Assembly: GCA_017541975.1 (NCBI GenBank)
Contig: JAFXYB010000010.1
Location: 1 to 42,681 of the forward strand
Direction of reading: 5' to 3'
Source: a bacterium
GTDB lineage: Bacteria; Bacillota_I; Bacilli_A; Izemoplasmatales; UBA1188
Length of the DNA stretch: 42,681 bases
Part shown: positions 1 through 42,681 of the stretch, piece by piece
Numbering within the stretch: the stretch's first letter is position 1
How the letters are laid out: each line of letters opens with the position of its first letter
Notes under the pieces: generated by a model
What the model saw: only the letters and a program-made list of their open reading frames with translations
Database searches by the model: none
Told to the model about the DNA's origin: nothing
Translations under genes and position numbers: made by a program

Positions 1-37
1 AGCGTTTATCCTGAGCCAGGATCGAACTCTCCATAAA
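1..37 (-). rRNA. rrs: 16S ribosomal RNA, 5' end only (partial)
   Basis: The minus strand reads the universal 16S start (GAGAGTTCGATCCTGGCTCAG region, then GATAAACGCT) and runs off the left edge of the window. Only about 35 nt are present. The mature 5' end is estimated a few bases before GGAGAG and could be off by some nucleotides. The region matching the common 27F primer has C where the primer has T (positions 19-30 on the plus strand). Confidence 0.95.
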
Positions 38-158
38 ATATATAAATTTTATATTAAGATCAATTTGACTTAAAAATTTGAAAATTTTGTTTAATAACGC
101 TTCATGTTTAGTTTTCAAAGATCAATCTATGCGCCGATTTTTACTCACGCGCTTTATT
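38..158 (-). other. rRNA leader with boxA-like motif
   Basis: This is the transcribed leader between the rrn promoter and 16S. On the minus strand at 105-120 it contains CTTTGAAAACTAAACA, which closely resembles the antitermination/processing sequence found before 16S genes in Bacilli. Upstream of it, GCGCG and CGGCGC segments (about 135-154) can form a short hairpin with one bulged G. No gene is seen here. Confidence 0.7.
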
Positions 159-187
159 AGTTTACCATTATTGAATAAATAAGTCAA
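159..187 (-). promoter_or_regulatory. rrn operon promoter
   Basis: The minus strand has -35 TTGACT (187-182), a 17-nt spacer and -10 TAAACT (164-159), followed by the boxA-containing leader of 16S. Sequence and position fit a sigma-A-type rRNA promoter. Confidence 0.8.
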
Positions 188-245
188 CACCTAATTTTTA
201 TTTTTTTTCAAAAAATTTTCTTATTTATTTTTAATGGTATAAAAT

Positions 246-1841
246 CTATCTAAATTGGATTATTAGTCTAATAATATCTTGCAATAAAATGTAACCAATA
301 AATCCTAAAAGTAACCAAAATACAACATTTATTATAATATTTTCAACTTTTGATGGTAATTTCTTTCCTGTAATTCCTTCTATAATTAAAAATAGTATTC
401 TTCCGCCATCTAGGGCTGGTATTGGTAGTAGATTAACAATTCCTAAATTTATAGATAATAGGCCAACCCAATATAGAAGATTTGCAAATCCACCGGAAGC
501 ATAATTTGCGGTTTGATTTAGGATTGTTATAAAACCACCCATATCATTCACACCAATTTCTTTGCTTGTAAATAGAAGTTTTAAGGTTGAGAAGATTATT
601 GTTGCGCTCTTCCATAAATACTTAAAGCCATTTCCTATACAAGGGAAAAAATCAATATGGGTTGTTGATGAGATACCAAGTTGTTTTACTACACTTGGAT
701 AACCTTGAGATTCTAACAACTCGTCTGAATATACTTGTATTTTATTTGATTCAAGATTTTCGTTTAATACTCCATCAACTATCCTATTATATTTGAATTG
801 AACATAGCCACCGTCCATTTCATCGGCTATCTTTAAAAATTGATCCCAACTTGTTAGTTGTTCATATTCACCATCGTTATATTTGATATAAGTTAGTTCA
901 TCACCATTTCTTAAACCGCCATCTTGGTAAGCTTTTGTTTTATTAGTTCCACCAAGGGCTGCATCAGATTCGCATATAATAATAAGCTTATTTTCATCTT
1001 CTACTTCTTGTTTTGAAATGATTCCAATATTTTGAAAATAGTATTGTGCTACAACAGAATAATTATCAACAACTCCATTTCTTTCAATCTCTATATTAAG
1101 CTTTCTTGAATTTGTGTTGTAAATTGCATCATGTATATCACCAAAATTACCAATTTCATATTCTCCAACTTTAATTACTTTGTCACCAGTTTTTATTCCC
1201 CCAATATCGGCTGGTGATTCTTTTGTAACTTCACCAATAACTGTTGAGTTGGTATTTGGAACGCCTTCTATGAAAGCTAGAATAAGAAAAACAAATAATC
1301 CAAGAATAATGTTGTTAAAAGGTCCACCAACGCATACTAAAAATCTCTTCCACACGCTTTTAGTAAAGAAATTTCTTTCTTCTGGAGCAATTTGAACCTG
1401 TTCCTTGTCGTTGAAAACCATTACAGCATCTCTATTAACCTCGTATTCATTTATGTATAGAGGCGACATGTTTTCACCAAATAAATCAATGTCTTCTATC
1501 TTAACAATTGGTAAATCTGCGTATTTAGGGTTGTCTGTTTTTAAAATAATAGCAGAAACTTTACCATTTTCATTAAATATTAATTTACATTCGTCTCCCT
1601 TTTTCAAAATTGGCTCTTCGCGATCTTCTCCGCTCATGGCACAGAATCCACCAATTGGGAATGCTCTAATCGACCAATATGTTTCGCCTTTCTTCTTTGA
1701 TAATAATTTAGGGCCCATACCAAAAGCGAACTCAGTAACTAAAATACCAGCTCTTTTTGCAAAGAAGTAATGACCAAATTCATGGAAACAAACAACTATG
1801 CCTAATATTAATATAAACAACAAAATATACAATACTATCAT
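246..1841 (-). CDS. rseP: RseP/RasP site-2 metalloprotease
   Basis: Intramembrane zinc protease that cuts membrane-anchored anti-sigma factors and signal-peptide remnants within the bilayer. The first membrane segment (about residues 3-20) carries HEFGH (H20, E21, H24), the zinc and catalytic motif. The C-terminal half has the second active-site segment PALDGG (D478). A PDZ domain lies at about 205-275. At 531 aa it is about 100 aa longer than Bacillus RasP. The extra sequence lies at about 280-390, between the PDZ domain and the last membrane block, and looks like a second PDZ-like or substrate-gating module. It is the last gene of the uppS-cdsA-dxr-rseP operon, 8 nt after dxr. In Bacillus, proS and polC usually follow; here an rRNA operon follows. 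Confidence 0.93.
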   Translation of the reverse strand: MIVLYILLFILILGIVVCFHEFGHYFFAKRAGILVTEFAFGMGPKLLSKKKGETYWSIRAFPIGGFCAMSGEDREEPILKKGDECKLIFNENGKVSAIILKTDNPKYADLPIVKIEDIDLFGENMSPLYINEYEVNRDAVMVFNDKEQVQIAPEERNFFTKSVWKRFLVCVGGPFNNIILGLFVFLILAFIEGVPNTNSTVIGEVTKESPADIGGIKTGDKVIKVGEYEIGNFGDIHDAIYNTNSRKLNIEIERNGVVDNYSVVAQYYFQNIGIISKQEVEDENKLIIICESDAALGGTNKTKAYQDGGLRNGDELTYIKYNDGEYEQLTSWDQFLKIADEMDGGYVQFKYNRIVDGVLNENLESNKIQVYSDELLESQGYPSVVKQLGISSTTHIDFFPCIGNGFKYLWKSATIIFSTLKLLFTSKEIGVNDMGGFITILNQTANYASGGFANLLYWVGLLSINLGIVNLLPIPALDGGRILFLIIEGITGKKLPSKVENIIINVVFWLLLGFIGYILLQDIIRLIIQFR

Positions 1842-1849
1842 ATTATCAC

Positions 1850-2986
1850 CTAATAACTACGTAATACGTATTCTTTAATTATCTTATCATAGTAGAGAAT
1901 ATTTTCAAGCAAAGGCTCTTTATCGCTTTTAAATTTCTCTAAAACATCACAATTAATTCTATAAATATCCGTAAATTTAATTTTAGAGTTTAAAAATAAA
2001 TACGTACTTGCTTCATTTGCAGCATTTAGAATTGCTGGATTGACTCCACCATATTTTAATGCTCTATATGCTAATTCTAAACAAGGATATTTTTCATTAT
2101 CTATTTCTCTAAAGTGAAATTCACTTTCGTTGTGAGTCTCTTTTTCATATCTTATTTCGGGGTAATACAAAGCTCTCCTGATTGGGTTTTCCATTGTCAC
2201 TTTGTCTATTCCTTTAATTGTTGTTCCATCTTTTAATGTAATCATAGAATGAACTAGTGATTCTAAATTGATAATTGTTTTAATTTTATCTAGTTCAAAC
2301 CCAAACAAATAATAAGCTTCAATAACTTCAAAGCCTTTGTTCATCATCGTTGCCGAATCAATAGTTATTTTCTTTCCCATTTTCCAATTAGGATTATTTA
2401 AAGCTTCTTCTATTGTTACATCTTTCAATTTATCTTTCTCTACATCTCTAAATGGACCACCAGAAGCAGTTATTGTAATATAATCAATATTTTCTTTTCC
2501 ATACTCATCGATAAGTTCCCATAATGAAGAATGCTCTGAATCAATTGGATAAAGTGTTCCATTATATTTTTTTAACGCTTCCTTAACAAGCATCCCGCCA
2601 ATTACAAGTGTTTCTTTATTAGCCAAGAGCACTTTTTTATTGTGCTTGATTGCTTCTAAAGTTGGTTTTAAACCAACAGATCCAACAAGACTGTTTAACA
2701 CTACGTCGGCTTCTTCTATGCTTGCAAGAGATTCTAAACCTTCTATGCCGTAAAAAAAATTAACGCTCTCTTTATACTTATTAATAATGTGCGTGTCGCG
2801 CGCGCACACGTGTGAGTCAGCCAAGCAAACATATTTTGGCCTAAATTCTTCTATTTGTTTTTCCAATAAATCTACGTTGTTAAAACAAGAAAGACCAACG
2901 ACGTTATAGTCTTTCTCTTTTCTAATTATATCTAATGTTTGAGTGCCAATTGATCCAGTGGATCCAAGAATAACAATGTTTTTCAT
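1850..2986 (-). CDS. dxr: 1-deoxy-D-xylulose 5-phosphate reductoisomerase
   Basis: Catalyses the committed NADPH-dependent step of the MEP isoprenoid pathway, DXP to MEP. The N-terminus has the Rossmann motif GSTGSIGTQTLD (8-19). The middle holds NKETLVIGG, the metal/substrate motif PIDSEHSSLW and the ITASGGPF loop, and MMNKGFEVIEA follows. The 378 aa length is normal. It sits 3 nt after cdsA and 8 nt before rseP, so it is cotranscribed with the undecaprenyl pathway that uses its product. Codons near residues 58-66 are oddly GC-rich (see findings). Its presence means the organism makes isoprenoids by the MEP route and not through mevalonate. Confidence 0.96.
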   Translation of the reverse strand: MKNIVILGSTGSIGTQTLDIIRKEKDYNVVGLSCFNNVDLLEKQIEEFRPKYVCLADSHVCARDTHIINKYKESVNFFYGIEGLESLASIEEADVVLNSLVGSVGLKPTLEAIKHNKKVLLANKETLVIGGMLVKEALKKYNGTLYPIDSEHSSLWELIDEYGKENIDYITITASGGPFRDVEKDKLKDVTIEEALNNPNWKMGKKITIDSATMMNKGFEVIEAYYLFGFELDKIKTIINLESLVHSMITLKDGTTIKGIDKVTMENPIRRALYYPEIRYEKETHNESEFHFREIDNEKYPCLELAYRALKYGGVNPAILNAANEASTYLFLNSKIKFTDIYRINCDVLEKFKSDKEPLLENILYYDKIIKEYVLRSY

Positions 2987-2989
2987 ATG

Positions 2990-3850
2990 CTAAAATAAAC
3001 TAATAATAAGGATTATAAAAGCCAATGCTGTAGAAACAAAGATATAGGAATCAAACCTGTCAAGAACACCACCATGTCCTGGAAAAATTTGAGAATAATC
3101 TTTTATTCCATAAGTTCTTTTTAATTTAGAGGCAAATAAATCGCCAATCTCATCAACGACAGAAAGAACAAGTGTTAAAACAGCAGTTAAAACAATTAAT
3201 AATGCAACACTATCAATATTAAATAAAAACTCACTAACACCTGTAAAATAAGCAAATACAGTTCCAAAAACAACAGCAAATACAGTTCCAGCAATAGAGC
3301 CTTCCCAAGATTTATTAGGGCTTATTCTTTCACATAATTTATACTTACCAAATTTGCAACCAAAGAAATATGCAAACATGTCAGTCATCATGCAGATAAC
3401 AACAGCATATAATAGAATAAAAAAGCCATTATGCCATAGACTCTCAACTTCGATATTTCTTATAAAGGCAAGAGTTGAAAATCCAATTGAAGGATAAAAA
3501 ATTGTAATTAGGCCATTGCCAAGTGAATGGCTATCAGTTTCTTTTGTGAAAATCATCAAGAATCCCTGAATTATAAACACAAAAATAACGAATAGCAAAA
3601 CAATAATTGGAAGGTTCTTCATAAATGCATAGTAGAATGCAAAAAATGAACCAATAGATAAAACTATATTGGTTATTCCATAAAAGTGCCATCCATCTTC
3701 GCCTTTAAACATATGTTCAAGTTCATAAGCTGCAAGCCCACAAAGAGCCATAGTGACTATCTCTAAAGCAGTACCGCCAAAATAAACTACTGGTATCATT
3801 ATGGCAATCAGAATAATTGCTGTAATAGTTCTTTTCTTTAAATCTTTCAT
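2990..3850 (-). CDS. cdsA: Phosphatidate cytidylyltransferase (CDP-diacylglycerol synthase)
   Basis: Makes CDP-diacylglycerol from phosphatidic acid and CTP at the membrane, the branch point for anionic phospholipids. The 286 aa protein has about eight hydrophobic segments. Its C-terminus has the family signature: SPNKSWEG (about 174-181), then a run ending DEIGDLFASKLKR and the IFPGHGGVLDRFDS motif, whose acidic residues bind metal. The start ATG overlaps the uppS stop by one base (TAATG), implying translational coupling. It belongs to the same operon as dxr and rseP. Confidence 0.95.
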   Translation of the reverse strand: MKDLKKRTITAIILIAIMIPVVYFGGTALEIVTMALCGLAAYELEHMFKGEDGWHFYGITNIVLSIGSFFAFYYAFMKNLPIIVLLFVIFVFIIQGFLMIFTKETDSHSLGNGLITIFYPSIGFSTLAFIRNIEVESLWHNGFFILLYAVVICMMTDMFAYFFGCKFGKYKLCERISPNKSWEGSIAGTVFAVVFGTVFAYFTGVSEFLFNIDSVALLIVLTAVLTLVLSVVDEIGDLFASKLKRTYGIKDYSQIFPGHGGVLDRFDSYIFVSTALAFIILIISLF

Positions 3851-4536
3851 TATTCCTTGATACCTCCATATCTTCTATTTCTATGGTTGTATTCATCGAT
3901 TGCTTTGTCCAAATCATCTTCTGAAAAATCAGGCCAATATTTATCTAAAAAATATAGTTCAGCATATGCTGATTCAAGCAATAAATAATTAGATAGTCTT
4001 TTTTCACCACCAGGTCTAATTAAGAGATCAACTTTTGGAAATTCGCTTGTTGAAAGATATTTATAGATGGTATTTTCATCAATAACAGCATCATCTTCTT
4101 TAATTTTTTTAATTGCTTCACTAATATCGTACAAGGAACCATAATCAAAACAGATATTTAAAACCATACCTGTATTATTCTTAGTAGCGTCAACTATATG
4201 TTCAAATGATTGCAGTGTTGCTTTAGGCATCTTTTCTTTTCTTCCAGAAACTTTCACAACAATGTTGTTTTTAATATATCTTTGAATGTTCTTCTCCATT
4301 TCAATAGGAATATTCATCAAGAACTTAACCTCAAGATTTGGTCTATTCCAATTTTCTGTAGAAAAGCAATATAAGCTTAGCACTTTTACACCCAAACTTT
4401 GTGCATACAAAGAAATTGGTTCTATTTTCTTATAACCAACAGTATGACCTTCTATTCTAATTTTTCCTCTTGCTTTTGCCCATCTACCATTTCCATCGAG
4501 GATAATAGCAATGTGTGCTGGTACTCTTCTTTCCAT
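3850..4536 (-). CDS. uppS: Undecaprenyl diphosphate synthase (cis-prenyltransferase)
   Basis: Condenses isopentenyl-PP onto farnesyl-PP to make the C55 carrier for wall and surface polymers. DGNGRWAK is at 14-21, with catalytic Asp14. The C-terminus has DLLIRPGGEKRLSNYLL and SAYAEL; the family usually has RTSGE where this protein has RPGGE, a mild divergence at the IPP-binding loop. I chose the ATG at 4536 because AGGTGA lies just upstream and the protein then starts directly with the conserved RRVPAHIAIILDGN stretch. A longer frame to 4590 would add 18 unconserved hydrophobic residues. It is first in the operon with cdsA, dxr and rseP. Confidence 0.94.
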   Translation of the reverse strand: MERRVPAHIAIILDGNGRWAKARGKIRIEGHTVGYKKIEPISLYAQSLGVKVLSLYCFSTENWNRPNLEVKFLMNIPIEMEKNIQRYIKNNIVVKVSGRKEKMPKATLQSFEHIVDATKNNTGMVLNICFDYGSLYDISEAIKKIKEDDAVIDENTIYKYLSTSEFPKVDLLIRPGGEKRLSNYLLLESAYAELYFLDKYWPDFSEDDLDKAIDEYNHRNRRYGGIKE

Positions 4537-4551
4537 AAAATCACCTAGTAT

Positions 4552-4580
4552 ATTATACATTAAACAATAAAAAACTACAA
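4552..4580 (-). promoter_or_regulatory. Promoter of uppS-cdsA-dxr-rseP operon
   Basis: Minus strand TTGTAG (4580-4575), 17-nt spacer, TATAAT (4557-4552), then a leader of about 10 nt to the uppS Shine-Dalgarno site. A strong match to the vegetative consensus. Confidence 0.75.
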
Positions 4581-4582
4581 GA

Positions 4583-4605
4583 AAGGTCACCCAAAAGGTG
4601 ACCTT
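4583..4605 (-). terminator. Intrinsic terminator after DUF697-like gene
   Basis: A 9-bp perfect stem (AAGGTCACC / GGTGACCTT) with a 5-nt loop, followed on the minus strand by TTCTTGTAGTTTTTT. The T tract is interrupted, so termination may be partial. It abuts the uppS promoter. Confidence 0.65.
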
Positions 4606-4624
4606 AAATATAATAATTTATATA

Positions 4625-5635
4625 TTATGCTGCTTGTTTTTTAAGATTTTTTGTATCTTTAATAATCTCTGATTTTACTTCCTCAATCAATGCATTTTGT
4701 TCTTCATCATTGATTTCAATCTCATCAAGAACATCTTGCAACTGGTATTCCTTAATCAAGTATTTTCTTGTTTGATATCCAACCATAACAGTTAATGATG
4801 CATTAATAATTCCTTGAGTTACCGAACTTATTGCGGTGGATATTAATTCACCAAGAATTGGCACGCTCTTTACTACACCACCTATTGATTTTACTGCAGC
4901 AGTAGTTAGTCCATCAATACCGCTTTGGATTCCATATGCAATGAGCGTGTTATTGAACACAGTTGTATATATTTTGGCCATCTGTGCATCACTTGGTCTA
5001 AATCCGTATAAAAAAACTATTTGCTTAATCAAATTTAATTCATATACGCTTACAAAAAGTGCATCAACAACACCAGATTGTGATAGTGCAGTTACCAAGC
5101 CAACTTGAATAGCATGATTGCTTATGATGCTCTTTGCAGTATTTTTAACATCCTTGTCATATATTTCAGTCAGTGTCTTTTTAAGCTCTAAATCGTTTTT
5201 TGTATGTCTAGCAATAGCAAGTTTTCCGATTACTTCGCTATTATACCATCCGATTCCATCAGTTTCCTGAGAAAAAGTAATCATACCATCTGCGATTTCT
5301 TCTCTTAGTGCTTTGTTATATTTTTGAGCTTCTTTAGCATTATATGCATTCACGTTAGTAACAAATGCTTTTGTTTTGCTGATCTTTACCACTGGAACAA
5401 CATATAGGAAAATAAATATAATAGCACCAATTACGCAAGATATATAACCTAATATTTCATTCTTATCAAAAACCTTCAATATAACAAACAATAGCGCACA
5501 GAATATAACAATTCCAATTGCTGAGATTACAATAAATGAGAATGACCTAATAAGTTTTGTGTTTTGTCTCTTTGAATACTTCTTTTCATATTCTTCTAGA
5601 GTCAGTTTCTTTTCTTGAACTTCGTTTTTACTCAT
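4625..5635 (-). CDS. DUF697/YcjF-like membrane protein
   Basis: A 336 aa protein of unknown function. Two hydrophobic segments at about 33-52 and 62-83 follow a charged N-terminus. From about 165 to 300 comes a helical region (NHAIQVGLVTALSQSGVVDALFVS, YELNLIKQI, YGFRPSDAQMAKIYTTVF, then GGVVKSVPILGELIS and GYQTRKYL) resembling the DUF697 domain seen in YcjF and some GTPase-associated proteins. The family assignment is from memory of its pattern and is moderate. The C-terminal 35 residues are acidic, ending in a lysine-rich helix. It has its own promoter and terminator between ppdK and uppS, so it is probably a single-gene unit. No GTPase partner is visible beside it. Confidence 0.6.
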   Translation of the reverse strand: MSKNEVQEKKLTLEEYEKKYSKRQNTKLIRSFSFIVISAIGIVIFCALLFVILKVFDKNEILGYISCVIGAIIFIFLYVVPVVKISKTKAFVTNVNAYNAKEAQKYNKALREEIADGMITFSQETDGIGWYNSEVIGKLAIARHTKNDLELKKTLTEIYDKDVKNTAKSIISNHAIQVGLVTALSQSGVVDALFVSVYELNLIKQIVFLYGFRPSDAQMAKIYTTVFNNTLIAYGIQSGIDGLTTAAVKSIGGVVKSVPILGELISTAISSVTQGIINASLTVMVGYQTRKYLIKEYQLQDVLDEIEINDEEQNALIEEVKSEIIKDTKNLKKQAA

Positions 5636-5654
5636 AATGCCTCCTGTTTTCTTA

Positions 5655-5683
5655 ATTATAAAACAATTAATATCAAATTGTAA
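5655..5683 (-). promoter_or_regulatory. Promoter of DUF697-like gene
   Basis: Minus strand TTACAA (5683-5678), 17-nt spacer, TATAAT (5660-5655). An AGGAGG Shine-Dalgarno follows just before the ATG at 5635. Confidence 0.65.
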
Positions 5684-5711
5684 TACATATACAAGATATT
5701 TTCAAAATAAA

Positions 5712-5737
5712 AAGGATTAAGTTCACACTTAATCCTT
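5712..5737 (-). terminator. Intrinsic terminator of ppdK
   Basis: A 10-bp perfect stem (AAGGATTAAG / CTTAATCCTT) with a 6-nt loop and a TTTTTATTTT tail on the minus strand, 15 nt after the ppdK stop. Confidence 0.85.
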
Positions 5738-5751
5738 ATATTATTTATCGA

Positions 5752-8388
5752 TTATTTGTTTCTTTTTGCCTTAATTGCAGCTTGTGCAGCAGCAAGTCTA
5801 GCAACTGGAACTCTGAATGGTGAGCAAGAAACATAATCTAGACCAGCATTGTGATAGAATTCGATTGACTTAGGATCGCCACCAGTTTCGCCACATACAC
5901 CAACATGTAAATCGCTTCTTGTTGAACGGCCAAGTTTAACAGCCATATTTACAAGTTTACCAACACCATTTTGGTCGAGTGTCTTGAATGGATCTTCTTC
6001 GAAAATCTTTGTTTCATAATATGATGGTAAGAACTTTCCTGCATCATCTCTAGAGAAACCAAATGTCATTTGTGTTAAGTCGTTTGTTCCAAATGAGAAG
6101 AATTCAGCTTCTTTAGCAATTTCATCAGCAAGTAATGCAGCACGTGGGATTTCAATCATTGTGCCAACATGATACTTCATATCAATACCAGCTTCTTTGA
6201 TTAATGCATCAGCTGTTTCACAAATGATGTTCTTAACGAACTTTAATTCCTTAACTTCAAGTACTAGTGGAACCATGATTTCAGGAGAAACCATATGACC
6301 AGTCTTCTTGCTTACATTGATAGCAGCTTTGATGATTGCTGTTGTTTGCATCTTGCAGATTTCTGGATATGTTACAGCTAAACGGCATCCTCTGTGTCCC
6401 ATCATAGGGTTAGCTTCATGTAATTCAGCAATTCTATCTTTAACCTCATCAACAGATTTGCCAATTGCATTTGCGAGCTCTTCAATTAGGTTTTCTTCTT
6501 GTGGTAAGAATTCATGTAGAGGTGGGTCTAAGAGACGAACGTTAACATTGTCTTCACCCATAATTTCATAAAGACCTTCGAAGTCTTTTTGTTGCATAGG
6601 TTCAAGTTCAGCAAGAGCAGCTTCTCTTTGTTCAACTGTATCAGCAAGAATCATCTTTCTCATAGAGAAGATTCTATCTTTTTCGAAGAACATATGTTCT
6701 GTACGGCAAAGACCGATACCTTGAGCACCGAATTCTTTAGCTTGTTTAGCATCTCTTGGTGTATCAGCGTTAGTTCTAACTTTTAATTTTCTATTAGCAT
6801 CTACCCAGCTCATTAATCTTCCAAAGTAACCAGCAGTTAAATCTGGTTGAACAGTCTTGATTGAGCCAAGATAGATATTACCTGTTGAACCATCAATAGA
6901 GAATGTATCTTTATCAGTATATACTTTTCCATCAATAGTAACAGTTCTCTTTTCTTCATCAATAACAGCAGCAGCACATCCGCATACACAGCACTTACCC
7001 ATACCACGAGCAACTACTGCAGCGTGTGAAGTCATACCACCACGCATAGTAAGAATAGCTTCAGCAGCAACCATACCAACGATATCTTCTGGAGAAGTTT
7101 CAGCTCTTACTAAAACAACTTTTTCACCAGCATTATGTCTAGATTCAGCTTCTTCAGCTGTGAAAGCAAGTTTACCAGTACCAGCACCAGGACCAGCTGC
7201 TAAACCTTTAGCAATTGGAGTAGCTTTAGCAAGTTCATCTTTGTCAAAGCCTGGTAATAAGAGTTTGTCGAATGACATAGCATCGATTCTTAAAACAGCT
7301 TCTTCTTCATCAATTAAACCTTCATCTACTAAATCACAAGCAATCTTGAGTGCAGCGGCAGGAGTTCTCTTACCATTACGAGTTTGTAAGAAGAACAATT
7401 TACCATCTTCAACTGTGAATTCCATATCTTGCATATCTTTGTAATGGTTTTCCATAGTTTTGATAGTATCCATGAATTGTTTGTAAACATCAGGCATTCT
7501 TCTTTGAAGTTCATCAATATGAAGAGGAGTTCTGATACCAGCAACAACGTCTTCACCTTGAGCATTAGGAAGATATTCAGCAGAAACTTTATTTTCACCA
7601 GTAGCTGGGTCACGGCTGAATGCTACACCAGTACCAGAAGTTTCGCCTTTATTACCGAATGCCATTGATTGTACGTTAACAGCTGTTCCCCAAGAATATG
7701 GGATATTGTTCATCATACGATAAACGTTTGCTCTAGGGTTATCCCATGAACGGAATACTGCTGTAACAGCTTCAATTAATTGAACATATGGATCAGATGG
7801 GAAATCTTCACCGAATGTTTTCTTATAGTAAGCTTTATATTTCTTTACTAAATCTTTTAATTCATCTGCAGTAACTTCAGTATCAAGTTTATAGCCTCTT
7901 GATTCTTTAAGTTCTTCAAGCATCTTATCCATTTCAGTTCTTGGATGCCCCTTAGCGATGTTTGTGAACATTAAGATGAAACGACGATAAGAGTCGTATG
8001 CAAATCTTTCATTTGCAGTTTCTTTTGCAAGAACTTCAACAGTTTGATCGTTTAAACCTAAATTAAGGATAGTATCCATCATACCTGGCATAGATACTCT
8101 TGCACCAGAACGTACAGATACTAAGAGAGGGTTCTTGTTACCACCAAAATTCTTACCTGATTCTTTTTCTACTCTCTTGATTGCAGCATAGATTTCATCA
8201 ATTAAATATTGTGGTAATTTCTTGCCTTCATCATAATAAAGAGTACAAGCTTCAGTTGTAATAGTGAATCCTTGTGGAATTGGAACTCCAATATGAGTCA
8301 TTTCAGCAAGGCCAGCACCTTTACCACCGAGTAATTCTTTACCTTTTCCATAAGCTTCTTTGAAGTGGAAAACGTATTGTTTTGACAT
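5752..8388 (-). CDS. ppdK: Pyruvate, phosphate dikinase
   Basis: Interconverts PEP, AMP and PPi with pyruvate, ATP and phosphate in the cytoplasm. In fermentative Bacillota it often works in the glycolytic direction, saving ATP by using PPi. The 878 aa length is typical. The ATP-grasp domain is N-terminal. The phospho-carrier His is H455 in GGMTSHAAVVARG, the position known for the clostridial enzyme. The C-terminal TIM barrel has GLCRTEHMFF and the catalytic Cys832 in HVGVCGETGGDP. The Shine-Dalgarno AGGAGGAATAAAA precedes the ATG. It is a monocistronic unit with its own promoter and terminator, inserted between frr and uppS. No adjacent PPDK regulatory kinase is seen. Confidence 0.97.
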   Translation of the reverse strand: MSKQYVFHFKEAYGKGKELLGGKGAGLAEMTHIGVPIPQGFTITTEACTLYYDEGKKLPQYLIDEIYAAIKRVEKESGKNFGGNKNPLLVSVRSGARVSMPGMMDTILNLGLNDQTVEVLAKETANERFAYDSYRRFILMFTNIAKGHPRTEMDKMLEELKESRGYKLDTEVTADELKDLVKKYKAYYKKTFGEDFPSDPYVQLIEAVTAVFRSWDNPRANVYRMMNNIPYSWGTAVNVQSMAFGNKGETSGTGVAFSRDPATGENKVSAEYLPNAQGEDVVAGIRTPLHIDELQRRMPDVYKQFMDTIKTMENHYKDMQDMEFTVEDGKLFFLQTRNGKRTPAAALKIACDLVDEGLIDEEEAVLRIDAMSFDKLLLPGFDKDELAKATPIAKGLAAGPGAGTGKLAFTAEEAESRHNAGEKVVLVRAETSPEDIVGMVAAEAILTMRGGMTSHAAVVARGMGKCCVCGCAAAVIDEEKRTVTIDGKVYTDKDTFSIDGSTGNIYLGSIKTVQPDLTAGYFGRLMSWVDANRKLKVRTNADTPRDAKQAKEFGAQGIGLCRTEHMFFEKDRIFSMRKMILADTVEQREAALAELEPMQQKDFEGLYEIMGEDNVNVRLLDPPLHEFLPQEENLIEELANAIGKSVDEVKDRIAELHEANPMMGHRGCRLAVTYPEICKMQTTAIIKAAINVSKKTGHMVSPEIMVPLVLEVKELKFVKNIICETADALIKEAGIDMKYHVGTMIEIPRAALLADEIAKEAEFFSFGTNDLTQMTFGFSRDDAGKFLPSYYETKIFEEDPFKTLDQNGVGKLVNMAVKLGRSTRSDLHVGVCGETGGDPKSIEFYHNAGLDYVSCSPFRVPVARLAAAQAAIKAKRNK

Positions 8389-8430
8389 AAAATTTTATTC
8401 CTCCTGATTTTATTTATCACACCATTTTTT

Positions 8431-8457
8431 ATTATAACATAACTTTTATAAAGTTAT
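8431..8457 (-). promoter_or_regulatory. ppdK promoter with overlapping dyad
   Basis: Minus strand extended -10 TGTTATAAT (TATAAT at 8436-8431) without a good -35. Immediately upstream is a perfect inverted repeat with 8-bp arms, ATAACTTT / AAAGTTAT, and a 3-nt centre (8439-8457), where a regulator could bind. The dyad is AT-only except for one G-C pair per arm, so chance is possible. Confidence 0.5.
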
Positions 8458-8477
8458 ATAAAAATATTATTTAACAT

Positions 8478-8498
8478 AAAAAGATTTTCAATCTTTTT
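8478..8498. other. AT-rich hairpin between frr terminator and ppdK promoter
   Basis: Perfect 9-bp arms AAAAAGATT / AATCTTTTT around 3 nt. On either strand the 3' arm ends in T5, so it could be a weak bidirectional terminator. Otherwise the 156-nt gap from 8389 to 8544 holds only the ppdK promoter and the frr terminator. Confidence 0.4.
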
Positions 8499-8523
8499 CA
8501 CATTTCTTTTGTCTCAAACAAAA

Positions 8524-8542
8524 AAGTGTGTAAAACACACTT
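8524..8542 (-). terminator. Intrinsic terminator of the rpsB-tsf-pyrH-frr operon
   Basis: An 8-bp stem AAGTGTGT / ACACACTT with a 3-nt loop and a T6GTTT tail on the minus strand, starting 2 nt after the frr stop. Confidence 0.85.
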
Positions 8543-8544
8543 CT

Positions 8545-9108
8545 TTATATTGTCATTATATCTTTAACCTTAATATCTAATTGCACATCAATTTCTTTAA
8601 TGTACTTGTCAGTTAGATCTTGAACATCCTTTAAATATGCATCGAGCATATCTTCGCTGATTTCTTTGTCTTTTTCGTTTTGTTTTAGAGCGCCATTGAT
8701 GTCCTGACGAATAGATCTTACTTGAACCTTTGCATCTTCGCTTGATTTTCTTACATCCTTAACGACTTTAATTCTATTTTCTTCAGTCATTGGTGGAAGA
8801 ATAATCCTTATACCGTTGCCATCATTTTGTGGAGTAACACCCATATTTGCAGCAAAAATAGCTTTTTCAATTAGTGGAAGGGTAGATTTGTCATATGGCT
8901 TAATATAAATCTGATTTCCTTCAGGTACACTTATTGATGAAATTTGATTAACAAGTGTATCAACACCATAATATGAAATTGTTAGACCATCAAACATCTT
9001 TGGATTAGCTCTACCAGTTCTTGCATTATTTAAAATATTTTTGAATGATTTGAGAACATTCTCCATTCTCTCTTCGCAATCAAGCATTAAAGTATCAGAA
9101 TCAATCAT
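8545..9108 (-). CDS. frr: Ribosome recycling factor
   Basis: Splits post-termination ribosomes together with EF-G. The 187 aa length is typical. Conserved blocks are visible: LNNARTGRANPKMFDGL (about 27-43), the YYG and VNQISSISVPEGNQIYIKPYDKS hinge region, GNGIRIILPPMTEENRIKVVKDVR, and the helical C-terminus VRSIRQDINGALKQ. The start is 1 nt after the pyrH stop, so the two are translationally coupled. It is the last gene of the translation operon and is followed by a strong terminator. Confidence 0.96.
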   Translation of the reverse strand: MIDSDTLMLDCEERMENVLKSFKNILNNARTGRANPKMFDGLTISYYGVDTLVNQISSISVPEGNQIYIKPYDKSTLPLIEKAIFAANMGVTPQNDGNGIRIILPPMTEENRIKVVKDVRKSSEDAKVQVRSIRQDINGALKQNEKDKEISEDMLDAYLKDVQDLTDKYIKEIDVQLDIKVKDIMTI

Positions 9109-9109
9109 A

Positions 9110-9823
9110 TCATTTCTCCTTTTTAATTAATGTTCCAATTTTGTTTCCTTCAAGAGCGCTTTTTATAGCACCAGGTAAATTGATATCAAAAACAAGAATA
9201 TCAATATTGTGCTCATCTGCGATAGATGCCGCAGTTAAGTCCATTACCTGTAATTTTTCTTTAAGGATATCTCTATGAGTTAGTATATCATACTTTTTAG
9301 CATTTTTATCAATATTTGGGTCTTTATCGTAAACACCGTCGACTCCGTTTTTTGCCATTAAAACAAGATTTGCCTTAATATCAACGGCTCTTAGAAGCGT
9401 AGCTGTGTCAGTTGAAAAGAATGGTTTTCCTGTTCCACCAGCAAAAATACAAACATTATTTTCTTCTAAAATGCTATTTGCTTCACTTGCAGTATATGTA
9501 TCTAAAACTTGTGGCATTTCTAAACAACTTAGTACTTTTGCAGGGCATCCTATCTTCATTAAAGCATTCTTTAAAGCGATTGCATTTAAAATTGTACCAG
9601 TCATACCCATATAATCGCATTCAACTCTTTCAATACCAATCTTTTCGGCATCTCTTCCTCTAAAGAAGTTGCCACCTCCGACAACGATACCAATATTATA
9701 AGTATTTAAATCATGGGCAATTTTTATTTCTTCTGCAAGAGAGTTGATAACAATAGGATCAATTCCTTCGCCTTTTTTGCCACCTAAAGCCTCTCCACTT
9801 AATTTTAAAACTACTCTTTTCAT
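9110..9823 (-). CDS. pyrH: UMP kinase
   Basis: Phosphorylates UMP to UDP for pyrimidine nucleotide supply. The protein begins MKRVVLKLSGEALGG, the normal start of the amino-acid-kinase fold in PyrH. GGGNFFRG and the central DYMGMTGTILNAIALKNAL block follow, then FAGGTGKPFFSTDTATLLRA for nucleotide binding and AKNGVDGVYDKDP. I chose the ATG at 9823 (237 aa) because an AGAGG site precedes it and homologues start there. A frame extending to 9868 would add 15 unconserved residues and would run into the terminator-like hairpin before it. It lies between tsf and frr, as in Bacillus. Confidence 0.95.
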   Translation of the reverse strand: MKRVVLKLSGEALGGKKGEGIDPIVINSLAEEIKIAHDLNTYNIGIVVGGGNFFRGRDAEKIGIERVECDYMGMTGTILNAIALKNALMKIGCPAKVLSCLEMPQVLDTYTASEANSILEENNVCIFAGGTGKPFFSTDTATLLRAVDIKANLVLMAKNGVDGVYDKDPNIDKNAKKYDILTHRDILKEKLQVMDLTAASIADEHNIDILVFDINLPGAIKSALEGNKIGTLIKKEK

Positions 9824-9847
9824 AAAAACCTCTTTAAGTATAGAAAA

Positions 9848-9866
9848 GGAACACGAAAAGTGTTCC
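9848..9866 (-). terminator. Terminator-like hairpin between tsf and pyrH
   Basis: Stem GGAACAC / GTGTTCC with a 5-nt loop, followed by TTTTCTAT on the minus strand. It lies 8 nt after the tsf stop and 25 nt before the pyrH start. It would make the ribosomal-protein genes more abundant in mRNA than pyrH-frr. Confidence 0.7.
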
Positions 9867-9874
9867 ATTTCATA

Positions 9875-10759
9875 TTAGTTATTCATTTGAGAATAAACTT
9901 CATCAACGAAGTTGTTTTGTTTCTTTTCGATACCAGCACCAACAACATTTCTTGAATAAGAAACGAGTTTAGCACCGTTATTCTTTAAATATTGTTCAAC
10001 AGTGATATTTGGGTCCATTAAAAATGCTTGATCCATTAAGCAGATTTCCTTTAAGCCTTTTTGGATACGACCTTCAATCATTCTTGCGATGATTTCAGCT
10101 GGTTTATTAGGGTTTTCTTCTTTAGCTTCTTTAGTTAAGATTTCTCTTTCGTTAGCTAAATATTCAGGATCAACACTGTTTCTATCTAAATAACGTGGAT
10201 CATTTGCACAAACATGCATTGCAACTTTCTTAGCGAGGTCACTATCAGCACCTTCTACTACTGTTACAACGGCAATCTTACCACCATTGTGTTTATAAAC
10301 ACCAAATTCTTGATTATCAGCTTTAGTAATAACTTGAACGTTTCTTAAAGTGATATTTTCACCAATAACTGCAATGAAACCGAGAAGCATTTCTTTTACA
10401 GTTTCACCTTTTTCGTTTTTAGCTTCCATAGCGCAATCAGTGGGCTTAGCACCAGATGCTACTAAAACTTTACCAAGTTCATTTACGAAATTGTTGAATT
10501 TTTCATTTTTAGCAACGAAATCAGTTTCACAGTTTACTTCGTAAACTAATGCGTCATTGCCATTAACTAATACATTGAATACGCCTTCTGCAGAAATTCT
10601 TGATGCTTTCTTAACAGCTTTAGCGATACCTTTTTCTCTTAACCACTTTGCAGCAGCTTCGATGTCTGAATTATTTTCTTCAAGAGCTTTCTTGCAGTCC
10701 ATAATTCCGGCGCCAGTTCTTTCTCTTAAATCTTTTAATAACTTAGTATCAATATTCAT
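9875..10759 (-). CDS. tsf: Elongation factor Ts
   Basis: Nucleotide-exchange factor for EF-Tu. The 294 aa protein has the N-terminal UBA-like domain with LRERTGAGIMDCKKALEEN (12-30). The core follows with YEVNCETDFVAKNEKF (the TDF motif that contacts EF-Tu), then the MHVCANDPRYL and GRIQKGLKEICLMDQAFLM regions. The Shine-Dalgarno GGAGG lies 8 nt before the ATG. It follows rpsB as in most bacteria. The gap between the rpsB stop and tsf is filled by an rpsB-frame extension (10776-11009). Confidence 0.96.
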   Translation of the reverse strand: MNIDTKLLKDLRERTGAGIMDCKKALEENNSDIEAAAKWLREKGIAKAVKKASRISAEGVFNVLVNGNDALVYEVNCETDFVAKNEKFNNFVNELGKVLVASGAKPTDCAMEAKNEKGETVKEMLLGFIAVIGENITLRNVQVITKADNQEFGVYKHNGGKIAVVTVVEGADSDLAKKVAMHVCANDPRYLDRNSVDPEYLANEREILTKEAKEENPNKPAEIIARMIEGRIQKGLKEICLMDQAFLMDPNITVEQYLKNNGAKLVSYSRNVVGAGIEKKQNNFVDEVYSQMNN

Positions 10760-10775
10760 AAAAGTTCCTCCAAAA

Positions 10776-11009
10776 TTATTTTCTTAAAGCTTCTACTAAT
10801 TCAGCTTTCTTCATTGTTGAAAAGCCTGAGATACCTTTTTCTTTGCAGAGTTCTCTTAATTCAGCAACTGTCATTTTTTCATAATCAACAGTTTCAGCTT
10901 CTTCAGTTACTTCTTCTTGAGTTTCTTCTTGAGCCTTTACTTCTTCTTGAGTCTTTACTTCTTCTTGAGCTGGTTTAGAATTTCTAACCTTTTTGTCTTT
11001 TTTAGCTTC
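10776..11009 (-). pseudogene. In-frame C-terminal tail of rpsB beyond a TAA codon (Rho_N/SAP-like end)
   Basis: Directly after the rpsB TAA (11012-11010) the same reading frame stays open for 77 codons and ends in a second TAA only 7 nt before the tsf Shine-Dalgarno site. The tail begins EAKKDKKVRNSKPAQ and continues with acidic repeats (QEEVKTQEEVKAQEETQEEV). It ends in a helical module, MTVAELRELCKEKGISG followed by MKKAELVEALRK, which resembles a Rho N-terminal or SAP/HeH domain. The acidic EETQEEV motif occurs on both sides of the stop, so this looks like one protein split by a single base change (for example AAA or GAA to TAA). Alternatives are a sequencing error, natural readthrough, or an independently translated 32-aa product from the internal ATG, although no Shine-Dalgarno precedes that ATG. 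Confidence 0.75.
10931..10966 (-). repeat. Two tandem 18-nt repeats in the rpsB tail
   Basis: Two copies differing by one base, each encoding a QEEVK(T/A) unit of the acidic linker. Related QEEV units lie on both sides. Confidence 0.8.
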
Positions 11010-11768
11010 TTAAGGAACATTAACCATTTCAGTGATAACTTGGTTAACTTCTTCTTGAGTTTCTTCTACTTGTTCATTTTCAACAACGCCACCAGCGCCT
11101 TCAATTAATGCATCAGCCATCTTAGCGATGATGAGCTTTAATGAACGGATAGCATCATCGTTTGCAGGGATAACGTAATCAACGTCGTCTGGATCACAGT
11201 TTGTATCAACGATTCCAAATACTGGGATATGTAATCTCTTTGCTTCGAGAATAGCTGTTCTTTCTTCTCTTGGATCTACGATGAAAATAGCTTGTGGTTG
11301 ATCTTGCATTTCAAGAATACCGCCTAAGAACTTTTCAAGTCTTGCCATTTTCTTCTTGATGTCATTAACTTCTTTCTTACCAAGTTGATCGAAAATACCA
11401 TCAGCTTCCATCTTCTTGTAATCTTGGTATTTCTTAATTGATTTCTTGATTGTCTTGAAGTTTGTGAGAGTTCCGCCGAGCCATCTTACATTAACGTAAA
11501 AATGTCCACAACGAAGAGCTTCTTCTTTAATAACTTCTTGAGCTTGTTTCTTTGTTCCTACGAAAAGAACCTTTCCACCATCTTTACCGATTTCTTTGAA
11601 TACTGCATAAGCTTGATCGATGCAATCACTTGTCTTTTGTAAATCGATAATATGAGTTCCTGCTCTTTCTGTGAAGATGTATGGAGCCATCTTAGGGTTC
11701 CATCTGTTGGTCTGATGACCAAATTGTACGCCGGCTTCTAATAAAGCCTTCATTGAAATAACTGCCAT
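11010..11768 (-). CDS. rpsB: Small ribosomal subunit protein S2 (possibly truncated at the C-terminus)
   Basis: 30S protein needed for S1/mRNA binding on the ribosome. The 252 aa protein shows the S2 signatures: [19 protein letters not shown] (9-27), then the [47 protein letters not shown] and [14 protein letters not shown] blocks. The globular domain is complete by about residue 225. The last 25 residues are an acidic tail that stops at TAA, yet the frame continues for 77 further codons (see the 10776-11009 entry). An unextended S2 of this length would be functional in most bacteria. It is first in the rpsB-tsf-pyrH-frr operon, behind a structured leader. Confidence 0.95.
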
Positions 11769-11801
11769 TTTTTGTTTTTTCTCCTTATTTTCTGATTTTT
11801 T

Positions 11802-11878
11802 GCCTCCACTGCCTCAACGCTTCCAGGCACCCAATTGTGGGCTCGAGCCTTCTACTCAGCAGTGTGTGTATTTTTGGC
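11802..11878 (-). promoter_or_regulatory. Structured rpsB 5' leader (candidate autoregulatory element)
   Basis: The minus-strand leader folds into nested stems: GCC/GGC (11878-11876 with 11804-11802), CACTGC/GCAGTG (11864-11859 with 11812-11807), AGGC/GCCT (11850-11847 with 11828-11825) and an apical CCCA/TGGG with a 4-nt loop (11841-11838 with 11833-11830). This GC-rich island stands out from the AT-rich surroundings and ends about 25 nt before the rpsB Shine-Dalgarno site. I do not recognise a named family. Ribosomal-protein leaders that bind their own product are the closest precedent. Confidence 0.6.
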
Positions 11879-11885
11879 CTTTGTT

Positions 11886-11914
11886 ATTTTAACAAATATT
11901 ATATGAAAATACAA
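11886..11914 (-). promoter_or_regulatory. Promoter of the rpsB operon
   Basis: Minus strand TTGTAT (11914-11909), 17-nt spacer, TAAAAT (11891-11886). The predicted start lies just before the structured leader. Confidence 0.65.
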
Positions 11915-11951
11915 GTATTTTCTTTTTGAGGTTATTTTTTATTTATTGTAT

Positions 11952-12398
11952 TCACAATATTTCTTTTAATTTTTGTAGCTCTTCTTCATATTTCTTAGGT
12001 TCTTTTAAGATTATGATTTTGCTATCTTTATACTTCTTAGAAATAGTTGAAATTGCTTTTTTGGCTTCTCCACTTCCACTATAAAGAATAAAAGATACTT
12101 TCTTGTTAGTTAAATCGAGTTTTGAAAGAACGGTATTGATTGGTGAAGATAATTTTCCATTCCAAATTGGTGAACCAATAATGACTTCATCGTATCCAGT
12201 TATATCGTTATCAAAATCTTTGAGTTTACTTTTGATATTCATACCAGCCAAAAATCCACCAGTTAAAATCCTAAAAAAGAAGCTTTTTGGTAATTTCTTT
12301 TTCATGATAACTTTTCTTTTTTGCACATCTTCTGGGAGTGAATTTGCGATCAAATCTCCATTTCCTGTTTCACTAAAGTAAATAAATATTTTGCTCAT
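11952..12398 (-). CDS. Flavodoxin-like FMN protein
   Basis: A 148 aa flavodoxin-fold protein, probably a small redox carrier or FMN-dependent reductase. The N-terminus IFIYFSETGNGDLIA (4-18) matches the FMN-phosphate loop (S/T-x-T-G-N). The GYDEVIIGSPIWNGKLSSPI block corresponds to the loop that stacks on the flavin, with Trp in the usual place. VSFILYSGSGEAKK is the third FMN loop. It uses a TGA stop. No partner enzyme is adjacent. It sits alone between the rpsB operon and the ABC transporter and may depend on readthrough from the ABC terminator. The exact electron partners cannot be told from sequence. Confidence 0.8.
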   Translation of the reverse strand: MSKIFIYFSETGNGDLIANSLPEDVQKRKVIMKKKLPKSFFFRILTGGFLAGMNIKSKLKDFDNDITGYDEVIIGSPIWNGKLSSPINTVLSKLDLTNKKVSFILYSGSGEAKKAISTISKKYKDSKIIILKEPKKYEEELQKLKEIL

Positions 12399-12434
12399 AA
12401 TTATACCTCTTTTTTATTATATAACAAAAATAAA

Positions 12435-12454
12435 AGAATTCATTAATGAATTCT
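12435..12454 (-). terminator. Intrinsic terminator of the amino-acid ABC operon
   Basis: A 9-bp stem AGAATTCAT / ATGAATTCT with a 2-nt centre and a TTTATTTTTG tail on the minus strand, just after the ATPase gene. Confidence 0.75.
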
Positions 12455-12458
12455 CCTA

Positions 12459-13364
12459 TTATATTACTTTCGATAAGAAATCTTTTAATCTTTCGTTTTT
12501 AGGGTTATCAAATACTTCGCTTGGAGTTCCTAATTCTTTTATTATTCCTTCATCTATGTAGACAACCTTTGAAGCAACCTTTCTTGCAAATGCCATCTCA
12601 TGAGTTACTATAATCATTGTAAGACCAGATTGTGTTAGTTCTTCCATTAAGGATAGAACTTCACCAACCATTTCAGGATCAAGCGCAGATGTTGGCTCAT
12701 CAAAAAGCATAACATCTGGACTCATACATAGACTTCTAATAATTGCGATACGCTGTTGTTGGCCACCTGAAAGTTTAGATGGATACTCATCCTTTTTATC
12801 TAATAGTCCAATCCTCTTTAGTAGCTCTAATGCCTTTTTAGTTGCATCTTCTTTATTCATTAATTTTAATTCAACTGGCGCTAAAACTAAGTTTTCTAAG
12901 ACCGTTAGATTATTAAATAGATTGAAATGTTGAAATACCATCCCGATTTTACTTCTTGCGATAGTGATATTTAGATAATTATCGTTTATGTATTTTTTAA
13001 TAGAATTCTTATATTCTTTTCCTTCTTTAATCGGTTTTAATAAATGGTTTTCTTTTATGTTGTCTAGTATTTCTTTTTCATCTATGCCTTTTGATGATAA
13101 TTTGCTATATGTCTTAGATTTTTTGATAATTTCATCGTGTTCATATGGATCAATCTCACTTATTAATTTATCATTAAAATATATTTCTCCATATGTTGGT
13201 TCTTCTAATCTATTGATGCATCTAAGGAGTGTAGATTTTCCTGATCCAGATGCCCCAATTATTACAATCTTCTCTCCTTTTTTTATTGAGAGATTTACAC
13301 CCTTTAAAACTTCGTTCTGTTTAAAATATTTATGTACATTCTTAATATCAATTATGTTTGTCAC
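12459..13364 (-). CDS. Polar amino acid ABC transporter, ATP-binding protein (GlnQ-like) with insertion
   Basis: ATPase of the importer encoded with the two genes upstream. Walker A GASGSGKS, Q-loop GMVFQHFNLF, signature LSGGQQQR, Walker B VMLFDEPTSALD and the switch His in VTHEM are all present. A lysine-rich stretch of about 50 residues is inserted between GEIYFNDKLI and the Q-loop, where GlnQ proteins have about ten residues. The C-terminus is normal. I prefer the GTG at 13364 because AGGAG lies 10 nt upstream. A frame from ATG 13385 places that Shine-Dalgarno site inside the coding sequence. The start overlaps the permease end by 17 nt. Confidence 0.92.
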   Translation of the reverse strand: MTNIIDIKNVHKYFKQNEVLKGVNLSIKKGEKIVIIGASGSGKSTLLRCINRLEEPTYGEIYFNDKLISEIDPYEHDEIIKKSKTYSKLSSKGIDEKEILDNIKENHLLKPIKEGKEYKNSIKKYINDNYLNITIARSKIGMVFQHFNLFNNLTVLENLVLAPVELKLMNKEDATKKALELLKRIGLLDKKDEYPSKLSGGQQQRIAIIRSLCMSPDVMLFDEPTSALDPEMVGEVLSLMEELTQSGLTMIIVTHEMAFARKVASKVVYIDEGIIKELGTPSEVFDNPKNERLKDFLSKVI

Positions 13365-14052
13365 TCTTATGTAGCTCCTTTTCAAATATTTTAATTAGAA
13401 ATGTAAATAAATACACAACGATTAAATAAAATAGTGCAGCAATAATTGATGGAGTAAAGAAATCTGATATTGCATAGGAAATTGTGGATGATGCTTGATT
13501 TAAATCAAATGTGAGAGTACCGACTGTACTACCAACCATCGATATAATAGCTGTTTCTTTAAGTAGAGCTATTACTTCATTACCAATTGCAGGAATTACA
13601 TTTTTTATTGCTTGTGGTAGGATTATCTTTTTCATCGTTTTAATCTCTGATAAACCGAGGCTTATTCCGGCCTCCATCTGTCCACCATCAACACTCATTA
13701 TACCAGCACGAATACTTTCAGAGACATATGCGCCACTATTAACTCCAAAACAAAGAATTACAGCATATACTTTAAATCCTGGGATTGCAAAGAGCGCAAA
13801 CACAAAGATAAATAGTTGAAGGGCTACTGGTGTACCTCTAAAGACAGTCGTATAAATATTACATATTGCATTGGGTATTGCAAGAGCTTTGTCTGCTCTT
13901 GCAAATACCTTGATAATGGCCACCAAAAATCCGAGTACAAGACCAATTGTGACAGCAATAAAAGTGATTCCTAGTGTATTTAGGAAACCCTCAAATATGT
14001 AGTTTCTATACTCTTCTGTCGTAATTATCTCGATAAGATTTTGGAAAAACAT
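13348..14052 (-). CDS. Polar amino acid ABC transporter permease
   Basis: A 234 aa membrane subunit of the HisM/GlnP type. It starts with a short cytoplasmic segment and has about five membrane spans. The TLGITFIAVTIGLVLG opening and the FRGTPVALQLFIF segment are typical of this family. The EAGISLGLSEIKTMKKIILPQAIKNVIPAI stretch is the EAA loop that docks the ATPase. It ends in TGA. It follows the binding protein by 3 nt and overlaps the ATPase gene. Only one permease gene is present, so the transporter is probably a homodimer in the membrane. Confidence 0.93.
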   Translation of the reverse strand: MFFQNLIEIITTEEYRNYIFEGFLNTLGITFIAVTIGLVLGFLVAIIKVFARADKALAIPNAICNIYTTVFRGTPVALQLFIFVFALFAIPGFKVYAVILCFGVNSGAYVSESIRAGIMSVDGGQMEAGISLGLSEIKTMKKIILPQAIKNVIPAIGNEVIALLKETAIISMVGSTVGTLTFDLNQASSTISYAISDFFTPSIIAALFYLIVVYLFTFLIKIFEKELHKSDKHN

Positions 14053-14055
14053 AAA

Positions 14056-14883
14056 CTATTCTATTCCTAAATGTTTGTTTACGAGTTTTTGAACTCCATT
14101 AACGCCATTTGTATCTTCTTTTAGGAGTTCAGTTAATACTTCGTTGATAGCGTTTAATATTTCAGTTTGGCCCTTTGTTACACAAATAGCATATTCATCG
14201 AATGCAAGTTCATCATCTTCTCCTTCTCCACCTTCATAATAAAGTGGTAAACATGCAAGATTAGATTTGCCTTTAACAAGTTCTTTTGCTGGAAGTTCAT
14301 CAATGATTACATAATCGATATTTAATCCAATATCATTAATCGCAACTGATAATTTATCGTAATCTGTTTTCTTAACACCTTCAAGAGAACCGCCTTCACC
14401 AAGTTCATCACCAAGGAAGAGATCAGCGGTAGTTCCACCTTGAACACCAATACCCTTAGTAGTTGTTAGGCTTGACCAATATACGCCTGTGTTACCATCT
14501 GTCATAGTTTTTGAGTTAATTCCAGTAGTTGTATTATAAATTACATAAAGATTTGCTTGATAATATACTTTTGAAAAATCTACTTTTTGTTTTCTTGCTT
14601 CAGTAACTGAAAGACCGGCAGCACCAACATTAGTGAGTTTTCCCTCAGACACAGTATCAACTATTACATCAAAAGATACATTTTCAAAAACAATCTTCTT
14701 GTTTAGTTTCTCTCCTACCTTATTCATGATATCAACATCGACACCAACGATTTCACCTTGACTAACATACTCGAAAGGAGCAAAACCACTCTCAGTATAA
14801 ACAACGAGAGTTTCTTTTTTACCACAAGCAAATAAACATACTGTGGCAAGTAAAATAATGATTAAACTGATAATTTTTTTCAT
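14056..14883 (-). CDS. Amino acid ABC transporter substrate-binding lipoprotein (family 3)
   Basis: A 275 aa extracellular binding protein. The N-terminal signal MKKIISLIIILLATVCLFAC is a lipoprotein signal peptide with Cys20 as the lipidated residue. The mature part has the family-3 pattern: YTESGFAPFEYV (substrate entry), GVDVDIMNKVGEKL, NVSFDVIVDTVSEGK, then GIGVQGGTTADLF and a DYVIIDELPA segment. The ligand is an amino acid; which one is not certain. An Arg or other polar residue is likely given the family and the T-box upstream. A strong Shine-Dalgarno (GGAGAGGAGG) precedes the ATG. Confidence 0.92.
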   Translation of the reverse strand: MKKIISLIIILLATVCLFACGKKETLVVYTESGFAPFEYVSQGEIVGVDVDIMNKVGEKLNKKIVFENVSFDVIVDTVSEGKLTNVGAAGLSVTEARKQKVDFSKVYYQANLYVIYNTTTGINSKTMTDGNTGVYWSSLTTTKGIGVQGGTTADLFLGDELGEGGSLEGVKKTDYDKLSVAINDIGLNIDYVIIDELPAKELVKGKSNLACLPLYYEGGEGEDDELAFDEYAICVTKGQTEILNAINEVLTELLKEDTNGVNGVQKLVNKHLGIE

Positions 14884-14910
14884 ATTTTTCCTCCTCTCCT
14901 AAGGGTTAAG

Positions 14911-15175
14911 AATAAAATAAAAACGCCCCTAGGTAATCCAAAAATTACCTGAGGGCGTAAGTTAGCGCGATACCACCTCAGTTCGTTACCACCTCACGGA
15001 TAGTAACCTTACCAAGTCAAACGACTTGAACTCCTTTATCGGGGAGATCCGTCTGTCCCTATGTATTCAGGAAGCCACTCCAAGACGCGTTCATATATGT
15101 TTTGTTTATTGTCTTTCACCAATCACAACTCGCTAAAAACTCTACCATATATTACTATTTCTTTTCAACGTGTTG
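14911..15175 (-). promoter_or_regulatory. T-box riboswitch controlling the amino acid ABC operon
   Basis: The minus-strand leader carries the T-box hallmarks in order: AGTA and AGAG near the Stem I base, the GGTGAAAG loop motif (about 15121-15114), GAACGCGTCTTGGAGTGG at the specifier/Stem I exit, Stem III (GTTAC/GTAAC), the T-box GAGGTGGTATCGCG (about 14979-14966), and a terminator. Uncharged tRNA pairing with TGGT would favour antitermination. The specifier is probably CGC (Arg), followed by a purine, but GCG cannot be excluded by eye. Confidence 0.9.
14923..14958 (-). terminator. T-box terminator hairpin
   Basis: Arms of 15 nt (14958-14944 and 14937-14923 on the minus strand) pair at 13 positions around a 6-nt loop and are followed by TTTTATTTTATT. 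It is mutually exclusive with the antiterminator formed by the T-box. Confidence 0.88.
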
Positions 15176-15179
15176 CAAC

Positions 15180-15208
15180 ATTTTATAATTAATATTTTTT
15201 AATGTCAA
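15180..15208 (-). promoter_or_regulatory. Promoter of T-box leader / ABC operon
   Basis: Minus strand consensus TTGACA (15208-15203), 17-nt spacer, TAAAAT (15185-15180). The start lies in the palindrome TGTTGCAACA. The 60 nt between here and atpC hold no clear terminator for the atp operon. Confidence 0.8.
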
Positions 15209-15270
15209 CACATTTTTTGAAAATAATTAATGTAAACGATTTCATATAATCTTGGGCAAACATCCATATT

Positions 15271-15666
15271 TTATAGATGACCGGCACCAGTTTTCTTAAT
15301 TTGTTTTTTAAGTTCGTTTTCAGCAAGTGCTAGTTCAACGTTTCTTTCTTTGTTTTGTTCTTTTCTAATTCTATTTGATTCTATTAAAGCATTGATAGCT
15401 TCTTCTTTAGAATTACCTTTAGCTAATGTTTCAGAAACTATGGATGCTGTGTTGTTTTCAAACTTGAACACGGCACCTTCTACTGCTAAATATAATTCTT
15501 TTTCATTTTCTTTTACCATTATATATCCTCTTGAAATTGTGGAGATAACAGGAATATGGTTCTCTAAAACACCAAAAGAACCAGTGCTTTGGTCCATAAT
15601 CACAAGAGAATTTGATTCTCCTTCATATTCAATTCCTTTTGGAGTATATAATGTGATCTTTATCAT
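15271..15666 (-). CDS. atpC: ATP synthase F1 subunit epsilon
   Basis: Central-stalk subunit that couples rotation and restrains ATP hydrolysis. The 131 aa protein has the N-terminal beta-sandwich (PKGIEYEGES, SLVIMDQSTGSFGVLENHIPVI, then AVEGAVFKFENNTASIVSE) and a C-terminal helical hairpin (about 88-125). It is the last gene of the atp operon and begins 2 nt after atpD. No convincing intrinsic terminator follows. Confidence 0.93.
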   Translation of the reverse strand: MIKITLYTPKGIEYEGESNSLVIMDQSTGSFGVLENHIPVISTISRGYIMVKENEKELYLAVEGAVFKFENNTASIVSETLAKGNSKEEAINALIESNRIRKEQNKERNVELALAENELKKQIKKTGAGHL

Positions 15667-15668
15667 AT

Positions 15669-17964
<2,296 letters not shown>

Positions 17965-17976
17965 AATATTAGCCTC

Positions 17977-19479
17977 TTAAATATATGTTTCTTTAAATCT
18001 AGATATTACACTGTTGATTGATTCTTTATCTGGAAGTTCCTTAGTATTTACAATTTCATCTAGAATCTTCTTTCCTTCTTCATCATTTAAAAAGAATGAG
18101 TGAAGACCCCTTTCAAAATCTAGTACCTTTTCAACTTTTATATCATCAAGAAACCCTTGAGTTAGGGCATAGATTGATAATGTTTCAAGTTCAACTGGAT
18201 ATGTAATATGTGCAGGCTGAACTAAGATTTGAAGTGATTTTCTTCCTCTTTCAAGCTTCTTAGCTGTCACATCATCAAGATCACTTCCGAATTGTGTGAA
18301 AGCTTCAAGTTCTTGGTAAGATGCAAGATCAAGACGAAGTGTTCCACAAGTCTTCTTGATTGCCTTAATCTGAGCAGCACCACCAACCCTTGATACAGAT
18401 AGGCCTGGTTGAACCGCAGGTCTAATACCACTATGGAATAGATTTGTGTTCAAATATATTTGTCCATCAGTAATTGATATAACGTTTGTTGGGATATATG
18501 CACTAAAATCACCAGCTTGAGTTTCGATGATTGGAAGCGCAGTTAAAGAACCACCACCAAGTTCCTTTGAAAGCTTTGCAGCTCTTTCAAGTAATCTTGA
18601 ATGGAGATAGAAGATATCTCCTGGGTATGCTTCCCTTCCTGGAGGTCTCCTTAAAAGGAGTGAAAGTTCACGATATGCAACAGCATGTTTAGATAAATCA
18701 TCATAGATAACTAAAGCATCTTTACCATTAAACATAAACTCTTCACCGATAGCAGCACCACTATATGGAGCAATATATTGCAGTGGTGATGGGTCACTTG
18801 CGTTTGCCGCAACAACCACAGTATATTCCATTGCGCCATATCGTTTAAGTGTATCGACAACACTTGCGACAGTTGATTCTTTTTGCCCAATCGCAACATA
18901 TATACAATAAACTCCTTTATTCTTTTGGTTGATTATTGTATCGACTGCGATTGTGGTTTTTCCTGTCTGTCTATCACCAATGATGAGCTCTCTTTGACCT
19001 CTACCAATTGGAATAAGTGAATCGATGATCTTAATACCAGTTTGAAGTGGTGTATTAACGCTTTCTCTTTCAATTACGCCAGTTGCCTTTCTTTCAATTG
19101 GTCTTGTCTTTGTGGCATTTAATGGTTTGCCATCAAGTGGCATGCCAAGAGGAGTGATAACACGTCCTATTAATTCTTCACCAACAGGAACTTCTAAAAT
19201 CTTTTTTGTAGTTTTTACGGTGTCACCTTCTTTAACGCTTCTAACATCGTTTAATAGAATGGCACCAACTGCATCTTTTTCAAGGTTTAAAGCCATACCA
19301 TAAACCTTATTATCAAATTCTAAGAGTTCTCCTGCCATTGCATTTTCAAGACCATAGACGAGCGCAATACCATCACCAACTTGGGTAACTTTACCAACTT
19401 CTCTTGTCTCAAGAGTTTCTGAATATGATTTAATTTGGGCTTTGATTAATGAACTAATTTCATTTGCGTTAATGCTCAT
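17977..19479 (-). CDS. atpA: ATP synthase F1 subunit alpha
   Basis: Non-catalytic nucleotide-binding subunit that alternates with beta. It is 500 aa. The P-loop is [11 protein letters not shown] (about 169-179), followed by [12 protein letters not shown], then [33 protein letters not shown] and the [28 protein letters not shown] block. The family arginine finger lies in the [15 protein letters not shown] stretch. It starts 5 nt after atpH. Confidence 0.97.
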
Positions 19480-19484
19480 ATGAG

Positions 19485-19997
19485 TTACTCCTTTAATTTG
19501 TCTACTAAATCTTTAAATTTAGCATTAAGAGTTAAATCTATTTCTTTTGAATCATAAGAAATCTTAATACCGCTTATAATTGACTCATCAATTACATTTT
19601 CAAGTATCAATTTCTTAGACAACTTCTTTTCTAGAATATCTTTTAATTTTTTAAGATAATTATCGTCTAGCTTTTCTTTTGAATAGACTATTACTTGTTT
19701 AAGTTTTTTCTCTTCATCAAGCATAGATTCGAATTCATCCTTAATCTCTTCAAGAAGAGATATTCTATCATTATCTATTAAAACGAAGAGAAAATCTCTT
19801 AATAGTCCTTCTTTAAAAGATGCTTTAATAACATCTTTCTTTTTTTCTTTTTCTATTTCGGGATATAAGAAAAACTTTAATGTATCACCACTAAATACTT
19901 TTAACGTTTCATTTAAATCTTTTAAAAACTCTTCTTTTGTACTAACTGAATTCATTAATTCATAAAGAGCTTTTGCGTATTCAGTAGCGTTATTCAT
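19485..19997 (-). CDS. atpH: ATP synthase F1 subunit delta
   Basis: Peripheral-stalk subunit that ties F1 to the b subunits. The 170 aa protein is poorly conserved in sequence, as is usual for delta. It starts [14 protein letters not shown], a typical delta N-terminus, and ends with [31 protein letters not shown], which matches the GGxxIxxxxxxxDxSxxxxLxxL family tail with Gly-Gly replaced by Ser-Gly. Its ATG overlaps the end of atpF by 8 nt. Confidence 0.9.
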
Positions 19998-20529
19998 CTT
20001 TTTCCTCTAACTTTTCAAGAATAGAATCGTTGTATTTATCTTGATCGATATTTTCATCAATCATTTTAGACGCAATCAAAGAAGCGAGATCAACGACTTC
20101 GCCTTTAGCTTCTTTAATTATTTCTTCTTTTTCTCTTAAAGCTTCTTCCTTAGAGTTTTCAATTATCTCGCTGGCATCACGCTTTGCGCTTTCAATAATT
20201 CTTTCTCTTTCCTTAACGGCAGTTTCTTCTGCGCTTCTAACAATTTCTCTTGCCTTTTCTCTTGATTCATCAAGAGTATTCTCGGCATCTTTCTTGATTT
20301 GTTCGGCTTCTTCTTTGATATCTTCGGTTTCTTTATAAGCGTTTTTTAGATTTTCTTTCTTCTTATCTAAAAAAGCAGTAACCTTATTCCAAAAGAAAAA
20401 CCTTACTATAAGAATAAGAATTATTGTGGCAACTAGGTTGATAATGAGCTCTAATAAATTAACTCCAAAGGCATCTCTGATTATCTCAGTAAGCTTTTCA
20501 CCTATAGATGAATAGAATAAATCAATCAT
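19990..20529 (-). CDS. atpF: ATP synthase Fo subunit b
   Basis: Peripheral stalk. The 179 aa protein has one membrane span at about 24-46 (LLELIINLVATIILILIVRF), followed by a long, highly charged, glutamate/lysine-rich coiled coil running to the C-terminus. The FFWNKVTAFLDKKKE stretch after the membrane span is a family hallmark. The order c-b-delta-alpha is standard. Confidence 0.93.
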   Translation of the reverse strand: MIDLFYSSIGEKLTEIIRDAFGVNLLELIINLVATIILILIVRFFFWNKVTAFLDKKKENLKNAYKETEDIKEEAEQIKKDAENTLDESREKAREIVRSAEETAVKERERIIESAKRDASEIIENSKEEALREKEEIIKEAKGEVVDLASLIASKMIDENIDQDKYNDSILEKLEEKDE

Positions 20530-20553
20530 ATAGGCCTCCTTTAAAGTTTATTC

Positions 20554-21649
<1,096 letters not shown>

Positions 21650-21650
21650 T

Positions 21651-22031
21651 TTATTCTCCTTTTAAAGATGTCAGTGAAACTATAATCATGATTAGTGGAT
21701 ATTCTAATATTCCGAAGATTATATATAGTGGATTGAAACCACCAAATATAGTTCCAAGGGCAATGATTAATGCATATACCACATATCTTAGTATGTAACT
21801 TAATGTTGTAAAGAGTTTTAGTTTGTCTGCATTATTCTTTGAAATATTATAAGTTAGTCTTATATGCCAGAAATTAAGAATTAATGATGCAAAAGCACCA
21901 GTTAAAAGTGATTTTATTTCGGCATTTTCATTTTTAGTAACAAAAAGGAGAATTATTGCCAATAATAAAGTAAAAGGTATGACACCTATCATCGCTTTAT
22001 CAAATAACGTTAATTCCCTCTTTTCTTTCAT
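21651..22031 (-). CDS. AtpI-like membrane protein
   Basis: A 126 aa protein with four predicted membrane spans (about 14-31, 41-56, 73-95, 100-122). Its position directly before atpB (1-nt gap) and its size fit the AtpI group of the atp operon, whose members help c-ring assembly in Na+-type and other ATP synthases. Sequence similarity is too low to be sure by eye, so no symbol is assigned. A basic loop between spans 2 and 3 (HIRLTYNISKNNADKLK) is the most recognisable part. Confidence 0.65.
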   Translation of the reverse strand: MKEKRELTLFDKAMIGVIPFTLLLAIILLFVTKNENAEIKSLLTGAFASLILNFWHIRLTYNISKNNADKLKLFTTLSYILRYVVYALIIALGTIFGGFNPLYIIFGILEYPLIMIIVSLTSLKGE

Positions 22032-22040
22032 TTATAGCCT

Positions 22041-22328
22041 CTATTTATTGTTTATATTCATTCTCTTCACAAGATTATAAATAGGCACAAAACCAAATAT
22101 CATTATAAAGATTAATAAAAATAAACATTTTGTATTAAGTAGTTTATCGAGGTATAGTCCTAAAAGGATTGCACCACCAATAAAAAGCAATACTTCGAAT
22201 ATAAATTGAGTAAAAACCACATACCCTTTTTGAGCAGTGATTTCTGATTCATTTTTTTTATTATTATTTTGTTCCGAAGAGTCTGTCACCACAGTCACCA
22301 AGTCCTGGGAGAATGTATCCATGGTCAT
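22041..22328 (-). CDS. Small AtpZ/AtpI-type membrane protein; start uncertain
   Basis: Two membrane spans, roughly at residues 37-59 and 67-83 counted from the ATG at 22328, preceded by a polar Asn/Lys/Glu-rich N-terminus. The GGAILLGLYLDKLLNTKCLFLLIF pattern fits the AtpZ-type small proteins at the head of atp operons. The only in-frame ATGs lie inside upp, which would make the two genes overlap by 65 nt. A GTG closer to the upp stop may be the real start, but no clear Shine-Dalgarno settles it. The function is inferred from position and topology. Confidence 0.6.
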   Translation of the reverse strand: MTMDTFSQDLVTVVTDSSEQNNNKKNESEITAQKGYVVFTQFIFEVLLFIGGAILLGLYLDKLLNTKCLFLLIFIMIFGFVPIYNLVKRMNINNK

Positions 22329-22890
22329 TTAATTCTCTGTCGCAATCAACAAGATAAATATCTACATCTGGATTCATATCTTGAACAGCTTTAATACCTT
22401 GTGGGCAACCTACAAGTCCTACATAAGTTATTTTTTTAATTCCTGCTTTTCTTAGTAATTCAATACCTTTATTACAGCTGTTGCCAGTTGCAAGCATTGG
22501 ATCAACTAAAAGGCAAGTTGTATTTTCTGTAATAGGTGGTAATTTGAAGTAATATTCTACAGGGATTAAAGTTTTTTCGTTTCTATATAAACCAATATGT
22601 CCTATTTTTGCATTAGGAATAACTCTTCTAATGCCATCAACCATACCAAGACCTGCTCTTAGGATTGGAACGATTAATACATCTGATGCAACAACTTCAC
22701 AGTTTGTTACTTCAAGTGGTGTTTCAATTTTAACTGTCTTTGTTTCTAAGTTTCTTGTAATCTCATAAGTTACAAGCATTCCAATTTCATCTACGACTTC
22801 CTTGAAATCTTTTGTTCCTGTATTCTTATCTCTAAGAATAGCCATCTTACTTTGTAGTAATGGGTGTTTTAAAATAGTTACCATATTCAC
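22264..22890 (-). CDS. upp: Uracil phosphoribosyltransferase
   Basis: Salvages uracil to UMP with PRPP. The 208 aa protein has the family landmarks: KHPLLQSKMAILRDKNTG at the N-terminus, PILRAGLGMVDG, the PRPP loop VDPMLATGNS, and a C-terminal uracil-binding GYILPGLGDCGDRLFGTK. Its start overlaps the rpiB stop. The rpiB-upp-atp order is conserved with Bacillus, where glyA also lies between; here glyA is absent. Confidence 0.97.
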   Translation of the reverse strand: MNMVTILKHPLLQSKMAILRDKNTGTKDFKEVVDEIGMLVTYEITRNLETKTVKIETPLEVTNCEVVASDVLIVPILRAGLGMVDGIRRVIPNAKIGHIGLYRNEKTLIPVEYYFKLPPITENTTCLLVDPMLATGNSCNKGIELLRKAGIKKITYVGLVGCPQGIKAVQDMNPDVDIYLVDCDRELNDHGYILPGLGDCGDRLFGTK

Positions 22891-23327
22891 TCTCCTTCAA
22901 AATTATTTATTATATTTACTCTTCTCGCATGTCTTTCTTCGTTGGAAAATTTTGTGCTTAAGAAGGTTTTTACAATTTGTAATGCTTCAGTTCTTCCTTG
23001 GTTTTCAGCTCCAAGTGATAATACATTGGCGTTATTATGAGTTTTAGCTTTAAATGCCATCGATTCATTTAGACAAAGTGCACATCTAATACCTTTAAAT
23101 TTGTTTGCGGCGATAGACATTCCTATTCCGTTTGTGCAAATTACGATTCCATAGTCGGCATTTTTATTTTGAATTTCCTTTGCAACTTTCTCTGCATATA
23201 AAGGATAATCAACAGAATCCTTAGAAAAACATCCTTCGTCTATAAAATCAAAATCGTTTTTAAGTTCGCTCTTTAAGTATTCTTTTAATTCAAATCCACC
23301 GTGATCTGATCCAATAGCTACTCTCAT
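22887..23327 (-). CDS. rpiB: Ribose 5-phosphate isomerase B
   Basis: Interconverts ribose 5-phosphate and ribulose 5-phosphate. From the ATG at 23327 the protein is 146 aa and begins MRVAIGSDHGGFELKEYL, the standard family start. The catalytic Cys lies in GIVICTNGIGMSIAANKF and RCALC follows. HNNANVLSLGAENQGR is the phosphate-binding region. LacA/LacB isomerases are similar, but the context with upp and tsaC matches rpiB. A frame from 23357 would add 10 unconserved residues; GGGGGTTAG before the chosen ATG supports this start. Confidence 0.92.
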   Translation of the reverse strand: MRVAIGSDHGGFELKEYLKSELKNDFDFIDEGCFSKDSVDYPLYAEKVAKEIQNKNADYGIVICTNGIGMSIAANKFKGIRCALCLNESMAFKAKTHNNANVLSLGAENQGRTEALQIVKTFLSTKFSNEERHARRVNIINNFEGE

Positions 23328-23348
23328 AACTAACCCCCATTTGAAATT

Positions 23349-23354
23349 ATTATA
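23349..23354 (-). promoter_or_regulatory. -10 element upstream of rpiB-upp-atp
   Basis: Minus strand TATAAT at 23354-23349, 22 nt before the rpiB ATG. The -35 is weak (TACACA/ACACAA). It follows the tsaC terminator directly, so it is the most likely start of the long rpiB-upp-atp transcript. Confidence 0.45.
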
Positions 23355-23363
23355 CAATAAAAA

Positions 23364-23408
23364 AGAAGGTTTTGTGTAAAATATTACAATAATTTTACAC
23401 TACCTTCT
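23364..23408 (-). terminator. Long terminator hairpin overlapping the end of tsaC
   Basis: Two stacked perfect stems, AGAAGGT/ACCTTCT (23408-23402 with 23370-23364) and GTGTAAAAT/ATTTTACAC (23400-23392 with 23382-23374), followed by TTTTT on the minus strand. The tsaC stop codon (23386-23384) lies in the loop, so the terminating ribosome covers the hairpin. Confidence 0.8.
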
Positions 23409-23938
23409 CTTAACACCTTATCATTAACTGCATCATAGACGGTTGATGGTACACCATTAAGGTCCTTTCCTTTAATAATGTAGTCTACTTTATCAATATA
23501 TTTTAGACAATCGCTGTATTTTGTAATAGCGGGTTCGCCACTCTTATTTAGGCTTGTCATGATCATTGGACCAAATTTTTCAAGTGCTCTTAATGTTTTA
23601 TCATTATCTGGCATTCTAAGGCCCACCGTATCATCACTTGATACATAATATGGTACTTTATCGCTCTTTTTAAAGATAATTGTGAGGGCACCTGGCCAAT
23701 ATTTGTTGCACAAATCGATTGTTGATTCAAAGTTTCTTGTTAGTTCTTCTACTTGATTTAAATTAGAAACTAATAGTGAAAAATGTTTTGATGAATCTCT
23801 TCCTTTTATCTCACAGATTTTCTTAGCTCCAGATTCACTATTAACAAGTGTTCCAAGCCCAAAAACAGTATCCGTTTCTATTATGAATACTTCATCTTTA
23901 ATATTAAGTTTCAAGAATTCTTCTAATGTTATTTCCAT
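23384..23938 (-). CDS. tsaC: L-threonylcarbamoyladenylate synthase (YrdC/Sua5 family)
   Basis: Makes threonylcarbamoyl-AMP for the t6A modification of tRNAs that read ANN codons. The 184 aa length fits the short single-domain TsaC form and lacks the Sua5 domain. IIETDTVFGLGTLV (20-33), KICEIKGRDSSKHFSLLV (substrate and ATP loop, with KxR and SxN-like residues), WPGALTIIF, VGLRMPD and the SLNKSGEP motif are all seen. It starts 4 nt after the HAD gene and probably shares its transcript. tsaC and rpiB are also close together in Bacillus. Confidence 0.93.
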   Translation of the reverse strand: MEITLEEFLKLNIKDEVFIIETDTVFGLGTLVNSESGAKKICEIKGRDSSKHFSLLVSNLNQVEELTRNFESTIDLCNKYWPGALTIIFKKSDKVPYYVSSDDTVGLRMPDNDKTLRALEKFGPMIMTSLNKSGEPAITKYSDCLKYIDKVDYIIKGKDLNGVPSTVYDAVNDKVLREGSVKLL

Positions 23939-23942
23939 ATTT

Positions 23943-24761
23943 TTATAAATCTAGATTGAAAAATTTAGCTAAAAACTTCGCTACTGCATCATGTTCGCAG
24001 TCCTCTTCTAACACAATTGATGCAACTTTCTTGATTCTTTCATCTCCATTTGATGGTGTGACTGTAATCTTTCCTTCAGAGAATAGTTCAAGGTCATTAA
24101 TTGAATCACCTATTACAATTGTATGCTCTTTATCAAATCCAAGCTCATTTTGAACTTTTCTTAGGGCATCTGCCTTAGTAATCCTTGTTGAATGTAGTTC
24201 CACGATCTCTTTATAATTGCCCCAAGCCCATAGTCTTGCGCCAATGTCTTTGAAATTAGCATTAACATAATCAACTATTTCTTGGCCCATTCCTTCTTTC
24301 GCAAGAAACAAAGATCCGTGGGCATCATCCTTTAATGTTTCGTTTAAATCCCCTTCATAAATTGTAGAGAGGAGATTGTGGTGCATGAGTTCATAGAACG
24401 ATTCATCATTCATGTTTGTGAAGATCTTATCGTATTCCTCCACAAAAAACAAAGTGAATTTATCTCTTTCATGATTATAAACTTTTAGAATATCTTCTCT
24501 TTTCATCTTTGTCGATGTTGGTTCATAGTTTTTATCTCTAGGGTTTGTGATTAATTGGCCATTATAGTTAATTAGAGGTGTTTCAAGGTGCATTTTATAA
24601 TACACAAAAAAACTACTTCTAAATGGTCTTCCAGTAGTTATGATTATTTCGTTTCCAAGCTTTCTAACTTCGTTAAATACTTTAATAGTATAAGGACTTA
24701 CATCGTATAATCTTGGAATAATTGTTCCATCTAAGTCAACAGAAATCAAGTATTTTTCCAT
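23943..24761 (-). CDS. Cof-type HAD-superfamily phosphatase
   Basis: A 272 aa soluble hydrolase. Motif I DLDGTIIP (9-16) carries the nucleophile Asp, motif II is TTGRPF, and motif IV GDSINDLELF lies near residue 218. The cap domain between motifs II and III is the large C2B type, as in Cof/YbjI proteins. These enzymes dephosphorylate sugar phosphates, FMN or similar metabolites; the substrate cannot be named. It is the first gene after the divergent promoter region and is probably cotranscribed with tsaC. Confidence 0.88.
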   Translation of the reverse strand: MEKYLISVDLDGTIIPRLYDVSPYTIKVFNEVRKLGNEIIITTGRPFRSSFFVYYKMHLETPLINYNGQLITNPRDKNYEPTSTKMKREDILKVYNHERDKFTLFFVEEYDKIFTNMNDESFYELMHHNLLSTIYEGDLNETLKDDAHGSLFLAKEGMGQEIVDYVNANFKDIGARLWAWGNYKEIVELHSTRITKADALRKVQNELGFDKEHTIVIGDSINDLELFSEGKITVTPSNGDERIKKVASIVLEEDCEHDAVAKFLAKFFNLDL

Positions 24762-24780
24762 ATCTTTTACCTACCAACTT

Positions 24781-24789
24781 ATTATACCA
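24781..24789 (-). promoter_or_regulatory. Extended -10 promoter of the HAD-tsaC genes
   Basis: Minus strand TGGTATAAT (24789-24781), 20 nt before the HAD gene ATG. It has the TG extension but no good -35. Confidence 0.5.
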
Positions 24790-24820
24790 TAATTTTACAA
24801 TATCTCTTATTCAACTTGCA

Positions 24821-24856
24821 TTGTGTATTTTTCCATTATATGGTAGAATAATGGAA
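24821..24856 (+). promoter_or_regulatory. Promoter of the ftsK-lepB-rbgA-rnhB operon, with dyad
   Basis: Plus strand TTGTGT (24821-24826), 17-nt spacer, TAGAAT (24844-24849). A perfect 9-bp inverted repeat, TTCCATTAT / ATAATGGAA (24831-24839 and 24848-24856, 8 nt apart), overlaps the spacer and -10 and could be an operator. The Shine-Dalgarno AAGAGG follows before the ATG at 24874. Confidence 0.65.
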
Positions 24857-24873
24857 AAGAAAAGAGGTTTAAA

Positions 24874-25632
24874 ATGATAATATTTGCTGAGGAAAATATC
24901 ATAAACTGGCAAACTATAGTTGCGTTTGTTCTTGGGTTAGTTGCTGGAATGACTATCCTTTTTTCGCTTTTTCTAATTTTTATCTCTAGAAGCAAAAAGG
25001 AAGAAAAGAAAGTTTATGTCCCAACAATGGATGAATTATCCGAAGAAAAAGTTCGCGAACTTATCAAAAATAAACAAAAAGATTTTATAAAAGCTGTTGA
25101 AGAGGATGATGTAGATTATTTCAAGGCATGTTCTAGTTTAACAATGGAACTCTTACACGAGATATCTTCCTACTACTATCCAGAATCAAAATATCCTGAA
25201 TACGAACTCACAATCACTGAAGCAGCTGAACTAATTCACTATATTACAGATCAAATCGTTAAGGTATTCGATAAGCCAATAATAAATCACTTTAAAAACT
25301 CTAAAATCTCAACAATCGTTTCAAGGATCGAAAAGGGAAGCAAAATTAAAAATAGTAAGCTTGGTAAAGCTACTAGTAAGGGCGCTGAAGTCTTCCAAGA
25401 AACCAAGGCAATCACAAATACAATCAATCCAGTTTACTGGTTTAGAAGAGTGTTTGTTCAAGGTTCTGTGAATATCGCACTCAAGAAAATCTGTAAATCT
25501 GAATTATCAATCGCTGGTAGGGAATTTAATAAAGTATATTCAAAGAATCTTTTTAAAAACTCTAATGCTGATGAAAAAACACAAAAAAATATTAATGAAG
25601 ACATTGAAGAGATCTTCAATGATGAGGTATAA
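24874..25632 (+). CDS. Unrecognised single-span membrane protein coupled to the FtsK-like gene
   Basis: A 252 aa protein that I do not recognise. One strong membrane span lies at about 14-38 (VAFVLGLVAGMTILFSLFLIFIS), followed by a basic cluster (RSKKEEKK), so the bulk is probably cytoplasmic. The region 50-230 is helical and charged, with YFKACSSLTMELLHEISSYYYPES and YWFRRVFVQGSVNIALKKICKS as its most distinctive stretches. The C-terminus is acidic (DIEEIFNDEV). It ends 3 nt before the ftsK-like gene, which lacks membrane spans, so it may anchor or regulate that translocase. This is inference from gene order only. Confidence 0.7.
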   Translation: MIIFAEENIINWQTIVAFVLGLVAGMTILFSLFLIFISRSKKEEKKVYVPTMDELSEEKVRELIKNKQKDFIKAVEEDDVDYFKACSSLTMELLHEISSYYYPESKYPEYELTITEAAELIHYITDQIVKVFDKPIINHFKNSKISTIVSRIEKGSKIKNSKLGKATSKGAEVFQETKAITNTINPVYWFRRVFVQGSVNIALKKICKSELSIAGREFNKVYSKNLFKNSNADEKTQKNINEDIEEIFNDEV

Positions 25633-25635
25633 AAT

Positions 25636-27849
25636 ATGGCACTTTTTGGATTAGGAAAAAAGAAAAAGAAAAATTATGTTGTTACGAAAAGAACACAAGA
25701 TGATGTTCCTTTTGTAATTCCTCATATTTCAATGAGCGAAGACTTAGATGAACAATCACAACATTCTCGTTTTGCATCACCTATGCATGGAAACAATAAT
25801 AAAGATGATTTGGTCTTTAGAAATTCTTCTACTGACATCAGTGCATATGATGCATTCAGAGAAACACCATTAAATCGCGATAATGAATATAGTGAATTTC
25901 CTAAAGTTGCATCTAAAAAACCTGTGAATCCTGTTAAAGAGGAAGAAAAAGCTCCAGCAGTCGAAGAAAGCAAAGAAGAAACTGTAAGCGTTACTGAAGA
26001 AGTTCCTTCTTCTACTCGTGTTGTTGTTGAGCCTATTATCGAAAAAGATGAAGAAATTTCTTTTGAACCTATCGAAGATAATGATGAAAATGAAGAAGCT
26101 CCTTCTATCTTTACATATGATGAAGAAGATACTAAGGAACCAGACCCAACTCTTATAAACGATTTATTCAATTCTCCATATGAAAAAGAAGATACAAAGA
26201 GAGAATCTTTTGAATCTTCTTTCGAAGAAGATACTGAGGAAGAAATAGATAAAGAAACACCTACTGAGGAACCAAATAAGCCAGTTCAAGAAGAACTAGA
26301 TTTAGGAATTCAAGAAGATGAAGATGCGTTTGATGAAAATGCAATGGCCGGTGATAGTGGCTTCACATTTGCTGAACTCGCAATCATTAATTCTGGTCAT
26401 AAATCTCCAAGTTATGCTAGTTATAAACTTCCTCCTCTTTCTATTCTCGAACAACCTAAGAAGGATGAAGCGATTGACTCAAGTTGGATTAATGGTAATA
26501 TTGAAAAAATCAACGCATCTCTTAAAGGATTTAGAATTGATGGACAAGTTGTTGAATATACACTTGGCCCAACCTTCACAAGATATGCCATAATGCTTGG
26601 TCCTGGTGTTTCTGGTTCAAGAATTAATTCAATTCAAACCGATCTTCAAAGAGCTCTTGAATCAACATCAATTCGTATTGAAAACCCAATTCCAGGAAAA
26701 CCTTACGTTGGTATTGAAGTTCCAAACAAGAAGAGAAAGACAGTTCTCATTAGAGAATTATTAGATAGACAAGAATTCTTAGAAAGTGCAGATGATCCAT
26801 TAAAAGTTCCAGTTGGTTTGGATGTTGAAGGTAATTGTAGATTTATTTCAATAAATAAACTACCACATGCCCTAGTTGCGGGTGCATCTGGTTCTGGTAA
26901 AAGCGTATTCTTAAACGCAATTATCACGTCACTACTTTTTAAGAACTCACCAGATGAATTAAGATTCTTCTTTATTGACCCTAAACAAGTTGACCTTCAA
27001 GCATATTCTAAGATTCCACATCTTCTTGCCCCAATCGTATCTGATGTTAAAGGTGGTATTGCCTCACTTAAATGGTTGAATCAAGAAATGGATAGACGTT
27101 TCTCAGTGTTTAGAACTGTAGGATGTTCAAACATCTTCTTCTATAAGAAACTCTGTAAAGAAAACAAGCATCTTAGAAATATGCCATTCATCATCGCAGT
27201 AATTGATGAATGTGGCGACTTCCTAATGGGTGGCGGTAACGAGGCAGTTAACCTACTCACAAAATTAATTCAATTATGTCGTGCTGCAGGTATTTACGTA
27301 TTCTTATCAACACAAAAACCAGTAGCTAAGATATTCCCAACTACTGTTAAATCAAATGCTCCAGGTAGATTTGCCTTCAAAGTTACATCGCAAACTGACT
27401 CATTTGTCATCCTCGATGAAGGTGGTGCAGAAAGCCTCCTTGGTAATGGTGATATGATTTTCCAATTTAATAGTTTAAGTGCCCGTTATCAAGCAGCTTA
27501 TATTGATGACTCTGAAATTCAAAGAATCACACAATACGTATCACGTCAATGTCCACAAGACTTCTTCTTCACTGCTGAAGAAGTTGAAAAGAGAGGAGAA
27601 AATAAACCTGGTTCTGTCACAGATGATTTATTCTACGATATCGCAAGATTCGTAGTTGATGAACAGAGATGTTCAACAAATCAAATCTGCAAGAGATTTG
27701 GTATAGGATTTAATAGAGGTAGCGAAATAGTTACAACTCTTGAATATTATAATATCGTTGGTAAAAACGAAGGTACAAAAGCTAGAGAAATCCTCTTAAC
27801 TAAAGAAGAACTCGAAGTTGTACTAGATAGGATTAAACATGGAAGATAA
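25636..27849 (+). CDS. FtsK/SpoIIIE-family DNA translocase lacking a membrane domain (SftA-like)
   Basis: A 737 aa ATP-driven dsDNA pump that clears chromosomes from the closing septum. There is no hydrophobic N-terminal domain. Instead the first 20 residues are basic (KKKKKNYVVTKR) and residues 60-240 are a disordered acidic linker. The alpha-beta motor follows, with Walker A GASGSGKS (416-423) and Walker B IAVIDECGD (about 520-528; the family usually has DE-F/L-A-D, here DECGD). The GGAESLLGNGDMIFQ block comes next. A C-terminal winged-helix gamma domain (RFGIGFNRGSEIVTTLEYY) is present. The layout resembles Bacillus SftA more than SpoIIIE. Its end overlaps lepB by 11 nt. Confidence 0.93.
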   Translation: MALFGLGKKKKKNYVVTKRTQDDVPFVIPHISMSEDLDEQSQHSRFASPMHGNNNKDDLVFRNSSTDISAYDAFRETPLNRDNEYSEFPKVASKKPVNPVKEEEKAPAVEESKEETVSVTEEVPSSTRVVVEPIIEKDEEISFEPIEDNDENEEAPSIFTYDEEDTKEPDPTLINDLFNSPYEKEDTKRESFESSFEEDTEEEIDKETPTEEPNKPVQEELDLGIQEDEDAFDENAMAGDSGFTFAELAIINSGHKSPSYASYKLPPLSILEQPKKDEAIDSSWINGNIEKINASLKGFRIDGQVVEYTLGPTFTRYAIMLGPGVSGSRINSIQTDLQRALESTSIRIENPIPGKPYVGIEVPNKKRKTVLIRELLDRQEFLESADDPLKVPVGLDVEGNCRFISINKLPHALVAGASGSGKSVFLNAIITSLLFKNSPDELRFFFIDPKQVDLQAYSKIPHLLAPIVSDVKGGIASLKWLNQEMDRRFSVFRTVGCSNIFFYKKLCKENKHLRNMPFIIAVIDECGDFLMGGGNEAVNLLTKLIQLCRAAGIYVFLSTQKPVAKIFPTTVKSNAPGRFAFKVTSQTDSFVILDEGGAESLLGNGDMIFQFNSLSARYQAAYIDDSEIQRITQYVSRQCPQDFFFTAEEVEKRGENKPGSVTDDLFYDIARFVVDEQRCSTNQICKRFGIGFNRGSEIVTTLEYYNIVGKNEGTKAREILLTKEELEVVLDRIKHGR

Positions 27850-28636
27850 AAAGAAAAAAGTAAGGCCACTAAAAGTTAATATTTTAATTGGCATAATTAG
27901 TTTAGCATTATGTGTTATTTTCGCAATCATTGATAACGGAAATAAACTCGGGTTCTTTCATCGTGATATATTAGGTGCATCACTAGTACTTGGCACTATC
28001 ATGATTATTCTTCTTTCCATTATCCTCTTCTCATTCTTTTTCGCACTCTTTAGAGGTTTAATCCTTCTTAGAAAAAAACCTAATCAAGCTAAAATGGATA
28101 AGGCAAGTGAGAATATGGATATTGTGAACGTAATACCTATCTTTATCCTCTTCTTCCTAATAATCGACGTATTTTTCATCTCGCCAGTAAGAGTTTCTGG
28201 CGAATCGATGTTAAACACACTAAATGACAAAGAATTATTAGTTACTGTTCATACGAAAAAAGCACATAAAGGCGATATCATCATCATAACTAAACCCGAT
28301 GGAAACGAAGATGACAATGATAACGACTTATTAGTTAAAAGGGTGGTTGCTGAACCAGGAGATACTATCTCTGTATCAATCACAGGAAGAGTTATTGTAA
28401 ATGGTGAAGTAATAGAAGTATCATCATATTATCAAGGCACTTGTCAGCATATAAGTGAAAGAACCCTACAAGAAGGGGAATATTATGTCCTTGGTGATAA
28501 TAGAAATGTATCAAGCGATTCAAGGGTATATGGCATTTTCACTTCTAAAGATATTTGTGGCAAAGTAATATTCTCGCTATCGAGATTTACGGCAAATATT
28601 GAAGAAAAAATAACACACGATTATTATTTAAGTTAA
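27839..28636 (+). CDS. lepB: Type I signal peptidase
   Basis: Removes signal peptides from exported proteins. The 265 aa protein has three hydrophobic segments (about 14-32, 43-76, 98-115). The serine-lysine dyad follows: Ser123 in VSGESM and Lys167 in LVKRVVAEPGD. The C-terminal box YVLGDNRNVSSDSRVYG is complete. Three N-terminal spans are more than the single span of Bacillus SipS. An Asp/Asn-rich insert (NEDDNDND) precedes the Lys. It overlaps the end of the ftsK-like gene and lies 2 nt before rbgA. Confidence 0.94.
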   Translation: MEDKKKKVRPLKVNILIGIISLALCVIFAIIDNGNKLGFFHRDILGASLVLGTIMIILLSIILFSFFFALFRGLILLRKKPNQAKMDKASENMDIVNVIPIFILFFLIIDVFFISPVRVSGESMLNTLNDKELLVTVHTKKAHKGDIIIITKPDGNEDDNDNDLLVKRVVAEPGDTISVSITGRVIVNGEVIEVSSYYQGTCQHISERTLQEGEYYVLGDNRNVSSDSRVYGIFTSKDICGKVIFSLSRFTANIEEKITHDYYLS

Positions 28637-28638
28637 AA

Positions 28639-29490
28639 ATGGAAAAAGCTATTCACTGGTTTCCTGGCCACATGGCCAAGACCTATCGAATAATTAAAGA
28701 AAAGATTAGTTTGGTAGATGTTGTGATAGAGGTTTTAGATTCAAGAGCGCCTCTATCATCACTAAACAGATCAATTAGAGAGGTTATTGGAAATAAACCT
28801 CTTCTTTTAGTATTAAATAAATGTGATTTAGCTGATCCAAAAGAAACTGAAAAATATCTAAAACAATTAAACAAAGAAAACTATACAATTGCACTCGATT
28901 CATTAAATGGTACAAAGAACATAAACACAATCAGTAATGCGGTTGAAATAGTATTAAAAGAAAAGATAATCAAATCCAAAGAACAGGGTAAAAGTATATA
29001 TCCTATTCGTGCAATGGTTATGGGTATTCCAAATGTAGGAAAATCAACTCTTCTAAATAATCTTGCGAAAAGAAAAGCTCTTGAAACTGGAGATAGACCA
29101 GGTGTTACTAAAAATATGCAATATCTTCGTGCCAATGATAAACTTCTTCTATTAGATAATCCAGGAACCCTCTGGCCAAAATTTGAATCAGAAAACCAAG
29201 CTAAACTAATAGCTTTAATAGGTTCAATCAAGGATGAAATACTTCCGCTTCCAACTATCGCATCTTTCGGTCTTGAAAAGATAAAAGAATTATATCCAAA
29301 TCTCTTAAAAGAAAGATATAAACTAGATTCATTAGATAAATCTGATGAAGAAATCTTCTTAGAAATCGGTAAAAAACGTGGGGCTATTATAAGAGGTGGT
29401 GAAATAGATCTTGATAAAACATATGATATCTTCTTAAGAGAGCTTAGAAGTGGAAAGATAGGAGCAATGACTTTTGAAAGAGACAATTAA
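28639..29490 (+). CDS. rbgA: Ribosome biogenesis GTPase RbgA (YlqF)
   Basis: Circularly permuted GTPase needed for late 50S assembly in Bacillus. The 283 aa protein begins HWFPGHMAKTYR (about 5-16). The G4 motif NKCD comes early (about 60), before G1 GIPNVGKST and G3 DNPGT, which is the diagnostic permuted order. A C-terminal helical domain follows the GTPase core. No strong Shine-Dalgarno precedes the ATG, 2 nt after the lepB stop, so translation is probably coupled. rbgA next to rnhB matches the Bacillus order. Confidence 0.95.
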   Translation: MEKAIHWFPGHMAKTYRIIKEKISLVDVVIEVLDSRAPLSSLNRSIREVIGNKPLLLVLNKCDLADPKETEKYLKQLNKENYTIALDSLNGTKNINTISNAVEIVLKEKIIKSKEQGKSIYPIRAMVMGIPNVGKSTLLNNLAKRKALETGDRPGVTKNMQYLRANDKLLLLDNPGTLWPKFESENQAKLIALIGSIKDEILPLPTIASFGLEKIKELYPNLLKERYKLDSLDKSDEEIFLEIGKKRGAIIRGGEIDLDKTYDIFLRELRSGKIGAMTFERDN

Positions 29491-30109
29491 TCTATATTCA
29501 TATGAAAATGATCTCCTAAAGAGGGGATATAAATACATAGCTGGTACTGATGAAGCTGGAAGGGGTTCTCTAGTTGGAGCTGTATACTGTGCTGCAGTTA
29601 TATTAGATCCAAATAATAAAATTGAAGGCCTAAACGACTCTAAACAACTTACAGAAAAGAAAAGGGAAGAATTATACCAAGAAATTAAAGAAAAAGCACT
29701 CGCCTACAAAATAGTTACGATTGATAATGAGACAATAGATAGAATAAATATTCTTGAAGCATCTAGACTCGGTATGGAAGAAGCGATAAAGGGCCTATCC
29801 ATTAAACCAGACTATATCCTCACAGATTATATGAAATTATATAGTATAAAAGATATAGAATACCTTCCTCTTGCCCATGGCGATGCGCTTTCTGCATCTA
29901 TCGCAGCCGCATCAATCCTAGCCAAAGTTGAAAGAGACCACTATCTAGTAGAACTCGATAAAAAATATCCAGAGTATCACTTTAAAGATAATAAGGGGTA
30001 TGCGACTAAGTCTCATAAAGATGCCCTAAAAAAATATGGTCCATGTGAAATCCATAGGAAATCATATGAACCAGTTAAAGAATCAAATCAATTATCACTA
30101 GATATATAA
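29474..30109 (+). CDS. rnhB: Ribonuclease HII
   Basis: Removes ribonucleotides and RNA from RNA-DNA hybrids. The 211 aa protein has GTDEAGRGSLVG (24-35; catalytic D26 and E27), GLNDSKQLTEKKRE, ILTDYMKL with the third acidic residue, then GDALSASIAAASILAKVERD with the fourth, and a C-terminal KGYATKSHKDALKKYGPCEIHRKSY. The gene overlaps the end of rbgA by 17 nt and closes the plus-strand operon. Confidence 0.96.
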   Translation: MKETINLYSYENDLLKRGYKYIAGTDEAGRGSLVGAVYCAAVILDPNNKIEGLNDSKQLTEKKREELYQEIKEKALAYKIVTIDNETIDRINILEASRLGMEEAIKGLSIKPDYILTDYMKLYSIKDIEYLPLAHGDALSASIAAASILAKVERDHYLVELDKKYPEYHFKDNKGYATKSHKDALKKYGPCEIHRKSYEPVKESNQLSLDI

Positions 30110-30140
30110 AACAAGCACCAATTCAATTGATGCTTGTTTT
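30108..30140. terminator. Bidirectional terminator between rnhB and the FAD protein gene
   Basis: 10-bp perfect arms AAAACAAGCA / TGCTTGTTTT with an inner CAATT/AATTG stem. T-rich on both strands. It serves rnhB (plus, immediately after the stop) and the convergent FAD gene (minus, 7 nt after its stop). Confidence 0.88.
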
Positions 30141-30146
30141 ATTATA

Positions 30147-31565
30147 TTAGTTATTTTCTTTATCTACAATATTTCTTGCGATATAAACACCACATGCTCC
30201 AGCTTGGGCAAGGCCTCTTGTAAGACCAGCGCCATCGCCACCAACATATAGATTCTTAATATTTTTTACTTCTAAAGTATTATAGATATCTGGATGAGCA
30301 CTATAATATTTAGCTTCTACTCCATAAAGAAGTGTATGTTCTATCGCGATACCAGGAGTGATATTATCGAGAACTTGAATCATCTCAATAATAGCTTCTA
30401 AGTCTTTATATGGAAGACATAGTGCTAAGTCACCAGGCACAGCTTCTTTTAATGTTGGTCTTACAAAGCTTTCACCAAGTCTCTTAACGGTTGTACGTCT
30501 TCTCATTAGTATATCACCATAACGTTGAACAAGTACTGAACCACAAGCGAGTTGATTTGCAAGGCTTGATACCTTTAATGCATATTCATTTGGCTTTTTG
30601 AATGGTTCATCAAAATGGTGTGATACTAATAGTGCAAAGTTAGTGTTGCTTGAAGATAGTTTTGGATCACTATATGAATGTCCATTTACATTCATTACAC
30701 CTTCATAGTTTTCAACAACTACGTGTCCTGATGGATTACTACAGAATGTTCTTACTGTTAAACCATTCTTTGCTTTATAGATAAATTTACCTTCATAGAG
30801 ATTACTGTTAATTTCTTCCATTACGAGATTTGAGCATTCAACTCTAACACCGATATCCACTTGTGTAGAAGACATTTCAACGTTATGCTTTTCAAGCATA
30901 TCGTTTAACCATTTAGATCCTTCTCTACCAACACCTAAAACTACATATTTAGAAGTCTTGATAGTACCATCATCAAGTTTAACACCCTTAACTTCGCCAT
31001 CTTCTATTATGATGTCATCAACTCTTTTTCTGAATATCATTGTGATTTTAGTTTTTAGATATTCATATATACGAGTTAAAATCTTTAGATTTTCTTCAGT
31101 ACCAAGATGCCTAATCTTACTTCTAAGTAACTTTAATCCTACGGAGATAGCTTTAAGTTCGATTTCTTTAATCTTTGGAGTTGTTGGATCGGTGATAACT
31201 GGAGTTGCACCAAATTTTAAGTTGATATCATCAACATAATTGATTATTTTTAATAATTCATCAGAATCGATGTATTCTTGTAGCCAACCACCAAATTCAG
31301 TAGTGATATTGAATTTGCCATCTGAATAAGCTCCTGCTCCACCAAAACCACTTGTGATTGAACAAGCAGGGAAGCATTCTCTATATCCTTTAGCACTTAC
31401 AGGGCATTTATCAATTTTATGTTCTAAAACTGGACATCTTCTTTTAGTAATGTCTGGTCCCCTATCAATTAATAATACTTTTAAATTTGGGTTCTTTTCA
31501 ATTAGTTCATAAGCGCAAAAATATCCATTTGGTCCTGCACCAACTACAATTACATCATAATCCAT
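30147..31565 (-). CDS. FAD-dependent dehydrogenase of unknown substrate (COG2509-like)
   Basis: A 472 aa flavoprotein. The N-terminus VIVVGAGPNGYFCAYELIE is the FAD-binding Rossmann motif. A Cys set follows (C44, C54, C64, C68), then SGFGGAGAYSDGKF. The C-terminus NLYVGGDGAGLTRGLAQAGACGVYIA is a second FAD contact. This matches the poorly studied COG2509 group, whose reaction is unknown. The Cys set might bind a metal or cluster. I chose the ATG at 31565 because GGAGGT precedes it and the Rossmann motif starts at residue 5. The frame to 31622 would add 19 residues that overlap the promoter. Confidence 0.82.
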   Translation of the reverse strand: MDYDVIVVGAGPNGYFCAYELIEKNPNLKVLLIDRGPDITKRRCPVLEHKIDKCPVSAKGYRECFPACSITSGFGGAGAYSDGKFNITTEFGGWLQEYIDSDELLKIINYVDDINLKFGATPVITDPTTPKIKEIELKAISVGLKLLRSKIRHLGTEENLKILTRIYEYLKTKITMIFRKRVDDIIIEDGEVKGVKLDDGTIKTSKYVVLGVGREGSKWLNDMLEKHNVEMSSTQVDIGVRVECSNLVMEEINSNLYEGKFIYKAKNGLTVRTFCSNPSGHVVVENYEGVMNVNGHSYSDPKLSSSNTNFALLVSHHFDEPFKKPNEYALKVSSLANQLACGSVLVQRYGDILMRRRTTVKRLGESFVRPTLKEAVPGDLALCLPYKDLEAIIEMIQVLDNITPGIAIEHTLLYGVEAKYYSAHPDIYNTLEVKNIKNLYVGGDGAGLTRGLAQAGACGVYIARNIVDKENN

Positions 31566-31588
31566 GAGTTTACCTCCGCACCATATAG

Positions 31589-31616
31589 ATTTTAACAAAA
31601 AATATTTTAAAGTAAA
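31589..31616 (-). promoter_or_regulatory. Promoter of the FAD protein gene
   Basis: Minus strand TTTACT (31616-31611), 16-nt spacer, TAAAAT (31594-31589), before the GGAGGT Shine-Dalgarno. Confidence 0.5.
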
Positions 31617-31649
31617 GCACAAAATTAAACTAATTTAATTTCATAGTAA

Positions 31650-31675
31650 AAAAGATGTGCCGAAACACATCTTTT
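31650..31675 (-). terminator. Intrinsic terminator of the six-span membrane protein gene
   Basis: 10-bp arms AAAAGATGTG / CACATCTTTT with a 6-nt loop and a T-rich tail on the minus strand, 7 nt after the stop at 31683. Confidence 0.85.
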
Positions 31676-31682
31676 CACTTAT

Positions 31683-32375
31683 TTAACATACATAATCAGA
31701 ATCTTGATTAACCCCATCTTCTTTTGGTGGAATATAACTAGGAGTTTTATCTTGAGATGGAAAATCAACTACATTGTCTTCTACTTCTTTTTTCTTTTCT
31801 TTCTTTTCTGAAGAATACTTTTCTCTATATTTCCTATAGTTATTTCCGCCATCTATTCCAGCTATACCGCCAGAAAGACAGAATGCAAGACCAAATATCC
31901 ATCTAAATGATTCTGTGGTAAATGAATCATATCTAGCCATTATTACAACACCAGCTGTTAAAACTGCTAGATGTACAATAAATTTTACTGCTTCCTTCTT
32001 GCCTTCAAAGAAAGATAATTCTAGAAGATATACTAAACCTCTAAGATATAATACACCACCCAAAATGAATGGATATATTTTATTAAAATCAGTTGCGGAA
32101 GTATCTTCTTTTATTGTGAAAACTATTAATAGTACTCCGACAACTAGATCGATAAACATTTCAATAGCGTTAATGGTGATTGCCCATTTGTTTCTTGTGG
32201 TTTTAATAAGTGGAATGAATCTAATTAGTACGAATGCAATTAATAATAGTCCACTAATAAATATTACAACGCTTTGTCCAAATTCTTTCAAAAGAAGGAC
32301 CAAAAGGCCAAAAGCGATTAATCCTGCAGCAGCAATCCATAGATATAGCCATTTATATTTTTTTAGGTTTTCCAT
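31683..32375 (-). CDS. Six-span membrane protein of unknown function
   Basis: A 230 aa protein. Hydrophobic segments lie at about 9-29, 34-54, 66-84, 98-116, 128-144 and 155-172, followed by a charged cytoplasmic tail rich in Lys, Glu and Pro. The paired-helix pattern and glycine-rich spans recall the HdeD/DUF308 family, but I would not commit to it. It has its own promoter and terminator, so it is a single-gene unit. Confidence 0.6.
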   Translation of the reverse strand: MENLKKYKWLYLWIAAAGLIAFGLLVLLLKEFGQSVVIFISGLLLIAFVLIRFIPLIKTTRNKWAITINAIEMFIDLVVGVLLIVFTIKEDTSATDFNKIYPFILGGVLYLRGLVYLLELSFFEGKKEAVKFIVHLAVLTAGVVIMARYDSFTTESFRWIFGLAFCLSGGIAGIDGGNNYRKYREKYSSEKKEKKKEVEDNVVDFPSQDKTPSYIPPKEDGVNQDSDYVC

Positions 32376-32397
32376 AAAAGCCTCCTTATCTACTTAC

Positions 32398-32426
32398 ATT
32401 ATATAATTGTTTAATCCTTTATTCAA
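32398..32426 (-). promoter_or_regulatory. Promoter of the six-span membrane protein gene
   Basis: Minus strand TTGAAT (32426-32421), 17-nt spacer, TATAAT (32403-32398), then AAGGAGG before the ATG. Confidence 0.75.
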
Positions 32427-32429
32427 TAT

Positions 32430-32882
32430 TTAAAGCTCATAGACAATATCATTTGTCTCTTTAATTTTCACAAAACCAACTCTTTCTAAGACATTACAAG
32501 CGGCAATATTGTTTTTATTCACGTAAGCGATAAATTTATATGCACCTTTATTTTCAATAAAGTAATTGGTTACAGCGACAATAGCTTCCGTCATATATCC
32601 ATTCTTCCAATATAAATCGTCTAGTAAGAATCTTATCTCATAAGCATCATCGTCTTTTGATAGATATATTTCACCAATATATTTCTTGTTTAAAAGAGTA
32701 ATCGCATAATATTTGGATTCCTTTAATCTAATATTAAGTTCTTTCTGAGCTTCTTCTATGGACTTATATGGCTTAAAGGATAGATATCTACATACATCTT
32801 CTTTCGACATGCAAAAGAATAAATTATATAAATCACTTTCCATATAGTCTCTAACATAGAGGTTTTTTGTCTTTAATTTCAT
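32430..32882 (-). CDS. GNAT-family N-acetyltransferase (RimJ/RimL-like)
   Basis: A 150 aa protein with the GNAT fold of the RimJ/RimL group: LYVRDYMESD at the N-terminus, KKYIGEIYLS, then LDDLYWKNGYMTEAIVAV where the acetyl-CoA loop lies (usually R/QGxGxA; here KNGYMTEA), and NNIAACNVLERVGFVKI at the C-terminus. The substrate is unknown. It starts 2 nt after the sodium symporter gene, so it is probably cotranscribed with the symporter and ACT protein. Confidence 0.8.
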   Translation of the reverse strand: MKLKTKNLYVRDYMESDLYNLFFCMSKEDVCRYLSFKPYKSIEEAQKELNIRLKESKYYAITLLNKKYIGEIYLSKDDDAYEIRFLLDDLYWKNGYMTEAIVAVTNYFIENKGAYKFIAYVNKNNIAACNVLERVGFVKIKETNDIVYEL

Positions 32883-32884
32883 TT

Positions 32885-34498
32885 TTATTCTTTATCGAAA
32901 CTTGCCTTTTGAATTTCTTCTTTATAAGCTTCTTTATCAACTAATATGCTGTTTTCTGGAACAAGAACTTTATGAGTATATGGTTTAAAGATTTCCTCAA
33001 CAAATTCTTTATCCACTGGCTTTGTGAAGAGCGATACTACTGGCACAACAATAAGTGATAACACCATAGCTAAAACACCCATATAGATTGAATCAGCAAA
33101 ATCAAACCAAAGAATACCATTTGATTCAATCTTAAATGATTTGCCAGTAAAACTTAAGATTAAACCAGTTATAGATATGATCATACTCATAATAAAACTA
33201 ACATATACTGAAGCCTTTGTAGCTTTTTTAGAATAAAGACCATAAAGGAATGGGCCAATAAACGCTCCTGAAATTGCACCCCAAGATATTCCCATAAGTC
33301 CAGCAATATCTTTAGTAAGTTCTTTTGGACCATATACTTGGAATATTGCAAGTAAGGCTGCAATAACGATTGAACATAATGTTAAGATTCTAAGTGACCA
33401 AAGTTTAGTTTTTTCAGATTTATCTTTCTTTCTATCAATTAAATCAAATGTCATTGTCGATGAACTCGCAAGAACAAGACCAGATAAAGTGGACATTGAT
33501 GCAGCAAGAACAAGCACTATTACAGTTGCCACAACAACCAAGTTCAATTCAGATACCATTTTTGGAATAATATCTCCAGTTTTTTCACTGGCAAATATTC
33601 TTGAAAAGCCACCTAGGAAATAACATCCTCCGGCAACTATGATTGCAAATATAGTTGAAATAACATTACCTTTTTTGATTTGATCTTCGTTTTTAATAGA
33701 ATAGAACTTACCAATCATCTGAGGTAGACCCCAACAACCCAGTGAAGTTAATAATACCACAAAGAGTAGGTGGATTGGGTCTGGACCAAATATTGATGCA
33801 AATTGCCAGCCACCATTATTATCAAAGCCTGTGGTACCAAGTTTTTCTAGTGACGACATTAGGCCGCCATTGACATTTAACGCAGCAATTACAACCAGTA
33901 TTATTCCCACAAGCATAATAATGCCTTGAAAAAACGAGTTAAGTGCTGATGAGAATAGTCCCCCAACAATTGTATAAGCACCAGTCGCAACTGAGATTAT
34001 TAATACCCATACCCAAATAGGGATTGCGTCCGAAAAACAAGTACTAAAAAGTGAAGAAAGCCCATTATAAAGCGCGGCTGTATATGGAATTAAGAATACG
34101 AATACTATAATAGATGCGATTATCTTTAATGTATCTGATTTATATCTTTTTCCAAAAAAATCAGGCATAGTTGCTGACTCTAGTTTTTGTGTCATAAGTC
34201 TTGTCTTTCTACCAAGCACTTTCCAACAAAGTAGTGACCCGATAAAAGCGTTGCCAAGACCAATCCAAAGTGCAGATACACCAAATAGCCAGCCGAATGA
34301 GCCAGCATATCCAATAAATATTACCGCAGAAAAATATGATGTGCCATAGGCAAAAGCTGAAAGCCATGGGCCAACATTTCTTCCGCCTAGGGCAAAGTCG
34401 TTTGAGGTTTGAGCTTTTTTTCTAGAATAAAAGCCAATATAGAATGTCATAGCGAAGAATATCACTACGAATAAGAGTTTTATAAATATTTCTAACAT
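32885..34498 (-). CDS. Sodium/solute symporter (SSS family, PutP-like)
   Basis: A 537 aa Na+-coupled transporter with about 13 membrane spans. The N-terminal SNDFALGGRNVGPWLSAFAYGTSYFSAVIFIGYAG region is characteristic, as are the GAYTIVGGLFSSALNSFFQGIIM and ASMSTLSGLVLASSSTMTFDL stretches. The last contains the Ser/Thr pair that binds Na+ in PutP. The substrate could be proline or another amino or organic acid. The adjacent tandem-ACT protein favours an amino acid. It fits the predicted Na+ economy of this organism. Confidence 0.87.
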   Translation of the reverse strand: MLEIFIKLLFVVIFFAMTFYIGFYSRKKAQTSNDFALGGRNVGPWLSAFAYGTSYFSAVIFIGYAGSFGWLFGVSALWIGLGNAFIGSLLCWKVLGRKTRLMTQKLESATMPDFFGKRYKSDTLKIIASIIVFVFLIPYTAALYNGLSSLFSTCFSDAIPIWVWVLIISVATGAYTIVGGLFSSALNSFFQGIIMLVGIILVVIAALNVNGGLMSSLEKLGTTGFDNNGGWQFASIFGPDPIHLLFVVLLTSLGCWGLPQMIGKFYSIKNEDQIKKGNVISTIFAIIVAGGCYFLGGFSRIFASEKTGDIIPKMVSELNLVVVATVIVLVLAASMSTLSGLVLASSSTMTFDLIDRKKDKSEKTKLWSLRILTLCSIVIAALLAIFQVYGPKELTKDIAGLMGISWGAISGAFIGPFLYGLYSKKATKASVYVSFIMSMIISITGLILSFTGKSFKIESNGILWFDFADSIYMGVLAMVLSLIVVPVVSLFTKPVDKEFVEEIFKPYTHKVLVPENSILVDKEAYKEEIQKASFDKE

Positions 34499-34516
34499 AA
34501 TGATTATCTCCTAGAA

Positions 34517-34948
34517 CTATTCTTTGTAAAGACTACTAGGATCTACGATCTTCACACCAAATGATACTAGTAGTTCTTCTGTCTTCTCGAGATTTGGTGT
34601 TTTTAAAATGATTACAGAATGACTAGACATATATCCAACAACTGAATATATATAGGTAACTTCTATATCGTTCTCCTTGATATAATTGAGTACCTTTCCG
34701 AGTTCATTTGCCTCATCTTTTATTTCAATACCGAGAGTTTCGGCAATCTTTACATTATAACCTTTTTCTTTGATTACGTAATACGCCTTCTCTGGTTCAT
34801 CAACAATAAGTCTTAAGATACCAAAGTCAGCAGCATCTGCCACTGAAAGAGCCTTAATATTAATGTTTGATTCACCAAGAATTGAAATAACTTCAGCAAT
34901 GGAACCCTTCTTGTTGTCTACAAAAATAGAAACTTGCTTAACAAACAT
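34517..34948 (-). CDS. Tandem ACT-domain protein
   Basis: A 143 aa protein of two ACT domains (about 1-68 and 72-140). The first has the ligand-interface pattern KKGSIAEVISILGESNINIKALSVAD; the second is more diverged (NELGKVLNYIKENDIEVTYIYS). ACT domains bind amino acids and usually regulate enzymes or transport. It has no catalytic domain and lies 18 nt before the symporter, so a role in sensing the transported amino acid is a reasonable inference. Confidence 0.82.
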   Translation of the reverse strand: MFVKQVSIFVDNKKGSIAEVISILGESNINIKALSVADAADFGILRLIVDEPEKAYYVIKEKGYNVKIAETLGIEIKDEANELGKVLNYIKENDIEVTYIYSVVGYMSSHSVIILKTPNLEKTEELLVSFGVKIVDPSSLYKE

Positions 34949-34980
34949 TATTTTTCTCCTCCTACAGATTAATTTTTAAC

Positions 34981-35009
34981 ATTATACATCAATTATGAAT
35001 TTCATACTA
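34981..35009 (-). promoter_or_regulatory. Possible promoter of the ACT-symporter-GNAT operon
   Basis: Minus strand TATAAT (34986-34981) with a poor -35 TAGTAT (35009-35004) at 17 nt. GTAGGAGG precedes the ATG at 34948. Confidence 0.4.
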
Positions 35010-35024
35010 TAAGAATATAAAATT

Positions 35025-35591
35025 TTATTCTTTATATGGTTCGAAATATAAATCTTCTACTGAATTCTTAATTATTGAAGAAACATCACTAGACATAGTT
35101 AACCATTTTCTAACTTCATTGCTTTTAACCATCACAGGCATTCTATCATGAATGCTTGAAAGACTAGATGATGCATCTTTGGTGAGAATTGTAAACACTG
35201 GTGCACCTTTTTCAAATCTATAGATGCCAAGAAGATATAGAATAGTAGAATCTTTATCTTTAAAAACATATTTCACTTTATTGTCTTTTTTCCACTCAAA
35301 ATAACAATTTACTGGTATAACGCATCTTCTATTTTTAATGCCATCAACAAATGCTTCTTTTTCAAATAATGATTCACTTCTTGCATTAAAAACGAGCATT
35401 TCGTTGAATGTATATCCCCATTTCATTTTGAAGGCACTTATATTCATGTTTTTTCCTTTTGCAACAATGACCACATTATCTCCAGGATAAAGTTCACCTT
35501 CTGTCTTTATTCCTTCCTTATCAGAAACAAGGTCGTATATCTTCTTTAATTCTTTATCTTTTAAATATTCCACATAACATCTACAACACAT
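35025..35591 (-). CDS. SRAP (YedK/HMCES) abasic-site DNA-protein crosslink protein
   Basis: A 188 aa protein that shields abasic sites in single-stranded DNA by forming a thiazolidine link through its N-terminal Cys. The essential Cys2 is in MCCRC. The supporting residues N69 (FNARSES), E99 (YFEW) and H148 (IHDRMPV) are all in place. The N-terminal Cys lies directly after Met, as required. Three further Cys (C3, C5, C90) are extra. It follows the VTT-PlsC gene on the genome map and is separated from it by a terminator. Confidence 0.92.
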   Translation of the reverse strand: MCCRCYVEYLKDKELKKIYDLVSDKEGIKTEGELYPGDNVVIVAKGKNMNISAFKMKWGYTFNEMLVFNARSESLFEKEAFVDGIKNRRCVIPVNCYFEWKKDNKVKYVFKDKDSTILYLLGIYRFEKGAPVFTILTKDASSSLSSIHDRMPVMVKSNEVRKWLTMSSDVSSIIKNSVEDLYFEPYKE

Positions 35592-35612
35592 AAAACCACC
35601 ATTTTTTAAGAA

Positions 35613-35631
35613 AAGTGAGCAATGCTCACTT
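35613..35631 (-). terminator. Terminator hairpin at the end of the VTT-PlsC gene
   Basis: 8-bp arms AAGTGAGC / GCTCACTT with a 3-nt loop, then TTCTTAAAAAA on the minus strand. The stem includes part of the stop codon of the upstream gene. The short T tract suggests partial readthrough into the SRAP gene, which has no obvious promoter of its own. Confidence 0.6.
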
Positions 35632-37567
35632 ATTCTTTATTGTTTATTTGTTTTTGGTATTCTTCTTGTAATATATCATAAAGAAGAGCGACTCTTGTAC
35701 AAGAGAGTTTATTATCTTTTGGGTAGAAATAATATAGTTCGTTTTCGTGATAACACTCATATTCATCATTAACTGAGAAAGCTAAAGCTTGAAGTGATTT
35801 ATGAGTGTGAGTAAATGATAGGCTCTCTTCACCAATAGTTCCAGTGAATGAGAAGGTATCTTTTGTCATCCTACATACACCTTCACCTAAAATATCTTTT
35901 TTCTTATCGATGAAGTTAATTTTCTTTACATCAACTTCTTGTTCAATAACTATATCATCATCTAATGAATCAATGAATTTTCTTTCTTCTGCCTTCATCC
36001 ATTCATAATAATCGTGAATGTTGTGTAGACCATATTCATTTTCATTAAATCTGAAGTATTCATCAAGAGTTAGACTAAATCCACATTTACAACTGAGTGT
36101 GTTCTTTTCGCCCTTTAATTTATAGTTTTCAAGACAGTGTGGACATTTATAGAGAACTCCTTCAAGACCTTCCGCCTTATTGTTATCTTTATATTTTCTT
36201 GTGAGTGCATAATCAAACTCGTTATGCTTTAGTGATTCTGTGAGGATATTATCGAGTTCAGAAATACTTAAGTTTTCTAACTCTTCTTTTTTGATTATTC
36301 TTTCAACTCCGATAGTTACTTTCTTCCTGCCCTTTGCAGTACGCCATTTAGAACTTGCTAGATAAGTGCCTTGCATCTTTAATATAACAACTGGAATATC
36401 TAACTTCTTAGCAAGAGCTGCGGTTCCGTTTGTGAGAGGATAGGTAGTACCATCTATTGATAATCTTCCCTCAGGGAACATATAGATGGAGATTTCATCA
36501 TTTTTATATTTAAAAATCTTTCTTAATGCTTCAACATCTGGATTGAACAATCCTTTTGGAATAAATCCCAGTATCTTGATTCCCCATCTTGTAAACCAAC
36601 TTCTTGTGTAATATCTATTTGATATTAGAGCTGGTCTAATTGGATATAAATATTTAAATCCAGCATAGATATCATGTGAAGACATATGATTTGATAGGAA
36701 TAGTATTGGTGATTTCATCTCAAGTAATTCATCATATTTTTCATCTTCAATATATTCAACCTTCGAATGAAGGTTTGTATATAAACCGAAACAGAAAAGA
36801 ATTATATATGACCAAAGACTATTAGGAGTGTTTTTAATCTTCTTTCCTTTAAAGATATATCTCTTTGCGATCAAGAACATGCCTATAAAGAGTATTGCGC
36901 CAAGACCAAATATAATTAATATGAGTGCCCAAATTGGAAGATCATTAGTGATAAAAAGTTTTACTCCTGCGCCCATAAAAATTGATGTAACAATCGATGG
37001 TAAAACACCGGTAGCACAAGTGAAAATATATCTACCATAAGATATTTTTTTATTTGATGCGAAATAACAAATTGCACCAAACGGAATAATTGGTGTTACA
37101 AATAAGAAATACATCAGTATTTGTGTATTTTGATCATTCTTCTTTGAAGCAATTGAATTGATTCTTTTTTGTTTGTTTTTGAGATAATCGTTGTTTAATT
37201 TGAGGACATGTACTATGAAATAGATTATTGATGCCCCAAGACATACACCAAGATCACATAAGAGAATTGATATTAATGGATGAAAACTGATTCCTGCTGG
37301 TATTTGAATGAATTCAGCTGGGATACATATTACGACCATTTCCAACGCTTCAACAATTATTACCGTGAGATAGCCGAACCACCCTTTCTCTCTCATTAGA
37401 GTTTTAATAGCTTCTTGGTCGTCAGCTTTTGTATATTTGATTATTTCAATGATGATATCTTTAAAGAGAAAAAACAAAAGCACTACAACTGTAGCGATAA
37501 TAGACACAAATAAAATTTTATAGATAATGGAACTTTTGTTTTGGTTCTCTTGTACTTTTTCGTTCAT
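35630..37567 (-). CDS. VTT (DedA-type) membrane domain - PlsC acyltransferase - zinc ribbon fusion
   Basis: A 645 aa fusion protein. Residues 1-240 are a VTT/SNARE-associated membrane domain with about six spans (PAEFIQIPAG and TPIIPFGAICYFAS motifs). Residues 265-470 are a PlsC-type acyltransferase: catalytic H294 and D299 in NHMSSHD, then FPEGR (364-368) and TNGTAALAKKLDIPVV. Residues 475-495 form a zinc ribbon (C475, C478, C493, C495), followed by a C-terminal mainly beta region to 645. It begins 2 nt after the OlsB-like gene. A role as the second, O-acylating step (OlsA-like) of an N-acyl amino-acid lipid pathway is inferred. Plain lysophosphatidate acylation is the alternative. Confidence 0.86.
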   Translation of the reverse strand: MNEKVQENQNKSSIIYKILFVSIIATVVVLLFFLFKDIIIEIIKYTKADDQEAIKTLMREKGWFGYLTVIIVEALEMVVICIPAEFIQIPAGISFHPLISILLCDLGVCLGASIIYFIVHVLKLNNDYLKNKQKRINSIASKKNDQNTQILMYFLFVTPIIPFGAICYFASNKKISYGRYIFTCATGVLPSIVTSIFMGAGVKLFITNDLPIWALILIIFGLGAILFIGMFLIAKRYIFKGKKIKNTPNSLWSYIILFCFGLYTNLHSKVEYIEDEKYDELLEMKSPILFLSNHMSSHDIYAGFKYLYPIRPALISNRYYTRSWFTRWGIKILGFIPKGLFNPDVEALRKIFKYKNDEISIYMFPEGRLSIDGTTYPLTNGTAALAKKLDIPVVILKMQGTYLASSKWRTAKGRKKVTIGVERIIKKEELENLSISELDNILTESLKHNEFDYALTRKYKDNNKAEGLEGVLYKCPHCLENYKLKGEKNTLSCKCGFSLTLDEYFRFNENEYGLHNIHDYYEWMKAEERKFIDSLDDDIVIEQEVDVKKINFIDKKKDILGEGVCRMTKDTFSFTGTIGEESLSFTHTHKSLQALAFSVNDEYECYHENELYYFYPKDNKLSCTRVALLYDILQEEYQKQINNKE

Positions 37568-37569
37568 TT

Positions 37570-38322
37570 TTATTTGGCGTTGATATTCATCATCCTATTG
37601 AAATATTTTATATTTATGTTGTCAGAATCTAATACGATTAGTACGTCACAACTATTAAATTTATAATCTATAGATCCACCATCGCAAACTCTATGCCCAA
37701 GTTTTAAATACATTCTAAGCAGTGGAGGGAGTTGCGATTTGGCAATCATTGGATCTATTTCATCTTCTTTTACGAAATGAAGGTCAAAGGAATTACTACA
37801 CGCCTTGATATTATATTTTGTAAAACTATAATCTCTTGCGAGTAAAGAGAATGCGTGGTTATAGATTGATGGATCTGTGCCATGAAAACTGCATAGACCG
37901 AGATAATATTTTAAATTATGTTCTGTTGCATAATGATAGATTGCAAGAAGTAATAACTGAATTACAAATCCATTACGATAGTCTACGTGAACTACAGCTC
38001 TTCCGAGTTCTAAGAAGTTTTCATCGCTCTCTATAAGTTCATGAATATCATATTCATCTTCAGTTAAAAACTTATGACCTTTAATTGTTTCTTTTGTGGC
38101 AACTCTATATGTTCCAGCAATAATATCTTTTTCTATATCAATGACTAAAATTGAGTCGCTAAACTCATCATAACCATCGTCATCGATTCCCTCTTCAGGC
38201 AAGCTTTCGTTATAAAACTTCAGCAAGTAATCATAACGTAACTTCTGAACTTTTTTTATTTCTTCTGGATTGTTTTTATCCATTAACCTAATTTTAAACT
38301 TTTCTACGTTGAATTCTTTCAT
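37570..38322 (-). CDS. OlsB-like N-acyltransferase (GNAT, amino-acid lipid synthase type)
   Basis: 250 aa. The pattern follows the OlsB/hemolysin-like acyltransferase family: VQKLRYDYLLKFYNESLPEEGIDDDGYDEFSDSILV, IIAGTYRV, LELGRAVVHVDYRNGFVIQLL, LGLCSFHGTDPS, and the diagnostic end QLPPLLRMYLKLGHRVCDGGSIDYKFNSCDVLIVLD. These enzymes join a 3-hydroxyacyl-ACP to the amine of ornithine, glycine or other amino acids. The amino acid cannot be told from sequence. The ATG at 38322 follows GGTGA. The frame from 38346 would add 8 residues. It is paired with the PlsC fusion downstream. Confidence 0.85.
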   Translation of the reverse strand: MKEFNVEKFKIRLMDKNNPEEIKKVQKLRYDYLLKFYNESLPEEGIDDDGYDEFSDSILVIDIEKDIIAGTYRVATKETIKGHKFLTEDEYDIHELIESDENFLELGRAVVHVDYRNGFVIQLLLLAIYHYATEHNLKYYLGLCSFHGTDPSIYNHAFSLLARDYSFTKYNIKACSNSFDLHFVKEDEIDPMIAKSQLPPLLRMYLKLGHRVCDGGSIDYKFNSCDVLIVLDSDNINIKYFNRMMNINAK

Positions 38323-38351
38323 AGTTTCACCAGCGCATAATAACATTTGCT

Positions 38352-38380
38352 ATTATACCATTAAATACCTTCATTTTCAA
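38352..38380 (-). promoter_or_regulatory. Promoter of the OlsB-like / VTT-PlsC operon
   Basis: Minus strand TTGAAA (38380-38375), 17-nt spacer ending in TGG, TATAAT (38357-38352). Both a good -35 and an extended -10, so expected to be strong. Confidence 0.8.
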
Positions 38381-38385
38381 TAAAA

Positions 38386-38400
38386 GGCAACATAGTTGCC
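38386..38400 (-). terminator. Intrinsic terminator of degV
   Basis: Stem GGCAAC / GTTGCC with a 3-nt loop and TTTTATT tail on the minus strand, 21 nt after the degV stop. Confidence 0.78.
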
Positions 38401-38421
38401 CATTATTGAATAAAATCTATA

Positions 38422-39312
38422 TTATTCTTGGTCGAAGATTGTCACTTCTTTTCCGAAGAAAGAAACAGTAATTGTATCAGGACCAACGGTTGCACCGATA
38501 ATTGGCCCTACACTTGAAATATTGATTGCCTTAGGATGACATCTTTCTTCAATTTGTTTTGCAACATATTCTGCTTCTTCTTGGCAATCAGCATGTTCAA
38601 TACATATCATATGATTCTCTGGATCTTCAAATCTTTCAACAACGATATCTAATAAACGTTCGATTGATTTCTTTCTTCCAAATACTTTTTCATATGCATA
38701 GTTATTACCATGTGCATCTGAACAGATGACTGGTTTAACCTGCATTAAAGTTCCAAAAAATGCTTTAGATGCTTTTACTCTTCCAGCTTTCTTTAACCAT
38801 TCAAGAGAACCAACTATTGCATGAACTTGATATTTGAGAACATTTTTATCGAGATATTCAACAACCTCATCCATTGACTTTCCTTCAAGAGCAAGTTTAG
38901 CAGCATCAATTGCCATTAAGCCCTGAGAATAATTACTTCTGAGTGAGTCATAGCAAACCACTCTTCTTTCTGGATAATCTTTTAATAATTCGTTTGCGAT
39001 TTTTTCTGCGCTACCTCTTGTTCCAGATAATTTAGTTGAACAAGCTATGTAGAGAATATCTAGTCCTTTATCTAAATATTCCTTCATTTTATTTATAAAT
39101 ACTTCAGTAGTTGAAAAACTAGTGATAGAACGCTTTCCATTTCTCATCATAGTGTAATACTCAAGTGGACTTAGTTCAGTCCAATCAAGATCTGCACTAT
39201 ATTCAGTATCAGAGATAGAAAAGTTCATTTTGAAATAGTCAATTTCATATTCATCTCTAAATTTTTTCTCGAGATCTGATGTTGAATCGGCGATAACTTG
39301 GAATTTCTTCAT
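38422..39312 (-). CDS. DegV family fatty-acid-binding protein
   Basis: A 296 aa protein of the DegV (FakB) family, which binds a fatty acid and presents it to the kinase FakA for phosphorylation. It starts FQVIADSTSDLEKKF (4-18). Later landmarks are SITSFSTTEVF (the TSQP-like segment), IACSTKLSGTRGSAE, the DSLRSNYSQGLMAID stretch and VGPIIGATVGPDTITVSFFG at the C-terminus. No fakA is visible here. I chose the ATG at 39312 because AAGGAG precedes it. The frame to 39339 would add 9 residues. It lies beside the acyl-lipid genes, but with its own terminator. Confidence 0.9.
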   Translation of the reverse strand: MKKFQVIADSTSDLEKKFRDEYEIDYFKMNFSISDTEYSADLDWTELSPLEYYTMMRNGKRSITSFSTTEVFINKMKEYLDKGLDILYIACSTKLSGTRGSAEKIANELLKDYPERRVVCYDSLRSNYSQGLMAIDAAKLALEGKSMDEVVEYLDKNVLKYQVHAIVGSLEWLKKAGRVKASKAFFGTLMQVKPVICSDAHGNNYAYEKVFGRKKSIERLLDIVVERFEDPENHMICIEHADCQEEAEYVAKQIEERCHPKAINISSVGPIIGATVGPDTITVSFFGKEVTIFDQE

Positions 39313-39360
39313 AAAAAATATTCTCCTTTTTGGTTGCATTTAAATACCTTAAATATTTTT

Positions 39361-39382
39361 ATATAATCAAAAGATTATATCA
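39361..39382 (-). promoter_or_regulatory. degV promoter with perfect dyad across the -10
   Basis: Minus strand extended -10 TGATATAAT (39382-39374). The -10 lies inside a perfect inverted repeat, ATATAATC / GATTATAT, with a 4-nt centre (39361-39380). The rest of the 39313-39500 gap is AT-rich with no gene; I see no clear terminator for the LarA-like gene there. Confidence 0.5.
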
Positions 39383-39500
39383 AGATAATTTTCTTCATTT
39401 TTTCTAATTCCAAAAATGAGAGATTTTAATATTTTTTTAAATGCTGTCTCCAAATAAGAGAATATTATTATTTTATTTAAGTGTTGTGATAATGCTTGAA

Positions 39501-40760
39501 TTATTTTGCCTTTGGCATCCAAAGACCTAGTGCAGGGTTTGATATATAGTAAACTTCTTCACCATCAACGATGTTGATGCCTTCTTTTAATTTAGTTGGA
39601 TCATATTTCTTGATGGTTTCATCAAAGTCGAGTGGAATAAAGTTAACATTTCTTATTTCTTCTTGAGAAATATTCTTTACCGCATAATAGATTTTAAATC
39701 TATCATCGCTTGACCCGTGGATTAAATGGGCAGCAACCCCAGTGTTATCTTTTAAATCATCATTTTCATTTAAAAGTTTTAATACATTAAGTCTACCGAC
39801 ATATCCATATTTACGGATTAGTTGGTCTACTCCCTTATCTTCACCAAATTTTGTGATACCTGGAGCGAGTATTATTAATTCTCCATTATCGGCTATAGCC
39901 TTTCTTGTCCTATAGATTGCTTTATTGCCAAGCCAAGTGCTTCTAAATTCTTTTTCGTCTAAATATATAACACATTTTTTGATTGGTTTATCAACATAGG
40001 TGAAATTGAGTTCTGACGATAGTTTTACTGCCTCTTCAAAACCACTTCTATTTTCTGAAATAAATAATCCATGGGTATTTATCTTTCCATTTTCATTAGT
40101 TGTGACAGTCAGAATGAATGTGATTGGTTTATCTTTAAGGAATTTATTAAAAGAATAATCAAAGATTTTTCTAACTGGTGTAAAATCTTTTCCCATCATT
40201 CTTTCCATTCCATAAACTGCGCCTATAATGTGTGAAGAATTAATCATAGATTTTCCGCCACATCCAACAAATAAATTCTTAGCATGATTTGCCATACCGA
40301 CAACTTCATGTGGAACAACTTGACCGATTGAAAGAATTAAATCATATGATTCATCAAGGATAATCTTGTTTACCTCAACATCTACAGGTTTTTCCCAAAG
40401 ACCATCTGTGATTTCTTTTATATAAGATGCAGGAACTTCACCGATTTTTACTACATCATCTCTCCAGTTATGATAGATGAATTTTTCAAAAGGAATATCT
40501 TTAAACATTTCATTCTTTTGTTCAAGAGTGATTGCTTCATGGGTGCCAAGGGCAGGCATGATATCAACTTCTATTCCTCTTTTAACGCATTCATGGTAAA
40601 GAACATTCGTAATGAACCCAGCATTCGAATGTAATCTTGTATAATCAGGAGGAAGAATCAATACTTTCTTTGGTTTTTTATCATCTAATAACTTTATAAG
40701 AGATGATTTTATTTCTTCGTCCTTAATGACACCTTTACCATTATTTAAAAATAATTCCAT
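39501..40760 (-). CDS. LarA-family nickel-dependent racemase/epimerase (candidate gluconate/mannonate 2-epimerase)
   Basis: A 419 aa LarA-fold enzyme using the nickel-pincer nucleotide cofactor. Key positions match Lactobacillus LarA in type and spacing: D39 and R42 (DYTR), H74 (GTH), H151, K161 (the cofactor-linking Lys, 10 residues on) and H177 (a nickel ligand, 26 residues on). The family includes lactate and malate racemases and D-gluconate 2-epimerases. Context favours the last: the gene directly abuts a mannonate-oxidoreductase-type SDR and 6-phosphogluconate dehydrogenase. The cofactor genes larB, larC and larE are not in this window and must lie elsewhere. Confidence 0.85.
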   Translation of the reverse strand: MELFLNNGKGVIKDEEIKSSLIKLLDDKKPKKVLILPPDYTRLHSNAGFITNVLYHECVKRGIEVDIMPALGTHEAITLEQKNEMFKDIPFEKFIYHNWRDDVVKIGEVPASYIKEITDGLWEKPVDVEVNKIILDESYDLILSIGQVVPHEVVGMANHAKNLFVGCGGKSMINSSHIIGAVYGMERMMGKDFTPVRKIFDYSFNKFLKDKPITFILTVTTNENGKINTHGLFISENRSGFEEAVKLSSELNFTYVDKPIKKCVIYLDEKEFRSTWLGNKAIYRTRKAIADNGELIILAPGITKFGEDKGVDQLIRKYGYVGRLNVLKLLNENDDLKDNTGVAAHLIHGSSDDRFKIYYAVKNISQEEIRNVNFIPLDFDETIKKYDPTKLKEGINIVDGEEVYYISNPALGLWMPKAK

Positions 40761-41603
40761 TTATACTCCTGAATATGAAGAGAATCCTCCATCAATTGGT
40801 AAAACAACACCAGTGATAAATGATGCAGCTTCATTGTCTAATAAAAAGTAAGTTGCACCAACTATCTCTTCTGCCTCACCAAATCTTCCCATTGGTGTAT
40901 TATTTAATATCTTCTTAGTTCTTTCTGTAGGTGTTCCATCAGGATTCCAAAGTAGAGATTTGTTTTGGAGGGTTGAGAAGAACCCTGGAGCAATGGCGTT
41001 TACTCTAATACCAACTTTTGAAAAGTGAACTGCTAACCATTTAGTAAAATTAGAGATTGCAGCTTTTGCAGCACTATATGCTGGAATCTTAGTGAGTGGA
41101 GTAAATGCATTCATTGAACTGATGTTTAAAATATTGCATCCACTTCTATCTATCATATCTTGTGCAAATACTTGTGTTGGAAGAAGGGTGCCTGTGAAAT
41201 TTAATCCAAATACGAAGTTAAAACCATCAAGTGGAAGTTCAAAGAAATCTAATGTATCTTTTAATCCTATATGAGATGGATCAAAGAATTCATCAGTTGT
41301 TTGAGCTTTTTTGTTGTTTCCACCAGCGCCATTGATTAAAATATCACATTTTCCGTATTTATTTAGGATGTTTTGGTGACAAGCTTCAACTGATTCTTTA
41401 TCTAAAACATTGCATTGGAAGGCTTCTGCTTCATAGCCATTCTCTCTAATTTCTAAAGCTAACTCCTTACCAACTTCAATATTTAAATCAACTATGGCAA
41501 CTTTTGCTTTAGCTTTTGCGAGTGCTTTAGCAAGGACAGAACATAAAACTCCCGCTCCGCCTGTAATAACTACAACTTTATCTTCAAGATTTGGTATATT
41601 CAT
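40761..41603 (-). CDS. SDR oxidoreductase, D-mannonate oxidoreductase (fructuronate reductase) type
   Basis: A 280 aa short-chain dehydrogenase. The NAD(P) motif is ITGGAGVLCSVLA (about 14-26) and D40 follows in VDLN, favouring NAD. The active site is S in NISSMNAF and Y-x-x-x-K in YSAAKAAIS. NGAGGNN followed by a long insert (about 97-125: KKAQTTDEFFDPSHIGL) is characteristic of the YjmF/UxuB-type SDRs that reduce D-fructuronate to D-mannonate. The ATG at 41603 lies 9 nt after AGGAGG. A frame to 41669 would overlap gnd. Its stop directly abuts the LarA-like start. Confidence 0.85.
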   Translation of the reverse strand: MNIPNLEDKVVVITGGAGVLCSVLAKALAKAKAKVAIVDLNIEVGKELALEIRENGYEAEAFQCNVLDKESVEACHQNILNKYGKCDILINGAGGNNKKAQTTDEFFDPSHIGLKDTLDFFELPLDGFNFVFGLNFTGTLLPTQVFAQDMIDRSGCNILNISSMNAFTPLTKIPAYSAAKAAISNFTKWLAVHFSKVGIRVNAIAPGFFSTLQNKSLLWNPDGTPTERTKKILNNTPMGRFGEAEEIVGATYFLLDNEAASFITGVVLPIDGGFSSYSGV

Positions 41604-41620
41604 ATAACTCATCCTCCTTT

Positions 41621-42681
41621 TTATGCGTTGTAAGTTCCGGCTGTGGTTTTTCCACCATGACCGGTCCAATTAGTATGATAATGTGTTCCTCTTGTTTTGT
41701 CTACCCTCTCGTATGTATGTGCACCAAAATAGTCTCTTTGTGCTTGTAATAAATTTTGAGGTAGATTTTCAGATTTATAACCATCAAAATAAGCAAGAGC
41801 GGCCGACATTGATGGAACTGGAATACCATTTAATACTGCGGTTGCGACTATTCTTCTTAATGAATCTATGCCATCTTCAATTTCAGATTTGAAATATCTA
41901 TCAAGAAGAAGGTTTTCTAATTTAGGATTATTCTTATATGCATCATTAATTTTACCCAAGAATCTACTTCTAATGATGCAACCACCTCTCCAAGTTAGAG
42001 CGATTGCGCCATAATCAAGATTCCATTTATATGTGTTAGCCGCTTCTTTTAATAGGCTAAATCCTTGAGCATATGATAAAATCTTTGATACATATAGTGC
42101 TTTTTCTAGATCGTTTATTAATTCTTCTTTTGTACCAGCATATGTAATCTTTGTCTTATTAAAGTGTTTAGATGCGCTAACTCTTTCATCTTTATGAGCT
42201 GATAAACATCTTTGATAAACCGCTTCTGTAACAATGGTTAAAGGTGTTCCTTCATCAAGCGCACTTATAGATGCCCATTTACCAGTTCCTTTTTGGCCAG
42301 CTGAATCTAGAATCTTTTCAACGACGATTTCACCATTTTCATCTTTATATTTAAGAATATTTGATGTTATTTCAATTAGATAGCTATCAAGTTTTCCCTT
42401 GTTCCAGTTTGCGAAGATTTGTGATAGTTCTTCACTAGAAAGACCGAGAATCTTTCTCATAAGGTCATATGATTCGCAGATGAGTTCCATATCACCATAT
42501 TCTATTCCGTTATGAACCATCTTTACATAGTGACCTGCGCCATCTTCGCCAATATATGAACAACATGCTTCTCCAGTATCTATTTTTGCAGCAATCTTTG
42601 TATAGATGTCTTTAATATGTGCCCAAGCTTCTTTTGTACCACCAGGCATTAATGAAGGACCGTTTAATGCACCTTCTTCAC
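41621..42681 (-). CDS. gnd: 6-phosphogluconate dehydrogenase, decarboxylating (partial, N-terminus outside window)
   Basis: Oxidises 6-phosphogluconate to ribulose 5-phosphate and CO2 with production of NAD(P)H. The frame is open to the right edge, and the upstream codons read EEGALNGPSLMPGG, so the ATG at 42649 is internal and the true start lies beyond the window. About 353 C-terminal residues are seen. Catalytic Lys and Glu lie in HYVKMVHNGIEYGDMEL. Substrate-binding residues lie in LDSAGQKGTGKW and the end RDYFGAHTYERVD, RGTHYHTNWTGHGG. It is first of the three visible genes of the sugar-acid operon. Confidence 0.96.
   Translation of the reverse strand, partial: EEGALNGPSLMPGGTKEAWAHIKDIYTKIAAKIDTGEACCSYIGEDGAGHYVKMVHNGIEYGDMELICESYDLMRKILGLSSEELSQIFANWNKGKLDSYLIEITSNILKYKDENGEIVVEKILDSAGQKGTGKWASISALDEGTPLTIVTEAVYQRCLSAHKDERVSASKHFNKTKITYAGTKEELINDLEKALYVSKILSYAQGFSLLKEAANTYKWNLDYGAIALTWRGGCIIRSRFLGKINDAYKNNPKLENLLLDRYFKSEIEDGIDSLRRIVATAVLNGIPVPSMSAALAYFDGYKSENLPQNLLQAQRDYFGAHTYERVDKTRGTHYHTNWTGHGGKTTAGTYNA

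Follow-up and report, generated by a model that had tools for sequence, protein, structure and literature searches.

A conserved rpsB leader RNA in one bacterial order: an rpsB motif of the Firmicutes with a kink-turn consensus

Here we describe an RNA element in the leader of rpsB, the gene for ribosomal protein S2, within a stretch of 42,681 nucleotides of bacterial DNA (the window) which, judged by its sequence and its relatives, is a Firmicutes member of the known rpsB motif / t44 family and very probably works as an rpsB-motif translational feedback switch of the rpsB-tsf mRNA. What the analysis appears to add is a near-complete survey of one order together with a kink-turn consensus in the internal loop above helix P1, apparently not previously in print. 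The locus lies on the minus strand and reads, 5' to 3', promoter, a leader of about 110 nt, Shine-Dalgarno, rpsB and tsf:

11886 to 11914, minus strand: probable promoter read from the sequence, TTGTAT (11909-11914), 17 nt, TAAAAT (11886-11891), with a TG extension at 11893-11894
11769 to 11879, minus strand: 5' leader of rpsB, read from the sequence, its start deduced from the promoter
11799 to 11878, minus strand: rpsB leader RNA element (rpsB motif / t44-like), placed by model R1 (described below) and Rfam t44
11781 to 11785, minus strand: Shine-Dalgarno AGGAG, read from the sequence, 12 nt ahead of the ATG and beyond the folded element
11010 to 11768, minus strand: rpsB, ribosomal protein S2, 252 aa (Pfam PF00318, 319.5 bits)
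9875 to 10759, minus strand: tsf, elongation factor Ts, 3' of rpsB in the same direction, named from a reading of the ORF list and gene order rather than from a domain search

The Shine-Dalgarno lies 16 nt beyond the end of the folded element; from the position of the promoter, transcription would be expected to start near 11879. The promoter had been called clear in the original prediction, and an extended -10 promoter can indeed be read there by eye, but the site at 11886-11914 was missing from the output of a consensus scan (3 sites found, 1.5 expected). TTG...TAAAAT-like sequences are also visible by eye ahead of the leaders of relatives and we regard a promoter ahead of the element as plausible. 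The nearest named relatives of the S2 protein, among the matches listed, belong to Erysipelotrichaceae, Acholeplasmataceae and others, which would place the organism in the Bacilli.

Minimum-energy folding of 11801-11878 gave four nested helices (P0 to P3) and a two-pair step:

11876-11878 with 11802-11804, minus strand: P0, GCC/GGC, from the fold, the weakest helix
11858-11864 with 11807-11813, minus strand: P1, CACUGCU/GGCAGUG, from fold and covariation
11854-11855 with 11819-11820, minus strand: two-pair step GU/GC between P1 and P2, from the fold
11847-11850 with 11825-11828, minus strand: P2, AGGC/GCCU, from fold and covariation
11838-11842 with 11829-11833, minus strand: P3 hairpin, GCCCA/UGGGU, from fold and covariation
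11843-11846, minus strand: J2-3 bulge UCGA, directly 5' of P3, from the fold

The four nested helices predicted at the outset for 11802-11878 were thus reproduced in place, on the minus strand, and the 6-bp CACTGC/GCAGTG stem singled out at that time is present, a U-G pair extending it into P1. The folding energy was unexceptional, with a z of -1.46 for 11801-11878 (17 of 200 shuffles equally stable) and -1.71 for the 117-nt leader (13 of 200). By energy alone the fold could be chance, and a single sequence is insufficient as proof.

In order to assess the structure comparatively we searched for S2 in 101 genomes, 100 relatives and the window's own, and found it in 90. The regions upstream of 89 of these were used, window included, with one genome (G051) omitted as only 90 bases separate the start of its match from the end of a contig. 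A sequence pattern extracted the element from 78 of the 89 regions, leaving 11 without, and 66 of the 78 elements (the window and 65 relatives) entered a sequence-only alignment, A1, in which the 3' ends of ten rows were lengthened by 3 bases. The 12 rows omitted were near-duplicate, distant or mis-cut (L043, L064, L068, L078, L083, L085, L087, L089, L090, L092, L096 and L098). Run unprompted on A1, RNAalifold returned P1, the step, P2 and P3, with double compensatory changes in 12 of 14 pairs. When P0 was included, giving 17 pairs across the 66 leaders, 91.0% of cells were paired as against 75.7% in shuffles, the covariation score was 0.510 as against 0.226 (none of 500 shuffles as high), and sliding the partner columns by 1-3 brought pairing down to 37-50%. 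The original prediction had named an absence of compensatory changes in relatives as evidence against it; we counted 200 double-sided compensatory cells where shuffles gave 67, and 0 of 500 shuffles reached 200.

Double-sided changes occurred at 5 of the 6 pairs counted in P1 and at all 3 pairs counted in each of P2 and P3. P0 was paired in 89.9% of cells yet showed no double-sided change among the 66 leaders; over a wider set of 85 leaders GCC stands near the end in 4 of 4 that start with GGC and in 9 of 74 that start with GCC, which for P0 is only suggestive. As the covariation in the 66 leaders is strong we accept the structure despite its non-significant energy, and take it, on this comparative evidence, to be real and conserved for P1, P2, P3 and the small stem by the internal loop. 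A chance fold in a GC-richer patch would account for the z of only -1.5 and the 17 of 200 shuffles as stable, but it is refuted by the covariation among the 66 leaders, which 0 of 500 shuffles matched, and agrees poorly with the single strong match to the element's model in the genome; we give it practically no credence.

With regard to family, the original prediction spoke of a form that it did not recognise, and had listed a match to a known family as a finding that would count against that claim. At the gathering cut-off a T-box elsewhere was all that Rfam reported across the window, with no match at the element. A permissive search placed t44 (RF00127) first among 4227 families, matched at full length over 11797-11886 on the right strand with 20.9 bits and an E of 0.042 (4227 families, 301 bases), below the cut-off of 44 bits, which is a curation threshold and not a structural feature. 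In E. coli K-12 t44 is the annotated RNA immediately ahead of rpsB, and there Rfam scores it at 83.5 bits. Among the 101 genomes none reached the t44 cut-off, and sub-threshold t44 matches stand directly before rpsB in seven (G070, G064, G024, G033, G096, G084 and G053). Under the stricter filters of a t44 search over the 101 genomes 9 of the 16 matches listed fell elsewhere than rpsB, and the window's own genome had no match. In the reverse direction a model built from the 66 A1 leaders only (R1) gives 64.3 bits to the window element, which belongs to its seed, and recovers E. coli t44 at the same place with 23.7 bits (E 6e-4 in 164 kb, 1.3e-3 in 355 kb). Since t44 and R1 recognise each other's leaders, and since a 2009 BMC Genomics paper (PMC2704228) reports the rpsB motif in some Firmicutes, we assign the element to this family, and the claim of an unrecognised form falls.

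The window has several of the features expected of the family: the element sits in the leader of the rpsB(-tsf) mRNA, CACAC and GUGGAGGC border its long P1, and its inner hairpin, P3, opens with G(A/U)GCY. Its likeness to t44 of E. coli and other gamma-proteobacteria covers the same site before rpsB-tsf, ACACAC before P1, GUGGAGGC at the P1 end, and a long P1 with its internal loop, followed by an inner hairpin that opens with GUGCC in E. coli and with GAGCC in the window, while it differs in its score, 20.9 bits as against the cut-off of 44, and in the internal loop itself. The Firmicutes form in PMC2704228 also lies upstream of rpsB, with a long P1 and P3 and with a P2 (that paper's numbering) very short or absent, all of which resemble the window. 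As a separate observation, GUGGAGGC at the P1 end (11802-11809) resembles a second Shine-Dalgarno some 20 nt upstream of the ATG-proximal one, and in several relatives GGCGG replaces the GUGGAGGC-type motif at the 3' edge of the element.

At E <= 0.01 R1 matched 85 of the 89 rpsB upstream regions, comprising all 78 from the window's order, of which 65 belong to the seed, and 7 of the 11 from other parts of the class; counting non-seed regions only, 19 of 23 were matched overall and 13 of 13 in the order. The remainder all lie outside the order, with L092 matched only at E 0.083 and L044, L094 and L095 unmatched; a hit at L008:3501-3605 (E 0.22) was rejected as false. The window's own genome holds a single strong R1 match, this element, the next having an E of 2.8. 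Among named Firmicutes loci (best 80 matches listed) R1 found the element in 22 of 80, every one close upstream of rpsB, with no match at E <= 0.01 in the other 58, one of which, L139, has just 4 nt upstream. A phylum-wide draw under stricter filters gave matches at E <= 0.01 in 39 of 195 genomes and none in 156. Thirty matches were fetched from it, some of them from the window's own and seed genomes; behind 28 an S2 start can be recognised, and in L195 and L210 none was found by pattern. In much of the phylum the family would seem to have diverged past the reach of R1 or to be absent. A feedback leader for S2 that has been tested in E. coli would thus be present in 78 of 78 regions of an order although 0 of the 101 genomes reach the t44 cut-off, and R1 with its alignment would allow Rfam t44 to be widened.

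Kink-turns are recognised by a consensus of GA on both strands, a 3-nt bulge and a stem pair beside the bulge. In the window the internal loop above P1 contains the following:

11814 to 11857, minus strand: kink-turn pattern, with 5' GA at 11856-11857, 3' GA at 11814-11815 and bulge GUU at 11816-11818
11855-11819 and 11854-11820, minus strand: kink-turn flanking pairs, from sequence and covariation

At fixed columns of A1 the consensus is present in 63 of the 66 leaders (the window and 62 others), failing in L013, L052 and L077. Both flanking pairs form in every one of the 66 leaders, and one shows 26 double-sided changes; they occur as G-C/G-U and C-G/U-A/U-G with none broken, and the bulge starts with G in 57 of the 66. 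A parser free to choose the position accepted 55 of the 66 leaders, as against a mean of 4.6 and a maximum of 9 in 50 shuffles, or 5.6 and 10 when only the interior was shuffled. Its wider count of 88 of 113 is biased because the position is optimised, and we prefer the fixed-column figure with the shuffle control. Among the named set it passes 16 of 27 R1 matches at E <= 1, a group that includes E. coli, which fails, and weak matches that are probably chance.

E. coli t44 has no such GA pairs at the internal-loop position. The main text of PMC2704228 contains neither 'kink' nor 'k-turn', and in the portions of the open-licence literature searched we found no link between the rpsB leader and a kink-turn. 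There is a likeness to the L10 leader, which PMC10931766 presents as an autoregulatory ribosomal-protein leader with a kink-turn; it serves another gene and protein, the window has no L10 Rfam match, and the bend here is predicted from sequence. We would put at about even the chance that the S2 operator takes a structurally distinct form in the Firmicutes leader, set apart by a conserved kink-turn that the E. coli form lacks. If true, different phyla share a ribosomal-protein leader that has been remade around another RNA bend while its ligand stayed the same.

According to a review (PMC10931766), excess S2 in E. coli binds the rpsB leader with the help of S1 and represses translation of rpsB-tsf, the ribosome binding site lying outside the S2 operator. 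The layout in the window is as in E. coli, with an element off the Shine-Dalgarno, no predicted terminator and S1-domain proteins, and because of this we infer the same feedback. S2 in excess over 30S subunits would bind the folded leader, in E. coli together with S1, and once bound would block translation of rpsB and, by coupling, of tsf. The kink-turn may bend the P2-P3 arm back along P1, and thereby form a surface for binding close to where the ribosome lands. We likewise infer that S2 is the ligand here and that repression acts at translation, the latter because no terminator was predicted. S1 domains were found in 21 of 21 genomes searched, an S1 domain alone being no proof of bS1 / ribosomal protein S1. 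An S2-binding leader had been proposed at the outset, and it holds up as an rpsB leader RNA whose pairing relatives preserve through compensatory changes, S2-binding autoregulation being most likely by homology.

Attenuation is common in Firmicutes leaders, and on these general grounds binding might instead switch a transcription terminator. No terminator-like site was found in 11600-12100 (0 found, 0.4 expected), however, and by eye the linkers of relatives between element and Shine-Dalgarno are A-rich and free of U runs; for want of a terminator we dropped an attenuator as very improbable. The structure could also be a constitutive stability or ribosome-standby element without ligand, its conserved GGAGG making an extra anti-SD contact. 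Many relatives carry GUGGAGG along the 3' edge of P1, and the Shine-Dalgarno proper is outside the structure, which both speak in its favour. We consider such a role decidedly unlikely, given that GGCGG in several relatives weakens anti-SD pairing and that the element is similar to the proven S2 operator of E. coli.

The kink-turn consensus further brings into view the L7Ae-family kink-turn proteins of the YlxQ/YbxF type, one of which might read the leader instead of or together with S2. In favour are the consensus itself, in 63 of 66 leaders, and a search of 21 genomes in which 16 proved to have L7Ae-family genes, while the window's own draft genome (82.5% complete) gave no L7Ae-family match and in E. 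coli S2 regulates a similar leader without the kink-turn pattern. The searches for L7Ae-family and S1-domain genes do not decide between the readings, and we hold an L7Ae-type reader to be unlikely. If the Firmicutes leader is a distinct kink-turn form of the S2 operator, another protein, perhaps of the L7Ae family, might join S2 on it, as S1 does in E. coli.

According to PMC2704228 the pseudoknot characteristic of the rpsB motif spans 5 bp in most groups, as against 3 bp in Firmicutes. In E. coli t44 a 5-bp pairing can be read by eye between GGGGU, which precedes the inner hairpin, and ACCCC, which follows GUGGAGGC, whereas in the window the best match of J2-3 to the 3' extension is 2 bp. 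Among 75 of the 89 leaders that could be parsed, J2-3 pairing averaged 2.91 as against 2.82 with swapped partners (12 of 300 swaps as high) in what is a rough test, the crude 3' anchor having taken the wrong GGNGG in several rows; pairing of at least 3 bp was seen in 49 of the 75, with swapped partners almost equal, and the pseudoknot was not confirmed. By eye an AAUCA-like block between the element and the Shine-Dalgarno (about 11786-11800) recurs in many leaders of the order. It could pair with the UGA of J2-3, for which the pairing test is weak. Two class members, L206 and L207, show a possible longer pairing of J2-3 with downstream sequence, UUCCGU with ACGGAA, again by eye.

The suggestion that S2 itself is unusual here proved well founded, as the protein has in this order a tail at its C-terminus that contains a Rho_N/SAP-like domain, which in the window is cut off by a stop. 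Pfam matched the domain in both sequences run, the S2 of L003 and the downstream piece of the window, and inspection of 25 complete S2 ORFs by eye showed a comparable tail in 23, the other two being those of the window and of class member L031. The nearest relatives, L003 and L004, read on at a point where the window has an in-frame TAA (11010-11012) that limits S2 to 252 aa; there the tail domain stays open behind the TAA and before tsf (10776-11012, minus strand). On reading the sequences we saw no link between the S2 tail and the leader.

Elsewhere in the window a T-box leader (RF00230, 106.7 bits) lies at 14948-15177 on the minus strand, just upstream of an apparent amino-acid ABC transporter operon named by sequence reading, with these ORFs from the ORF list:

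14056-14883: ORF of the apparent amino-acid ABC transporter operon
13348-14052: ORF of the same apparent operon
12459-13385: ORF of the same apparent operon
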